Position numbers and translations under genes: made by a program. Below are positions 1 to 64,000 of a stretch of DNA of 64,000 nucleotides, in pieces. The first letter of the stretch is position 1. Each line of letters opens with the position of its first letter. The stretch covers positions 310,001 through 374,000 of the forward strand of contig NC_022998.1 of the NCBI RefSeq assembly GCF_000500935.1. The letters run 5' to 3'. Origin of the DNA: Spiroplasma apis B31 (GTDB lineage Bacteria; Bacillota_I; Bacilli_A; Mycoplasmatales; Mycoplasmataceae). A model generated the notes under the pieces. The model saw only the letters and a program-made list of their open reading frames with translations, ran no database searches and was not told where the DNA came from.

Positions 1-522
1 AGTTATGGATTAAATGGTGGTGAAACAAGTAATGGTTCAATGAATGCATACAAAACAGGAGCTATCAATGATGCTCTAAAAATAGACTTAGCAGAAAATA
101 TAGCAAATAGAATAGCACAAAATATTAAGTTTGTTATATATGTGATAATAGCTATTGCACTTATTCTTTGTTTGATAATAATTATGTTGATTGTTAACTT
201 AGTTATTGTTAAAAACCAAAGAATAATAGCTGTTATGAAAGTTTTAGGATACAAAAATAGATATTTATTGAAGTTATTTATAGGTATGTATATTCCTTTG
301 GTTATAATTACTTCAATTATTGGGTATGGAATTGGAATTGCAGTTTGTGCAGCCATAATATCTAATTTATACCAATCTTCAATTGTTTTACCATTCTTTG
401 CATTTACATGGTGATATCCAATTTTAACATTAACAATCGTAGGTGTAATATACACTTTATCTTCAACAATTAGTTGAAATATACTTAAAAGAATTAGATT
501 ACTTTTAGCAATTCAAGAGTAA
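1..522 (+). CDS. FtsX-type ABC transporter permease, C-terminal part (5' end outside window)
   Basis: The reading frame is open from the first base to TAA 520-522, through UGA(Trp) codons near 412 and 475. The fragment has three strongly hydrophobic segments: one around codons 38-66, one around 85-120 and one near the end. They are separated by a basic loop reading KNQRIIAVMKVLGYKNRY, which resembles the loop of FtsX/MacB-type permeases that follows the first helix of the C-terminal domain. Family knowledge: such permeases move lipoproteins or peptides with a separate ATPase subunit. A lipoprotein gene follows after 13 bases, consistent with a surface-protein operon. Substrate unknown; domain call fairly secure, full architecture not visible. 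Confidence 0.75.
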
Positions 523-535
523 AAAAGGAGGAACT

Positions 536-1507
536 ATGAAAAAACTACTTAATTTATTTACAGGTATTTTGATGCTTTCTTCATCAACAAACATGTTGGT
601 CTCTTGTAGTGCGGGATCTGGTTCGTATGATGAAATAAAACGTCCAAACCCAGTCTATCCATTTCAAAAAAAAGGTTTTGAAAAATTTCAAGAAGACAAA
701 TTAGATATTAGTAAGTATGTCTATACTTATGATTTGATAAAGGATGTCAACAACGCTTTTGAGATAGCTGGTTATAATTTGGATAATTTAAACTATACTG
801 TTTATAGAAATGCTTCTTTATTAGAAAAAAGTTTAGATGATAACTTACTAAGAAATGGGACTTACAAGTTTATAGTAACTAACAAGTTAGCTCCAGAAGA
901 TGAATTGATTTTTCAAATGAATGTTACAAGTTCAAGATATTTACCTGATATAGTAAGAACCCTTAAACTTGGTGATATTAATGACAATCGCAAAAAAACA
1001 GTATTAATGAAAATGATGTTTATGAATTTAACATTAATCAAATTTATCGATGAAATAGCAGAAGAGATGTTAAAGGAAGATGCAAATATAACAATAGAAG
1101 AGAATAAAGCTATAATTAATTTTGGTGATTTTGATAAAGAAAAAAGAAAAAGCTTTTATGGAGAAATTATATTAGAATTCAACATTAAGAAATCAGAAGA
1201 ACCTTGACCTGGTGAAAAGGATATCAATGAATTAGCTGGTGAAGATGCAAAGAATGAACTTGGCGTTTTGTCATCTAAAAAACCTTTTTCCATAATTATG
1301 CAATATATTACATTAAACTTTGCATCTCGCTTAGACCTTTTGGGTATTCTTATAAACGATCTTAATATTGAAGGCGCAAAAATTGATTTGAAAGGTTCAA
1401 ACAAGTTCACGGCAACAATTAAAACACGTGAAAAAGTAGGTAATGATGAATATCCTACAAAGTTAAAGGGAACATTAGAGTTAACCTTTACTTATTTTGA
1501 AACATAA
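536..1507 (+). CDS. Predicted lipoprotein, 323 aa
   Basis: A strong AAGGAGG ribosome site at about 525-531 precedes ATG 536. The N-terminus is a lipoprotein signal: MKKLL, a hydrophobic core, then LVSC with Cys24 as the lipidation site. The frame crosses UGA(Trp) at 1205-1207 and ends at TAA 1505-1507. The mature protein is hydrophilic and Lys/Asp/Glu/Asn rich, with no recognised enzymatic motif. It follows the FtsX-type permease at 13 bases, so the two are probably co-transcribed. Likely a membrane-anchored surface protein; function not recognised. Confidence 0.85.
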
Positions 1508-1552
1508 TTTTTATAATATAGTAAACTAATTCAAAGAAAGAGTGGTGAAATA

Positions 1553-2260
1553 ATGAACATTCAAAAGAAAAAACTTTTATATTCCTCAATTGGTGTTTTG
1601 TTATTTTTACACATTATTTCAAGCACTCTTATTGAACTAAATGTAATAGAAAAACCTTTAATGTTTGACTTTGCTTTTAGTACTTTAACAAACCTTATAT
1701 TTTTAATATCACTATTATTTGCTATCATAATTGAATTGATTAAACTTTATTATCAGTTGATAAGTAGTTTTTATAAAATCATTAACATTAAAAAACTCCA
1801 CTCCACTCATGAAATAATTAAGAACTTAACTCAATTTACATTGATTGTTCTTCCAATTTTATTTTTAAATTATTATGATTTTTTAAGCCTTGAGTTTATT
1901 GATATAAATACAAAAGTTCTATACTCCATAATTGGATTAGATTTTATATTAGTGGCATGTGCTATCATATTATTATTTTTGATGCTAGCAGTGGATATAT
2001 CCAGAAAAAAAATTACCTTTTTGAAGTTAGATGACAATTTTTCAAACTTCTTAATAGTAAACAACATTGAAAACTCATTTTTCAGTATTGATGTTTTTTC
2101 ATTTGAGTTGGGCCAAGAAAATATAGAACTTGAGATTTACATTTTCATGGTTCAAAAAAACGAAGAAATTACTTGTTTAATAAGTAATAGAAAAACCGAT
2201 TTCTTAAACACGCTAAAAAAAGGTTTTTGCCCTCCAAGTAGTATGTCTTTTAATAAATAA
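1553..2260 (+). CDS. Hypothetical membrane protein, 235 aa
   Basis: ATG 1553 has a weak upstream AAGAGTGGTGA ribosome site. About four hydrophobic segments lie in the first 150 residues (approximately 12-27, 42-65, 92-108 and 125-150). A hydrophilic C-terminal domain of about 85 residues follows, containing a Cys near the end. No UGA codons occur. It sits between two lipoprotein genes in the same direction. I do not recognise the family; it looks like a lineage-specific membrane protein. Confidence 0.75.
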   Translation: MNIQKKKLLYSSIGVLLFLHIISSTLIELNVIEKPLMFDFAFSTLTNLIFLISLLFAIIIELIKLYYQLISSFYKIINIKKLHSTHEIIKNLTQFTLIVLPILFLNYYDFLSLEFIDINTKVLYSIIGLDFILVACAIILLFLMLAVDISRKKITFLKLDDNFSNFLIVNNIENSFFSIDVFSFELGQENIELEIYIFMVQKNEEITCLISNRKTDFLNTLKKGFCPPSSMSFNK

Positions 2261-2303
2261 CTATTTAAATAACAAAAGATTAAATTCTAAAGGAGAAAAT
2301 AAA

Positions 2304-3485
2304 ATGAAAAAATTAATAAGTTTAATAGCAGCATTCGGAATGGTAACATCAACCGGTGCAACAGTAGTTTCTTGTGCGCAAAAAACTACAGAAGTCAAAC
2401 CAGAAGAAAATAAAATAGTAGATCTTGAAAATGATACTAATTTAGTTAAATCTATATTGGCTGGTAATATGGATGAAAATGGGATTATTAATGCAGAAAA
2501 AGGGATTAAAGAGACCGCAATAACTGAAAAATCTATATTAACATCATTTAACTGAATGAATACATCAAATCTTTCAAATGAAGATGTTCAAATTAAACAA
2601 GTAGCTAATACAAAAAAATATAAGATTGAAGCAAAAGCTGATTCAAAAAGAGCAATAGGAGCTACTACTATTGATGTAAATCAAAATATAGACTCAGCAA
2701 CTGTATTAAAAAATACAAATATTGGAAATATGTATGTTGCAAAGGGTATTTTTGATCAACAACGAAAATTCTTTGATGGTGATTATATAAAACAAAATGG
2801 TGGTTCTGAAAATAACTCAAACTCAGAATTTATAAAAACAAACGAAAATACCAAAATCGATGGTAATCCAGGTTACATACCATATACATTTGCAATGCAA
2901 AATGCAGGTGTAGCCAACCCACTAATAGAATACCTAAAATCAGATTTATTCATTGGTGCAATGGAAATTATCGGAAAAGCAAATGATATTGGAATAGAAA
3001 AAAATGTTTTTTTAGATAAAATTAATGTAAATCTAGCATGAGTAACTTCGTTGTCTGGAGTTTTTGCAAATACTAGTAAAACAACAACTTTTGATTTTGA
3101 ATTAAAAGAAGAGAACAGAATAGTATTTGGAGAACACATAAAAGATTCAAAAGAAAACAAAATAAAGTTGAATAAAACTATTTATAATAGTAAAAATAAA
3201 AAAAATATTGTTGAAAACATATATTCTCAAATGGATGAACAATTCAAAAAGACTGTTAGTATAGAAGAATTAGTGAATTTCTCAAAAATTCATTATTCAA
3301 ATGATGACGCTATTCCATCTTTTGAAATTATTCCTGGTGGACAAAATCTATATGGTATGGATGCTTTAGCACCATTTGCAATGCAAATTGGTGGATATAA
3401 GGGAACGGAATATACTGTAGGAAAATATAAACCAGCTCAAACAGAAAGTGGTAACCTTGGATACGAGATTACATTAGTTGATTAA
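2304..3485 (+). CDS. Predicted lipoprotein, 393 aa
   Basis: AAAGGAGAAAATAAA precedes ATG 2304. The signal peptide ends in VVSC with Cys24 as the lipidation site. The frame passes UGA(Trp) at 2553-2555 and 3039-3041 and ends at TAA 3483-3485. The mature part is long, hydrophilic and moderately Asn/Lys rich with no recognisable catalytic motif. A clear intrinsic terminator follows directly, so this is the last gene of the permease/lipoprotein block. Probable surface lipoprotein of unknown role. Confidence 0.85.
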
Positions 3486-3490
3486 TATAC

Positions 3491-3519
3491 AAAAAATTGT
3501 TCTTAGGAACAGTTTTTTT
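3491..3519 (+). terminator. Intrinsic terminator after the lipoprotein gene
   Basis: Stem TGTTC/GAACA (3498-3502 with 3507-3511) with a TTAG loop is extended by A-T pairing and followed by a run of seven T. It lies 6 bases after the stop at 3485. Confidence 0.85.
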
Positions 3520-3592
3520 ATTCTTGAAACTAAAAGTTGACTGTAAAACCTTTCTTACTTTTGCTAAAATTAATAAATAAAACGAGGTATGT

Positions 3593-4258
3593 ATGAAGAA
3601 TTTAAAACATAATATTTTTTTTAAAAAGACTTTAAGCATAACTTTTGGTATTTCCTTTTTGTATAATCTTTTACCTTATTTAAGTAATCAGCTTCCTTTT
3701 TATTTAAATTTGATTTTTAATTGTTCATTATATATTTATAGTTTTTTTATAATCTTAAAAATAAATAAACATTTAGCGGAGAATTATCAAGTAAGTTTAA
3801 AAAAAGATGATTATAAATTATCATTTATTAACCAAAATCTTGAAAAAATAATATTTTTGATCATTCCTTTGTTGTTATTTGAACAAGGTTTGAATGTTGC
3901 TTTTTTTGATTTAAATATAACAAGTTCGTTACAACCTCAAGGAATTTTAGTGGGATTTCTAATTGTTTTTCTAATTATTTTATATCTATTTTTTATTTTA
4001 ATGAAGTCTTTGTATAAATTGATACAAACCTATGTGTTTAAAAGAGTTTTATGCATTGTAAAAAGAACCAAAAACATTTTTTTAAGATTTAATCTAAACG
4101 AAAGTATGTTGAATAAGTTTTTATTCTTTTTAAATGAATGATTATTAAATTTAAAAGTTTTCTTGTCTTTTTTGGAAAGAAAAAGAATATTTTTTGAAAT
4201 TAAACGAACCCAAAAATTAATAAAACAAAAAAAATCATTATGATGAGTAAATATTTAA
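3593..4258 (+). CDS. Hypothetical membrane protein, 221 aa
   Basis: ATG 3593 has ACGAGGTA upstream. UGA(Trp) occurs at 4139-4141 and as a tandem pair at 4241-4246; the stop is TAA 4256-4258. Four hydrophobic segments lie roughly at residues 16-32, 36-62, 86-106 and 118-146. The C-terminal 70 residues are strongly basic with aromatic patches. It resembles the 1553 product in layout (several helices, then a charged tail), but similarity is not obvious by eye. Family not recognised. Confidence 0.7.
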
Positions 4259-4298
4259 TTCTTCCTTTTAAAAATAAAAGAAAAAAAAGGAGTTTACT

Positions 4299-4760
4299 AT
4301 GGAAAATGATAAATGTTTTAATAAAAAAGCAACTTATTTTATAGCAGGGGCTCTTGTAATAACTATTTTTGATTCATTGATATTATTATCAATTTCAGTG
4401 AGAATGATTATTTATATCACCAAAGGAGAATGACTTGCTCCTATAATTCAAGTCATACCTATGGTTGGTCTTATAATTTTACTAACTTTTGAGTATATAT
4501 TTATATTAAGTTTTTTTAAACGTAAGAGAAAGTTAAAAATCCCTATGGACAACCAAATGACCATTTTATACGAAATTGAAACTGCAAATCCAAAAAAATT
4601 TAAGATAGAGTTAATTTTATTTTACTTTTCTTATGTTTTTCTTATATTGATGGGCGGATTAGGGATTATACCACTAGTATTCATGATAAAAGGACATAAG
4701 GCATATCAAAACTGAAAATCAATTAATCAAAAAGTTATAAAGAAGAATGTTATAGAATAA
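4299..4760 (+). CDS. Hypothetical membrane protein, 153 aa
   Basis: AAAAAAAAGGAG just upstream supports ATG 4299. The frame crosses UGA(Trp) at about 4431 and 4713 and ends at TAA 4758-4760. Three hydrophobic segments lie near residues 12-36, 44-75 and 105-132, with a basic KRKRKLK stretch after the second. It follows the 3593 gene in the same direction with a short gap and is closed by a terminator, so the two are probably one operon. Function not recognised. Confidence 0.75.
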
Positions 4761-4767
4761 AATTTTG

Positions 4768-4792
4768 CCCAATTCATAAATTGGGTTTTTTT
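4768..4792 (+). terminator. Intrinsic terminator
   Basis: Stem CCCAATT/AATTGGG (4768-4774 with 4779-4785), loop CATA, then a T-run. It is placed 7 bases after the stop at 4760. Confidence 0.9.
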
Positions 4793-5122
4793 AACCTTTT
4801 TCGAACAAAATTGAAGTTCTTTTATGAACCTATTTAGTTTCTATCGTATTTATTATTGATACAAGAACATTACTTTATTTAAAAGTCTTTATTTAGTAAA
4901 AAAGTCATTACCACTTTTTTAGTATTTATTGGTTTTTACAATCAGTTTTTATTTTTTTTATGTAAGATTTTGTACTGATAGAGTCTGAATAAACTAATTA
5001 ATAAGGGTGTTTTTTAAGGATTTTTTCTATCCTTATAGAGTTTGAAGGCTCTCCGCATCATTTTTGTTTGCATTTATAAATTAAAAGAGTAGTATTATTT
5101 CTAGTTTCAAGGAGTGAAAAGC
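4793..5122 (+). promoter_or_regulatory. Long leader region upstream of the cation ATPase, unassigned
   Basis: 330 bases without a coding frame. The 5' half is plain AT-rich DNA. The 3' part contains an inverted repeat TAAGGA/TCCTTA (5015-5020 with 5030-5035), then an AGAG/CTCT hairpin with loop TTTGAAGG at about 5037-5052. A related string, ATAGAGTCTGAA, occurs at about 4978. The layout would suit an ion-responsive leader for the ATPase, but I could not match it to the M-box, yybP-ykoY or NiCo riboswitch consensus. Confidence 0.3.
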
Positions 5123-7882
5123 ATGAATGAAGATCAAAAAGTTCAAGATAATAATCTTGAATGGTATCAGTTATCAAATGAATCTATATATGAAAAATTA
5201 GAGGTAGATCCTAATAAAGGACTCTCAAAAGAGGAGGTTTTAAAACGACAAGAAATTTTTGGAAAAAATATACTTCCCTCATCAAAAAAACCTAGCATTC
5301 TAATTATATTTTTAAAGACCTTTTTAGATCCTTTAAGTATGATAATGATGCTTGCAGGATTTTTATCATTAATTATTTCCTTAGTATCTGGAGGTTTGAC
5401 AGCACCAGATATAGTTGGTTTGATCATAATTGCTCTAATAGTTTTTATAAATTCTATAATTGCAACAGTTCAAGAAGTAAAATCACAAAATTATATTTCT
5501 TCATTAGACTCAAAAGGAAAACAAAAAATTCTTGCACTACGTGGTTGGACTAAACAAGAAGTTTATGTGGAAGATTTAGTTCCAGGAGATATTGTTTATG
5601 TAAATGCAGGTGATTTTGTTCCTGCTGACATTAGAATTATTGATAATCAAATGGCTTTGATAGATGAATCTGCATTAACCGGTGAAAATGAACCAGTTTT
5701 GAAATTTAGTGAAATCATTGATTCAAATAACTTAGTTTTAGGAGATCAAAAAAATATTGCTTTCATGTCCACATTAGTAATGGAAGGAAAGTTGCTTGGT
5801 GTGGTCTTTGGTACAGGGAGTGAATCACAAATAGGAAAAATAGCTACTAAAATTACTGCCCACAAAAAGGAAAAAACACCATTAGAGAATAAAGTTATAA
5901 AATTAACTACTATAATCGGATTGGTTTCAATAATATTAGGAGTTATATTGTTTGTAATGTCATGGTTTATGAGAGATGAATTATCATTAAATATGAGACC
6001 ATGAAATAAACTTATGTTAATCGCTGTTTCAGCTGCAATTTCAATCATCCCAGAATCTTTAACAATTATAGTTAAAATTTGCTTGATGATTGCCACTAAA
6101 AAGATGGTAAGAAAGAACGTTATTATCAAAAATCCGAAGTCAATTGAAACTTTGGGTAACATTAACGTTATTTGTACAGATAAAACCGGTACATTGACTC
6201 AAAATAAAATGACCGTAGATAAGGTTTTTTGCAACTTTAGGGAGTATGAGATCAATAAAATAAAATACACAGATAATAAAGAACTTTTTAATTGTATTTC
6301 GCTTTGTAGTGATGCAATCGTAACTAAAACTAAAATCGGAAGCCCAACTGAGTTAGCGACAATCGATTTAGCTTTGAAAGCAGAAGTAAATTATTTAAAA
6401 ATTAGAAAAACCAATAAACGCTTAGATGAAATTCCTTTTGACTCTAAACGAAAAATGATGACTACTTTAAATTTGGTTGAAGGCCAAAAAACAGTTTATT
6501 CAAAAGGAGCTTTGGACTATCTGTTAAAAAATTGTACACACAAGTTGATCGATGGAGAAGTGACATTATTAACAGAAAACGACAGAGAAATCGTAGCAAC
6601 AACACTAAATAAATATGCAAGTCAAGGTATGAGAGTTTTAGGATTAGCTACAAAAACGATTTCCAAACCAAAAGAAAGATACGAAAACAGTTTGATATTT
6701 TTAGGTGTTGTTGCAATAATTGATCCACCAAGACCAGAAGTTAAAGAAGCCGTTCAAATCGCAAGAGATGGTGGTATTAGAGTAATGATGATTACTGGTG
6801 ACCATAAAATAACTGCGTATGAGATAGCCAATAGACTTGGTATAGTTGATGATGAACATAATGATGTAATAACTGGTCAAGAAATTGAGGAATTATCTCC
6901 AGAAGACTTAAAAGAGAAATTAAAAACTACTAATGTTTTTGCAAGAGTTAATCCAGATCATAAGGCGGTCATTGTTAAATATTTGCAAGAGCAAAAAAAT
7001 ATAGTTGCAATGACTGGTGATGGAGTTAACGATACTCCTAGTTTAGTTAAAGCTGATGTAGGTATTTCAATGGGATTAAGTGGAACAGAGGTTGCTAAGG
7101 AAGTAAGTGATGTTATTTTAGCGGATGATAACTTCAAAAGTATTATCTCAGGTGTTAATTCAGGAAGAAACGTTTACGAAAAAATTAAGTACTCAATTTC
7201 TTTCTTAGTTGCTGCAAATATTAGTCAGATGATAACAATACTACTAATATTAGCAATCAATAAAAATCTAGCTCTCGGTTCAGTCAATATCTTATTCCAT
7301 ATTTTTATTGTTGAAACAATAATAGCAATACCAATAGGAATGGAAAGAGAAAGAAAAGGGGTAATGAAAAATAAGCCACCACTTAATAAAAAAGAGAGTA
7401 TTTTAAAAGGCATCATTTTGCAGATTACCTTAACAACTCTTTTCAACTCATTCTTTGCAATCTTGAACTATCAATTAGCACTTATAATGGTTCATGAAAC
7501 ACCTGAAATCGCTGCAGAATTTGCGAAAACTGGTGTGTATATTGCAATAATTTTTGGACCAATATTTTATGCATTAATATATAACAATACATTTTTACCT
7601 ATTAAGTATAAGAAAAGATCTGAGAAAGTCGATAAATATAAATTCAATTACTACTTGTTAGCATTTATGATTTTAGCAATATTAGTTACCGCAATAACAT
7701 TGCTACCAATTCAAAGTTTAAATAGTTTTTTTGAATTTAGAACTGTTGGTATGCCACTATATATGTTATTTGCCTTCTTTGCTAGTGCATTAATTCAGCC
7801 TTTCTTTATTTATAGTAGTTATCTATTCATAAAATGAGCAGTCAGCTGCTATGAAGCAAAAAGAAAAAGTAAAGAAATATAA
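5123..7882 (+). CDS. P-type cation-transporting ATPase, P2 (PacL/PMCA-like) family
   Basis: ATG 5123 is chosen over an in-frame GTG at 5114 because the AAGGAG site (5109-5114) is correctly spaced only from 5123. The 919-residue product has the family order: cation ATPase N-domain, two helices, the actuator loop with LTGENEPV near residue 190, and the phosphorylation motif CTDKTGTLTQ with Asp353. It continues with the hinge motifs MITGDH and TGDGVNDTP and a C-terminal bundle of hydrophobic segments. UGA(Trp) occurs at 6002 and 7835. Known role of the family: ATP-driven efflux of Ca2+ or Mn2+ across the membrane. Membrane helix 4 reads IPESL rather than the PEGL of Ca2+ pumps, so ion specificity is open. 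Single-gene unit with its own terminator. Confidence 0.92.
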
Positions 7883-7903
7883 AAAACCCTATGGGTTTTT
7901 TAT
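7881..7903 (+). terminator. Intrinsic terminator after the cation ATPase
   Basis: AAAAAACCC/GGGTTTTTT stem (7881-7889 with 7893-7901) with a 3-base loop, overlapping the stop codon at 7880-7882. Confidence 0.88.
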
Positions 7904-7919
7904 TGATATTTATTAGTAA

Positions 7920-8060
7920 AAACTTTATACTTAAAGTGTTGTGTATTTTATTTAATGGGTATGCAATCACATATGGGAATTCATCAACCTAGTGCTTGTT
8001 TATTTTAATAAAACAAGTGGTTGTTGTTCGAACCATTATGGAAGACTAACGAATAAAACC
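7920..8060 (+). promoter_or_regulatory. Structured rpsB leader, possible ribosomal-protein autoregulation site
   Basis: The leader between the ATPase terminator and rpsB has three consecutive hairpins. These are ACTTTA/TAAAGT (7922-7927 with 7932-7937), CTTGTTT/AAACAAG (7995-8001 with 8011-8017) and TGGTT/AACCA (8018-8022 with 8031-8035, loop GTTGTTCG). S2 operons in other bacteria are known to be repressed by S2 through leader structures; this match is inferred from position and structure only. Confidence 0.4.
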
Positions 8061-8081
8061 ATGAAAGGTAGAACAAAAAAT

Positions 8082-8927
8082 ATGGCAAAAGATTTAACAA
8101 GAGAACAGTTATGGGATGCTGGAGCGCAATTTGGACACCAAACAAAACGCTGAAATCCAAAAATGAAACCATATATATATGGAGCAAAAAATAAAAATCA
8201 TATCATTGATTTACAACAAACAATTTGAAGGTTAGAAGACGTGAAAAAATTCGTTACTAACATTGGAATGAAAAAAGAAAAAATCATCTTTGTTGGAACT
8301 AAAAGATCAGCAAAAAGTGCTGTTAAAGAAGCTGCATTAAGAAGTGGAAACTTTTATATAAACTCAAGATGATTAGGTGGTACTTTAACAAATATGAAAA
8401 CCATCTCTTTACGTATTAAAGCTTTATGAAACATAGAAAACGAAGAAAAAACAGGAAAAATTAATTTAAGACCTAAAAAAGAGCAAATTTTAATAAAAAA
8501 AGAAAAAATGAAATTAGAAAAAACTTTGGGTGGTATTAAACAAATGCATAAATTACCAGCAGCAATGTTTGTGGTAGACCCAAAAACTGATGAAATAGCA
8601 GTTAAAGAAGCAAGAAAACTAAGAATTCCAGTTATCGCTATTTGTGATACAAACGTCGACCCAGATATGGTAGATTTTGTAATTCCTGCAAATGATGATA
8701 TTCAAGAATCTGTTAACATAATAACAAACTACATTGTAGATGTTTATGCAGACGCTGCTGGGTTCAAAATGCAACCAAGCACACTAAAAGTAGTGGCACA
8801 AAAACGCGAAGAAAGACCTCAAGGTCAAAGACCATCAGGACCTGGAAGAAGTTATAACACTAATTCATCAAGAACTGATAATAACGAAGAAAACTCAACA
8901 GCTACAAATGTTTCTGTTGATCAATAA
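8082..8927 (+). CDS. rpsB: 30S ribosomal protein S2
   Basis: S2 binds the 30S subunit late in assembly with S1-type factors. The sequence matches the family: [20 protein letters not shown] at the N-terminus, then IDLQQT, SRWLGGTLTN and the [11 protein letters not shown] stretch. Four UGA codons (cgcTGAaat and others) encode conserved Trp. ATG 8082 is preferred over in-frame ATG 8061 because AAAGG at 8064-8067 lies between them. The 281-residue product carries a C-terminal tail of about 45 residues rich in Arg, Gln, Asn, Ser and Thr beyond the globular domain. It is followed after 10 bases by tsf, the usual order. Confidence 0.97.
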
Positions 8928-8937
8928 GGAGAAATAT

Positions 8938-9810
8938 ATGGCAGTTACACCACAATTAATTAAAGAATTACGTCAAATCACATCAGCTGGTATGATGGAT
9001 TGTAAGAAAGCTTTGGAAGCAACAAACGGAGTTATTGATGATGCAATAGTTTGACTAAGAGAAAATGGTCTTGCTAAGGCAGCTAAAAAAGCTGATAGAA
9101 TAGCAGCCGAAGGTGTTGCTTTTGCTAAAACCAACGGTTCAAGAGCAATTATTTTCGAAGTTAATTCAGAAACTGACTTCGTTTCAAAAAACGAAAAGTT
9201 TATGAGTTTAATCAACCAAATCGGAGATGCGCTTCTAAACTCTAATGTTACAACTCATGAAGAAGCATTAGAAGTTAAATTAGTTTCTGGACAAACAATA
9301 AAAGAAGCTTGCATTGAAGCTACTGCAACTATTGGAGAAAAAATCGAGTTAAGAAGATTATCTGTTGCTGAAGGTGGTACTTTATCAATCTATAACCACG
9401 CAAATAACAGAATATCAGTTTTACTACAATTTGAAGGTGATATTTCTGCTGATGATGCGTATAATATATGTATGCATACAGCAGCTATGGCACCAAGATA
9501 TTTGGCAAAAGAGGATGTTCCTCAAGAGTTTAAAGACTCAGAAATGCACATTATTAAAGAAACCACAGATCTTACTGGTAAGCCAGAAAATATAGCAGAA
9601 GGAATTCTGAACGGTAAATTGAGCAAAAAACTTGCCGAAGTTACTCTTCTTGAACAAAGTTTCGTAATGGATGAGAAACAATCAGTAGGTAAATTTATAA
9701 GTTCAAAAGGAGCAACTTTAAAACAAATGTTTAGATTTGAAGTTGGTGAAGGAATTGAAAAGGTGACAACAGACTTTGCTGCTGAAGTTGCTGCTCAGTT
9801 GAAAGGATAG
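8938..9810 (+). CDS. tsf: Elongation factor Ts
   Basis: Nucleotide exchange factor for EF-Tu. AAGGAG 11 bases upstream supports ATG 8938. The N-terminal UBA-like domain ([20 protein letters not shown]) and the Tsf core motif ([13 protein letters not shown]) are present, as are the C-terminal dimerisation domain motifs ([17 protein letters not shown]). One UGA(Trp) occurs at 9052-9054. At 290 residues it has normal length. Co-directional with rpsB and probably in the same transcript. Confidence 0.97.
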
Positions 9811-9815
9811 TTTTT

Positions 9816-10583
9816 ATGATATTAGCGTCAGCCACATGAGGAACAGATGGTTCTCTTAAAGAAAATAATTTATTAATACTTCTTGTAGTATTATTATTAT
9901 CAATTATTATACCCGCTGCTTGTTCATATATTTATATGTATAAGTTCACAAAAAATCAAAACAAAAAATTAATAAATAAAATAAGTTTATTTACGATATT
10001 AGGAATGCAGGCTTTAAGTTTTGTAGCAGTGATTTTAGGGATGTTGTTTTATTTCGGGCAATTCTTTTTAGAAGAAAACCCAGATTTAGCACGAGTTCTA
10101 ACTATTACTTTTATAGCAATTGCATTTGTAATGTGCGGCGTTTGATATTTTTTATTAGGGTTTATGCCGCAAAATATATGAATAATATTTGAAGAAGATC
10201 AAATTATGTTCATGGGAGAAAGTATCAAATATTCTAAGATCAATAACATTATTAGTGATACAAAAAGTAGCAAATTCTTTATAAATTATTTAGAAGGAAC
10301 AAAAAGCTTAAAAAAAGTAAAACTTTCTAAAAATAGTGTATTGGGTCAATTCTTCGCTCAAAATGTTGAATTAACAGGTCATAAAGTTGAAGAGATGAGC
10401 CAACAGGAATACTTTGCTAAGAGATTAAAAGAAATCAAACTTGTAGCTACAGATATAAGCACACCATCAAAAGCTACGAAAAAAGAGACACCTAGTAATG
10501 ATGTTAAGGAAAACGGAATAAAAAATGATAACATCTCTTCTAATGAGGCAGAAGTTAAAGAAACTACTAAAAATAATGAATAA
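9816..10583 (+). CDS. Hypothetical membrane protein, 255 aa
   Basis: ATG 9816 begins 6 bases after the tsf stop with GAAAGGA inside the tsf end as ribosome site. UGA(Trp) codons occur at 9837, 10143 and 10182. Three hydrophobic segments lie near residues 18-38, 52-76 and 90-118. A soluble part follows (residues about 125-200), then a low-complexity tail rich in Lys, Thr, Asn and Glu. The middle part looks like a small membrane-associated beta domain. Conserved position behind tsf suggests a housekeeping role, but I do not recognise it. A terminator follows. Confidence 0.8.
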
Positions 10584-10584
10584 A

Positions 10585-10617
10585 AAAATATCTCAAATAA
10601 CGAGATATTTTTTTATT
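10585..10617 (+). terminator. Intrinsic terminator after the tsf operon
   Basis: Stem AAAATATCTC/GAGATATTTT (10585-10594 with 10602-10611), loop AAATAAC, T-run following. Confidence 0.9.
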
Positions 10618-10635
10618 TTGTTATAGAATTAATTT

Positions 10636-10724
10636 GTAAAAGGCAGAGGTAGCTTCTAAATAGAAGTTTGAGAAATACTCTTAGAACCTGATCTAGTTAA
10701 TACTAGCGTAGGAAGACCTAAACA
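10636..10724 (+). promoter_or_regulatory. TPP riboswitch (THI element)
   Basis: The two invariant TPP aptamer blocks are present: TTGAGAAATACTC at about 10668-10680 and GAACCTGATCTAGTTAATAC with TAGCGTAGGAAGA following (10684-10716). They match the THI-box consensus (CTGAGAnnAxACCC, ACCTGAtCtGGxTAATxCCxGCGxAGGxA). The aptamer sits directly upstream of a ThiT-like transporter. The 5' strand AAAAGGCAGA (10638-10647) is complementary, with one bulge, to TCTGCTTTT (10732-10740) just before the GTGAGGA ribosome site. This suggests pairing that changes access to the site, so translational control is more likely than termination. Confidence 0.95.
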
Positions 10725-10754
10725 TAAAAAATCTGCTTTTTCGTGAGGATTTTT

Positions 10755-11723
10755 ATGAAGAAATATTTTAAAGATAAACTATTATTTACATCAATTTTAT
10801 TAACTGTAGTACGTTGTATACTTGTATTATCGCTATCAATCATTGGAACAATAAAATTATTATCCGTTAATATCTTTGACAGTGACGGAGGCACAAGGGC
10901 ACCTAATGTTGGTGAAACAATTTTAATATGTTTTATGTTTATAGCAATTTTTATTATGTATTTAATTCTTTCATTATCAAGTCTAATGAAATATATATTA
11001 CAACCAATAAGAGATAAACAATCATTGTGATTAGCTATTTTTTCTATAAACATTGAACTTGTTATTTTTAACCTTATGCAAATCAAAAAGATCAAACTAA
11101 TCAAAAAACCAAAAAAATGAAATATATTCGACATTTGTTCAATGGGTGTTCTTTTAGGGGTTTACCTAATTTTGTCTTATGTTAGTGGATTTATACCACC
11201 AATGCCATTTTGAATTACTTTATCAATTAAATATATACCTTTATTTTTTGGAACTTTTTTACTAACTTTTACACAATCTATTACTTTATGTTTGATTGCC
11301 GGTATTGTTCCTTTGATTATGCCTGGAACTGCTATTTATACTGCTTATCAATATATATTGGACTACTTTATACCAATTAGTAGCATAGCATTAGCATCAT
11401 TGTTTGTTCCTACAAACTTAACAAAAAGCAAATTTAAAAATTATATATTCTGAAGTGGATTTATAACATTACCCATCATAATTATATTTTTATCAAGAGT
11501 ACTTGCTGGAGTTGTGTTTTGGTTAAATCCTAATGCAATTGGTTCTGATCCATCATATGCGTTCGAGTGAAAAAATACACTAGTTTACTCATTAATTTAT
11601 AATTCATTTAATACGATGTTTGATTATGTAATTTATATGATTACTGTTCCAATAATTTGCGAAAACTTAAAGTTCTTGAAAACACGTTTTCAAAACCAAG
11701 TTAATAATATGGAAATGGAATAA
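10755..11723 (+). CDS. ThiT-like thiamine ECF transporter substrate-binding component with N-terminal membrane extension
   Basis: ATG 10755 follows GTGAGGA by 4 bases. The 322-residue product is highly hydrophobic. Residues from about 130 onward resemble the six-helix ThiT S-component: a helix with LLGVYLILSYVSGFIPP, then IKYIPLFFGTFLL, and the diagnostic YQYILDYFIPISS, comparable to the LLDYPLAF helix that binds thiamine. ThiT proteins are about 190 residues; here about 125 extra residues with three further hydrophobic segments precede the domain. The TPP riboswitch upstream supports thiamine as substrate. It would need the shared EcfA/A'/T module encoded elsewhere. At least four UGA(Trp) codons. 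Confidence 0.85.
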
Positions 11724-11817
11724 TTGAGCAACTCATATTTTATGTATACTAAACTCTTTCGAATTTTATCCATTAACACTTTATTTTTGATTTAGCAAAA
11801 TGTAGTTTATTTTTTGC

Positions 11818-11823
11818 TATAAT
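11818..11823 (+). promoter_or_regulatory. Candidate -10 element of the pyrH-frr promoter
   Basis: Perfect TATAAT 19 bases before the pyrH start; no convincing -35 element is visible. It lies in the 118-base gap after the thiamine transporter gene. Confidence 0.55.
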
Positions 11824-11841
11824 CAATAAAGCGAGGTAAAT

Positions 11842-12555
11842 ATGGCATTAAAATTTAAAAGAGTTTTATTGAAAATCTCGGGCGAGGCTTTAAAAGGGTC
11901 TGAAGAAATTTATGATAAGGATAAACTTGGTGATGTTGCCCGACAGGTTATAGAATTAACCAACCAAGGTCTACAAGTAGGAATAGTTATTGGTGGAGGA
12001 AATATTTGAAGGGGTAAATTAGCAGGTACCCTTGAGTTGCATAGAATTGAAGCTGACTATATGGGTATGTTAGCTACTATTATGAATGCTTTAGCATTTG
12101 AAGCAACCTTAAGAAAAATTGGATTTGATAAAGTTAAAGTTTACTCTTCACTTGAAATCAAAACAGTTACAAATGCTTACAATTATAGAAATGCTAGAGA
12201 GAAATTAGACGAAGGCTACGTTGTTATTTTTGCTGGTGGAACAGGGTTCAGTTACTTTACAACTGATACTGGAGCTTGTATTAGAGCAATCGAAATAAAA
12301 GCCGATGCTTTACTAATGGCTAAAAATGGTACTAAGGGAGTTTATGATTCTGATCCTAACACTAACAAAGAAGCAGTTTTTTATGACTCATTAAGTCATA
12401 GCGATTTAGTAGTAAACAATTTAAAGGTTATGGACTCAACTGCTGCAACTTTATCAAGAGATGGACATCTTGAAATTGTAGTTTTCGATATGAATGGACA
12501 TGATAATATCATCAAAGTTGCTCATGGAGAATTAGAAGCCACTATTATTAAATAA
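11842..12555 (+). CDS. pyrH: UMP kinase
   Basis: Phosphorylates UMP to UDP in pyrimidine nucleotide supply; cytosolic homohexamer of the amino-acid-kinase fold. GCGAGGT precedes ATG 11842. Family motifs are all present: FKRVLLKISGEAL at the start, VIGGGNIWRG (Trp from UGA), ADYMGMLATIMNA and the GTGFSYFTTDT loop. At 237 residues it is the usual length. frr follows at 12 bases, the classical bacterial pairing. Confidence 0.97.
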
Positions 12556-12567
12556 GGAGATTTAAAC

Positions 12568-13116
12568 ATGATAAATAGTTTAATTGATACAACAGAAATG
12601 AATATGTTAGAAACTATCGAAAGTTTCAAAAATTATTTAGCAAAAGTTAGAACAGGAAGAGCAAATGCTTTGATGTTAAAAGGTGTTATGGTTGATTTTT
12701 ATGGAACTATGACTCCAATTGAACAAACATCACAAATATCAACACCAGAACCACAACAAATAGTTGTTAAACCATATGATAGAAGTCAAATTGGTAACAT
12801 TATTAGTGGAATAAACAAGGCTGACCTTGGACTAAACCCAATGTCAGAAGCTGATTTAATTAGAATTAAAATTCCACCTTTAACTGAGGATGTTAGAAAA
12901 GATTTAGTAAAAAAAGTTTTTAAAGAATTAGAAACTTTCAAAATACGAGTTAGAAATGAACGTCGAGATGCTAATGATAAGATAAAAAAAGATTCTTCTG
13001 TTCCTGAAGATGTAAAAAAGGATTCAGAAAATAGCATTCAAAAGTTAACTGATAAATATATAGGACTTTTAGATGACTTGGCAAAAGAAAAAGAAAAAGA
13101 CTTGATGACAATATAA
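12568..13116 (+). CDS. frr: Ribosome recycling factor
   Basis: Splits post-termination ribosomes together with EF-G. AAGGAG 9 bases before ATG 12568. The 182-residue product shows the RRF helical signature: KVRTGRANALML near residues 29-40, SEADLIRIKIPPLTEDVRKD, VRNERRDANDKIKKD, and the C-terminal helix with KYIGLLDDLAKEKEKDLMTI. Normal length, no UGA codon. Followed by a terminator-like hairpin. Confidence 0.98.
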   Translation: MINSLIDTTEMNMLETIESFKNYLAKVRTGRANALMLKGVMVDFYGTMTPIEQTSQISTPEPQQIVVKPYDRSQIGNIISGINKADLGLNPMSEADLIRIKIPPLTEDVRKDLVKKVFKELETFKIRVRNERRDANDKIKKDSSVPEDVKKDSENSIQKLTDKYIGLLDDLAKEKEKDLMTI

Positions 13117-13163
13117 AATACAAAAAATAAGTATTTAACATACATTATTTTTTGTATTTTTCT
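13116..13163 (+). terminator. Intrinsic terminator after frr
   Basis: A 15-base perfect inverted repeat AAATACAAAAAATAA (13116-13130 with 13145-13159), AT-only apart from one C, ending in a T-rich stretch. Confidence 0.7.
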
Positions 13164-13177
13164 TTTAAGGAGGATGT

Positions 13178-13444
13178 ATGAATTGTTCAGTTTGTAAAAT
13201 AATAATAACGGCAGAAGATAAATTTCTTGTAGATAATATAGAGGGTGAAATTGCTAATTATCACACTCAATGTTATATCGAAAAATTTGGTGATATTAAG
13301 CAGATTGAAATGTTAGAGTATAAAAAAAATATAAAAAAAGATAAATTAAATAGGTTTTCTGCGTTCAATGTCTTATTTTTGTTTATGTTGGTTATTTCTA
13401 TTATTGTAATGGCAGCATATATAATTTATTCTTTAGTGAGGTAG
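13178..13444 (+). CDS. Small membrane protein with N-terminal Cys-rich zinc-ribbon-like motif, copy 1 (88 aa)
   Basis: A full AAGGAGGA site sits 6 bases before ATG 13178. The N-terminus has CSVC at residues 3-6 and HTQC about 25 residues later, a spacing that suits one Zn-binding ribbon or treble clef. A basic linker and one transmembrane segment near residues 63-85 follow. The next gene is a paralogue with the same layout. Topology by the positive-inside rule puts the Cys domain in the cytoplasm. Family not recognised; possible membrane-tethered metal or redox sensor, inferred from motif only. Confidence 0.8.
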   Translation: MNCSVCKIIITAEDKFLVDNIEGEIANYHTQCYIEKFGDIKQIEMLEYKKNIKKDKLNRFSAFNVLFLFMLVISIIVMAAYIIYSLVR

Positions 13445-13448
13445 TACA

Positions 13449-13724
13449 ATGGAAGTTTGTTTTTATTGCAAAGAAATAATTCAAGAAAACTCTGCTTTTA
13501 TAACTGATTTATTTGGTGAAAACGATTGTTTGAAAAAATATCACGTAGATTGCCACCAAGAAAGAACTAATATTTATAAATATAATGAAAAACTAAACGA
13601 AGTAGAAGTTAAAAATGTAACAAAAAAAGCCAAGTTAGTAAATATAATCTACATCTCTTTGGCAATTATCTTTTTTATCGAAATAATATCAATTGTAATA
13701 ATTTTAGTTTTAAAGCATTCCTAA
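13449..13724 (+). CDS. Small membrane protein with N-terminal Cys-rich zinc-ribbon-like motif, copy 2 (91 aa)
   Basis: Starts 4 bases after its paralogue stops; GTGAGG in the preceding gene end is the ribosome site. CFYC at residues 4-7, HVDC near 32-35, a basic linker and one transmembrane segment near residues 65-88. Overall shape and motif order match the 13178 product, so the pair arose by tandem duplication and later diverged. Its stop overlaps the end of ogt on the other strand by 4 bases. Function unknown. Confidence 0.8.
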   Translation: MEVCFYCKEIIQENSAFITDLFGENDCLKKYHVDCHQERTNIYKYNEKLNEVEVKNVTKKAKLVNIIYISLAIIFFIEIISIVIILVLKHS

Positions 13725-14209
13725 GATTCTAATTCTAAAAGCATTTGTTTACATTCTTCACCAGCCCTATAAGCGTATTCCTCATTTTCATAAGGTATAA
13801 CACGGTGGCAAGGAATCAATAATAATATTGGGTTTTTTTGTACAGCTCTAGTAACAGCTCTAATTGAATCCAATCTTTTTAATTTTCCAGCTAATTGTTT
13901 GCAAAAAATTGTCGAACCTGGAAGAATTGTCATTAATTCTTTTCATACTTCTTTTTGGAATTCGGTACCGACTACATATAAATCATCAAAGTCTAGATCC
14001 AAGATTTCTTTATTAAAGAAACTATTAAGCAAATTTGAATGTTTGTTATCTAAAATTTCATTAGTTTCAACTATGTCAAACTCATCAGTTTTAAATCAAT
14101 TTAGTAGATCTTCATTTTCAAAACCGATATATGCAATTTTTTCTTCTATTAATCCAACTTTAAGTTTAAAGTTATCATATTGATAATTGTATACTCGTAT
14201 TTCTTTCAT
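13721..14209 (-). CDS. ogt: Methylated-DNA--protein-cysteine methyltransferase
   Basis: Suicide repair enzyme that removes O6-alkyl groups from guanine onto its own Cys. The active-site IPCHRV motif is at residues 132-137 with Cys134, preceded by the DNA-binding helix region (LKRLDSIRAVTRAVQKNP; the arginine finger region is intact). FQKEVWKEL (residues 84-92, Trp from UGA) and the C-terminal YRAGEECKQMLLELE are typical. ATG at 14209; 162 residues, a short family member. Converges on the small membrane gene with a 4-base overlap. Confidence 0.92.
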
Positions 14210-14330
14210 TGTTTACCCTCTTTTACTATATGTATATTTTATCGCACTTAAAGGTAAAAACGAAATTTTAAAATTAAAATCATTTTACATTTAATATACA
14301 TTAATATATACTAAAAACAAGGGGTGTAAT

Positions 14331-16115
14331 ATGGGCTTTAAAATAGGGGCGTTAGTAGTCTATAATAATCAAAATTGAGTTATTTTAGATATACAAACAA
14401 AACAAATATCAAATGGAGAGTTAAGTTTTCTGAAAATCAAAAATATATTAACACAAGAGGTTTTAAATATTGATTCAAGATATGTTAGAGAGTTTGAAAT
14501 AAAACAGAAAACACAAAGTGAAAATATCGGGGACGTAAATATACATAATCAAAGTTTGGGTGATACCGCCTACATTAAATCATTATTTGATGAAGTTGGT
14601 GAGGTAAATACAAACGAGTTTTTTGATTTTGACGAACATTCTAGTTTGGAAACTAATAATCAGAATGTATCAAATTTCGATAGATATATACCCAAAAAAG
14701 ACATAACCTTTTCTGAAATAACTGATTCTAGTGAAACTACTCGTTTAATTGAAAATTTTCAAACACCTAACTCTCAAAAACACTTTACTCCAAGAAGAAG
14801 TTTTAATACATATGAAAATTTGAATAATACGCCAGTAAATGAAACATTAACTGATATGAAAAATAGTGGTATTTGAGAAGAGAAAATGGCTTCACATAAC
14901 TCAAATTATTTTTCTAACCCAGGTCAAAACATCCATGTTCCAAGAAGAACTTTGAATAATTCAAATACACAAGAAACTTTCCATAATAATGTAGAAAATA
15001 ATCGTGAACTAGAACGGGCACGTGAAAACTTGTTCAACTCAGGTGATCATAATTTAAAAGAACAAGTTTCATTAGAAAATATATCAAATGAACTTCTAAA
15101 TAAAAATCTAGATAAATCACAAAATATGTATGACAATGTGAAAAGTGAAAACATAGTTGACATGAAATCAAGTGAGCAAAACTTAAGTCAACAGAAGCAA
15201 CATTTCATAGTAAGAGAACAACAAAATAATAATCATTCAGATAAGACTGCCAATATTAGTGAGAATTACAGAGAAAAACGAATGGCCGATAGTAATTTCA
15301 TAAATAAAATGAATGAAAATAACTATGAGACAAAATTTGAAGAAAAATTAACAGTTAATAATAGTTCAACTTCTGACAACACCGTAATAAAAAGTTTGAA
15401 TAAGAAAGCTAATTTATACAAAGAAAAACATTTTGAAGCACTTGAAACTGGACCACTTAATACAAAAAAACTCCTAGATAATTTTAATAAACAAAAAAAT
15501 ATAAAAGATGCTTTGGACGAGAAGTATATCCAAGATAGTAACGAAAAGAGTAATACTTTATTTTGAAATAACTCAAACTTTGATAAAACGGAGTTAAATA
15601 ACTCTAAAATATACAGAAAATTTAAAAATATGTCCGGCTGATTGATTACAGTGTTTGTTATCTTCTTAATAACCCCGATAGTTGGTTTATTTATGAAGAT
15701 TGCTAACTTCTATATTAATTCACCAGAGCATACTATTTCGTTTGAAATATTGAAGCAAATTTTTCTTTTTCAATCAAACTATAATGATGGTAATCTTGTA
15801 TATTTTATTGCAGATGTACTTATAATTATCGCTACTCCAGCTCTATTTTTAGTCTTTATTACTTTTTCTCTAATTTATTGAGTTTCAGTTGGTAATAAGC
15901 AATATAAGAAATTAGCATTCTATAACTTTCAGTTACAATCTAAGATTGAAGTAATTGATTCTATCCAAGAGTTCAATAATGAATCGAGTTTATACTTAAT
16001 TAAAGTTCATAATGATATGAAAAAAATTAAAAAAGAAATTAAGAACTTGAAAGCAGAAAAAAAATTAACAAAACACGTTAATAACATAGAAAAACCGTAT
16101 AATATGACACATTAA
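14331..16115 (+). CDS. Large hypothetical protein: CarD-like N-terminal domain, Asn-rich linker, C-terminal membrane anchor (594 aa)
   Basis: ATG 14331 follows AAGGGGTG. Residues 1-55 (MGFKIGALVVYNNQNWVILDI and on to SRYVREFE) look like a small beta-barrel and recall the FKVGDxVVYPxHGVG opening of CarD/TRCF or KOW-type domains. Residues about 70-420 are hydrophilic, Asn/Ser/Lys/Glu rich and probably disordered, with two PRR(S/T) patches. Two transmembrane segments follow at about 435-458 and 488-515. A basic, coiled-coil-prone tail of about 75 residues contains KKIKKEIKNLKAEKK. UGA(Trp) at least five times. No enzyme motif. Membrane-bound protein with a possible nucleic-acid or polymerase-binding head; inference only. 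Confidence 0.75.
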
Positions 16116-16184
16116 ACAAAATAAATTTTTTCCTATAACTTTAATAATCTGTAGCAAAACTATAAAGAAAGGCAGAATCAAATA

Positions 16185-16460
16185 ATGAAAAGTTACAGTA
16201 TTTTGGAATTAAAATTAGACTCAAGAATGATTACGGAGATAAAAGTAAGATATAGTTTTTTAGATCAACAAAAATGCTTTGATTATACATTTAAATCTTT
16301 AACACAAGATTCAAAGAGACCAATTGAAATAACAACTTTAGAATTAAGAGAAACTATTGATACTGACCATAATTTTATTCTTTCTAATGTAGAAAAGATT
16401 TTCCAAAATTATCAAGGAACAAATATTTGAATTATTTTTCAACAAAGAATAGTTAAATAA
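16185..16460 (+). CDS. Small hypothetical protein, 91 aa
   Basis: GAAAGG 12 bases before ATG 16185. The frame crosses UGA(Trp) at 16428-16430 and ends TAA 16458-16460. The product is soluble, mixed alpha/beta by composition, without Cys clusters or membrane segments. A shared bidirectional terminator follows. No recognisable family. Confidence 0.65.
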
Positions 16461-16496
16461 AAAGGTTATTCATTATTGAATAACCTTTTTATTTTT
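16460..16496. terminator. Bidirectional intrinsic terminator
   Basis: Stem AAAGGTTATTCA/TGAATAACCTTT (16461-16472 with 16477-16488), loop TTAT, T-run on the plus side and an A-run that serves the minus side. It separates convergent genes; the stop codon of the minus-strand gene lies in the loop. Confidence 0.88.
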
Positions 16497-16937
16497 TTTA
16501 GAAAGTTGAATTTTTTTATAATATAAAAATCCACTAGGTATTAATATTAATAAACCAATTGGTAAATATATCAATATGCCATAATATTCTGAGACAAATG
16601 CTCTAATAGTTGATGCAATACCCAAGAAGATAGCTAAGTATAATGCTGGCAAGTATAAGTTTATCTTTTTAAGATTAATAAAAAGAATAACTAATGTAGA
16701 TATGATAATTGATGATATTAAAAACCCAAATATAAATCATTTTGCTGATGGAGCAAATTTCCTTAAGAATATCTCTGTTGAGTTGAATGTGATTTTATTA
16801 TTTATTAAGATAATGATTCATATTAAAAATATTAAGTTAATTGCTACTATAATACTAGCGCTAATTGTTACTAGCAATTTGCAAATAGTTTCGCTTTTAT
16901 TTAAGTTAATTTCGTTTGTTTTTCGTTCTTTTTCCAT
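16473..16937 (-). CDS. Hypothetical membrane protein, 154 aa
   Basis: Read on the minus strand from ATG at 16937 (AGAGGT upstream) to TAA at 16475-16473, with UGA(Trp) at two positions. The first 20 residues are hydrophilic (MEKERKTNEINLNKSE). Four hydrophobic segments follow, near residues 21-46, 66-86, 92-110 and 115-137, and the tail is basic. No motif recognised. It is divergent from the 499-residue transporter-like gene, so the 220-base gap 16938-17157 must hold both promoters. Confidence 0.75.
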
Positions 16938-17157
16938 ATGTGTACCTCTTTTTCGTTTTAATATCGTTCTAACTAAATGTTAATGTTTTAATTTTGAAAG
17001 TATTTACCATATTAAACGTTAATTTAGCTAGTTATCTAGTAAAAGATAGTTATTCTTTAATTTTAAAACAATAATACAAATATAACAATATAAATCTTAC
17101 TCATTAAAATAGAAAATTTGTAATAAAATAATAGTTGATTAAGTATCGAGGTATGAA

Positions 17158-18657
17158 ATGAAATATTGAGACATTACAGTTTTAACACCAATCATCATTA
17201 GCATTTGCTTTACAATTGTAATACTTATGTTACGAAAAGAGAAGTTATCAAAAAATGCTTTACTTTTTTGCTTGGAAGTGGCAATATTTTGATTATGTTC
17301 AAGTTTATTAGGCTACGAGTTAGTGTACCTTAAAGACTCATTGGCAAGAAGTTTAGAAAACAGAACATATCTAATAATTTTGTTGATAATATCTTTATTA
17401 TTTATCATAATACTTAAACCATTTGCTACATTCATTACAGGTATAATAAAAAGTAGAAAATTATGAATGTATTTATCTTATGCTAGTGTTATCTTATTAA
17501 CACTTCTGATGAACTTTCTAAAAGTTAGCAATATATACGTCTTCATTCTATATTCAATTTTATATGCTTTTATTCTTTCTACATCCACAATACATTACTT
17601 GTTTTTAAATGAACAATATTTTTATCGTATAAACACACTACCGGTTACTTGAGTCATTTATACAATTATTGGTTTTTCTGGTTTGTTAGGTACATTTATA
17701 GGGCAACTTCAAACAATAGTGTTATCTTCTGAAAATTTTACTTATACCAATTTATTTGTTCTACTTTTTATACCTATATGTTTATATTTAAATTTTACGC
17801 AAAAGGAGAATAAAAATTTAGCTAGCTCTTTTGATGAAAGTATTCGATCACAATTACCCAGAAAGAATAATTGAAATTTTTTCACTATTTATATAATTAC
17901 ATTTTTAGTTTCTTGTGCAGGTACTTTAAGTATGTCCTTAACAACAAAAATGTTTATTGCCTTCCAAGGCATTTATAATGGTTACTCAAATGACCTTGTA
18001 GAAACACTATTAAGATTATATGACTTCAATTTCATTATTCCTTCAGTGCTGATTTCTTATCTTATCTTCAAATTTGCAACTCCACATTTCAATCAGAAGT
18101 ATCTATTATTTACAAGTTTTTTTACATTATTCTTATTGTACGTAGTGTTAGCCTTCAATAAAAATCCTTTCACATTTATGATTTTAAATATCCTAATAGG
18201 GGTATGCTACACACAAATAATTTACTCTTTATTTAGCTTTTGTATGTTTTGGAATTATCGTGCACCAAAAAACCCTGTAACAGGCTTTTTTGGATCGGCT
18301 TTATTTGGTGGTATGTTTTTGAATCAAGTTATTGAAGAAACCTTATTAAATTCTAAGGTAGGTGTGTTTAAGTATTTTAAATCAGTAGATGAAATTTTAA
18401 AAACCAAGCAACTATTAACAAACGATAGTATAATCTACGAGAGTTTTATTGATTCTATCACTGTTATTATGACTCTCTCTTCGCTGTTAGTTCTGCTTGC
18501 TATGTTTATATTCTATTTTACTCATAAGTATATTTTTGCAGACTACATTAACCCAAGGTTAGCAGTGCAAAATTTAAAAATAATTCTTAAAAAAAGAGTT
18601 ATTGAAAAAACCAAAACTCAAATAAAAGTCGATGAGTTAGATAATAATGAAATGTAG
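17158..18657 (+). CDS. Predicted MFS-type multi-pass membrane protein, 499 aa
   Basis: GAGG at 17149-17152 precedes ATG 17158 (an out-of-frame ATG lies at 17153). UGA(Trp) occurs about six times. Around twelve hydrophobic segments spread over the whole length with a charged central loop near residue 235 (FDESIRSQLPRKNN), the two-times-six layout of major facilitator transporters. There is no clear MFS signature loop (GxxxDRxGRR), so the family call is by topology only. The aldose epimerase gene follows at 8 bases, which hints at, but does not prove, a sugar-related substrate. Confidence 0.65.
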
Positions 18658-18665
18658 GTTTAAAT

Positions 18666-19514
18666 ATGTATACAATAAAGAATGAATACTTAGATATTAC
18701 TTTTAAAGCCGATAGTTGCAATTTTGAAATAACTAGTTTGAAGTTCAAAGATAATGAGGTTTGCTATCAACAGAATTCGTCTTGAAAAAAAACATGACCC
18801 TTGCTATTTCCAAATTGTGGAGCTATTAACGGTTATATTAAATATAATGGCGTTAAATATCCTTTACCAAGACACGGTTTTATGAAAAATATAAATAATT
18901 GGACAATAAAAAGCATTTATAACGACTGCGCAGTATTATCGTTTTCATCTAATTGTCAATTCTCAAAAATTTATCCTTTTGAGTTTGAACTAGATTTAAT
19001 TTTGAAAGTCGCTAAAAATGTTTTTTCCATTGATTTCGTTGTAAAAAATGTTGAGGATGTTGATATGTATTATTCATTCGGACATCATCCAGCATTTAAA
19101 GTTGATGATTCCTCAAAAATAGTTTTAGAATCAGAAGAAACCTTCTTTGATTCATTCACTCCAGAAGGACTTTACTTAGAAGATGAACAAAATAAAAAAA
19201 AGTGAAAGGAAATTATTATCAAGGATGTCGATTTTTCTGAATCAAAGTCTTATTTTTGTGACACCCTAAGATCAAGTTATTTACTATATAAAAATGATTC
19301 ATTTGAATTTAAACTACCCCTGAATGATTATTCAACATTGGGTCTTTGAAGAGATAATAATGATAGTGGATTTATTTGTATAGAACCGTGGTGTGGTATG
19401 CCTGACAAGAGTGGAAATAGTGATCATGATTTAAAAAATAAGTACAAGATCTTAAAATTAAATCCTAAAGAGTCAAAAAAAATATCATTTGAAATGATAT
19501 TCAATACTAATTAG
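18666..19514 (+). CDS. Aldose 1-epimerase family protein
   Basis: Family role: interconverts alpha and beta anomers of sugars or sugar phosphates before uptake into glycolysis. Matching features are NCGAINGYIKYNG, RHGFMKNINNW (the RHG catalytic-pocket motif) and SFGHHPAF with the second conserved His. The later Glu region is ICIEPWCGMPD, where Glu is the likely general base. This pattern fits the galM/YeaD-like LacX subgroup. UGA(Trp) at about 18783, 18795, 19203 and 19347; 282 residues, normal for the subgroup. Its stop overlaps the end of ispG on the other strand. Confidence 0.88.
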
Positions 19515-20599
19515 TCCATACTATTCTGGTTTTTGCTTTTTCATTCTTCATAATAATCCAATATTAACAATTTTAATTCGGGAACAAGTTTTTCTTGGGA
19601 AACGGTTTTAAATATTTTTCCTTTTTTAAATATGATTCCTCCGTTTTTCCCTCCAGCTATTCCAATATCTGCGTGCGAAGCCTCACCTGGACCATTAACA
19701 ACGCATCCTAAAATAGCAATTTTTAATGGAAAATGTAAATTTTCAACAAATGATTCTATCTCCGCTACTACTTCTCGTAACTGAAATTCTAATCTTCCAC
19801 AAGTTGGACAAGCTATAACTTCAACCATATTATCAAATAAACCAATAGAATTCAGCAATCTTTTTGCTACTTTTATTTCCATAACAGGGTCTTCGCTTAA
19901 ACTAATTCTAATGGTATTTCCAATACCTCTGAATAATAAGTAACCGATTCCAAAACTAGATTTAATAGCCCCATTCAACAGACTGCCTGCTTCTGTAATT
20001 CCTATATGGACTGGATAATTTCATATTTCTGAAGCAAGACTGTATGCTTCAATTGCCATTAATGGATCTGTAGCTTTTAAAGAATAAATTATGTCATAAA
20101 ATTCATACTTTTCTAAAATCTCTATATGTTCTCTAAGTGCCTCAACCATGCATTTGGGAGTTCATCCGTATTTTTCAACTAATTTCTTTGGTAAACTTCC
20201 TGAGTTTACTCCAATCCTAATAGGTATGTTCTTTTCTTTACATTTTTGTACGACTGCAATTGTGTTTTCCTCGATACCAATATTTCCAGGGTTAATTCTA
20301 ATTTTTGCACATCCAGAATCAGCAGCTATCAATGCAAACTTATAATTAAAATGAATATCTGCAACTATTGGTATTGGTGATTTTTCGACTATTTCTTGAA
20401 GTGCATTTGCATCATCAATCCCAAGCACAGCAACTCTAGCAATTTGACAACCTTCTTTGTATAAGTTATTTATTTCTTCAAGCGTTGCATCCACATCGTG
20501 AGTTTTTGAGGTAGTCATTGATTGAATTACAACTTTATTATTACCACCAATTTGAATTTTCCCAACATAGACGGGCCTGGTTTCAGTTCTTTTATACAT
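19511..20599 (-). CDS. ispG: 4-hydroxy-3-methylbut-2-en-1-yl diphosphate synthase (IspG/GcpE)
   Basis: Sixth step of the MEP isoprenoid pathway; a [4Fe-4S] enzyme that takes electrons from ferredoxin or flavodoxin. TIM-barrel motifs include [17 protein letters not shown] and [11 protein letters not shown], with NPGNIG following. The Fe-S domain has CPTC (Cys264 and Cys267) and CVVNGPGE (Cys299), the three cluster ligands plus the conserved Glu. ATG at 20599, preceded on the minus strand by GGGGGTTAAT. Two or more UGA(Trp). The true stop is TAA at 19513-19511, past a UGA at 19541, giving 362 residues. Its presence shows this cell makes its own isoprenoids by the MEP route. Confidence 0.96.
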
Positions 20600-20787
20600 T
20601 ATTAACCCCCTACAAATTATATTTTAGTTTTATCATTATCTTTAATTGCAATCTTGCTTTTAAAGTTTCATATTAATTATACACATATTAATTAAATACA
20701 AATTTTAGTTATTTTAATTTATATAGTTCAAAAAACCTTAACTACAAGGATTTTTTAGTATAATTAAAGTTATAGGAGTTGAAATAA

Positions 20788-21648
20788 GTGGCAGAAAGAA
20801 TTACATTGCGGGACATAGTTGCAATTAATGATGCGCTAACTCATAAAAGCTATGAATCTCGTAATGAGTTTTTGACTTATGTTGATGTAATAGGTGAATA
20901 TTTAGATGAAACATTTTTCAAACAAGATGCCATAATTGAGAGACTAGTACATTATTGTGAAAAGAGTGCACGTTATTTAAATATACAAATCACTAAAAAC
21001 GAAAATATAAAATTAACCATAAAACATATTGCGGACTACATAAAAATTTGTAAAAAAGCATTAGAAAAAGCATTATATAGTGATCGAGATATATTCGATT
21101 TCAAAATCTTTGTTGAAATTAAAAGTATTGTTCGCTACTTCCTAGAAAAAACCTATGAATACAGCTCATTGTCTGATTATAAGACTTTGTTTGGCATAAA
21201 TACAGTTGAGTTTCACCAACAAAACGAGACATTCAAATATTTGTATACTGTTTTTGATAAATTTACATATATTGCTAGGCACCTAAATGATAAATATTAC
21301 AAAAATATAAAAAGTGATTATAATGAAAATGGTTTGAAATTTTTTGTAGATTTCCCAAAAGATATCGGATTTCTAACTAATAGTTTAATCGATCATGAAA
21401 AATTAACTATTTGTATCGAAACAATAACTATATCAAAAGCTTGACATTATATTAGAAGGTTAAGAAATGTATTGGAACATGATTTCGCAGACCCTAGTTT
21501 TAAGTACAATATTTCTTTTTCGATAGACTTACTATTTATAATTGTCGGTAGAATAATGATAGCGCTGAATAAATACTTAAAGCCCGAAAGACAACTAATT
21601 GAGACTTTGGAAAAACTTAAAGAAAAAGGCGAAACAGTTAAGGAATAA
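20788..21648 (+). CDS. Hypothetical helical protein with an R-x4-H (HEPN-like) motif, 286 aa
   Basis: The only suitably placed start after TAGGAGTTG is GTG 20788; a TATAAT-like element lies about 25 bases upstream. The product is soluble and almost wholly helix-prone. Near the C-terminus (Arg226 to His231) it reads RRLRNVLEHDF, the R-x4-H arrangement of HEPN ribonuclease or nucleotidyl-binding domains, followed by a long hydrophobic helix. UGA(Trp) at 21442. It starts the run that continues with scpA (2 bases later), scpB and rluB, so it is probably co-expressed with the condensin regulators. Family not otherwise recognised; the HEPN assignment is tentative. Confidence 0.75.
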
Positions 21649-21650
21649 AT

Positions 21651-22403
21651 ATGGAACGATGACAATCTTTAAATTTAAATAATTTCAACGGACCCTTAGA
21701 TCTATTGCTTCATATGATCAAGGAAAAACAATTGAATATTATGGATATCAATTTATTGGAATTATCAAATCAATATATAAAATATATTCAAAAGTGTGAA
21801 GAGCTAGATATTGAAGTTGCAAGCGAATACCTTGTGATGGCTGCATATCTTATTGAACTGAAGTCTAAATTATTAATCCCAAAGGAAGTTGTTGAGGTTG
21901 ATTCAGATTATGAAGAAAATCAAAGACAAGAATTATTATCACGCTTAATGGAATATCATAAGATCAAGGAAGTAACAAGCTTTTTCAAAGAACAACAAGA
22001 GGATTCTTTAAAGGTATATAGTAAACCAAAATCTGTTTTCAAGATAACTAAAATTGATGATGATAATTTACCATTAGCGCCGAATAATATTGATATCGAT
22101 AAGTTTGCAAAAATATTTTTAAAAGCTATTGAAAAAAAACAATCAACTGTAATGGAAACTAACACATTGACAAACGTAGATGTATCACCAGAAGAAATTG
22201 CTGTTGAAATAAGAAATTTTTTAGAAAAAAATAGAATAAAAAAAATAAAACTGAGTGATTTGATAGAAGAAAAACATTTCACTTTAAGAATGCTAGTTGC
22301 TACATTTCTAGCTGTTTTAGATTTAGCGTCTAAAAAAATTATTTATATTTATCAAGAAGTTGATGATGTAATAATTGATTATTTAGTTAGTGAAAGGGAA
22401 TAA
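21651..22403 (+). CDS. scpA: Segregation and condensation protein A
   Basis: Kleisin subunit that bridges SMC heads with ScpB for chromosome compaction and segregation. ATG 21651 is 2 bases after the preceding stop; AAGGAATAA in that gene end is the ribosome site. The diagnostic FNGPLDLLLHMIKEKQLNIMDI sequence is at residues 12-33. The C-terminal winged-helix region binds SMC (LVATFLAVLDLASKKIIYIYQ). Residue 4 is Trp by UGA. 250 residues, normal. The start of scpB lies 5 bases further on. Confidence 0.96.
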
Positions 22404-22408
22404 TACCT

Positions 22409-22966
22409 ATGGAGTTTAATAAAAAATTAGCAATTACAGAGGGGCTTCTTTTTGTTAATGGAGATGATGGTGTCTCAATAGATGATTTGAAGTTTATTTT
22501 AAACACAGAAGAAGACACTATAATCGAAAAAATACTTGACTCTTTAAAAGATAAATATAGAGGTGACGAATCCAGTGGTTTAGATATTCAAAAGTTTGCA
22601 AGAAATAAATTCAGGATGATAACCAAAAAAGAAAATGCCGAGCATTATGCTAAGTTATCTAATATTAAAACAGAAGCGAAGTTATCAACTGCAAGCATCG
22701 AAACTTTGTCTATTATTGCCTACAAAGGCCCAATATCAAAAGCTAAAGTCGAGGACATTAGAGGCGTTAATTGCGAGACAATATTTTATAAATTAAAGTT
22801 AAGAAACTTAATTGAAGAAGCGGGTAAATCATCAGACTTAGGGAAACCAATGTTGTATAAAGTTACCGATGATTTCTTAAAGTACTTTAATTTAAATAGC
22901 CTTGATGATTTACCAAAGTTAAAAGAAACAATAGAAGAAGAAAAAGATATTTTCAAAAGAGATTAG
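22409..22966 (+). CDS. scpB: Segregation and condensation protein B
   Basis: Dimeric winged-helix partner of ScpA in the SMC complex. GGGAATAATACCT precedes ATG 22409. Family blocks present: ITEGLLFVNGDDGVS, ALETL-like STASIETLSIIAYKGPISKAKVEDIRGVN, and RNLIEEAGKSSDLGKPMLYKVTDDFLKYF. 185 residues, no UGA. Adjacent rluB follows the common Firmicute/Mollicute order scpA-scpB-rluB. Confidence 0.97.
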   Translation: MEFNKKLAITEGLLFVNGDDGVSIDDLKFILNTEEDTIIEKILDSLKDKYRGDESSGLDIQKFARNKFRMITKKENAEHYAKLSNIKTEAKLSTASIETLSIIAYKGPISKAKVEDIRGVNCETIFYKLKLRNLIEEAGKSSDLGKPMLYKVTDDFLKYFNLNSLDDLPKLKETIEEEKDIFKRD

Positions 22967-22970
22967 TTAT

Positions 22971-23720
22971 ATGGAACGTTTACAAAAAATTATAGCAACA
23001 AGAGGTTATTGTTCAAGAAGACAAGCCGAAACTTTAATCACAAGCGGTAAAGTTAAAGTTAATGGGATCGTAGTTACAGAACTTGGTTCGAAATTTAATT
23101 GTGATGTAGAGATTAAAATTAATAATAAAAAACTAGAAATTGTTAAAGAAAAAGTTTATTATTTATTTAATAAACCAAGATTGGTTGTTACTACTATGTA
23201 TGACCCTAAAGAGAGAAAAACTGTTGCTGACTTTTTTAAAGATAGCAAAATTAGGGTATATCCAGTAGGTAGGTTGGATTATGATGTTAGTGGTGCATTA
23301 ATAATGACAAACGATGGAGAATTTGCTAACTTTGTTATGCACCCAAAGTATGAATTTAGAAAAACATATCAAGCGCTTTGTGATAGTAAAGTAACTAAAC
23401 AACAAATCAAAAACTTATTAAACGGTGTTATCATTGATGAAGATTATAAAACAAAAGCAATACATGCTGCATTACTGAAATATGATGATCAATATAATGA
23501 GTCAATAGTTGAAATAACTATAGCCGAAGGTAGAAAACATCATATTAAAAAAATGTTAATAGCTGCTGATATAAATTTGAAAAAGTTAAAAAGAACGCAA
23601 ATAGAGTTTTTAACAATCAATGATATTGAAGTTGGTAAGTTTAGAAGTTTAAAACCACACGAAATTAAACAATTCTACGGTATTTATAATTCAATATCTA
23701 AAAAGAATAATAAGGAGTAA
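22971..23720 (+). CDS. rluB: Ribosomal large-subunit pseudouridine synthase, RsuA/RluB family
   Basis: Isomerises a uridine in 23S rRNA helix 89-93 region (by homology U2605). N-terminal S4 RNA-binding domain: LQKIIATRGYCSRRQAETLI. Catalytic domain motif YPVGRLDYDVSGALIMTNDG contains the active-site Asp. Then FRKTYQAL and EGRKHHIKKML are typical of the family. ATG 22971, 249 residues, no UGA. Tight spacing to scpB (4 bases) and to the nucleoside kinase gene (3 bases) indicates one operon. Confidence 0.93.
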   Translation: MERLQKIIATRGYCSRRQAETLITSGKVKVNGIVVTELGSKFNCDVEIKINNKKLEIVKEKVYYLFNKPRLVVTTMYDPKERKTVADFFKDSKIRVYPVGRLDYDVSGALIMTNDGEFANFVMHPKYEFRKTYQALCDSKVTKQQIKNLLNGVIIDEDYKTKAIHAALLKYDDQYNESIVEITIAEGRKHHIKKMLIAADINLKKLKRTQIEFLTINDIEVGKFRSLKPHEIKQFYGIYNSISKKNNKE

Positions 23721-23723
23721 TTT

Positions 23724-24341
23724 ATGAGAATAGCATTATTTGGAACTGTAGGAGCTGGCAAATCAACAATTTCTGAGTTAATTTCAAAGCAACTTGGTTA
23801 TGAAATATTTCCTGAACCAATTGATAATAACCCTTATTTTGATGATTATTACAAAGACATGAAAGCAAATGTTTTTAAAATGCAAATCTATATGTTAACA
23901 GCAAGAAGTCGACAATTATTAGAAGCAAAATCATTAAAAAATGTAATTTTTGATAGAACAATTCTTGAAGATCCAATTTTTGTTACAGTTAATCATGATT
24001 TAAAAACCATGAACGATATTGATTACAAAACTTACACCGATTTTTACGAACAAGTTATAATACCAAGTCTTGGATATAAGTCAGAGTTTGATTTAGTTAT
24101 TTATTTGAAGTTATCAACAGATAAGGCTATCGAAAGAATTAAAGATAGAGGAAGAATTCAAGAACTAGAAACGCCTTATGAGTATTGGGAGTTACTAAAT
24201 AAAAGGTACGATGACTTTTTCGAAAGAAGAAAACATATGTTCAATTTCTTAGTTGTCGATGCTGAAAGTGACGATTTAGAAGAAAAAATGGAAATTATTA
24301 TGAATAAAATATACGAAATTGAACCCAATTTGGTAAAATAA
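23724..24341 (+). CDS. Deoxynucleoside kinase (deoxyadenosine/deoxyguanosine kinase family)
   Basis: Salvage enzyme that phosphorylates deoxynucleosides at the 5' position. P-loop GTVGAGKST at residues 7-15, the substrate-binding EPIDNNPYFDDYY, DRT near residue 76 with ILEDPIFV after it, and the LID region RIKDRGRIQE. AAGGAG before ATG 23724; 205 residues. Substrate range cannot be read from sequence; Mollicute members act on dAdo, dGuo or dCyd. Essential for a cell that imports nucleosides. Confidence 0.9.
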   Translation: MRIALFGTVGAGKSTISELISKQLGYEIFPEPIDNNPYFDDYYKDMKANVFKMQIYMLTARSRQLLEAKSLKNVIFDRTILEDPIFVTVNHDLKTMNDIDYKTYTDFYEQVIIPSLGYKSEFDLVIYLKLSTDKAIERIKDRGRIQELETPYEYWELLNKRYDDFFERRKHMFNFLVVDAESDDLEEKMEIIMNKIYEIEPNLVK

Positions 24342-24371
24342 ATTAGTTTAAATTATGTGAAAGGAATATTT

Positions 24372-25088
24372 ATGGGAAGAGCTCACGAAGTAAGAAAACA
24401 AAGTATGGAAAAAACAGCAGCTATGAAATCTGCTATTTATGGAAGGGCTTCTAAAGAAATTTATATGGCTGCAAAAAATGGTAGCTCTGATCCTGAGGCA
24501 AACTTGGCATTAAGAAGTGCAATTGATAAAGCAAAATCAAAACAAGTTCCTACAGATGTAATTAATAGGGCTATAAAAAAAGCAGAGGGTGGCGAAGCTG
24601 AAAATTACGTTTCTAATCGTTATGAAGGGTATGGACCCGGAAATTCAATGATAATTGTTGACTCTTTAACTAGTAATGTTAATAGAGCAATAGCAGAAAT
24701 AAGGGATGCATTTAATAAAAATGGGGGAAAGATTGCCAACTCAGGTTCGGTTTCTCATTCTTTCCAACCTACTAGTTTGTTTGCGTTTGAAGAAAAGTCC
24801 GTTGAAGAAGTTCTAGAATTATTGATGGACACAGATGCAGAAGTTAATGATGTTATTGAAGAAGATGGATTAACAATGGTATATGCATCATTTCAATCTT
24901 TTAATGCAGTTAAAACAGCTTTAGACAAAGCGGGTTTAAAGAATTATAAATTGGCAGAAACTACTATGTTGGCTGATGATTTCATTAAAATTAATGATGA
25001 AGAAACAAAATTACAGTTTAATAAGCTTATAAATAAATTAAATGAACTTGAAGATGTACAAGAAGTTTATCACAACGTTGAAATTTAA
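24372..25088 (+). CDS. YebC/PmpR family DNA-binding regulatory protein
   Basis: ATG 24372 (AAAGGA 8-13 bases upstream) is preferred to in-frame GTG 24357. The 238-residue product begins MGRAHEVRKQSMEKTAAMKS, the YeeN-type opening. NRAIKKAEGGEAENY is the family signature helix, and YEGYGPGNSMIIVDSLT and the GGKIANSGSVSHSF segment follow. YebC-family members bind DNA, and some were shown to act in translation of proline stretches. No UGA. It ends the scpA operon and is followed by a strong terminator. Confidence 0.92.
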   Translation: MGRAHEVRKQSMEKTAAMKSAIYGRASKEIYMAAKNGSSDPEANLALRSAIDKAKSKQVPTDVINRAIKKAEGGEAENYVSNRYEGYGPGNSMIIVDSLTSNVNRAIAEIRDAFNKNGGKIANSGSVSHSFQPTSLFAFEEKSVEEVLELLMDTDAEVNDVIEEDGLTMVYASFQSFNAVKTALDKAGLKNYKLAETTMLADDFIKINDEETKLQFNKLINKLNELEDVQEVYHNVEI

Positions 25089-25097
25089 GTAAATATA

Positions 25098-25130
25098 TTA
25101 TAAAAACCACCATTAAGGTGGTTTTTATAA
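25098..25130 (+). terminator. Intrinsic terminator after the scpA-yebC run
   Basis: 14-bp stem TTATAAAAACCACC/GGTGGTTTTTATAA (25098-25111 with 25117-25130), loop ATTAA. Confidence 0.93.
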
Positions 25131-25226
25131 TTAGTTAAGTTTATGAAATTTGTTTTCAATTTATCAGGTTAATCTAAAATTAAGAAACACTTATATATTG
25201 ATATACTATCTAAAAGGAGATAAGTA

Positions 25227-26867
25227 ATGAAAAAAGTTTTAATATTAATCAGCAGTAACTTTTTATTTTTAATCGGTACAGTCCAAACATTAAGTTGTAG
25301 TATTCAAATAAAAAACGATGATCAAAATTTAAAGGACCTTAGAACAATAAATACTAGTTTAGGAGAATTTGAAGGTTATGAGGAACTTCCTTCATTACCA
25401 TTATTAATTGCTAGAGTAAATAAGGTTAATACCGGCTTAGATTTGAATTCAAGTGATATATCGTTGGTTGAAGAAACTCTAACTGTTTTTAATGCTAGAA
25501 TAAAAGGTAATGGAAAAAATGTGATTGGAGAATGCTTGTTAACATTTAAATACATCCATAAAAAAGGGAACTTAACAGATTTAATAACTAAAACTAATTT
25601 AGGAAACATAAAAGATAATACAAATATGCCTAGTAATAGCATTTTATTAAATAAAATTAATGATATTAATAATACTAAGTTTACCTTTGATGATATTTCT
25701 ATATCAGAAGTGAATGAATCAAGTGCAAGGATAAGTGCAAACCCTCAGTCAACTAAGTATGAAGGAGAAGTTTCTATCAGTTATAATTACAAAAAAGTGG
25801 AAAGTATTGAAGTCAAGAATTTAATAAACAAGACTTATTTAGGTAAAATTTACTCACAAAAGAGTGTTTTTACAAGTGAAGAGATACTTGAAGCTGCATC
25901 ATTTCACAATGATAATTTTGATAAATCCATCTCAGATGCCTTAATAGTTACAAACATAACCTCAACATCAGCTATTATTAAATCAAATAGTAATTATTCT
26001 ACATTCCGAGGAGAAGTTTTGGTAAATTATGAAGGCAAAGAGAAGGTATCGTTAACAAACTCAATCAAAAATAAAGAGTTCGGTTTAATAAGAGGTGCCA
26101 AAAACGACAACGGGCAGGTCAAAATTGATGTTGACGCTTTTTTAAAACAACTTATGCTAGAAAATCCTCATTTTAACACTGAATATATACGAAATGGTAT
26201 AAGTGACGAACCTTATTATAGTCCAGATAAAAAGAAATATTTTTTGGTTTTAAGTGTGGCGAATAGTCATCCAATAATCCCATATAAACATAATACTGGA
26301 TGTAGTATATATTTTGAAATTGATAATGATAAAACTGTATTCAATAAAAAAGATTTGAAGGATGAAATCAAAATGGTAAACATCGGAGAAATCGATGGAT
26401 ATATTGATAGTTTTAATAGGGATGTTAATGTTGTTTTTGAGAAAATAAATGAATTGAATAATATATCTTTGGATTATCAATTTATGTACTATTTATTAAG
26501 TTGGGTCGGAAATAACAAAGTAAAAATCATAGCAAAAAATGATAATCCTACATATAAAGGTGAAGTTGAAATAACATACAATTATAACAAGTTAGATAAA
26601 TTAGGAAACCTTGAAGAAATCATAAAAGATAGAAATTTAGGTGAAATATTTACCTATCGTTCTTCAGATTACAAAGTTTATCGTCATACAATCAAAGTCT
26701 TGTTAAATGCAAAGTATCCTAAAGCTAACTTAATATTAGATTATGACATAAATATTGTTGATATTACAGATACTAACTTCAAAGTGGAAATCTTAGATAC
26801 TGGAAAATACTTTGGTTCAAGTTTCTTGATGAGCTATTATAAAATAAAAAAAGATACTTGGATTTAA
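25227..26867 (+). CDS. Repeat lipoprotein, 546 aa, six modules of about 80 residues
   Basis: AAAAGGAGAT precedes ATG 25227. The signal peptide ends in TLSC with lipid Cys24. The mature part is built from six related modules whose first hydrophobic-Gly pairs fall at residues 45, 125, 205, 285, 386 and 471. Modules start LG(E/N/K)I or similar and end with an (S/A)A-I-x-(S/A)N-x4-Y-x-G-E-V-x-I-x-Y strand pattern. No UGA codon in the frame; tgg is used for Trp. The same module type occurs in the 51339 lipoprotein. Probably an exposed beta-rich surface protein; partner unknown. Confidence 0.85.
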   Translation: MKKVLILISSNFLFLIGTVQTLSCSIQIKNDDQNLKDLRTINTSLGEFEGYEELPSLPLLIARVNKVNTGLDLNSSDISLVEETLTVFNARIKGNGKNVIGECLLTFKYIHKKGNLTDLITKTNLGNIKDNTNMPSNSILLNKINDINNTKFTFDDISISEVNESSARISANPQSTKYEGEVSISYNYKKVESIEVKNLINKTYLGKIYSQKSVFTSEEILEAASFHNDNFDKSISDALIVTNITSTSAIIKSNSNYSTFRGEVLVNYEGKEKVSLTNSIKNKEFGLIRGAKNDNGQVKIDVDAFLKQLMLENPHFNTEYIRNGISDEPYYSPDKKKYFLVLSVANSHPIIPYKHNTGCSIYFEIDNDKTVFNKKDLKDEIKMVNIGEIDGYIDSFNRDVNVVFEKINELNNISLDYQFMYYLLSWVGNNKVKIIAKNDNPTYKGEVEITYNYNKLDKLGNLEEIIKDRNLGEIFTYRSSDYKVYRHTIKVLLNAKYPKANLILDYDINIVDITDTNFKVEILDTGKYFGSSFLMSYYKIKKDTWI

Positions 26868-26957
26868 TGGTATTTATAATTACTTTAATAGGACTAAGAT
26901 TTAACAAATATCATTAAAGTGATATTGCCAAAACATTTTCTAAAAAAATTATATTTT

Positions 26958-26986
26958 TTAATCTTATCTATTAAGATTTTTTTATA
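26958..26986 (+). terminator. Intrinsic terminator
   Basis: AATCTTA/TAAGATT stem (26960-26966 with 26972-26978), loop TCTAT, T-run. It closes the repeat-lipoprotein transcript about 90 bases after its stop; a second small palindrome (ATATCAT/GTGATAT) precedes it. Confidence 0.75.
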
Positions 26987-27027
26987 TTCCTTTAACTTAT
27001 TAAAAAAATACTTGGTTTTTTCTTTGT

Positions 27028-27033
27028 TATAAT
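27028..27033 (+). promoter_or_regulatory. Candidate -10 element of glpX
   Basis: TATAAT 23 bases before the glpX start, with TTAGGAGAG as ribosome site between; no clear -35. Confidence 0.5.
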
Positions 27034-27056
27034 AGTAATTGATTAGGAGAGTTTAA

Positions 27057-28076
27057 ATGAATAAAGATGTTGTTTTATTGCGCACTGTTGAGTTAGCAGC
27101 AATTGCTTCTTATAAATATATTGGTTTGAAAGATAAAAATAAGATTGATCAAGCAGCTGTCGAAGCTTTTGAAGTAATGCTTAAGAATGAGCAGGGTTTC
27201 AAATTAAAAATAGTTAATGGTGAAGGAGAGTTGGATGAAGCACCAATGTTGTTTGTGGGCCAAATATTAGGTAGTCCAAGCAGTTATGATGCACCAATAT
27301 TTGATGCATCAGTCGACCCAATTGAGGGTACAAATCCCGCTGCTTATAACTTTGCAGGTAGTATTTCCACAATTGCAATTTCCAGGGAAAATACAATGTT
27401 ACAACTCCCAGAAATGTATATGGAGAAGGTATTTGTTAGCAATGAGTTCAATGAAATATTAGATTTAAACTCAGGAATAATAGAAATAATTAAAAAAATG
27501 CAACTAAAGGTCAATAGAAAAGACATTAAATGTATTGTTTTAGATAAACCCAGACACCAAAAGATCATTAAAGAATTAAATGATCTTGGTGTAATTATTA
27601 GACTAATAAAAGATGGTGATGTTTTAGCTGCTATTGATGTTGTAAATGGTGAAGCTGATATTGTTTATGGTATTGGAGGTGCTCCTGAAGGATGTTTGAT
27701 GGCTTCTTTGGCAATTGCTTCTGGTTGTAGGATGCAATGTCGTTTAGTTTCTTATGGAGATATTTGACCAAATGAAGAAGAGACTAAAAATAGAATATTA
27801 AAAGAATCAGCATGGTTATCAAAACATAATATCGATTTCACAACTATATTGTCAGATATAGATTTAGTAGCGGATAATAGAACAAGTTTTTTTGCCTCCG
27901 GTTTAACAGCTGGTGGAACTTTAAAACCAATAAACTATAAGGATGGGAAGTTTTTTGTGAATGCTTTCATGGCTAGTCATGGTATTGTAAGGAATATAAA
28001 ATCGGTTTATGATGTGAAAAAAGTTAATACTTTAAAGCCTGAAATTAAATATTTATTTGATAAGTATAAGCGTTAA
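27057..28076 (+). CDS. glpX: Fructose-1,6-bisphosphatase class II
   Basis: Hydrolyses fructose-1,6-bisphosphate; a Li+-sensitive metal phosphatase. The metal-binding motif DPIEGT is at residues 87-92, with GEGELDEAPML upstream (acidic ligands around 57-61). IVYGIGGAPEGCLMASLAIASGC is the substrate-loop region. AGGAGAG before ATG 27057; UGA(Trp) at 27765. 339 residues, normal length. In a glycolytic Mollicute the enzyme may serve sugar-phosphate balance or dephosphorylate another substrate; only the family is certain. Confidence 0.93.
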
Positions 28077-28096
28077 AAAAAGGAGCAATAAAATTA

Positions 28097-28888
28097 ATGG
28101 AAAATATACATAAAATATTATTGATAGGTGTTTTATTAACACTTTTGACCTTGTTTTCTTTGAAACTGTACAATACTTTAGTTTATTCCAGAATTAAAGT
28201 AAGAGAAATAAACTCTGCAGATATAAATATATCTACTACAAAAATTGAAGAACTCATAAAGAACTTTCAGAAGTATTTAAAGTGTCCGGATCTGACTATC
28301 GAATATGGAGTAGTAGATAACTATTCAAGAATTTTCAACATGTTAAACAAAAAAAATAAAAAAATCACGATACCTAGATGGGTGATGCCTAGTGTTGGAT
28401 ACGAAATTGATTATCTACTAGCAAGTATTTGATATAATACAAAACGTTATCAAAATGATAAAGAGTTGAAAAAATTTAATTTGTTTTGGTCGGTAATACC
28501 TAAACTAGCTTATTTTATTTACTCATTAACAACAGTTATCTCTATGATGCTTTTCATAATGTATTTCTTTTTCTCAGAAGATAGAATAATGATTGAAGGA
28601 ATATTTATGTGATTAATAAGGATTCCAATTTTCCAAGCACTTTCATTTTTAACTTTTTTTATAATAATTTCTTGTTTATACTTTTCTACAAAAGGTAAAA
28701 ATTGATTAGAAACAAAATATGAAAGGGAAATTGTCTCATTTGTTGATAGTGAGTGTATTGGTTATAAAACTGATATCATAGCAGCTAGAGTGTATTCACT
28801 TGAGTTTAACAAACTCAATTTTGAAATTTTTAGATTTAATCAAAAAACAGAGAACACAAAATTCTTAGGACCCTTTGTTTGCATTTAG
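28097..28888 (+). CDS. Hypothetical membrane protein, 263 aa, possible degenerate YugP-type metallopeptidase
   Basis: AAAAAAAGGAGC before ATG 28097, 20 bases after glpX, so likely co-transcribed. One transmembrane segment at residues 6-26, then a soluble part. Two hydrophobic segments follow near residues 140-165 and 175-200, and a C-terminal soluble stretch. The order (N-terminal helix, about 100 residues, an amphipathic region, then paired helices) recalls YugP-type membrane metallopeptidases, but the HExxH zinc site is absent; the matching place reads VGYEIDYLL. Either a dead relative or unrelated. UGA(Trp) at three sites. Confidence 0.7.
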
Positions 28889-28962
28889 TAACTAAATACA
28901 TTTTAAATTTTAAAAGAAATTTTTAATACCGTGAAAAACGAAGTGTTGAAACTTTAAAGGTG

Positions 28963-28998
28963 TATAATTTTTTTCATAAGAAGCCTTTGGTTTCTTAT
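28963..28998 (+). promoter_or_regulatory. Promoter -10 and 5' hairpin of the first duplicated membrane gene
   Basis: GTGTATAATTT carries a TATAAT at 28963-28968. It is followed by a 10-bp hairpin ATAAGAAGCC/GGTTTCTTAT (28976-28985 with 28989-28998, loop TTT, one G-T pair), ending 4 bases before the GAAAGGAA ribosome site. Confidence 0.5.
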
Positions 28999-29014
28999 AA
29001 GAAAGGAACGTTTT

Positions 29015-29443
29015 ATGAAAAAATCTTGAATAGCAATGTGTGCAAGTTTTGGTGTACTGACAATCATCTCAATCTTATTTTTTGCATTAAAGGATAGTTC
29101 AATTTTTCTATATGATTATTTAAAAGGAAGTAAGTTCCCATCAAATCAAATGCAAATTTGAGCAATCTTGGTAATGGCAGTATCAATACTAGGATTGATT
29201 GTTAGTGGAGTGATTTTATTTTTAAACTTTAAAGATAATGATTCATTAAATAAATATGCAAACTATGCTCATATTTTTGTTGCGGTATTAGTTTTATTCT
29301 CTGCTATTATGATCTTAGTATCAGGAATAACTGTTAAACCTGTATCAAATATGTCAACAGCTATATTTGCTCTTGTGGTGGTTTTCTCTGCTGCAGTAGT
29401 TGGAACAACAGCATGAGTAGCAAAAGATGAATTTACCGCTTAA
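29015..29443 (+). CDS. Duplicated four-helix membrane protein, copy 1 (142 aa)
   Basis: GAAAGGAAC before ATG 29015. MKKSWIAM start (Trp by UGA), with four hydrophobic segments near residues 5-24, 50-72, 85-108 and 112-134. The tail ends TTAWVAKDEFTA. Nearly the same start and end occur in the 29640 gene, with a variable outer loop at residues 26-46. Shape recalls small tetraspan proteins; no known family recognised. Terminator follows at 29480. Confidence 0.8.
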
Positions 29444-29479
29444 AAATGGTAAATAATAAAACAATTTAAATAATGTTTC

Positions 29480-29506
29480 AAACCTCAATTACTGAGGTTT
29501 TTTGTT
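29480..29506 (+). terminator. Intrinsic terminator
   Basis: AAACCTCA/TGAGGTTT stem (29480-29487 with 29493-29500), loop ATTAC, T-run. Confidence 0.9.
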
Positions 29507-29587
29507 ATTCTTATTTAATAATTTGGTCTTGAAAAACAAAATCAAAAAAAACATTAAATTACCCTCATTACTAAAATAACAAGAGTG

Positions 29588-29593
29588 TATAAT
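29588..29593 (+). promoter_or_regulatory. Candidate -10 element of the second duplicated membrane gene
   Basis: GAGTGTATAATTT matches the promoter core of copy 1 (GGTGTATAATTT), indicating that the promoter was duplicated with the gene; no matching 5' hairpin here. Confidence 0.5.
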
Positions 29594-29639
29594 TTATCTA
29601 TAAGTAAATTTATGTTTATTTAATAGGAGGAAAAATTTT

Positions 29640-30080
29640 ATGAAAAAATCATGAATAGCAATGCTTGCAAGCTTTTCTTGTCTACTGATTACTACTGTAG
29701 TATTTTATGCAGCAAAAGACCAGTATGGAGACCCATTTTACTCATTCTTAGATGATCAAAAAGGAAGTTTCCTAGAAAAAAATATGATAATTTGAACATT
29801 ATTATTACTTTCGCTTTCAGCAATAGGACTTTTTGTTAGTCTTATAATTATCATCATGAATGCTAATGGAAATAATAGTTTCAATAAAATAGCAAATTAT
29901 GCCCATCTTTTAGTAGGAGTTGTTATATTTATTGACCTAATTATGATATTGATAGTAGGTATTGGTTTGAAGTCATCTGATAAAGAAGTTATTTTATTTT
30001 TAACATTTATTTCATTGTTCTCACTAGCGGTTGTGGGTACAACAGCGTGAGTAGCTAAGGATGAATTCACAGAGGTTTAA
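29640..30080 (+). CDS. Duplicated four-helix membrane protein, copy 2 (146 aa)
   Basis: TAGGAGGAAAAA before ATG 29640. Begins MKKSWIAMLASF and ends VVGTTAWVAKDEFTEV, like copy 1; four hydrophobic segments with the same spacing. The extracytoplasmic loop after helix 1 differs strongly (QYGDPFYSFLDDQKGS in place of the copy 1 loop), suggesting diversification of an exposed part. UGA(Trp) at three positions. Function unknown. Confidence 0.8.
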
Positions 30081-30406
30081 ATCCTCTATTAATAAGTGTT
30101 TGTTCTTAATGTAATAAATATCTTTCAAATATTTAAACATTTAATTAAGCAAATTTATTTAAATAATATTAAAAATGAGTATGGTTCTCATTTTTTTTGT
30201 GAAAAATCAATAATTATTTTTAAATTATTTAATATTTTGTGAATTTCTAATTTTTGAAAGTATAATTAGGTCGTAAGTTAAATGAAGTCTCTTTACATTT
30301 ATCAACATATAATTAGATTGGAAAGGAACCTTAAATTAGTAAAATAATTTAAGGTTTTTTGTGAAGTAAACAGATTTTGTTTCTATACGAAAAGGGGGAT
30401 TGAAAT
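30081..30406 (+). promoter_or_regulatory. Promoter and attenuator-like leader of the BMP lipoprotein gene
   Basis: 326 bases without a gene. First a terminator for copy 2: AAAAATGAG/CTCATTTTT at 30171-30195 with T-run. Then a good promoter: TTGTGA (30237-30242), 18-base spacer, TATAAT (30261-30266). The transcript would begin near 30273. About 60 bases of unassigned leader follow, then a second terminator hairpin AACCTTAAATTA/TAATTTAAGGTT with TTTTTTG at about 30327-30362, still upstream of the gene. Promoter, leader, terminator, gene is the layout of transcriptional attenuation. I could not fit the leader to the purine aptamer. Confidence 0.5.
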
Positions 30407-31783
30407 ATGAAAAAACTATTAACAAGTCTTATGGCAACTACAGTATTGGTATCAAGTGCGTCTTCAGCCATCTCTTGTGGAAAAAAATATAAGGGTTGAA
30501 TGGATGTTTACTTGGTAACCGATGCAGGTAAAATCAATGATAAATCTTTTAATGAGAGTGGTTATAATGCAGGTAATGAAATAATGAACTTACTTGGTAT
30601 TAATGATAATTTAGATAAAAAATATGATGGTATAGGATATAGTGAACCAAAAGATGAACAAGAATTTGATAATCGTTATAAAATAGCAAAATCAGCTGGA
30701 GCGAAAACCTTGATATTGCCGGGTTATAAGCATGGTGGTGAACGCCTTAAAAAAGCTTCTGAATTGATAGATGATGTAGTTATTATAGATAATAGTAATG
30801 AAAACCATAATAATGTAACTGGTTTATTGTTTAGAGCAGATATTTCAGCGTTTTACTCAGGGTTTGCATCAATAATTTACTCATTGGCAACCGAAAATTA
30901 TAATAAAGATGGTAATGGTAAGTTAGTGTTGGCTACATTTGGTGGTAGCCCTAATGGTTTTGCAGTTGATAACTTTATGCATGGTTTCTTGGCTTCAATA
31001 AATTTCTATAATGAATTTAAAAAAGATGAAGAAAATAAAAAATATATAGAAGAAATGATTAAAGCAATAAATCCTAATTTGAAAGACGGAAGTCTTGAAA
31101 AATTATTGAATGTAGAAGTATCGAGAGCAAATTCTCAAAATGAAGGTATTGCAATTGATCAATCTAATTATTTTTCTGGTAGTTTTTTAGCAGGATCTGG
31201 ACAAGGTATATCTGATAAATTGGTAAACACTGATAAGGCAAATGTTGTTTTACCAGTTGCTGGTCCACAAACAGGGGATTTACTAAATGTTATTAAGAAA
31301 CGTAAAGCTAGCACAAAAGTTATAGGTGTAGATACTGATCAAATTAAAGTATACCCACAGTTTAATGATCAGTTCATAACATCAGCTGAAAAAGATATTG
31401 TGTCTTCAACAGTATTAGCAATCTCACACCTAGAAAAATACAATAAAAACGAGAATTTCTTCAACAAGGTTTTAGAAAAGTATAAAGATATTGGAGTGAC
31501 AGAAGAAAAAGACGGAAAATTTGTTGATGTTAATCTAGCTGATAAAAAAACTTGATCTGGAACTACAAAATGACTTGGTGGTAAAATTTCATATGATAAT
31601 GGTAATAAAGTAAATAAAAATTTATATGACCTTATTATGAAATTATTTAAAAATGGAGAAAAAGTAATAGGCTCATCTAAATATTATTTCTCAGAACTTG
31701 CTAACAAAGGTATAGATGTTACTTTAAGCGCTGATAAAATTAAAGGTTATGCAAGTAAAATACTAGAAGAACTTAAAAAATAA
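30407..31783 (+). CDS. BMP/PnrA-family nucleoside-binding lipoprotein
   Basis: AAAAGGGGGA before ATG 30407. The signal peptide ends in AISC with lipid Cys24. The mature protein opens with MDVYLVTDAGKINDKSFNES, the hallmark of the basic membrane protein (BMP/Med/PnrA) family, then GFASIIYSLATE, FGGSPNGFAVDNFMHGF, VVLPVAGPQTGD and VIGVDTDQ. PnrA relatives bind guanosine and other nucleosides for an ABC importer. UGA(Trp) at three sites; stop TAA 31781-31783, 458 residues. No transporter subunits are adjacent, so partners must be elsewhere. Confidence 0.92.
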
Positions 31784-31825
31784 ATATTAAAAACATTAGA
31801 TAATTATTGGTAATAAAAAATAAAC

Positions 31826-31864
31826 ATCAAAAAACTTTGGATTATTTCCAAAGTTTTTTGATTA
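31826..31864. terminator. Bidirectional intrinsic terminator
   Basis: TCAAAAAACTTTGGA/TCCAAAGTTTTTTGA stem of 15 bp (about 31827-31841 with 31847-31861) between the BMP gene and convergent ppa. Confidence 0.92.
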
Positions 31865-31865
31865 T

Positions 31866-32429
31866 TTAAGCTTGACCTAAACCTTTAGATTTCCACTCTG
31901 CTAATATTTCCTCTTTTCCTCCATCTTTAAGATATCTGTCTTTATATTCCAAAAATCTTTCTTTACATTCTTTGATTTCATTAATTGCGTGATCAAGGTC
32001 TCCTCATCCTTCAATTCGCACTTCTTTTTTTTGTAAAGCTTTATATTGTAAGAAAAAGTTTTCAATCTCATTTTTTAAATGTTGTGGAACGTCTTCTAAT
32101 TTTTGGTAACTTTCAAATCTTGGGTCATCATTAAAAACACCGAAAAGTTTAGTGTCAATTTCACCAGCATCTATCATTTTTATTGTACCTAAGATTCTTA
32201 CTTTCACCTTCACACCAGGCATTGTTGGGTAAGTTACCAAACTTATAACATCTAAAGGATCTCCATCTCAATCTAGAGTGTCATCTATAAAACCATATTC
32301 ACCTGGGTAAAAATTAGCCCCATATAAAACTCTATCAAGACTTATGCTTTTTGTTTTCAAATCATATTCATATTTATTAGAACTTCCTTTTGGAATTTCT
32401 ACTATCATTTCAATAACATTATTTTTCAT
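31866..32429 (-). CDS. ppa: Inorganic pyrophosphatase
   Basis: Hydrolyses pyrophosphate from biosynthetic reactions in the cytosol. AAGGAGAAAT precedes ATG at 32429 (minus strand). Family I motifs: EIPKGSSNKYEYD, YGFIDDTLDWDGDPLDV with the metal-binding Asp residues (Trp by UGA) and DPRFESYQKLEDVP. The stop is TAA at 31868-31866, past UGA codons at 32004 and elsewhere, giving 187 residues. Its end abuts the shared terminator. Confidence 0.96.
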
Positions 32430-32507
32430 AATTTATTTCTCCTTATACAAATAAATTTTATAGTAAAATTACTATGTTAATTGCGAAATTATTGAAAAAG
32501 GGGAATT

Positions 32508-33170
32508 ATGAAAAACTTTAAAAGTTTACCAACAGACAAGGAAAATATAATTTTAAAAGATAAGAATTTAAAAAAAGATAGGTGGAAAAGTTATTTTCGA
32601 CTTAATACTCAAAGAATAACAATTATGGCAATGTTACTGGCTTTTAATCTATTTTTGTCATGGCTTAGTGTTATTTTGTTTAGTTTGATACCGATTTATA
32701 ATTTTTTAAGAATTGAAATAAGTTTTTTCTCATTCCTTATCTGTTGAAAACTTATAAATGGTTTTTATGCGATGTTACTTGTGTTTCCTGCCACTTGAAT
32801 GAGATTTATCGGTATTGACCCATTAGCTGAGCCAATAGGAGTATTGGCTATGAATTTAAGCGATAGTTTCTCTTTGGGGATGTTTATTCTCTTTGCATGA
32901 ATTTTCAGAACTAAAGTTGTACTAAAAGTTAAGTATGGAGTTTATATAAAACTATTGATTGTATCTTTAATTGTAATTAGTCTAACTAGTTTATGAAATA
33001 CTTTTTTAAATTTCTCTTTTTTACTTAAATTATATGGAGCTGAGGGTTTGAAAACTTTACCTTTTGCATTAATTTTGATTGGTTTTAATTATTTAAAATT
33101 TACTTTAAACTATGGAATATTTATATCAATTTATAAAACAATTGATAAAATTGCACCACGAGATTTTTAA
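32508..33170 (+). CDS. ECF transporter S-component, substrate unassigned
   Basis: AAAAAGGGGA before ATG 32508. After a 35-residue polar N-terminus, RITIMAMLLAFNLFLSWLSV is typical of helix 1 in RibU/FolT-like S-components, which uses the AxxxA type contact with EcfT. About six hydrophobic segments in 220 residues. Five UGA(Trp). There is no FMN or folate riboswitch signature upstream, so the vitamin cannot be named. EcfA/A'/T genes are not in the window. Confidence 0.7.
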
Positions 33171-33195
33171 TTAAAACTCATTAATTAAGGGTTTT
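33171..33195 (+). terminator. Weak intrinsic terminator
   Basis: AAAACTC/GGGTTTT with an AT-rich loop and T-run, immediately after the S-component stop; one G-T pair. Confidence 0.5.
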
Positions 33196-33253
33196 TTGGT
33201 ACAATCTATTGGTAGTTAAAAATTATTTAATTATATTGAAAAGAGGAAGAAAT

Positions 33254-34279
33254 ATGGCAGGAAAAAAACCGATTTTTGTATCAATGGACTTAGGTACAGC
33301 GTCAACATTGGTATATATAAGTGGGCAAGGTATTGTGTATAATGAACCATCAATAGTTGCTTACAAAATTAAAGAAAATAAAATTGTGGCTGTTGGAGAC
33401 GAAGCTTATAAACTAATTGGTAAAGGTAACAAAAATTTAAGAATTGTTAGACCAATGGTTGATGGTGTTATCACCGATATAAGAGCAACGCAAGCACAAT
33501 TAAAATACATCTTCTCAAGATTGAGATTGGATAAGATTTTAAAAGGTTCTGTTATGTTGCTAGCATGTCCATCAGTTATTACTGATTTGGAAAAAAGTGC
33601 TCTAATAAAAATAGCAACTTCTTTCGGAGCTCAAACAGTATTTGTAGAAGAAGAAGTTAAAATGGCAGCTCTTGGTGGTGGTATTAATATTGAAGCACCA
33701 ATGGGTCAATTAGTAGTAGATATGGGTGGAGGAACAACTGACGTAGCTGTAATCGCTTCTGGAGATATAGTTATCTCTAAATCTATCAAGGTTGCTGGAA
33801 ACGTTTTAAACGAAGAAATCTTGAAGTTCATAAGATCACAATATGGTATGGAAGTTGGAATAAAATCAGCAGAAACTGTGAAAATTAAAATGGGTTCTTT
33901 GGCAAAGTATCCAGATGAAAAAACTATGAAAGTTTATGGTCGTGATATAGTTTCTGGTTTACCTAGAGAAATCGAAATCAAACCCGAAGAAATTAGAGAA
34001 GTTTTAAAAATACCTTTATCAAAAGTTATCGACTTGATTGTTAGAGTTCTTGAAGAAACACCTGCAGAACTAGCTGGTGACATATTCAGAAATGGTATGA
34101 CACTTTGTGGAGGAACTGCATTGATTAAAGGGATAGATAAATACTTTGGTGACACTTTACAATTGCCTGCAAAAATAGGACAATCTCCTTTATTGGCAGT
34201 TATCAACGGAACCAAAAGACATGAAAGTTACATCTATGAACAATTAAAAAAGCATAATCAAAACTCTAATTTAAAATAA
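33254..34279 (+). CDS. mreB: Cell shape-determining protein MreB, paralogue A
   Basis: Bacterial actin forming ATP-dependent filaments under the membrane; in Spiroplasma several MreBs with fibril make the internal ribbon that drives helicity and swimming. AAGAGGAAG before ATG 33254. Actin-fold motifs: FVSMDLGTASTLVYI (phosphate 1), VDMGGGTTDVAVI (phosphate 2) and TLCGGTALIKGI (adenosine). 341 residues. About 80 percent identical by eye to the next gene. Spiroplasma encode five MreBs; I cannot say which numbers these are. Confidence 0.95.
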   Translation: MAGKKPIFVSMDLGTASTLVYISGQGIVYNEPSIVAYKIKENKIVAVGDEAYKLIGKGNKNLRIVRPMVDGVITDIRATQAQLKYIFSRLRLDKILKGSVMLLACPSVITDLEKSALIKIATSFGAQTVFVEEEVKMAALGGGINIEAPMGQLVVDMGGGTTDVAVIASGDIVISKSIKVAGNVLNEEILKFIRSQYGMEVGIKSAETVKIKMGSLAKYPDEKTMKVYGRDIVSGLPREIEIKPEEIREVLKIPLSKVIDLIVRVLEETPAELAGDIFRNGMTLCGGTALIKGIDKYFGDTLQLPAKIGQSPLLAVINGTKRHESYIYEQLKKHNQNSNLK

Positions 34280-34300
34280 ATAACGATACAACTAATATAA

Positions 34301-34331
34301 TAACTTGATGTCTTACATCAAGTTTTTTTTA
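34301..34331 (+). terminator. Intrinsic terminator after mreB paralogue A
   Basis: AACTTGATGT/ACATCAAGTT stem (34301-34310 with 34314-34323), loop CTT, T-run. Confidence 0.93.
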
Positions 34332-34651
34332 TATTATTTTTAGCTTTTTATATACGACTATATAAACAATTTTATGCGAAATTTAGATTTTTTGTTTTTT
34401 AAGTTTGCAATTTTCAAATGATAGTTTGAATAATAAAGCCTATAGAAAAAAGTTAAAGAATGAAAAACATGAGCGTATTGAAATTCATACAATAAATTAA
34501 CTATAAAACAATAACCAACTGAAGGCTGAACTTTATGTATTTATGATTGAAATTATTTCCATACATAGCCTATTTAACGGAATTATTTTTTATTAATGTT
34601 ATAATCTACTTGGAAGTTATTGATTTATTCATTTCTTCGCTGGAGGTAAAT
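34332..34651 (+). promoter_or_regulatory. Intergenic region with promoter of mreB paralogue B
   Basis: About 320 bases. TATAAT at 34600-34605 and a GGAGGT ribosome site at 34642-34647 serve the downstream mreB. The rest is AT-rich without hairpins or repeats I can support. The mreB frame is open upstream to ATG 34535 when UGA is read as Trp, but no good ribosome site is found there. Confidence 0.5.
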
Positions 34652-35677
34652 ATGATAAATAGTAAAAAACACATTTTTGTGGGAATGGATTTAGGAACAA
34701 CTTTTACACTGGTTTATATTAGTAACCAAGGTATTGTTTATAATGAACCTTCTATCGTTGCCTATAAAATTAAAGAGAACAAAATTGTAGCAGTTGGTGA
34801 AGAAGCTTATAAGATGATTGGAAAGGGTAATAAAAATTTAAGAATAGTAAGACCTATGGTCGACGGAGTAATTACAGATATAAAAGCTACACAAGCACAA
34901 TTAAAATTTATATTTTCAAGATTAAGATTAGAAAAAATCTTAAAAGAATGCGTTATGCTTTTAGCTTGTCCATCAATAGTAACTACTTTAGAAAGAGACG
35001 CACTTAAAAAAATAGGTCAAAGTTTTGGTGCGAAGTATGTATTTATCGAAGAAGAAGTCAAAATGGCAGCTCTTGGTGGTGGTGTAAATATTTATGCTCC
35101 AACTGGCAGATTAATAGTCGATAGTGGTGGGGGTACAACAGATATTGCAGTAATGTGTTCTGGTGATATTGTATTATCAAAATCTATCAAAGTTGCTGGT
35201 AACTACCTAAATGACGAAGTTTGTAAGTTTGTGCGTTCACAATATGGTTTGGATATTGGAGCTAAAACATCAGAAAGTATTAAAATTAACATTGGTTCAT
35301 TAGCTAAATATCCTGATGAAAGAAGAATGAATGTTTATGGAAGAGATGTTGTCTCTGGACTTCCAAGAACAGTAGAACTCAACCCAGAAGAAATTAGAGA
35401 AGTATTAAAAGTAAGTGTGGCTAAAATCTTGGATTTAATCGTACAAGTTCTTGAAGAAACTCCACCTGAATTGGCTGGTGATATATTTAAAAATGGTATA
35501 ACCTTATGTGGCGGTACTTCTTTAATTAAGGGTATTGACAAGTATTTTGCAGACACTCTTCAACTTCCTACTAAAATATGTGAAGCACCTTTATTAGCTG
35601 TAATAAATGGTACTAAAAAGTTTGAATCTGAAATATGAGAGATGTTAAAAAAACATAAAAAAGAGTTATATTATTAA
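34652..35677 (+). CDS. mreB: Cell shape-determining protein MreB, paralogue B
   Basis: CTGGAGGTAAAT places the start at ATG 34652, giving 341 residues, the same as paralogue A. Motifs: FVGMDLGTTFTLVYI, VDSGGGTTDIAVM (Ser in place of the usual Met/Ile after Asp) and TLCGGTSLIKGI. UGA(Trp) at 35636. The pair arose by duplication but each copy has its own promoter and terminator, so dosage can be set separately. Substitutions cluster in the second half and at both ends. Confidence 0.95.
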
Positions 35678-35707
35678 AAAAATCTAGACATTGTCTAGAT
35701 TTTTTTT
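35676..35707. terminator. Bidirectional intrinsic terminator
   Basis: AAAAAAATCTAGAC/GTCTAGATTTTTTT stem (35676-35689 with 35693-35706), loop ATT. It contains the mreB stop on one side and the ferredoxin stop on the other. Confidence 0.93.
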
Positions 35708-35882
35708 ATCCTATTTTTACAGCACCAGTAGGACACACCATTTGGGCCTCTACCAGTTCAAGATCATTATCTTTTGCTTCGGCTAAACCATCTTCATCCA
35801 TAAAGAGAGTTTCTGTTTCATCAATTTCAACACAAGCCATACAACCAATACATAAAGGTTTGTCAATTCAAGTTTTTTTCAT
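35706..35882 (-). CDS. Single-cluster [4Fe-4S] ferredoxin, 58 aa
   Basis: Minus strand, AAGGAGAAAT before ATG at 35882. CIGCMAC at residues 11-17 (Cys11, Cys14, Cys17) and a distal CP at residues 50-51 supply the four ligands of one [4Fe-4S] cluster, with an acidic body (about 15 Asp/Glu) as expected for an electron carrier. Trp5 is UGA. Length 58 is right for the Bacillus/Thermotoga type. It may donate electrons to IspG, encoded in the same window; inferred. Confidence 0.92.
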
Positions 35883-35973
35883 AAAAATTTCTCCTTAACC
35901 TAACATTATCATAACAAAATTTTAAAAAGTGGCATAATTAATTTATAATATATAAGTTGATTAGAGGTGAAGT

Positions 35974-36654
35974 ATGGATATGATTTCAAGAATGGAAAGA
36001 AATAAACAAATTCATGACCAAGTTAATAAAGAAATAGCATATAACATACAAATTCATAATGAAAAATCAATAATAAGTGCAACTTTTGAAAAGTTAAAAC
36101 AAATAGATGTAAATTATTTTAAAGAAAAATTGGATATATTTGATAAAAAACATCAAATCGAAAAACCGTATTTAGATAAAGATAGGTCCACTAGTTTAAT
36201 ATCTGAGGACTTAAAATACGAAATTAGAAAAGATATGCACGACCTTAAACAAATAAAATCTAAAGAAACACCCGCTAATAATATGCCAAATAGTGATATA
36301 GAGGAACAAATTGAACTTAGAAATGAGAAGTTTATTCGTTATTTCAACAGTTTGAAAAAAAATGAAGAAATTTTTACTATAAATATTGATAAGTTGAAAC
36401 AAAAGCAACAATTAAATAAAAGGGTGGAACAAGAGATATCTATGGCTACTGTGCAAAAAGTTAGAAGTCAAGACACAAGAAGTACTATGCAAATGTTATC
36501 AGAAGTGAGTGATAAAACAGAAAAAGCTCAAGCACTACTAATGAAAGATTGAAAAATGTATGAGAAAAAATATAGATTTAAAGGTGTTTTGATATTCATA
36601 ATAATGGCAATAATAATAATGATAGTTTCTATTATCACACCATATTTTTTATAA
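35974..36654 (+). CDS. Hypothetical coiled-coil protein with C-terminal membrane anchor, 226 aa
   Basis: GAGGTGAAGT before ATG 35974. Residues 1-195 are highly charged and helix-prone with Lys, Glu, Gln and Asp in heptad-like spacing, without Gly/Pro in long stretches. A single hydrophobic segment at residues about 203-225 ends the protein, a tail-anchored layout. UGA(Trp) at 36550. The cmk start lies 12 bases later, so it leads the cmk-der-gpsA operon. Family not recognised. Confidence 0.75.
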
Positions 36655-36666
36655 GGAGTTCTTATT

Positions 36667-37344
36667 ATGCAAACTAATTTTAATATAGCAGTTGATGGAA
36701 CTGCTGGTAGTGGTAAAAGTTCAGTTATGTCATTAGTGGCTGAAAAAATAGGATTTAAATTTATAGATACTGGTCTAATGTACCGTGCATTTACAAAATG
36801 ATGTTTACAAAACAATGTTAATTTTTCTAAAAAAGATCAAATTATTGAATTATTGAAAAAACTTAATTCAGTAGATATAGATGGTTCATCTATAAAAATT
36901 AATGAAAATGATTATTCGCAATATATAAACGATTATGATGTTGTTGAAAATATCAAATATATCGCAACTATAAGTGAAGTTCGTGAGAAAATGGTGTTTT
37001 TACAAAAACAAATGGTAGAAAATGGAAGGAATATAATGGTTGGACGTGATATCACGACTGTAGTTCTACCAAAGGCTGACTTAAAGATTTACTTTGATTG
37101 CTCGCCTGAGGCTCGTGCCCAAAGAAGAATGGAACAAAATAAAAAAAATAATTTATCAGGTGTGGATTACAATATACTCCTTAACCAAATTAAAGCAAGA
37201 GATGAATCTGATATGAATAGAGAAGTTGGAGCGCTAAAAATTGCAAAGGATGCATGAGTAATTGATACTAGTGATTTAGCCTTTAATGAAGTTGTCGATA
37301 AAGTCTTAAAACACATTCATTCGATAAAACAAGAAAGAGGTTAA
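36667..37344 (+). CDS. cmk: Cytidylate kinase
   Basis: Phosphorylates CMP and dCMP. TAAGGAG before ATG 36667. P-loop [10 protein letters not shown] at residues 10-19, the substrate motif [31 protein letters not shown] (the usual GRDIGTVVxPxAxLKxFLxAS) and [11 protein letters not shown](Trp) at 36799 and 37255. 225 residues. der begins 2 bases after the stop. Confidence 0.96.
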
Positions 37345-37346
37345 GC

Positions 37347-38660
37347 ATGTCAAGAAAAGGTGTTGTAGCAATTGTTGGTAGACCAAATGTAGGTAAATCT
37401 ACATTATTTAATCGTATTATCAAAGAAAAAAAAGCCATAGTAGAAGATAAACCAGGTGTTACAAGGGATAGAATGTATGGAAATGCAGAGTGATTGACCT
37501 TGCCTTTTATAATTGTTGATACTGGTGGTATCACCCTTCAAGATACAGCATTCGCAAAAGAAATCAAAATGCAAGCTGAAATCGCCATCAAGGAAGCGGA
37601 TGTAATAGTTTTTGTAATTAATTTTAGAGAAGGTATAACACTAGAAGATGAAGTGGTTGCAAAAATATTATATAAAACTAAAAAACCAGTAATTTTAGCA
37701 GTTAATAAGTACGATAAAAAACAAACATATGATGAGTCATATTCTTTTATGACTCTTGGCTTTGGAGAACCTTGTCTAATATCTTCAACACATGGTATTG
37801 GGGTTGGTGATTTATTAGAGTCAATAACAGCAAAAATGCCGAAGTTTGCTATGAATGAGAACTCAGATGATATAAAAATCTCTATCGTTGGTAAACCAAA
37901 TGTGGGTAAATCAAGCCTAGTAAACTCTATTGTTGGTGAGGAAAGAATGATTGTATCTGAAGTTGCTGGAACCACTATTGATAGTGTTGACACCAAAATA
38001 AAAGTAGAAGGTAAAAACTATACTATTATTGACACAGCAGGAATGAGAAAAAAAGGGAAAATATACGAAAATTTAGAAAAATATAGTTATTTAAGGTCCT
38101 TAACAAGCATCAATAAAGCAGACGTTGTTATATTAATGTTGGATGCGAGTCAACCTGTAACAGATCACGATACAAATATTGGTGGTTTTGCTTACGAAGA
38201 AAATAAGCCAATAATCATTATCGGAAACAAATGAGATTTAGTTAAGAATAAGGAATCTAATACGATGAAAAAGAAAGAAGAGGAGATTAAAGCCTACTTC
38301 AAGTATTTGAATTATGCTAAAGTCATTTTTATATCAGCCAAAGAAAATAAAAGAGTTCATAAAATATTTGAAATAGTTGAATTAGTGAGAGATAATATCA
38401 AGAAGAGAATTAGAACAAGTTTATTAAACGAAATTTTCAACAAAGCTCAACTAATAAATCCAGCACCAAATCATAATGGTGGTCGTTTGAAAATTTATTA
38501 TGCTTCACAAGTGGAGGCCTATTTACCAACATTTGTGTTGTTCGTCAATAATCCTTCTTTTGTTCATTTTTCTTATAAACGTTTTCTAGAAAATCAAATA
38601 AGATCACAGTTTGATTTTTCAGGAGTACCAATCAACATAATTTTTAGGGAGAGAAAATAA
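37347..38660 (+). CDS. der: GTPase Der (EngA)
   Basis: Double-domain GTPase needed for 50S maturation. First G domain: GRPNVGKST near residues 11-19, the DTGG switch and NKYDKK. Second G domain: GKPNVGKSS near residues 180-188, [10 protein letters not shown] and GNKWDL. A C-terminal KH-like domain (FVLFVNNP and [15 protein letters not shown]) completes the family order. UGA(Trp) at 37491 and 38232; 437 residues, normal. AAAGAGG before ATG 37347. Confidence 0.97.
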
Positions 38661-38662
38661 GA

Positions 38663-39667
38663 ATGAAAAATATGAAAATAGCAATAGTTGGCACTGGTGC
38701 TTATGGAACTGTCCTTGCTAATGTTTTATCGGATAATGGACACTCAGTTATTATGTTTGGAATTGATAATACCGAAATTAACGATATCAATGAAAAACAC
38801 TTGAACTCAAAATTCTTTGGAGACCTTATAATTAATGATAATATTATCGCTACCAACGATTTTGCACAAGCTATGGAAAAGGCTGAAATAGTAATATTAT
38901 CAACACCAACATTTGCTTTAGATAATGCCTTAGATAATGTTCTTAAGTATGGAAAAAGAGAAATGCACATTATAAATGTATCAAAAGGGTTAGACAGTGA
39001 AAACTTAGATGTACTTAGTAAAAAAATAAAAACCAAGTTATCAAACAAAGGTGTAATGAAGTCTTATGGTGCAATTTATGGCCCATCAGTTGCAATTGAA
39101 GTGATAATGCGAAAACCTACTTGCGTTATGAGTTGTAATGAAGATAAAGAAGTTGCGCAATTAATGGCTGATATTTTCTCAAATGAATACTTTTTTGTTA
39201 AAACTTCAACAGATATTATAGGTTGTGAAATAGCAGCCGCCTTGAAAAATACTGTAGCCATCGCAAATGGAATTTTAACTGGTTTTGCCGGATCTGATAA
39301 CTCAAAAGCATCACTTATTACAATAGGTAATGCCGAAATATACAATATTGCTAAACATTTTGGGGCTAAAATAGAAACTTTTATGAATTTTGCCACATTA
39401 GGAGATTTAATATTAACCGCAACTTCTCCTAAATCAAGAAACTTTTCATTAGGTTTACAAATTGCGGAAAAAGACAATGCTAAAAATGTATTAAAAACTC
39501 ACAAAAATACAGTGGAGGGTGTTGCTGCTTGTGAATTAGCTTATAAAATCATCAAAAAGCACAAAATTTCCTCACCTTTTTTTGAAATAATGTATAAAAT
39601 ACTATATAATAATGGCAAGCCTAGTGTATTAATACACGATTTTTTCAAATACGCTAAGGTAGTATAG
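38663..39667 (+). CDS. gpsA: Glycerol-3-phosphate dehydrogenase [NAD(P)+]
   Basis: Reduces dihydroxyacetone phosphate to sn-glycerol-3-phosphate for phospholipid synthesis. AGGGAGAG at about 38647 favours ATG 38663; ATG 38672 is the alternative. NAD-binding GTGAYG at residues 10-15, then STPTFALD, SKGLD, GPSVAIEV, ALKNTVAIANGI (the catalytic Lys region) and TLGDLILTATSPKSRNFSLG. 334 residues. Directly behind der as in other Mollicutes. Confidence 0.96.
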   Translation: MKNMKIAIVGTGAYGTVLANVLSDNGHSVIMFGIDNTEINDINEKHLNSKFFGDLIINDNIIATNDFAQAMEKAEIVILSTPTFALDNALDNVLKYGKREMHIINVSKGLDSENLDVLSKKIKTKLSNKGVMKSYGAIYGPSVAIEVIMRKPTCVMSCNEDKEVAQLMADIFSNEYFFVKTSTDIIGCEIAAALKNTVAIANGILTGFAGSDNSKASLITIGNAEIYNIAKHFGAKIETFMNFATLGDLILTATSPKSRNFSLGLQIAEKDNAKNVLKTHKNTVEGVAACELAYKIIKKHKISSPFFEIMYKILYNNGKPSVLIHDFFKYAKVV

Positions 39668-39691
39668 GTATAGATAGAAGGGGTAATAACC

Positions 39692-39967
39692 ATGACTAAA
39701 AAAGAATTATCAGAAAAACTATCAGCAAATTTTAACTCAACTAAAGCAGAGGCAGAAAAAATGGTAAGTTTCATTTTTGACGAAATTGTTTCATGTTTAG
39801 TGAAAAAAGAAGAAGTTTCAATTTCTGGATTTGGAAAGTTTGTTACTACTGAAAGAGCTGCACGTGAAGGTGTTAATCCATCAACAGGATCAAAAATCCA
39901 AATTCCTGCAACTACAGTAGCGAAATTTAAAGTTTCAAAACAACTTAAAGAAGCTGTGGCTAAATAA
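39692..39967 (+). CDS. hup: HU-family DNA-binding protein
   Basis: Small basic dimeric protein that bends and compacts DNA. GAAGGGGTAA before ATG 39692. Signature: MTKKELSEKLSANFNSTKAEAE, ISGFGKFVTTERAAREGVNPSTG (the beta arm start) and IPATTVAKFKVSKQLKEAV. 91 residues, normal. Ends 18 bases before a terminator. Confidence 0.97.
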   Translation: MTKKELSEKLSANFNSTKAEAEKMVSFIFDEIVSCLVKKEEVSISGFGKFVTTERAAREGVNPSTGSKIQIPATTVAKFKVSKQLKEAVAK

Positions 39968-39984
39968 TTTATTTAATCACTAAT

Positions 39985-40018
39985 AAAAAAAGTTGCTTAT
40001 GCAACTTTTATTTTTTTT
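39985..40018 (+). terminator. Intrinsic terminator after hup
   Basis: AAAAGTTGC/GCAACTTTT stem (39988-39996 with 40001-40009), loop TTAT, T-run to 40018. The ribosome site of the next gene begins at the end of the T-run. Confidence 0.9.
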
Positions 40019-40034
40019 GAAAGGTGGAATCCCT

Positions 40035-40586
40035 GTGTTTGATTTTTTTAGAAAAGGATTAATCAATAAAAAAACTTTACTAATTCTCAATTACTCAAAA
40101 CTATCTATAACTGAAAACCAACTTGCAATAATATTAATAATTATGGAGTTATCTAATGAAGAACAAAAAAACTTCACTCCATCTCAATTGTCTAAATATA
40201 TGTCTATTGAAAAATCTATTATCGAAAAAGAAATTAACAACTTATTGGTAAATAATTTAATAAAATTAGAACAAAAAGGTAAGAAAACTTCTTTAGACTT
40301 CACTCCATTGTTTAATAAAATAATAGTTAAACTTGAAGAAGAAAATTCAAATTTAACCAATGACACTAATTATTTGTTTATTGAAGAATTAATTGGTAGA
40401 AAACTAGAAGCAAAAGAAATTGAACTTATAATTTCGTATATCGAAAAAGGAATCTCAAAACCAAAGTTACTATCAATAATAATCAACAATAATATAACAA
40501 CTTTTGAAGATTTATTAAAAACAATTAATGATTATATTAAAAAAAATAATTTAAAGTTGACTAGATACAATTGATTAAATGATTAA
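40035..40586 (+). CDS. dnaD: DnaD-family replication initiation protein
   Basis: Helps load the replicative helicase at origins and restart forks in Firmicutes. GAAAGGTGG (40019-40027) places the start at GTG 40035 (MFDFFRKGLINKKTLLILNY). The N-terminal winged helix reads LSITENQLAIILIIMELS and FTPSQLSKYMSIEKSIIEKEINNLL. The C-terminal DDBH2-type helices are YLFIEELIGRKLEAKEIELI and FEDLLKTINDYIKKN. UGA(Trp) at 40572. 183 residues, shorter than the Bacillus protein. Overlaps recU on the other strand by 26 bases. Confidence 0.82.
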
Positions 40587-41049
40587 TAAAATCAATCAAA
40601 CCTAGTGAACGACCATCAAAAAAAATCTCGAAACCATTTCTTTCAAATCAGTCAAAACTGATTTTTTTTGTGTTGAAATTTAGCAAACTACTTCATGATA
40701 ATCCATAATACTTATCGTACTTATGGAAATAAACAACTATAAATGAAACCCCTGAGTTTTTAGAAACAATCTCTAACTTTTCAAATTGACTTTTTTTTAT
40801 GTTAGATAAATTAAAATAGTCTAACTCGGTTTCTTTTGCTTCGAATTCTATATAGGCTCCTTTATATATACCTATATAATCACAAAAAACGTTTTTGGTA
40901 AGCTTTGACTTTAGGATATTGTTATCAACAGAAATTAACGTAGAATTCAAAGGTATTTTATAAAAGTAGGCTAAACTATCATTAGAATATTTTTCAAGTG
41001 TATAGTTTATGACACTTTCTAAGTAAAGTCCTTTATTTTTTAGTATCAA
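40561..41049 (-). CDS. recU: Holliday junction resolvase RecU
   Basis: Cleaves four-way junctions in recombinational repair. Start TTG at 41049 is set by GAGGTG six bases upstream. The family opening NKGLYLESVINYTLEKY corresponds to NRGxxLExxIxxxNxxY. The nuclease core has FCDYIGIYKGAYIEFEAKET (the metal-binding D-x(n)-E-x-K), then KSQFEKLE. The C-terminus, read through UGA(Trp) codons to TAG at 40563-40561, is the SFDWFERNGFEIFFDGRSL...IDFI segment typical of RecU. 162 residues. Converges on dnaD with overlap. Confidence 0.9.
40645..40668 (+). terminator. Candidate plus-strand terminator inside the 3' end of recU
   Basis: AAATCAG/CTGATTT (40645-40651 with 40658-40664) then eight T, about 60 bases after the dnaD stop. 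It would stop dnaD transcription while encoding the C-terminal part of RecU on the other strand. Confidence 0.65.
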
Positions 41050-41108
41050 ATTATCACCTCATAATTAATATCGCCGATTTCTTTTATCAAATTACATTTT
41101 TTATAAAA

Positions 41109-41135
41109 AAAATGAGTTATTTAAGAACTCATTTT
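41109..41135 (-). terminator. Intrinsic terminator of the 108-residue membrane gene
   Basis: AAAATGAGTT/AACTCATTTT stem (41109-41118 with 41126-41135); read on the minus strand it is followed by a T-run (plus-strand A-run at 41105-41112). It overlaps the stop codon. Confidence 0.75.
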
Positions 41136-41460
41136 AATCTTTTGCTACTGCTACTAATCCAATTATCCCACCAATACAACAAACTATACCTGGTGATAAA
41201 TATAAAAGGTTTTTAAAGTTTGTAAATAATAATATGATATAAACAACACCAAATAATAAGACAAGTGTGAACCACAACAATGATAATTTTCGATTAGTTT
41301 TTATTATCAAAATAACAATCAAAAAGATTGAAAATATGATTACAAAAATATCTTCTGCTAAACTTCATCGTTTTGAATGATCATTTATTAATGTGACAAT
41401 TGCTGAAATAAAAAATATTATTGATCCTATTATTGATATTAATCTCGCACTATTTTTCAT
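41134..41460 (-). CDS. Hypothetical membrane protein, 108 aa
   Basis: Minus strand, GGAGGT eight bases before ATG at 41460. Four hydrophobic segments (about residues 5-25, 36-54, 61-80 and 87-105) fill nearly the whole length; polar loops contain NDHSKRW (Trp by UGA) and KTNRK. No family recognised. It lies between recU and gpsB, which are neighbours in many relatives. Confidence 0.75.
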
Positions 41461-41542
41461 ATAGAAACCTCCATAAAGATTATAGCAATGTTGATTGCTA
41501 TTATTGTAAATTAATAAATAGATTGAAAACTAAATTTCGTTA

Positions 41543-41548
41543 TATAAT
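41543..41548 (+). promoter_or_regulatory. Candidate -10 element of gpsB/rnpB
   Basis: TATAAT 28 bases before gpsB; a TTGAAA at 41523-41528 lies only 14 bases upstream, a short spacer for a -35. Confidence 0.5.
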
Positions 41549-41575
41549 ATTTCAAAGTGAAGAAAAGGGGTAATT

Positions 41576-41908
41576 ATGGCTAACATTATAAAATTGACAA
41601 GGACAGATATTTTACAAAAAGATTTTGAAGTTGAATATAAGGGTTATAAAGTAGAAGAAGTTGATGCATTCTTGGATATAATAGCAGAAGATTATAAGTT
41701 ATTTGCTGATAGGGAACAAAAACAAGAAAAGAAAATTAAAGACCTTACTGATAAAATTGCTAGACTAAAGTCAGATCTTAGTTCAACAATGGCACATTTA
41801 AAATTAAATGAACAACAAAAAGAGGAACTTGCAAGACAAGGGTTGGGAAGTAGTGCATTAATTGAAAGAATTTCTAATTTAGAAAAAGGGAAGTTTAATA
41901 AAGAATAG
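41576..41908 (+). CDS. gpsB: GpsB/DivIVA-domain cell division protein
   Basis: Short coiled-coil protein of the DivIVA family that recognises membrane curvature or divisome partners. AAAAGGGG before ATG 41576. The N-terminal domain reads LTRTDILQKDFEVEYKGYKVEEVDAFLDII, then a coiled coil to about residue 85 and a short tail. 110 residues, normal for GpsB. In a wall-less cell its known peptidoglycan partners are absent, so its role must differ. Precedes rnpB as in many Firmicutes. Confidence 0.93.
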   Translation: MANIIKLTRTDILQKDFEVEYKGYKVEEVDAFLDIIAEDYKLFADREQKQEKKIKDLTDKIARLKSDLSSTMAHLKLNEQQKEELARQGLGSSALIERISNLEKGKFNKE

Positions 41909-41917
41909 TGTAAAATA

Positions 41918-42291
41918 TATGGTGAGATTGGTTTGAAATCAACTGCTATATTTGAAAAAGAATATAGAGGAAACTCCACGCTTGCACATCCTGAGATGGA
42001 TGTAGTGTTTGTGCTAGGGGAAAAAATAACCCTAGGCATCTTTTATGATGACGACAAGACTAACCTAAGTGATTTTTCATATGGTGATGTCTTTAAAGTG
42101 CCACAGAGACGAGTAACTAGAAATAGTGAAATGGAACGGGTAAACTCCACAAGCAAGAAACTCAAATTTTGGTAGAGGAGCTAGTTTTTCGGGAATTGAA
42201 CTGAAAAATTGGATCGCTGATTTAGCGATAGATAGATAGTTGATGCACAATTGTGTACAGAACGTGGGTTATGACAGATTAGTCTCATTAT
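41918..42291 (+). ncRNA. rnpB: RNase P RNA (catalytic subunit)
   Basis: Ribozyme that matures tRNA 5' ends. Universally conserved blocks are in order: GAGGAAACTCCACGCTTGCAC (CR I) at about 41968, then ACAGAGACGAG (CR II region) near 42103, GTGAAATGGAACGGGTAAACTCCAC near 42127, and the closing AGAACGTGGGTTATGACAG (CR V) near 42259. The flanking TGAGA (about 41923) and TCTCA (about 42283) can form P1. Type B (Bacillus-like) features expected. Exact ends are estimates. A false open frame of 80 codons lies inside. Confidence 0.95.
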
Positions 42292-42312
42292 ATTTTTTAA
42301 GGATTTGTGGAA

Positions 42313-42780
42313 ATGAAAAAATTATTTAATTTTTTAAAAGCAAATAATTATACAATTTCTTCTTGTGAATCATTCACTGGCGGATTATTTGGTAGTGATT
42401 TATCAAATATTCCAGGAGCAAGCACGGTATATAAAGGTGGTTTTATATGCTATAGTGATGAATTTAAAATTAACCAGCTTGGGATTGAACCAGAAATAAT
42501 TAAAAAATATTCTTCAGTATCAATAGAAGCATTGAAAGAAATGCTACACAAAACCAAAAACATTTTAAACACAGATGTGGTTGTTGGTTTTACAGGTTAT
42601 GCTACTCCAATTGATTTACATAATCAAAGAAGTGGTTTATCATATGTTGGATTCCTGCTTAAGGACGAAGTATTTCTCTTCGAATTGAATATTTACAAAA
42701 ATATTTCAAGGAAAAAATATAAGAAAAAAGCTTTAAATTTATTATTAACTAAAATTAAAAATAAATTAGGGATTACGTAA
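42313..42780 (+). CDS. CinA C-terminal-type protein (nicotinamide-nucleotide amidase family)
   Basis: ATG 42313 (AAGGA nine bases upstream) preferred over GTG 42307. The 155-residue product is only the CinA C-terminal domain: SSCESFTGGLFGSDLSNIPGAS, GGFICYSDEFK and VVVGFTGYATP match the PncC core, whose Ser/Lys/Arg act in NMN deamidation. The N-terminal pyrophosphatase domain is lacking, as in other Mollicutes. recA follows at 42 bases, the conserved cinA-recA pairing. Confidence 0.88.
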   Translation: MKKLFNFLKANNYTISSCESFTGGLFGSDLSNIPGASTVYKGGFICYSDEFKINQLGIEPEIIKKYSSVSIEALKEMLHKTKNILNTDVVVGFTGYATPIDLHNQRSGLSYVGFLLKDEVFLFELNIYKNISRKKYKKKALNLLLTKIKNKLGIT

Positions 42781-42822
42781 AAAAATATGTTCTTCTCTCG
42801 ATATATGTATTGGGAGGAAGAT

Positions 42823-43860
42823 ATGATAAAAGAAATTTTTGAGAAAACAAAAAACGAGGCTATTTTAAATATGGAAAATAATATATATGATGATCCTGAA
42901 TTTAAAGCTGTATTAAAAGATATTGAAAAAACTTTTGGTAAAGGTTCGATAATGAGATTGGGAGACAAAGCAAACTCTCTAATTGAAGCAACTCCAACTG
43001 GAAGTTTCTTATTAGATAAAGCTATTGGAATTGGTGGTTATCCAAAAGGAAGAGTTGTTGAAATTTATGGACCTGAATCAAGTGGTAAAACGACTTTATC
43101 TTTGCATGCCATTGCTGAGGCGCAAAAACTAGGTGGAAGAGCAGCTTTTATTGATGCAGAACATGCTCTTGATCCAAGATATGCTAAAAATCTTGGAGTG
43201 GATATCAATAATCTTATAGTTGCACAACCAGACTCTGGTGAACAAGCACTCGATATTTTAGAAATGTTGGTGAAGTCTAACACAATAAACATTGTTGTTG
43301 TTGACTCTGTTGCTGCTTTAGTGCCAAAAATTGAATTAGATGGTGAAATGTCCGACCAACAAATCGGTCTACAAGCCCGTTTGATGTCAAAAGCCTTAAG
43401 AAAACTAAACGGGATTATTTCAAGAACTAATACAACCGTTCTTTTTATTAATCAATTAAGAGAAAAAGTTGGTGTTATTTTTGGAAATCCTGAAGTTACA
43501 CCTGGTGGTAGAGCACTTAGATTTTATTCTTCAGTAAGATTAGAAGTTCGAAAAGGGGAAACTATTATGAATAATGGTGAACCAAGCGCTAACAAAGTTA
43601 AAATAAAAGTGGTAAAAAATAAAGTTTCACCACCATTTAAAACTTGTCAAATAACAATCAACTACAATAAAGGTATCGATAGAGAATTAGAAGTTATTGA
43701 GCTTGCAACTGTTTATAATGTTTTGACAAAAGCTGGTGTGTGATATTCTTACAACGAAGAGAAAATAGGGCAAGGAAAAGAATCTGTTCGAGATTGATTG
43801 ATTAAAAATCCTGACAAGTTACTAGAAATTCAAAATAAGATCAACGAAGTTATGAAATAA
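42823..43860 (+). CDS. recA: Recombinase RecA, apparently full length
   Basis: Forms filaments on ssDNA for strand exchange. GGGAGGA eight bases before ATG 42823 sets the start. Walker [10 protein letters not shown] at residues 83-91, Walker B region [11 protein letters not shown], the L1/L2 loops ([21 protein letters not shown]; the [11 protein letters not shown] stretch) and the C-terminal domain are all present. UGA(Trp) at 43741 and 43797; stop TAA 43858-43860, 345 residues. Established knowledge: several Citri-clade spiroplasmas carry truncated recA; no truncation is seen here. Confidence 0.96.
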
Positions 43861-43941
43861 TAAATCAATGTAATGAATACCAATTGATTTTGAAATTTGT
43901 TGATTCAAAGAAACTTATTGTTATTAAAAAATAAATTTATT

Positions 43942-45329
43942 TCACACTTTTGAATGAATATAATTCTCTAAGTATACATTATGTTAAAAAAAACATAAAA
44001 TTATACAAGGAGAATTTTTTAAATGGCTAATTTAAAAGGAAACAAATCAAACATCCTAAATTTTGAGACTAAAAAAGAGTTGATTATCAAGCATTTTGAT
44101 CAAAATTTATCTTATAAAGACCTATCAAAAATGTACAATATTTCATATTCAACAGTTAGAAGAATGTGTGTAGATTGAGAAGTTTTTGGTGATGAATCGC
44201 TTATTTCAAAAACTGGAAAACACAATAAGCACAACGGAAAGATTAGAATCAATTCAAAAGATCCAAAAGATAAGAAAATTGCAGAACTTAATAAAAAATT
44301 GAAATGATTAGAAATGGAGAATGAGGTTTTAAAAAAGTTCAATGAACTGATGGAGAATTCAGAAAAAAAATTATAAAGTATTACAAAACTATAGATAAAT
44401 ATAATAACAAATACACGGTTCTTTCTTTATGTAAATTATTTAATGTCACAAGAGCGAGTTATTATCGCTGATGTGGTAAAAATAAACCGGATTATGAAAT
44501 AAAAATAGATATGGACTTAGCATATAAAATAAAAAATATATTCATGATAAACAATGGCATTTATGGTGCACCCAGAATAAAAATAATTTTAAATAATCAA
44601 GGCATAGTAGTAAGTCAATCTAAAGTTGCAAGAATAATGAAATTATTTAATTTATATTCAGTTATAAGAATAAAAAAGATGTATAGAAAACCGAAAGAAG
44701 TCAAAAAAATAACTTATGGTCCTAATCATGTTAATAGAAATTGATCTTTGTATTCAAAAAATGAGCTTTGAGTTACAGATATTACATATATACCTTTCAA
44801 TAAAAAATTTGCATATTTAAGTGTTTTGAAAGACGCAAACACTGGATTCATAGTAGGTCATGAGGTATCTTTAAAAAATGACATAGATATTTACAGAAAA
44901 ACACTTGAGAAAGCTTCGCTTCATAGACAAGATCTATCTAAGAAACTTATTATCCATTCTGATAACGGAAATCAATATACATCTATATTTGCAAAGCGTT
45001 ATGCTAAAAAAAATAATATTATAATATCATTATCTAGACCAGGTAATTCTATTGATAATGGGATGTGTGAAACCTTTTTTTCATCATTAAAAGAAGAGTG
45101 AAAAATAAAACTAAAGCAGGATGAGTTTCTCAAGTTGAAATTAGCAATCGACAATTATATAGAATTTTACAATTATGAAAGAATAATGATTAAACACAAG
45201 AGCCCTCCAGCATATGCTTATTTAGATTTCAAATTATGAAAAAAAATACTTCAAACTTGGTTGAAGTATTCTTATAAAAAACATTTTGTATACTTGACAA
45301 AATATATTTATCACACTTTTGAAGTGTGA
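43942..45329 (+). mobile_element. IS3-family insertion sequence (IS150-like group)
   Basis: About 1.39 kb element with two overlapping frames joined by a predicted -1 shift. The ends are related inverted sequences. The left end has TCACACTT at 43942-43949 and AAGTATACATTATGTT about 29 bases further in. The right end, read in reverse complement, has TCACACTT (45329-45322) and AAGTATACAAAATGTT further in. The right end also forms its own hairpin. I could not identify a convincing target-site duplication. It lies between recA and rny, in an otherwise conserved gene order. Confidence 0.88.
44023..44376 (+). CDS. IS3-family transposase OrfA, 117 aa
   Basis: AAGGAG before ATG 44023. N-terminal helix-turn-helix region (YKDLSKMYNISYSTVRRMCVDW) that binds the element ends, a basic linker, and a C-terminal leucine-zipper-like helix (IAELNKKLKWLEMENEVLKKF). 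Stop TAA 44374-44376 lies just after a run of eight A at about 44363-44370. Slippage there shifts the ribosome by -1 into OrfB to give the fused active transposase. Confidence 0.9.
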
Positions 45330-45341
45330 TTTTTTTTTTAA
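44361..45341 (+). CDS. IS3-family transposase OrfB (catalytic, by -1 frameshift), about 326 aa
   Basis: Frame -1 relative to OrfA; no good own start, so expression as an OrfAB fusion from the A-run. The HTH_21-type N-terminus (KNIFMINNGIYGAPRIKIIL) precedes the integrase core. DDE catalytic residues are visible in WVTDITYIPF (Asp), IIHSDNGNQYTS (Asp) and DNGMCETFFSSLKEEW (Glu), with the expected D-D-35-E spacing. The frame runs through UGA(Trp) codons and the right-end hairpin to TAA 45339-45341. No internal disruption: the element looks competent. Confidence 0.88.
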
Positions 45342-46485
45342 GCTTTTAGAAATTTGTAAATAGAATTTAAAATATATCTTTATCATTCTCAAATCCTAGT
45401 TTACAAAATCTTTTGTTTATATATTTTGAGTTTCTTATGTTAATCAACTTACTAAAGGATATCTTCAATAAGTCGCTGTCTATAAAATTTCAACATTTTC
45501 TTGTATTTTTAATTATTCATATTTACAAAATAACTTTTTTACTTTTATAATTCTAAATAAATTTTACATATTGAAGATTATTAATTTATAGGTAAATATT
45601 ATTAAGTACATCTAAATGTTATAAAAACTATAACAAAAAAATTAATACTTAAATTTAGTAATTAAATACTATCTATTCTACTATTTTTTTTATTCAAGTA
45701 TAATGAATTCATAATTACTCTGCAATAGTAATTAAATATAGAGTAATTTCTAATCGATAGGAGGAAATAATAAAGTTGTCAACTGTATTAACTTGATTAT
45801 TTTTTAGAAGATTTATAATTATAAATCAACAAAGTTGTAAGAGACGTTAATATTGATTATATTCAAGAGAAAACATTTCAATAACTTGAAGCTTAAAATA
45901 ATTGAATATATGTAATACAAAGATTTTACATAATAATCAACTAATAAAGTAAGCCTTTAGAAATAATTCTTTGAGTCATAATATTTTACTAAATTTAGAT
46001 GCTAATAAGTTCAAATATAATGAAAATAAATATATGAAAGCTTAAGTCATAAAATAAAAAAAATTATTCTGTCAAATTATTAACAAAATATCATTCAATC
46101 AAGAATAATATCCTAGTTATTAATTTAAATAAGTGAAAAAAAATCAAAACTTAAACTATTAATTTTGATTTCACTTTAAATCTAATTGTATTATGTCATC
46201 TATAAAAAATTAATTTAACTTTTCTTATTAATTGTTTATATTATGTTTTTGAATAAATTTGTTTTATATATTTAGATAAGCCAACCAAACTATTAAGGGC
46301 ATCTTATAAAATTTAATAAGTCTAATCACATTATTATACATTTCAATAAGTAAACTACTTACTATAGTACTACTATACAAAAAAAATATTCGTTCGGGTG
46401 GTGAATACGATATTGAATGTCTTTGTTCTAAGTTAAGTAAGATGACGGAACTAATTTATCAATACAACTATAAAGGAGGAATAAT
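45342..46485. other. 1.1 kb degenerate AT-rich region without a supported protein gene
   Basis: No frame longer than about 30 codons makes sense on either strand with UGA as Trp. It holds a promoter-hairpin-ribosome-site set with a tiny open frame (45699-45850), an interrupted long inverted repeat (AAGTGAAA and ATCAAAA with TTTTGATTTCACTT, 46131-46177) and a small hairpin before the next gene (AATATTCGT/ACGATATT, 46385-46414). It looks like the decayed remains of inserted DNA next to the IS. Confidence 0.6.
45776..45850 (+). CDS. Possible 24-residue peptide behind a strong ribosome site
   Basis: TAGGAGG at 45758-45764 is followed after 11 bases by TTG 45776 and a 24-codon frame to TAA 45850. 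The peptide would be hydrophobic in the middle (VLTWLFFRRFIII) with a basic end (SCKRR). A TATAAT at 45699-45704 and a 9-bp hairpin AATTACTCT/AGAGTAATT (45713-45721 with 45740-45748) precede it. It may be the leftover 5' end of a lost gene or a small membrane-active peptide; no homologue recognised. Confidence 0.25.
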
Positions 46486-47262
46486 ATGATAAAAAAAACA
46501 CCGAATTATAAAAAATGTTTAGTAGGTTTAATAATCATGCTAGGTGTAGCAGTTCTTGTAAATGTTTTCTTTGGTTACATGGTTAATATCCCCGTTTATC
46601 TTGATCATAAATATAAGAATGATAATGTGGATAGGTTTATTTCTTTAATCACAGCGACTTCCATTAATTTAGTTTTATTAATTGCAACCTTCATATATGG
46701 TTTGATTTTAATAATTAATAAAAAAAATAAATCCTTAATTCCTTTCTTGATTTTAAATTTTCTAAGTGCTACATTTTGTATTGCAATAGATAACTTTGTA
46801 AATGCTGATGTTAATGTTATAAAAACACTAATAGCAGTTGGGTTACTAATTTTAGGTCTAATAACATTTATTTATTATTACGAAGGTTTTGATTATAATC
46901 GAGAACAAAAAAATAAGTTTTACTTTAAAGTTACACAGGTCATAATAATATTGTCGTCTATCTTATGTATCATTAAACAAATAATCAATATATTCATTTT
47001 AGATTTGAATGCGAAAAATATCTCTTTTATATCAATTTATATATCATTATCATTGGTTTCAATAATCTTATCTAGCATTTATTTCAAAAACTCTAAAATA
47101 GTTCTTTGCATTATTTCGTGAGTATTTACACTTTTCATAATTTTGGTATCTCCAGTAGTATTTGTGTTAACTATATTATCTACTACTTTAACAATCTTTG
47201 GATTAGTTTTGTTAAAAAACAAATCTAAAAATAATGTTCTTGATACAAATAAAATACAATAA
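46486..47262 (+). CDS. Hypothetical membrane protein, 258 aa
   Basis: AAAGGAGGAATAAT before ATG 46486. Around seven hydrophobic segments (about residues 12-34, 50-75, 80-97, 105-128, 143-167, 173-195 and 205-235) with short loops. UGA(Trp) at 47119. No transporter motif visible. It lies in the accessory segment between recA and rny, so it is probably a lineage-specific acquisition; function unknown. A terminator follows. Confidence 0.75.
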
Positions 47263-47324
47263 AAAGATTTCATATAAGCATTTTATATTATTTAAACTCT
47301 AATGCTTTTACAAGCTTTTGGAAT

Positions 47325-47351
47325 AAAAGAGACCTATAACTAGGTCTTTTT
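47325..47351 (+). terminator. Intrinsic terminator
   Basis: AGACCTA/TAGGTCT stem (47330-47336 with 47341-47347), loop TAAC, with flanking A and T runs. Confidence 0.88.
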
Positions 47352-47425
47352 GTTAATTAGCCTTATATAAGTTTCATATAAATAGTTTTTTGCTTTGATA
47401 TATGCTTTTTCGATATTCAAAGGTA

Positions 47426-47480
47426 TATAATTAAAGTGTTGAATTACAACACCGCTTTTCATCAGTTAGGAGTAACATAG
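47426..47480 (+). promoter_or_regulatory. rny promoter -10 and 5' hairpin
   Basis: TATAAT at 47426-47431, then a compact hairpin GTGTTG/CAACAC (47436-47441 with 47447-47452, loop AATTA) at the expected 5' end of the transcript, then the TTAGGAG ribosome site. A 5' hairpin could protect or mark the message of this RNase for its own cleavage; inferred. Confidence 0.5.
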
Positions 47481-49010
47481 ATGAAATTTACATGAGAAAA
47501 CGATACATTCATTGTCATAATAACAGTATTTGTTGTGCTATCAGTATTACTTACAACCGCACTAATATATATACTGTTTAGTCGCAAGTACAAGAATGTC
47601 TTAAAAAAAGCACAGAGCGACGCAAAAAAGCTAAAAATGACTGCAATGGCAGATACAAAAGTTGAAATTGCTGCAATGAAGGCTAAAGCTGAAGAAGAAA
47701 TCGATTTGAAAAAAGAGGAGTTAGAATCCCTAGAAAAAGATTATATTAAAAAGAAAAAACTTCTTTTCGAACAACTAGAAGAAGTTGCTGACAAAGAAGA
47801 AAAACTTGTTCAATCCCAAATAGAAGTAAAAAAAATGAAAAGCAAGTTATCAACAGAGATTGATCAAGTAGTTTCTATTTTAGAAATAACATCTGAAATG
47901 AATGTCGAAGAAGCTAAAGAGAAGTTAATTTTATATACAGAGAAAACCTACATTGAAGATTTAGCAAAGGAACTAAAAATTAAAGAAGAAAAACTTTTAA
48001 TAAATTCTAAACAAAGAGCGAATGAAATATTGATTGATGCAATGCAAAAATGTTCTGTTCAGGTTGCAACAGAAAAAAACACCACAATTTTTAAAATTGA
48101 AGACGATAATTTAAAAGGAAAAATTATAGGTAGGGAAGGTAGAAATGTTAAAACTTTCCAACAATATGGTGGTGTTGACATTGTCATTGATGAGGTTCCT
48201 AACAGAATTCTCATATCTTCTTTCAATCCAATAAGAAGAGAAATCGCCTACAAAGCATTAGAGGCATTGATGAAATCAGGAAAAATTCAACCTGTAGCTA
48301 TTGAGGAACAGTTGATATTACAAGAACAAAAGTTGGAAGAAACTTTCGAACAAACTGGTTATGAAATTATGGAGCTATTCAAAATCAATAATTTGGATAT
48401 TGAGGTTATCAAATCCTTAGGTAAGTTGAAGTTTAGATATAGTTATGGTCAAAATGTTTTGCAACATTCAATCGAAGTAGCAACTTTCTCTAAATTAATA
48501 GCAGCCGAACTTGAACTTGATGAAGATATAGCATTATTGGCAGGATTATTACATGATATTGGAAAAGCAATAGACTTCGAAAAAGAAGGTTCCCATATCT
48601 CATTGGGAGCCCAATTATTGCGCAAAGTAAAAATGGATGAAATAATTGTTAACGCAGTTGAAGCTCATCATGGTGATGTTGAAAAAAAATCATTTTATGC
48701 AGAAATTGTAGCAATTGCAGACACTTTAAGTGCCGCTAGAACCGGAGCTCGTAATAATAACTCAGAGGAATATATGCACAGAATGAGAGAGATCGAAGAA
48801 ACTTGTTTAAGTTTTGAAGGTGTTTCAAAAGCATATGTGTTACAAGCAGGGCGCCAAATAAGAGTGATTGTTAATCCTAATTTAGTAGATGACTATGAAT
48901 TGAAAAAATTAGTCTACAAAATCAAGGACAAAATATCATCTATTAACAGAACACCAGGAGAGATAGTTATCACTTTGATTAGAGAAATCAGACAATCTTT
49001 AAAAGTATAA
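47481..49010 (+). CDS. rny: Ribonuclease Y
   Basis: Membrane-anchored endoribonuclease that starts mRNA decay. ATG 47481 after TTAGGAG; Trp by UGA at codon 5. Transmembrane helix near residues 10-33, a long coiled coil (about 40-160) and a KH domain with GKIIGREGRNVKTFQ near residues 212-226. The HD catalytic domain has LLHDIGKAID with His358-Asp359, then AHHGDVE. 509 residues, normal. Precedes ffh as in relatives. Confidence 0.97.
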
Positions 49011-49033
49011 AACCGTTTAAACGGTTTTTTTAT
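49007..49033 (+). terminator. Intrinsic terminator after rny
   Basis: AAAACCG/CGGTTTT stem with TTTAAA loop and T-run, overlapping the rny stop codon. Confidence 0.9.
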
Positions 49034-49078
49034 TTTATTAACAAACTAAAAGCCGATTTTAGTCATTTTTTTATATGC

Positions 49079-49084
49079 TATAAT
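49079..49084 (+). promoter_or_regulatory. Candidate -10 element of ffh
   Basis: TATGCTATAAT: TATAAT 26 bases before the ffh ATG. Confidence 0.5.
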
Positions 49085-49110
49085 TAATTAGATGATTGGA
49101 GTTGATTAAA

Positions 49111-50460
49111 ATGGGATTTGGAGATTTTTTAGCTAATAGAATGAAAAAGTCTATTGAAAAAAATTTAAAAAAGACAACTTTAAATGAAGATAATATAAAA
49201 GAAGTCTTGAGAGAGATTAGATTATCTCTTCTTGAAGCGGACGTAAACGTTGATGTAGTCAAAAAATTCATAAAAAAAATAGAAGATAAAAGTCAAGGAG
49301 AATTCATTCAAGATGGTTTAAGAGCCGATCAACAAATGATAAAAATAGTTCATGAAGAACTTGTTGAAATTTTGGGTAAGGTGAATACTCCACTTGAAAT
49401 CAATAAAAAACCCTCAATAATCATGATGGCTGGTTTACAAGGGGCAGGTAAAACAACAACTGTAGGTAAGTTGAGTAATTTAATATCAAAAAAGTATAAA
49501 AAGAAAGTATTAATGGTAGGTCTAGATATTTACCGTCCAGGTGCTATTGATCAATTGGTTGAATTGGGTAATAAAAATAATCTAGACACCTTTGAAAAAG
49601 GAAAACAAAGTCCAGTAAAAACAGCTAAAGAAGCAGTTGATTTTGCTCAAAAAAATAACTATGATGTTATTATTTTGGATACTGCTGGGCGACTACAAAT
49701 TGATAAAACATTAATGAAAGAATTAAATGATATTAGAAAAGCTGTTTCACCACAAGAAATTATTTTAACAGTTGATGGGATGACAGGTCAAGATATTATA
49801 AATGTTAGTCAGGAATTTAACAAAACTCTTAAACTTAGTGGTGTAATTGTAACCAAGCTAGATGGTGATGCGCGTGGGGGTGCTACATTATCTATTACGG
49901 ATATAACTAAGTTACCAATTAAATTTATCGGTGAGGGTGAGGGTATAAATGCGTTAGCAGAGTTCCATCCAAAACGTATGGCCGACCGAATTTTAGGATT
50001 GGGTGATGTTGATACTTTATTCGAAAAAGCAGCGGCTGTTGTAGACCAAAGAACTATGGAAAAAACAATGAAGCGTATGTTTGCTGGTCAATTTGATTTA
50101 GAAGATTTGAGAAACCAATTAGCTCAACTTGCTAAAATGGGTAACATTAGTGGCTTAATGAAAATGATGCCCGGGATGAATGGGAAGATCAATGAAACAC
50201 AAATTGAACAAGCGCAAAAACGATTATTTGTTGCTAATGTTTTAATGGACTCAATGACAGTAAAAGAGAGACGTGACCCTAGAATTTTGAAAGCAATCAC
50301 AAGAAAACAAAGAATTTTAAAAGGTTCAGGAAGAACAGAAAAAGAGTACAATGACTTACTTAATCAATTTGACAAAGGAAAAAAACAAGTTCTTGAGATG
50401 GCGAAACAAATGAAGTCTGGAAAAATGCCAAACTTGGGTGGCTTAGGTAGAATGAGATAA
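49111..50460 (+). CDS. ffh: Signal recognition particle protein Ffh (SRP54)
   Basis: GTPase that targets membrane proteins with SRP RNA to FtsY. ATG 49111 (TGGAG nine bases upstream) preferred over TTG 49096. N domain (LREIRLSLLEADVNVDVVKKF), G1 GLQGAGKTTT near residues 109-118, DTAGRLQ, TKLDGDARGGA and the M domain from MKRMFAGQFDLEDLRNQL onward, with Met-rich helices that bind signal peptides. 449 residues. No UGA. Confidence 0.98.
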   Translation: MGFGDFLANRMKKSIEKNLKKTTLNEDNIKEVLREIRLSLLEADVNVDVVKKFIKKIEDKSQGEFIQDGLRADQQMIKIVHEELVEILGKVNTPLEINKKPSIIMMAGLQGAGKTTTVGKLSNLISKKYKKKVLMVGLDIYRPGAIDQLVELGNKNNLDTFEKGKQSPVKTAKEAVDFAQKNNYDVIILDTAGRLQIDKTLMKELNDIRKAVSPQEIILTVDGMTGQDIINVSQEFNKTLKLSGVIVTKLDGDARGGATLSITDITKLPIKFIGEGEGINALAEFHPKRMADRILGLGDVDTLFEKAAAVVDQRTMEKTMKRMFAGQFDLEDLRNQLAQLAKMGNISGLMKMMPGMNGKINETQIEQAQKRLFVANVLMDSMTVKERRDPRILKAITRKQRILKGSGRTEKEYNDLLNQFDKGKKQVLEMAKQMKSGKMPNLGGLGRMR

Positions 50461-50492
50461 TATTTGAATAATTAAATATTTAGAGGTTTTAA

Positions 50493-51212
50493 ATGAAAAA
50501 ATTAGTAGTAATAACTGGAGCATCCTCTGGTATAGGTAAAGAATTAGCGTTATGTTTTTCAAAAAAAGGTTATCCTTTATTGTTATTGGCTAGAAGATTG
50601 GAACCACTGACAGAGTTGAATTTACCTAATACCATTTGTAAAAGTGTCGATGTTCAAGATTTAAAAGCGTTTGAAAGTGCTGTTCGATTTGCAGAAAATA
50701 CTTATGGTAAAACAGATCTTTTGATTAACAATGCAGGAATTATGCCTTTAGGAAAAATATTTGACATGAATATTGAACAACAATATCAAATGGTAGATAT
50801 TAATGTAAAAGGTGTTTTAAATGGAATGCATATTGTGATTAATGATATGAAAGAAAGATTAACAGGTACTATCATAAATATTAGTAGTGTAGCTGGTAGA
50901 TGAACCTCTGAAAACAGGGCAATTTATAATGGTACAAAGTTTGCAGTTCATGCTATTAGTGAACAAGCAAGAAAAGAGCTAGCACCATATAATGTAAGAG
51001 TCACAACAATAGCACCAGCTCTTGTTGATACTAATCTTATTTCAAACACAGTAAATAAAGATTCTATCGAAACATATAATAAATGAAAATCTAAGTTGGA
51101 CGGTGGATTAAAGCCGTCAGTAGTTGCGGATATGATACTTTATACATACGAGTTACCTCAATCTGTTGCTGTTAGAGAATTAGTTATTTCATCAACAAAG
51201 CAACCAGTTTAA
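50493..51212 (+). CDS. Short-chain dehydrogenase/reductase, YdfG-like
   Basis: NAD(P)-dependent oxidoreductase. AGAGG nine bases before ATG 50493. Cofactor loop TGASSGIGKE near residues 8-17, NNAG near 83-86, and the catalytic Ser of NISSVAGRW with Tyr and Lys of YNGTK (Y-x3-K) in order. C-terminal IAPALVDTNL resembles the serine/3-hydroxy-acid dehydrogenase subgroup (YdfG). UGA(Trp) twice; 239 residues. Substrate not deducible. Confidence 0.9.
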
Positions 51213-51236
51213 AACTAAAAATAATTATTACTAACT

Positions 51237-51281
51237 AAAAAACATATTTTCTTATAAATATATGTTTTTTTTTTTTTTTTG
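51237..51281 (+). terminator. Intrinsic terminator
   Basis: AAAACATAT/ATATGTTTT stem around 51239-51272 and a run of about 16 T. Confidence 0.8.
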
Positions 51282-51338
51282 TTAATATCACAAACGGGTT
51301 TTAACCTAAACAAATTTACTGGGAGGTAGTTGAAAAAT

Positions 51339-52139
51339 ATGAAAAAACTATTAAGTATATTAGGGTCAATAACACTTATAGGAGCAGGTCCAGCTTCATT
51401 GGTTGCTTGTTCAAAAGAAAAAGCAACCCTTAAAGATTTATCATCAGTACTAACTAATACCAAATTAGGTGATTTAGCAAATAAAGAGGAAAAAACAATA
51501 AAGAATGCAATCAAAGAAAAAAATAAAAATATTATAATTGATGAGTTAGTTTTATCTTCAATAACAGAGAAAAGTGCAAAAGTTTCAGTTAAAAAAGAAT
51601 CAAAAGTATATAACCAAATTACTGCTGGTTCTGAAATAAACATCGAGTTCTCTGTCAAAGCAACCCTTAAAGATTTATCAACAGACTTAACTGTTACAAA
51701 ATTAGGCGAGTTGGCAAATAAAGATGAAAAAACAATCATAAAAGGGATAAAAGATAATAATAAAAATATCATAATTGATGAGTTAGTTTTATCTTCAATA
51801 ACAGAGAAAAGTGCAAAAGTTTCAGTTAAAAAAGAATCAAAAGTATATAACCAAATCGCTGCTGGTTCTGAAATAAACATCGAGTTCTCTGTCAAAGCAA
51901 TCCTTAAAGATTTATCAACAGACTTAACTGTTACCGATTTAGGAACTATTAAAAATAAAGAAAAAGAAACTATTATAGCTGCTATCAAAAATAAGAATAA
52001 AAATGTAGATATTGATGAAATAGAAGTTGGTTTCATAAAAGATAAAAGTGCTGAGATATTTGTAAAAGAAAATTCAAATGTGTATAAGGTATTTAAAAAC
52101 AAAGAAAGTATTGTAGTTAGTTTTAAAATAGGGAAGTAA
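51339..52139 (+). CDS. Repeat lipoprotein, 266 aa, three 79-residue modules (spiralin-like layout)
   Basis: TGGGAGGT 11 bases before ATG 51339 (an in-frame TTG at 51330 is too close). The signal peptide ends LVAC with lipid Cys24. The mature protein is three tandem modules starting (T/I)LKDLS; modules 1 and 2 are almost identical, module 3 diverged. Each has a helix with Lys/Asn/Glu and a strand set around SSITEKSAKVSV. The layout recalls spiralin, the abundant Spiroplasma surface lipoprotein, which also has internal repeats. No UGA, no Trp. Probable exposed protein able to vary by repeat recombination. Confidence 0.87.
   Translation: MKKLLSILGSITLIGAGPASLVACSKEKATLKDLSSVLTNTKLGDLANKEEKTIKNAIKEKNKNIIIDELVLSSITEKSAKVSVKKESKVYNQITAGSEINIEFSVKATLKDLSTDLTVTKLGELANKDEKTIIKGIKDNNKNIIIDELVLSSITEKSAKVSVKKESKVYNQIAAGSEINIEFSVKAILKDLSTDLTVTDLGTIKNKEKETIIAAIKNKNKNVDIDEIEVGFIKDKSAEIFVKENSNVYKVFKNKESIVVSFKIGK
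51423..52133 (+). repeat. Three tandem in-frame 237-bp repeats
   Basis: Units begin at 51423, 51660 and 51897 (GCAACCCTTAAAG twice, GCAATCCTTAAAG once). Units 1 and 2 share long identical stretches of more than 80 bases; unit 3 differs widely after its first 50 bases. Period is exactly 79 codons. Confidence 0.93.
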
Positions 52140-52165
52140 TAACAACAAAATATTAATATTCTATT

Positions 52166-52202
52166 CTTTGCTTAAATTTCAAATATAAGCAAAGTTTTTT
52201 TA
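52166..52202 (+). terminator. Intrinsic terminator after the repeat lipoprotein
   Basis: CTTTGCTTA/TAAGCAAAG stem (52166-52174 with 52186-52194), 11-base loop, T-run. Confidence 0.88.
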
Positions 52203-52250
52203 TGAAAATAAAAAAAGTTATACTTAAAATGCATAACTTTTAGAGAATAT

Positions 52251-53159
52251 TTACTTTTTAATTGAACCTATTCTTTTCACATCCGAAGCCTCTTGTTCTT
52301 TAATAGCTTGTAGTCTTCGATTTGCTTCCTCAATAGTTCTTCTAGTTCTATCAAGTTCTTTTTTTCGTTTTTCTTCTGCACTTATCTTAGATCAAACTCC
52401 AGCTCTCATAGAATCACTCATTAGTAATACTAATAATACTGAAATATTGAATAAATCATCAACAACCTTAGCAATGTGTTTCTTTTGCTTTTCGGTTAAA
52501 CTATCAGATTTATATTTATCCAATATTGCAACTTGGCTATAAAAATCATCAGCAAATTTATTTCCAAATTTTTGGTACATTATAGGCTTACCAACCTCAA
52601 TAAATAATGCAATATTTTTAAATAAAGCTAACTTTAGTTCAATTTCGTGTTCTGTAGCCGATCTAAATTGGTGAATTATATTGTTAATCCTATCATCTTG
52701 ATACTCTTCTATTACTTTCTCTGAAATGATTCTTTCTTTTTGACTTACTAATTTAAAAACCACTTTATTATTTTCAATTTCTGTTTCAATAAATTTGTAA
52801 TTCATTGCATTTACATATTTTTGTATACGTAGTGGTAATATGTACATATCATAAGCAATATACTCTGAGTATCTTCATTTTCTAGAAACGATTTGCAAAA
52901 CTATGTTATATACCATTTCTAATATTGTTAAATTTAGTGTTCTTTCATTTAACTTAAACTCTAGTTTATTTAATCTCAATAATTGATAAAATTCGTAACC
53001 GTAATATTCTAATGAGATCATATTAAAATATGTTTGTATAGTTGAATTGTTCAAAATTGCTGAGTATGAAAATTGAATATCAGGAACTAATGCATCTATT
53101 ATATTTTCAAATTGAGGTCTTAGATCCAATACAGATTGAAAGTGTTTTCTTTCAGACAT
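52251..53159 (-). CDS. Hypothetical helical protein with an R-x4-H (HEPN-like) motif, 302 aa
   Basis: Minus strand; GGAGG eight bases before ATG at 53159. UGA(Trp) at two sites; stop TAA at 52253-52251. Mostly helix-prone. FRSATEHEIE at residues 165-174 gives Arg166-x4-His171, matching the motif and flanking pattern of the 20788 protein, and is followed by a long hydrophobic helix. Residues 256-302 form a basic coiled coil. Two hydrophobic patches (about residues 80-92 and 236-250) are too short or polar for sure membrane helices. Family not recognised; HEPN-type RNA-binding or nuclease fold is a guess. Confidence 0.75.
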
Positions 53160-53273
53160 ATAAATTTCCTCCAAAATCTAATTTAATATATTTTACCATA
53201 AACTTGTTTTATTTTAGTCGTTAGTTACGAAATGTTATATGATTAGTGTATATTTAAAATCTTGGAGAAATGT

Positions 53274-53741
53274 ATGATAAATATCAAAATTATTTGTTTT
53301 AATAAAATGAGCAAGGAATATCTGGAAATCTACAATTTATATTTAAATAAATTGAAAAAGTTTGTCGATATAAATATAGTGGAGATCACAGAGAGTAGTA
53401 CAAATGATATTAAAACTAACATGGTAAGAAATGAAGAAGCGATAAAAACTAAGATTAAAAATATCAATGACTCTAATATATTTTTATTGGAAATAGATGC
53501 TGTTCAACAAACATCCGAGGCACTCGCTAAAACAATTTGTGATATTAAGGACTTCAAGGGTGGCAATGTCACTTTTATAATTGGGCCTAGCGACGGTTTT
53601 AGTGATAATTTCAAAATACTGATCAAAAATAAAATAAGTTTCGGTAAACTAACATTACCATATAATTTGGTGAGAGTAGTTTTATTAGAACAAGTCTACC
53701 GCTCAATTAAAATAATTAGAAAAGAACCGTATCATAAGTAA
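53274..53741 (+). CDS. rlmH: 23S rRNA (pseudouridine1915-N3)-methyltransferase RlmH
   Basis: SPOUT methyltransferase acting on 70S ribosomes. ATG 53274 with TTGGAG upstream. Family features: LEIDAVQQTSEALAKTI (LDxxGxxxSSExFA pattern), FIIGPSDGFSD (the SAM-binding FxIGGxxG loop, here GPSDG) and the end LEQVYRSIKIIRKEPYHK. 155 residues, normal length. No UGA. Confidence 0.93.
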   Translation: MINIKIICFNKMSKEYLEIYNLYLNKLKKFVDINIVEITESSTNDIKTNMVRNEEAIKTKIKNINDSNIFLLEIDAVQQTSEALAKTICDIKDFKGGNVTFIIGPSDGFSDNFKILIKNKISFGKLTLPYNLVRVVLLEQVYRSIKIIRKEPYHK

Positions 53742-53826
53742 AACTTATTATAAGTTGTCAATTTAAAAAAGAGTACTAATTATTATTTTTTATCGTTACA
53801 ATTAAAGATATGTGGAGGTGTTCTCT

Positions 53827-54783
53827 ATGAATGAAAAATCAAGTTTCAATTGATTTCCAGGACATATGAATAAGAGTATAAAAGAAATAGAAGCTAAAAT
53901 CTCAATTGTTGATTTAGTGATTGAGATTGTTGATGCTAGAGCACCATTTTCAACTCAAAATCCTTTATTTAGAAAGTTACTTAACAATAGACCTAGATTG
54001 ATTTTAATGTCTAAGGGTGACTTGGCTGATGATGAAGTAACTAAACAATGAAAAGACTATTTTTTTAACTGTGGCAATGTTGTTTATGTAATTAAAGATA
54101 AACAGCAACCTATTTATAACGATATATTAAAACTTATCGAAAAAATGACAATTGAAAAGCAAAAAAAAGACAAGGCAAGGGGAATAGAAAATCCACAAAT
54201 AAATGTTTTAGTGGTAGGTATTCCAAACGTTGGTAAATCTACTGTAATTTCTAAACTCTCAAAAGGTAAGCGACTTAAAATAGGAAATAAACCGGGTGTA
54301 ACTCGCGGTATGCAAAGAATTATTATGACTAACAAAATAACGCTTATCGATACACCAGGAATACTACCTTCAAAATTTGAAAATGAAACAATTGCTTGTA
54401 ACTGTGCAGCAACTAATTCAATAAGAATTGAAGTAGTTCCAAAAGAAAGGTTTGCCACTAAACTTATGCGTTATATTTATAATTCATATCCAAAATTGAT
54501 TGAGGATGTGTATAAAATAAATAAAGTTATATCTAGACCAATTAATTACGATGATACTTTTAAAATTTTTGAAGAAATTGCTAAAAGAAATAAATTTATC
54601 ATTTTAGATTCAATAGCTGATGTAGAGAGAGCTATCGAACTATTCGTCCATGATTTATTGAACCTTAATTTAGGAAAAATCTCTTTTGAAAAACCAATTG
54701 AGGTAAACTACGAAAGTTTAACTTTGGTTGATGAAGTTGATGTAGATTCAACAATTGAAAGTGATTTAACTGTTGAATGATAA
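53827..54783 (+). CDS. rbgA: Ribosome biogenesis GTPase RbgA (YlqF)
   Basis: Circularly permuted GTPase for 50S assembly. GTGGAGGTG before ATG 53827. FNWFPGHMNKSIKEIE is the typical start. The G4 motif (SKGDLAD, in place of NKxD) precedes G1 (GIPNVGKST near residue 131) and G3 (DTPG), the permuted order. The TGA at 54778 is Trp, so the protein ends at TAA 54781-54783 (318 residues). The start codon of rnhB lies inside this overlap. Confidence 0.95.
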
Positions 54784-55418
54784 AAAATGAACGATATTTA
54801 TTTGACCAACAAATAAGGAACAATGAAAATGTGGAATTTATATCAGGAAGTGATGAAGTTGGAAGAGGTGCGATGGCAGGTCCAATTGTTGTAGCGAGTT
54901 TAATATTAAAACCTTCTTATAATAACGTTCTAATAAGAGACTCTAAACTATTATCAAGTAAACAAAGAGAAAGTCTTTACAACGAAATTCTAGAAAATTC
55001 TATAGATTGCTCTATTAAAGAATATGATGCTAAAATTGTTGATAAATTGAATCCTAAAGCAACAAGTGTTTTAGGAATGCTAGAAAGCATAAAAGATTTA
55101 AAAATAAAGCCAGATGTTTGTTTAATTGATGGAGAAGATATACAATTAAGTGGGTATAAAACGTATAAAGTTATTAAGGGTGATAATCTTAGTCAAACAA
55201 TCGCTGCTGCAAGCATCATTGCAAAAGTGTATAGAGATCGTTTGATGGACGGTTTTGATACAATATATCCTATGTATAATTTTAAAAAACATAAAGGTTA
55301 CTGCACAAAAGAACACATTCAAAGACTTGAAGAATATGGAATTTTAGATATTCATCGGGTATCTTACAAACCAGTGGCTAATATAAAGGAGAAAAAAAAT
55401 GAAGTTCGACAAAAATAG
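54777..55418 (+). CDS. rnhB: Ribonuclease HII
   Basis: Removes ribonucleotides from DNA:RNA hybrids. ATG 54777 overlaps the last codons of rbgA, so translation is coupled. Catalytic motif GSDEVGRGAMAGP near residues 23-35 with Asp-Glu, then the conserved DSKLLSSKQRE, CLIDGEDI (third acidic residue) and AAASIIAKVYRD. 213 residues. The following gene starts inside its 3' end. Confidence 0.96.
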   Translation: MIKNERYLFDQQIRNNENVEFISGSDEVGRGAMAGPIVVASLILKPSYNNVLIRDSKLLSSKQRESLYNEILENSIDCSIKEYDAKIVDKLNPKATSVLGMLESIKDLKIKPDVCLIDGEDIQLSGYKTYKVIKGDNLSQTIAAASIIAKVYRDRLMDGFDTIYPMYNFKKHKGYCTKEHIQRLEEYGILDIHRVSYKPVANIKEKKNEVRQK

Positions 55419-57078
55419 TCAATTATATTCACAATGAATAAATGCTAAAAATATGGATCCTGAGTTAAAAGAACAACTGTTAGCAGCTGATGATTATGAA
55501 TTAGAAAATGCTTTTAATTTACAATTAGAATTTGGTACTGCTGGAATTAGAGGAATATTGGGGCCAGGACCAGGAAGATTTAATTCATATACTATAAAAT
55601 TAGTAACAATAAGTTATGCTAAATTATTAATAAAAAAATACCCTGATTCTCTATCAAGAGGGGTTGTAATTGGTCATGATAATAGAAAAAACTCAAAAGA
55701 ATTTTCTCAATTAGCAGCTGAAATATTAACTAGTTTTGGTATAAGAGCTTATTTATTTAAAAACAATGATATGAAACCAACACCAGTTGTATCGTTCGCT
55801 ACAAAGGATTTGAATGCTATTGGTGGAATTGTGATAACTGCCAGTCATAATCCAGCAAATTATAACGGCTACAAAATATATGATGAGTTTGGTTGTCAAT
55901 TAATAGATGAAGAAACAAAAGTAATCGCAGATAAGATGTCAACAATAAAGGACATACTTAATTGAAACTATAAGTGCGATGAATCATTGATGACAATTGT
56001 CGATGAAAAAGTAATTGTCAACTACAAAAAAATGATTGAGAATTTACAATTTTACAAGAATGAAGATAGAAACAAATTCAAAGTTATTTACTCAGCTGTT
56101 AATGGTACAGGAACTGAGTTTACTCCACCTTTATTACGAGAGTTTGGATATGATGTGATCGAAGTTGCAGAACATTCTTTTGAAGACCCAACTTTTAAAA
56201 ACGTTGGTAACCCCAATCCTGAATTTGAACCAGCTTGAACTATTCCATTAGAATATGGAAAAAAACATAATGATGCATCGATAATGATTATTCAAGATCC
56301 AGATGCAGATAGAATTGGTTGTGCAATTAACCATAATGGGGAATGAATAAGAATTGATGGTAATCAAACAGGACCATTATTAATTGAGTGAAAACTGAGC
56401 CAACTTAAAAAACATAATAAACTACCAAAAAATCCTGCAATGTATTCAAGTTTTGTTACTAGTGACCTAGGTGATAGAATTGCTAGTGAAACTTATGGAG
56501 TCAGTGTAATTAAAACTTTAACTGGCTTCAAGTGAATGGGTTCAGAAATTTTAAAAGAAGAAAAAAGGAACTTAAATTTTGTCTTTGCATACGAAGAAAG
56601 TTACGGTTATGTATTGGACTCCTCAACTAGAGATAAAGATGGCATCCAAGCAACTACTATGTTGGTTGAGGCTGCTTGATACTATAAAAAACAAAATAAA
56701 ACTTTAATTGATGTTCTTTTTGAACTATATGAAAAATACGGATATTTTTACACTTATACAGAAAACTTGAACTTCAAACCAGAAGAAATTAAATCAAAAG
56801 TTGAGCCAATTATGGAAAAACTAAGAAGCGAGTATTTTGAAAAACTTGGAGATTTAGAATTAAAATATGCCGAAGATTATATCAATGGTTTATATAATAT
56901 GCCAGGTCAAAATCTTATGAAATTTTATTTTGAAGATGGCAGTTGATTTGCCATTAGACCTAGCGGTACTGAGCCAAAAATAAAGATTTATTTTGTTACG
57001 ATTGATAAAACTTTAGAGAATGCTAAGGAAAAATGCAAGAACCTTATTGAAAACTTAAAAATGTTTTTAGAAATATAA
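55399..57078 (+). CDS. Phosphohexomutase (phosphoglucomutase/phosphomannomutase family)
   Basis: Interconverts sugar 1- and 6-phosphates (glucose, possibly mannose or ribose). AAAGGAG eight bases before ATG 55399, which lies 20 bases inside rnhB. FGTAGIRGILGPGPGRFN near residues 49-66, catalytic-serine loop VITASHNPANYNGYK near 144-158, metal loop DPDADRIG and C-terminal phosphate-binding RPSGTEPKIKIY. At least eight UGA(Trp). 559 residues, the PgcA/DeoB-type long form. Terminator overlaps the end. Confidence 0.94.
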
Positions 57079-57102
57079 AATTTAAAATTTTATATTTTTT
57101 TT
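57072..57102 (+). terminator. Intrinsic terminator
   Basis: ATATAAAATT/AATTTTATAT AT-only stem around the phosphohexomutase stop codon, then a T-run. Confidence 0.7.
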
Positions 57103-57124
57103 TCGTTTTTTTTACCTATGTAGA

Positions 57125-57130
57125 TATAAT
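57125..57130 (+). promoter_or_regulatory. Candidate -10 element of nox
   Basis: TATAAT 35 bases before the nox start. Confidence 0.45.
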
Positions 57131-57164
57131 AATAATTGTTAGAGAGACCATAGGGGGTATGGAT

Positions 57165-58496
57165 ATGAAAGTTATAATTATTGGCGGTAGTGCTACAGGA
57201 ATGGGAGTCGCTGCAAGATTGAGACGTAATGATCCAAAAATAGATATTACTGTTTATCAAGATAAAAGTTATGTTTCACTTGGAGCTTGCGGACTACCTT
57301 ATTATGTGGCCGACGAGTTTGAAAATGAAAACTTGATGTTGGCAAGAACTATCAATGACTTCGAAAAAATGAACATACAAGTTCATTCAAATAAAAAAGT
57401 AAAAAAAATTGACTTCGAAAGCAAAAAAGTAATATTAGAAGATGGCGCAGATTCTTATGATTACTTAACTATCGCTGTTGGCGCAAAACCTATAGTTCCT
57501 AACATTGTAGGTATAAACACAAACAATGTATTTACTTTAACAACCTTAGAAGATGGTAAAAACCTTAAAAATGCACTTTTAAATAACGATAGCATAGAAA
57601 AGATTACCATAGTTGGTGGAGGATTTATAGGCCTTGAAATGTGCGAAACATTATCTAAAATAGGTAAAAAAGTAAATCTTATAGAAATGGAAGAAGAATT
57701 ATCTTCAAAAAGTTTTGATTCTGAGATAACAACATTAATAAAAGACAAACTAATAGAGAAAGAAATTGAAGTTTTTCTAGGCGCACAGGTCACAGAAATA
57801 TTAAATGAGAATGGAAATGTCTCTGGTGTAGTCTTGAAAAACGGCGAAGTTATAAAAACACAAGCAGTTCTTTTATGTGTAGGGTTTAAACCTAACACAG
57901 AGTTTCTAAAAGACACCAATCTTAAATTAATTAATAATGGAGCTATATTGGTGAATAAACTGGGAGAAACTAATATAAAAGATGTTTATGCTGGTGGAGA
58001 TTGTGCCACTTCTAAAAATTTTATAACAGGTGAAGATATCTATTCCCCATTAGCAACCGTAGCTTCCAAATTTTCAAGGGTTATAGCTGATAATATAGTT
58101 GGTAAAAATATTAGTTTTGAAGGATCAATTCAAAGTTCTATTATTAGAATTTTTGATCTAGAGGTGGCAAGAACTGGTTTAACAGAAAAATATGCCAAAG
58201 AAAAAAATATGGATGTAAAATCAATTTTTATAAAAGATAAAGACTTCACTCATTATGTTAATGGGCAAAGCGATCTTTATCTTAAATTGATTATGAATAA
58301 TAAAGATAAAACTATTATTGGCGCACAAATGTGTGGTAGCAATAAAGCTGTTTTGAGAATTAATGCATTAGCAGCTATGATTTGGAATAAAACCATTATC
58401 GATAAACATTTGGAACAAGTTGATTTAGTTTATTCGCCGCCGTTCTCAAAAACAACTGACATAATACATATAGCAATATCTAATATATTAAAATAA
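57165..58496 (+). CDS. nox: NADH oxidase / CoA-disulfide reductase family flavoprotein
   Basis: Oxidises NADH with O2 (to water in the Nox group), regenerating NAD+ for glycolysis. The GGGGGT site fits ATG 57165 better than ATG 57159. FAD motif GGSATGMGVAARLRR at residues 7-21, the redox-active Cys in SLGACGLPYY (Cys42, the same position as in enterococcal Nox), the NAD motif VGGGFIGLEMCE near residue 148 and GGDCATSKN. 443 residues, no UGA. Choice between Nox and CoA-disulfide reductase cannot be made from sequence alone. Confidence 0.92.
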   Translation: MKVIIIGGSATGMGVAARLRRNDPKIDITVYQDKSYVSLGACGLPYYVADEFENENLMLARTINDFEKMNIQVHSNKKVKKIDFESKKVILEDGADSYDYLTIAVGAKPIVPNIVGINTNNVFTLTTLEDGKNLKNALLNNDSIEKITIVGGGFIGLEMCETLSKIGKKVNLIEMEEELSSKSFDSEITTLIKDKLIEKEIEVFLGAQVTEILNENGNVSGVVLKNGEVIKTQAVLLCVGFKPNTEFLKDTNLKLINNGAILVNKLGETNIKDVYAGGDCATSKNFITGEDIYSPLATVASKFSRVIADNIVGKNISFEGSIQSSIIRIFDLEVARTGLTEKYAKEKNMDVKSIFIKDKDFTHYVNGQSDLYLKLIMNNKDKTIIGAQMCGSNKAVLRINALAAMIWNKTIIDKHLEQVDLVYSPPFSKTTDIIHIAISNILK

Positions 58497-58515
58497 AATG
58501 AAAGAAAGGGATAAT

Positions 58516-60231
58516 ATGTTTTTAGCAGAAAAGACTGATATATTAAAGGATTTTTTAGCAATTAGTAGATGAGAATCGGCTGTTACAATATTAATCTTTA
58601 TAACGTTACAAATCTCATTATGAATCTTCTTGAAAAAAATAAAATTAAAATTTATGTACCGTGTATTGATAGGACTTGGAATTGGGCTTGTTTATGGTTT
58701 AAGTTTACAAGCAATTATTGGATTCCCTGATCAAAATGCATATAAGGATTACGAAAATAGTAGTGATAACTTATATTGAGTATATGAACTAAAAGTTTGA
58801 GCTGAATTCTTCAGTAAAATATTTATAAACGGGGTAAAACTGTTAACTATACCAATCGTATTTATAGCAATGTTTAAAATTACAGCAAAACCTTCATCTA
58901 AAAATGTCGGTATAATTACAATCAAGGGTATAGGACTTCTTCTATTGAATGTAGCCTTTGCTTTTGTTGTAACATTTGCGCTTGGAATGTTAACAAATGT
59001 CGGTAAAGTAGAAGGGTTATCTGTTTTTGATAATAATACTAATTCTGAAAAAGGAAAAAGCCTAGTTCCTTTACCATCAATAATTTGAGGATACTTACCA
59101 GATAACTTTTTCTCAACAATGGCTGCAAGTTCAATAATTCCAGTTATGGTTGTTGGTGCACTTGCTGGTTTATCTGTAAAAATACTATCTAAAAGAAAAA
59201 GTGTTGAGATGGAAGCTGTTAGAAAAGCTATGGACACTGGATGAGATATAATCATATCAATTCTGATGACATTTATGAAATTTATGCCATTAGCAGTTAT
59301 GTCTATGATTACTGTTTCGATTGTAACTAGACCAATAGGTATGCTTGCTGTAATTGGTAAAGTAATCGGTGTTGGTTATCTAGGGATATTAATCTCTATT
59401 GGTTGATTGACATTATTAATTTTCTTATCTGGTATGAAGGTTTCTGGGTGATGAAAAAGTGCTTGAAGACCGCTTATACAAGGTTTTGCAACTCAATCAT
59501 CAAACGCAACATTACCAGTTACAATTGATACTATTAAAAATGACTTAAAAGTTGGTGAAGTTGCCGCAAATACTATCGGACCAATTTCTACAACAATGGG
59601 TCTAATAGCTTGTGCAGGTGTCCAAGCTGGCCTAGCAACAAGTATTTTATGAACAGGTACGGATTCAAGTTCAGTAGTTCATGAAATGGGATTCATCGGA
59701 TTTTTCCTAATATCTCTTTTAGTAACTATTATTGCTTCTCTTGGTATTGCTGGAGTCCCTGGTACTGCTACAGTAGTTACAGTTGGTGTAATTGGTGGTA
59801 TTGGTTTTCCTGGGTTTACTGATTCTGTTTTAGCCTTCATAGCACCGTTAGATGGTTTGTTTGACATGGGAAGAACTGGGGCTAATGTTCTTGGTGCTGT
59901 TGCTGTTGCACCAATTGTAGCGAAGTCCGAAGGTCTCATAGAACAAGACTCGCCATTACTCGGATATAAAGGTATACTAAAACAAAATTTGATCTTGTCT
60001 AAGAAAAAAACGAAAGAAGCATATATCGAAAACTTGCAAAATATAAAGAAAACTTATGCAACTAAAGTATCAGACAAAGAAATTACAAAAGATCTTAAAG
60101 AACAATATAATTTAGAAAAACTAGAGGCATTAAAAGAACTTGAAAACTCTTATAATGTTGATAGAGCAAACTTGAAAGAAGCATTTATCGATCAAATTGC
60201 TTCCTACAAAAAAGGTGAAAATATAGAATAG
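58516..60231 (+). CDS. SDF-family cation symporter (dicarboxylate/amino acid, TcyP-like) with C-terminal extension
   Basis: GAAAGGGAT before ATG 58516. The glutamate transporter fold is seen in about eight hydrophobic segments, ATQSSNATLPVTID (HP1, Ser-rich tip with the family's SS-x-ATLP) and PGTATVVTVGVIGGIGFPG (HP2), then DGLFDMGRTGANVLGAV (helix 8, the substrate-binding Asp-x-x-R). The NATLP pattern is like YhcL/TcyP cystine symporters. Residues about 480-571 form a charged coiled-coil tail rarely seen in the family. Many UGA(Trp). It follows nox at 20 bases. Confidence 0.88.
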
Positions 60232-60268
60232 GTGAACAGATAAACGCTTATTTTAAATATCAGTATTT

Positions 60269-60322
60269 TAAAAGTCATTTAGATTTGAGTTATTACCAAG
60301 TCCAAATGATTTTTTTTATTTT
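60269..60322 (+). terminator. Intrinsic terminator
   Basis: AAAAGTCATTTAGATTTG pairs with CAAGTCCAAATGATTTTT (60269-60286 with 60298-60315), including G-T pairs, then T-run. Confidence 0.8.
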
Positions 60323-60374
60323 CCTGCTATATTTCAAAGCTTACAGACGATATATTCATTGGGAGGAAATTATT

Positions 60375-60680
60375 ATGAATAATGTAAATATAATCGGACA
60401 AATAGAGGGGACTCCGCAGCTAGTTTTCAACTCAAAAAATGGAGAGAAAAAGCTGTTTAAATTTATTTTAAGAGTTCCAAGAAATTATAAAAATAAAGAT
60501 GGAATAATAACAGACGATTTTATAAATGTTAAAGTATGAAGTAATGTTTTGGGTGATGAGTATGAATATTATGATCAGTCTTTTGTTGGAATTGAAGGAA
60601 GGATAATATCTTTTGGTTCAACTGATAGCGTTACCTATGGTAATGAAATAGTTGCCAACAAGATTATACATATAGCTTAA
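60375..60680 (+). CDS. Small SSB-like OB-fold protein, 101 aa
   Basis: Start ATG 60375 is fixed by GGGAGGAAA; upstream in-frame starts lack a site. MNNVNIIGQIEGTPQLVFNS has the SSB opening (xNxVxLIGxLxxxPxL), and LFKFILRVPRNYKNKDG...FINVKVW (Trp by UGA) is the central strand pattern. It ends right after the OB fold (IVANKIIHIA), without the acidic tail of SSB that recruits partners. The main ssb is expected elsewhere (rpsF-ssb-rpsR). Stop and the dprA start are adjacent, so the two are coupled. Confidence 0.85.
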
Positions 60681-61433
60681 ATGGAAAATGTATTGCTATA
60701 CTTTTCACTAAAATATAGTGGAAACTGAGATAAGATTTACAAAGCTTTAGATACAAAAGAACGCATTTCAAAAGAAGAAATAACAAATGTATTGCAAAAA
60801 ATAAATTGTAATTTTATAACCATTCTTAGCCCATTTTATCCAAACTCATTAAAATATATACATAAGCCACCATTTGTACTGTTCTATAAAGGAGATATAA
60901 ATTTGATAAGTAATTATGCAAAAAATGTTGGTATAGTTGGTGGAAAAGAGATAGATGACTATGGAAAAACAAGAATAGCGACATTATTGCCTGATTTGAA
61001 AAAAGAAAATAAATTAATAATTACTAACGAGAATGAGGGTGTAAATGAAGAGGTTCTTGATATATGCAAAGAGAAGTCACTTGAAACTATATTCATTTTA
61101 AAATCTGGAATCAAGGATTATTTAGATAAAACATTAGATATAGAACATAAAAACATACTATTCATTTGTGAGTGTTATGAGGTTAGTGAGGATAAAACAG
61201 ATGATTATATTGAATATTCAAACCGATTATTATGTGGACTTTCGAAGGGTATTGTTTTCGTTCAATTTAAAGAAGCTGATAATTTTAATAATCTTATCAA
61301 CTGTGCTCTCAATGAAGGGAAAGATATTTTTGCTATACCATCTGTGTCTGGTGAGCTAAATGGAACCAATAAATTGATCAAAATGGGTGGAAAGTTGATA
61401 GAAACTGCAAAAGATATAGTAAACGACATTTAA
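60681..61433 (+). CDS. dprA: DprA/Smf-like DNA processing protein, short form
   Basis: DprA loads RecA on incoming or exposed ssDNA. ATG 60681 directly follows the SSB-like stop, with no own ribosome site. ILSPFYPNSLKYIHKPPFVLFYKGDI is the entry to the Rossmann domain, where the usual GSR-x4-YG loop reads VGGKEIDDYG. GLSKGIVFVQF and ALNEGKDIFAIPSVSGELNGTNKLIKMGG are the family's C-terminal blocks. 250 residues is short for the family (about 290-370). UGA(Trp) at 60726. Confidence 0.87.
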
Positions 61434-61436
61434 AGT

Positions 61437-61580
61437 GGTATAATAATTTCGTGGTAGAAATATCACACTTGTAAGGTTTATACCTAATAATTTTTAAATT
61501 AACTAATCATTTTATTCCCGACACACAAATGATAGATTTATTTAATAATTGAAAAAAGAGATTTAAAATCTCTTTTTTTT
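61437..61580 (+). ncRNA. Candidate small RNA or structured leader
   Basis: TATAAT at 61439-61444 lies right after the dprA stop. Downstream are hairpin GTGGTA-GAAA-TATCAC (61451-61466, GNRA-type loop), hairpin AGGT-TTAT-ACCT (61474-61485) and an intrinsic terminator (AAAAGAGATTT...AAATCTCTTTT, about 61553-61580). Together they make a unit of about 130 bases without coding potential. The terminator also ends dprA. I could not match it to SRP RNA, 6S RNA or a riboswitch. Confidence 0.35.
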
Positions 61581-61666
61581 ATTTTTAATAAAAATTAATA
61601 TTCAATTGTATTTTCTACAAATAGGTTCATAATAATTATTAAATATGAAAGAAAGCGGAGGTTCTT

Positions 61667-63685
61667 ATGAATAATAATGATAACAATAGCTCGAACTCTC
61701 AATCTTTAGTTACTCAAAACCCTGATAAAACATCCTCAAACCCAACTTTTAAAACCAAAAGAAATAAAGGAAGTGGTAAAACATTTTTTGGAATAGTTTT
61801 TAATTATTTGAAAAGACACCCTTTAATTGCCTTTAGTTTGTTTATAATCACTGGATTGTCTGCTGTAACTACCGTTGTAGGACCAAAAATAATACAAAAC
61901 ATGATGGCTTGCCTTATGATTCCTGCTATCGTTGCTAGTCGCATTGGTAGTGGAAGTATTGATGAAAATGGTTTAAATTCTATTTTAGAAAAAAATAGTG
62001 AAAACTCATTAAGTGTATACTATAGAGGTAATGGATACGAAAATTCTCAATTATTAGATTCAAAGAATTATTACACAGACTTTTTTGGATTACAACTTGG
62101 TTGACAAGAATGAATTTACTTTCAGTTAGCACTTTTTGTAGCATTAGGACTATTTACTTTTATTTCCAATTTTATTGCTGGTATTATGGGTAAAAATATA
62201 GAAATAGAACTAAGAAATAAAGCACTTGAAAAACTTGTTAAACAAGATATGAGTTATTATTCTGATAAAAAAATAGGAGAAATTCTTACAAAAATAGTCT
62301 CAGATACACAAATTATTGGTGACCAAGCGCAACAAGTTCCTGTTACATTGTTATCAGCTATATTTACATTTTTTGGTTCTCTTGGAATGTTATTAACAAT
62401 AGATTTAAAATTAACAGGAATTTTAGTAGCATTGATGTTAATAATATTAATAACAATGTTTTCAACTTTTGGAATAGTAAAAAAACTTATGTTTAAAGTT
62501 CGAGACTCTATAACAAATATAAACGGTGATGTTACAGATAGAATTGCAACTATTAGACTAATAAAAGCTTCTGGTACTGAAGTTTATGAAACTGAAAGAT
62601 TTAAGCGAATTCACAATGATTATTATAAAAAATCTTTTAGTCTTATCTCTATGCAGTCGACTATTATTACTGTTATGATTGCTGGTATTTCTTCAATCCA
62701 AATGGTTGTTGTAATCTCGGCGGCACTATTATACAATGACCAAACTCAATTACTTTCGATTATACTTTCATCATTTATAAGTGGTGTTGGTACAATGGTT
62801 GGTCCTATTATGCAACTAGCTAGAGTTACTGCTGGGGTTGTGCAAGCATCGACAGCTTCGTTCAGAATTGATGAAATTATTAGATCTAAATCTATATTAG
62901 ATCCACATTATGAACCAGAAGAAGGTATGCAAATAGATAAAATTAGTGGAGACATTATTTTACAAGATGTTGAATTTAGATATCCAGAAAAACCAGATAA
63001 AATCATATTACCAAAGTTCACATTCAAATTTGAACATGGAAAGAGTTATGCTTTTGTTGGGGAAACAGGAAGTGGTAAATCCACAATATCTAAACTATTG
63101 TTAAGATTTTACGACCCTAGTGAAGGTAAGGTTTTAATAAACAATAATATAGATTTAAAAGAAGTTAAACTTTCTACTTACTTAGATAAAGTTGGTTATG
63201 TTGAACAAGAACCACAAATATTATTTGGAACTGTTCTAGACAATATCAAATATGGAAATTTCAATGCAACTGAAGAGGAAGCTATTGAAGCATCTAAAAA
63301 GGCTGAGTTACATGAGTTAGTAATGACTTGACCAGACGGTTATAACACTATTTTAGGTGAACGAGGGTTTATGTTATCTGGTGGTCAAAAACAACGTTTA
63401 GTAATTGCTAGAATGATTTTAAAAGATCCAGAGTTATTAATTTTAGATGAGGCAACAAGTGCCCTAGATAATATTGTTGAAAAAGAAATACAAAATGAAC
63501 TAGATAAACTTATGAAAAATAGAACAACCGTATCAATCGCTCATAGGTTAAGTACTATAAAAAATTGCGACCAAATAATTGTTTTAGCCAGAGATGTAGG
63601 AGTTGTACAAATAGGTACATTCAACGAGCTAAAAACTAAAGAAGGACACTTCAAAAAACTTTACGAAGCTGGATTAATGGAATAA
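61667..63685 (+). CDS. ABC exporter half-transporter (MdlB/MsbA type), 672 aa
   Basis: GAAAGCGGAGG before ATG 61667. The N-terminal 45 residues are polar and Asn/Ser rich, then six hydrophobic segments of an ABC type-1 exporter. The loop between segments 1 and 2 is unusually long (about 100 residues). ATPase domain: Walker [10 protein letters not shown] near residue 466, LSGGQKQR near 570, [12 protein letters not shown] near 585 and the H-loop AHRLST. UGA(Trp) at several sites. A partner half may lie elsewhere or it may homodimerise. Substrate (lipid, drug, peptide) unknown. Confidence 0.93.
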
Positions 63686-63707
63686 AAATGGCTATGCCAT
63701 TTTTTTA
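63684..63707 (+). terminator. Intrinsic terminator after the ABC exporter
   Basis: AAAAATGGC/GCCATTTTT stem with TAT loop and T-run. Confidence 0.9.
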
Positions 63708-63712
63708 TTTGC

Positions 63713-63718
63713 TATAAT
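63713..63718 (+). promoter_or_regulatory. -10 element of trmFO, placed for a leaderless transcript
   Basis: TATAAT ends 6 bases before ATG 63725, so transcription should start at or next to the start codon; no ribosome site is present. Confidence 0.55.
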
Positions 63719-63724
63719 TAAGTA

Positions 63725-64000
63725 ATGAAAAAGAGAATTAATATTATTGGTGCTGGTCTTGCGGGCTGTGAAGCTGCTTGACAACTAGCAAAAAGAAAAA
63801 TTGACGTAAGATTATTTGAAATAAAAAGAGTGCAAAAAAATCCAGTGCAAAAACTCGATTCTTTTGCAGAGCTTGTTTGTTCGAATACACTTAGATCATT
63901 AGATAATAAGAATGCTGTTGGTACTTTAAAAGAAGAAATGAAACTATTGGACTCATTGATTTTAGAAGCGGCTTATTATGCTCAAATACCAGCTGGAGGA
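63725..64000 (+). CDS. trmFO: Folate-dependent tRNA (uracil-54) methyltransferase TrmFO, N-terminal part
   Basis: Makes ribothymidine 54 in tRNA with methylene-tetrahydrofolate and FAD. Only the first 92 codons are in the window. [22 protein letters not shown] is the FAD-binding start with Trp by UGA, followed by LFEIKR and [14 protein letters not shown], the TrmFO signature (CSNSLRS). ATG 63725; the frame continues past the window end. Confidence 0.93.

What the first reader, a model, noticed from the sequence alone, without database searches (positions are those of the whole stretch)
20788..21648. R-x4-H (HEPN-like) helical protein at the head of the scpA-scpB operon
The 286-residue product has RNVLEH (Arg226-His231) followed by a hydrophobic helix, the layout of HEPN domains, which in other systems are RNases or nucleotide-binding helical pairs. 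It overlaps the condensin regulators in a tight operon, where I know of no described HEPN partner. The motif itself is short and could occur by chance; the match with the unlinked 52251-53159 protein makes chance less likely.
Basis: partly seen in the sequence, partly recalled or inferred. Interest (0 to 1): 0.6.

Follow-up and report, generated by a model that had tools for sequence, protein, structure and literature searches.

The report
HEPN RNase-like gene heading condensin operon
A previously unclassified protein, almost certainly carrying an RNA-cutting-type HEPN domain, is encoded just upstream of the two genes for chromosome-folding (condensin) subunits in most genera of a family of wall-less bacteria, and it has been inherited together with them.

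Summary
The ORF (20788-21648, table 4, GTG start) and the R226-N227-x3-H231 motif are real. One Rx4H in such a protein is weak evidence (0.36 expected by chance). But R, N and H are invariant in every homologue aligned, down to about 20% identity, and are three of only six invariant columns in the most divergent set. An AlphaFold model (pLDDT 78, pTM 0.83) puts the motif at the end of a helix, with invariant D157-K158 in helix 2, the published HEPN layout. Solved HEPN toxins are prominent among the fold matches of its C-terminal domain. Its profile matches HepT better than two accepted HEPN families match each other. No Pfam, NCBIfam, PADLOC or PHROGs model recognises it, so the HEPN call stands as a new, unnamed HEPN family. 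The gene lies within about 60 nt of scpA in all 11 genera that carry it there, and its divergence tracks ScpA (Mantel r 0.88). The genome has no MNT antitoxin. It does not overlap scpA (2-nt gap). Best reading: a vertically inherited HEPN endoRNase; a functional link to condensin is unproven.

The parts
20788..21648 (+). HEPN-domain protein, 286 aa (table 4, GTG start)
   Evidence: orthologues; model
20788..21081 (+). N-terminal helical region (residues 1-98), function unknown
21103..21159 (+). HEPN helix 1 (residues 106-124), with E110 invariant in the 28-row alignment
21202..21300 (+). HEPN helix 2 (residues 139-171), with invariant D157-K158
21301..21435 (+). [quoted passage not shown] two extra helices, partly low confidence)
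21436..21480 (+). HEPN helix 3 (residues 217-231), ending in R226-N227-x3-H231
21463..21480 (+). R-N-x3-H motif (residues 226-231), predicted RNase active site; F233 follows, where HepT toxins have Tyr
21514..21576 (+). HEPN helix 4 (residues 243-263), with R255 invariant in the 28-row alignment
21651..22403 (+). scpA (kleisin), starts 2 nt after the HEPN stop
   Evidence: Pfam SMC_ScpA 2.9e-32
22409..22966 (+). scpB
   Evidence: Pfam SMC_ScpB 2.3e-47
22971..23720 (+). rluB-type pseudouridine synthase
   Evidence: S4 + PseudoU_synth_2
23724..24341 (+). deoxynucleoside kinase
   Evidence: dNK 6.4e-41
24357..25088 (+). yebC

Best explanation
The gene encodes a HEPN-domain protein of an unnamed family: an N-terminal helical region followed by a C-terminal HEPN bundle. 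The most likely mechanism is that of canonical HEPN enzymes. The protein would dimerise and cut RNA without a metal, using R226, N227 and H231 at the end of helix 3, helped by D157-K158 in helix 2, and leave 2',3'-cyclic phosphate ends. It is kept as a chromosomal housekeeping-type gene, co-transcribed and co-inherited with scpAB, not as a mobile toxin-antitoxin module. With no MNT antitoxin found in the genome, activity is probably restrained by the N-terminal region, by substrate choice or by an unidentified partner. Shown: the ORF, the invariant residues, synteny, co-divergence, predicted fold, profile similarity to HepT. Inferred: dimer, RNase activity, co-transcription, regulation. Unknown: substrate. 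Confidence is about 0.9 for a HEPN domain and 0.6 for the whole statement.
For: R226, N227 and H231 are invariant in 28 aligned orthologues and in a 16-row set with three divergent relatives, where only D157, K158, S216, R226, N227 and H231 are invariant. The model has helices 106-124, 139-171, an insert, 217-231 and 243-263, with the motif closing helix 217-231. That is the HEPN layout given in PMC3710099, including N after R and an acidic residue in helix 2. VIA-align of the full model: HEPN toxin 8xdj Z 6.3 over 123 of 130 residues, also 8xeh, 6m6u, 7ae6. Domain-only model: 1jog, 8yuf, 6m6w, 8xdj, 7ae8, 8xeh, 8pe3 (Csm6'), 6m6u, 1wty, 7bxo, 5yep in the top 22. Range ends imply R226/H231 over R98/H103 of 8xdj, the residues named in PMC11586414. 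hhalign against HepT: P 0.0014, motif on motif, 0 of 399 column shuffles and 0 of 392 block shuffles reach it; two accepted HEPN families, HepT and Abi_2, score only P 0.011 against each other. Synteny: next to scpA in all 11 genera with a copy at the locus. Mantel r 0.88 with ScpA. No PF01909 or PF01934 match in the genome.
Against: No HMM library names it. Foldseek E-values are not significant, VIA Z is in the range of ordinary helical bundles, and two designed bundles score higher. The model rests on five sequences, and the domain-only model is worse (pLDDT 64). The profile match depends on the motif region (score 28.5 falls to 16.2 when masked). In Legionella HEPN, mutating the R and H of this motif barely changed RNase activity (PMC11586414), so the motif does not guarantee this chemistry. 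The gene is missing from at least three lineages of the family, so it is not universally required.
Confidence: 0.6

Rival explanations
1. A resident abortive-infection (Abi) RNase: dormant until phage infection, then cutting host or phage RNA. It has become fixed next to scpA and is otherwise unrelated to condensin.
For: Overall layout resembles Abi_2 (AbiD/AbiF): about 300 aa with RNxxxH near residues 190-250. A divergent relative in G026 lies beside a terminase large subunit; others lie near transposase fragments in G073 and G214. HEPN proteins are common in defence (PMC3710099).
Against: Vertical inheritance and fixed position over 11 genera, whereas defence genes are usually patchy. No PADLOC hit for the query. 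Profile similarity to Abi_2 is weak (P 0.037).
Confidence: 0.2
2. A condensin-coupled RNase: the HEPN protein binds ScpA/ScpB or SMC, and RNA cleavage acts at, or is controlled by, condensin on the nucleoid.
For: Tight, conserved gene order with scpA; co-divergence with ScpA (r 0.88) is stronger than that of ScpA with rluB (r 0.70).
Against: Lineages with scpA but no HEPN at the locus exist (g4, g8, G021). Operon partners need not interact, and genome-reduced bacteria tend to keep gene order. No paper found ties HEPN to ScpAB.
Confidence: 0.15
3. A HEPN fold that no longer cuts RNA and acts as an RNA-binding or dimerising regulator.
For: Some HEPN domains are non-catalytic (PMC3710099).
Against: HEPN domains described as non-catalytic lack the motif (PMC3710099); here R, N and H are the best conserved residues.
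Confidence: 0.12
4. Not HEPN: a helical protein with a coincidental R-x4-H.
For: Rx4H alone is expected 0.36 times in such a protein; no library hit; fold scores are in the helical-bundle background.
Against: Invariance of R, N, H; motif position on the helix; HEPN structures over-represented among fold matches; profile match to HepT above all shuffles.
Confidence: 0.07

Closest known systems
HepT (PF01934/DUF86), toxin of the HepT/MntA type VII toxin-antitoxin system
   Same: HEPN bundle. The motif region matches in register: W-x2-I-x2-L-R-N-x-[IL]-x-H-[DE]-[YF]. Best profile match found (P 0.0014), and solved structures among the top fold matches.
   Different: No MNT gene found in the genome; Phe233 in place of the AMPylated Tyr; about 100 extra N-terminal residues and a longer insert; vertical, operon-bound gene; no Pfam hit.
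Abi_2 (PF07751; AbiD/AbiF)
   Same: About 300 aa, N-terminal region then C-terminal HEPN with RNxxxH.
   Different: No HMM hit and weak profile similarity (P 0.037). Abi_2 is patchy in the genomes searched, this gene is vertical. Abi_2 mostly has A or S before the His, this family mostly E.
Cthe_2314-like HEPN (PF18730)
   Same: HEPN with Rx4-6H and no operon partner detected (PMC3710099).
   Different: No hit in any member scanned against Pfam; no PF18730 protein could be fetched for a profile comparison.
Csm6/Csx1 HEPN ribonucleases
   Same: The Csm6' HEPN region (8pe3 234-369) is among the domain-model matches.
   Different: No CARF domain recognised and no CRISPR genes in the neighbourhood.
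SMC-ScpAB condensin operon
   Same: The HEPN gene is the first gene of this operon.
   Different: HEPN is not a described component of ScpAB.

Membership tests
[quoted passage not shown]
   AF2 model: helices 106-124, 139-171, insert 172-216, 217-231, 243-263
[quoted passage not shown]
   R226/H231 invariant; helix 217-231 ends at H231
HEPN superfamily | polar residue, mostly N/D/H, right after the R | tested here: met
   N227 invariant
HEPN superfamily | conserved acidic residue in helix 2, often as Ex3[KR] | tested here: inconclusive
   D157-K158 invariant in helix 2, but not in the Ex3[KR] form; proximity to the motif not measured
HEPN superfamily | profile similarity to accepted HEPN families | tested here: met
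   hhalign vs HepT P 0.0014, 0/399 and 0/392 shuffles reach it; HepT vs Abi_2 as yardstick P 0.011
HEPN superfamily | structural match to solved HEPN domains | tested here: inconclusive
   many HEPN chains near the top, Z 5.7-7.5, but within the helical-bundle background
HEPN superfamily | RNase activity dependent on R and H | not testable with these tools
   needs purified protein
HepT/MntA type VII toxin-antitoxin | adjacent MNT nucleotidyltransferase antitoxin | tested here: not met
   no PF01909 match in the whole genome; neighbours are ispG and scpA
HepT/MntA type VII toxin-antitoxin | RX4HXY tyrosine that accepts AMP (PMC7641770) | tested here: not met
   F233, invariant in 28 sequences
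HepT (PF01934) | match to the Pfam model | tested here: not met
   no hit in the protein or its orthologues, nor in the genome
Abi_2 (AbiD/AbiF) | match to PF07751 | tested here: not met
   no hit
Cthe_2314-like HEPN | match to PF18730 | tested here: not met
   no hit in 28 members; profile-profile comparison not possible, no PF18730 members found
ScpAB condensin component | physical association with ScpA, ScpB or SMC | not testable with these tools
   only synteny and co-divergence known

The most novel reading that the evidence does not exclude
A HEPN ribonuclease that works with the SMC-ScpAB condensin of these bacteria, so that RNA cleavage is coupled to chromosome loading or segregation. 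No such partnership turned up in the literature searched.
Probability: 0.15. Interest if true: 0.85.

Novelty: new variant of a known kind. Interest (0 to 1): 0.58.

Why it matters
HEPN proteins are known mostly as toxins, abortive-infection and CRISPR ribonucleases. A HEPN that is inherited vertically at the head of the condensin operon in 11 genera of genome-reduced bacteria, with no antitoxin found in the genome examined, points to a housekeeping RNase, or to an RNA activity linked to chromosome handling. It also gives a concrete, testable assignment to a gene that no family library searched here recognises. By position, the orthologue in the minimal-cell lineage, if that lineage kept it, would be the gene just before scpA (MMSYN1_0327 in PMC4993169). 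That last step is an inference and was not checked here.

Tried and rejected
The 52251-53159 protein as a second HEPN: rejected (minus strand; no similarity; His not conserved). Pfam, NCBIfam, PADLOC, PHROGs and PDB-sequence searches: nothing credible; scattered hits to unrelated families (RnlB antitoxin 0.002, RasGEF 6.8e-5, GajA 2.3e-4, each in one or two members) were set aside. Foldseek against PDB and BFVD: no significant hit. Most full-model VIA rows are GPCRs, read as helical-bundle noise. Viral contig scans: no relatives. PF18730 family fetch: nothing found anywhere, not evidence of absence. PF18739 gave three loci, too few to use. Rfam over 17000-26000: nothing. Promoter scan: 38 sites against 28.7 expected, no use made of it. 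Literature: no paper found on the gene or on HEPN with ScpA or condensin. A first run of the shuffle test failed part way and was repeated.

Full report
Observation. The 286-codon ORF at 20788-21648 (+) is open under table 4, starts with GTG behind AGGAG, and contains one Rx4H, RNVLEH at 226-231. The next gene, scpA, starts two bases after the stop codon; there is no overlap. The run is HEPN-scpA-scpB-rluB-dNK-yebC, with ispG divergent upstream.

The 52251-53159 protein is on the minus strand, shows no BLASTP or profile similarity to the first protein, and the His of its RSATEH is private to this genome: its orthologues read otherwise at that position. That match is chance.

Conservation. Orthologues occur in all 20 genomes of the genus, and 11 of the 12 genera of the family have a match. 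Genus g4 has none. In genus g8 only two divergent copies were found, in G026 and G073, and the G026 copy is not at scpA. An order-wide search gave one clear distant relative outside the family (G214, E 1e-9) and one marginal hit. In 28 sequences 14 columns are invariant, among them D157, K158, S216, R226, N227, H231 and F233. After adding the divergent relatives from G026, G073 and G214, only D157, K158, S216, R226, N227 and H231 remain invariant. A motif that is the best conserved part of proteins otherwise about 20% identical is very unlikely to be chance.

Fold. The C-terminal part has helices 106-124, 139-171, an insert with two short helices, 217-231 and 243-263. PMC3710099 describes HEPN as two helical hairpins with an insert between helices 2 and 3, Rx4-6H at the end of helix 3, a polar residue (mostly N, D or H) after the R, and often an acidic residue in helix 2. 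All but the exact form of the helix-2 motif are met. Foldseek gives no significant hit. VIA-align ranks HEPN toxins at Z 5.7-6.3 for the full model, covering 123 of 130 residues of 8xdj. For the isolated domain eleven HEPN entries stand in the top 22, Z 6.7-7.5. These Z values are within the helical-bundle background, two designed bundles score higher, and the domain-only model is weaker (pLDDT 64), so fold alone is not decisive. The range ends imply, if no gap follows, that R226/H231 lie on R98/H103 of 8xdj and R226 on R102 of 7ae6, and one residue off in 6m6u. R98 and H103 are the RX4HXY residues named in PMC11586414.

Profile evidence. An alignment of HepT proteins (PF01934, fetched) was compared with the family by hhalign. 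P is 0.0014 and the alignment places the two motifs on each other: W219-x2-I222-x2-L225-R226-N227-x-L229-x-H231-D232-F233 against the HepT pattern W-x2-I-x2-L-R-N-x-I-x-H-[DE]-Y. None of 399 column shuffles or 392 reversed-block shuffles reaches the score (28.5; best 27.4 and 20.7); masking the motif region drops it to 16.2. As a yardstick, two accepted HEPN families, HepT and Abi_2, score 22.3 (P 0.011) against each other. By this measure the family is at least as close to HepT as Abi_2 is.

Context. In every sampled genome that carries the gene at this locus it is directly upstream of scpA on the same strand, within about 60 nt or with a short overlap, while the upstream gene varies (ispG, galM, a 190-aa protein, others). 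Protein distances correlate with those of ScpA (Mantel r 0.88) and ScpB (0.84), better than ScpA with the next gene's product (0.70). Mean pairwise identity is 33% against 47% for ScpA, so it evolves faster but vertically. Lineages with scpA but without it at the locus exist (g4, g8, G021), so ScpAB can work without it. The divergent copy in G026 sits beside a terminase large subunit, and those in G073 and G214 lie near transposase fragments (these fragments were named by eye from their translations). Thus the wider family also seems to travel with mobile elements.

Not a known system. The genome has no PF01909 and no PF01934 match, and the residue two after the His is Phe, where HepT has the Tyr that MntA modifies (PMC7641770). 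It is therefore not a HepT/MntA pair. No Pfam, NCBIfam, PADLOC or PHROGs model recognises it. The main text of the HEPN survey PMC3710099 does not contain the words mollicute, Mycoplasma, Spiroplasma, condensin or SMC, and literature searches found no link of HEPN to ScpA.

Mechanism. By analogy with characterised HEPN RNases (RNase L, PrrC, RloC; PMC3710099), H231 would activate the 2'-OH, R226 would bind the phosphate or stabilise the intermediate, and N227 and D157 would assist, giving 2',3'-cyclic phosphate ends, probably in a dimer. This is inference. A caution: in Legionella HEPN the R and H of this motif were dispensable for activity (PMC11586414). Absence of a recognised antitoxin and vertical inheritance argue for a housekeeping or tightly controlled RNase more than for a free toxin. 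Defence and condensin-coupled roles stay open.

Verdict. The HEPN claim is supported as a new, unnamed HEPN family. The condensin partnership is a hypothesis resting on operon structure and co-divergence.

Noticed in passing
window 52251-53174 (-): Conserved protein of unknown function (P0002), in all 20 genomes of the genus and a few other genera, no Pfam or PHROGs hit; its N-terminal half (e.g. PDIQFSY, RKWRYSEYIAYDMYILPLRI) is highly conserved.
   Followed up: partly
L117:2438-4955 (genome G026): A divergent HEPN relative directly next to a phage terminase large subunit, apparently in a prophage, with RN-x3-H kept.
   Followed up: partly
L116:1514-1987 (genome G214) and L118:2516-3286 (genome G073): Divergent stand-alone HEPN relatives near what look like transposase fragments; the one in G214 belongs to another family of the order and is short (157 aa).
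   Followed up: partly
L102:3896-4492, L103:3902-4483, L104:4306-4875: An unnamed protein of about 190 aa lies between the membrane protein and the HEPN gene in Mesoplasma-type genomes, where other genera have galM or ispG.
   Followed up: no
window 51330-52139 (+): Probable lipoprotein with three similar internal repeats of about 70 aa (LKDLS...TxLG...NKxEKTI...).
   Followed up: no
window 25097-25131: Symmetric 15-pair stem just after yebC, the only terminator-like site in 20560-25300; plausible end of the HEPN-scpAB operon.
   Followed up: no
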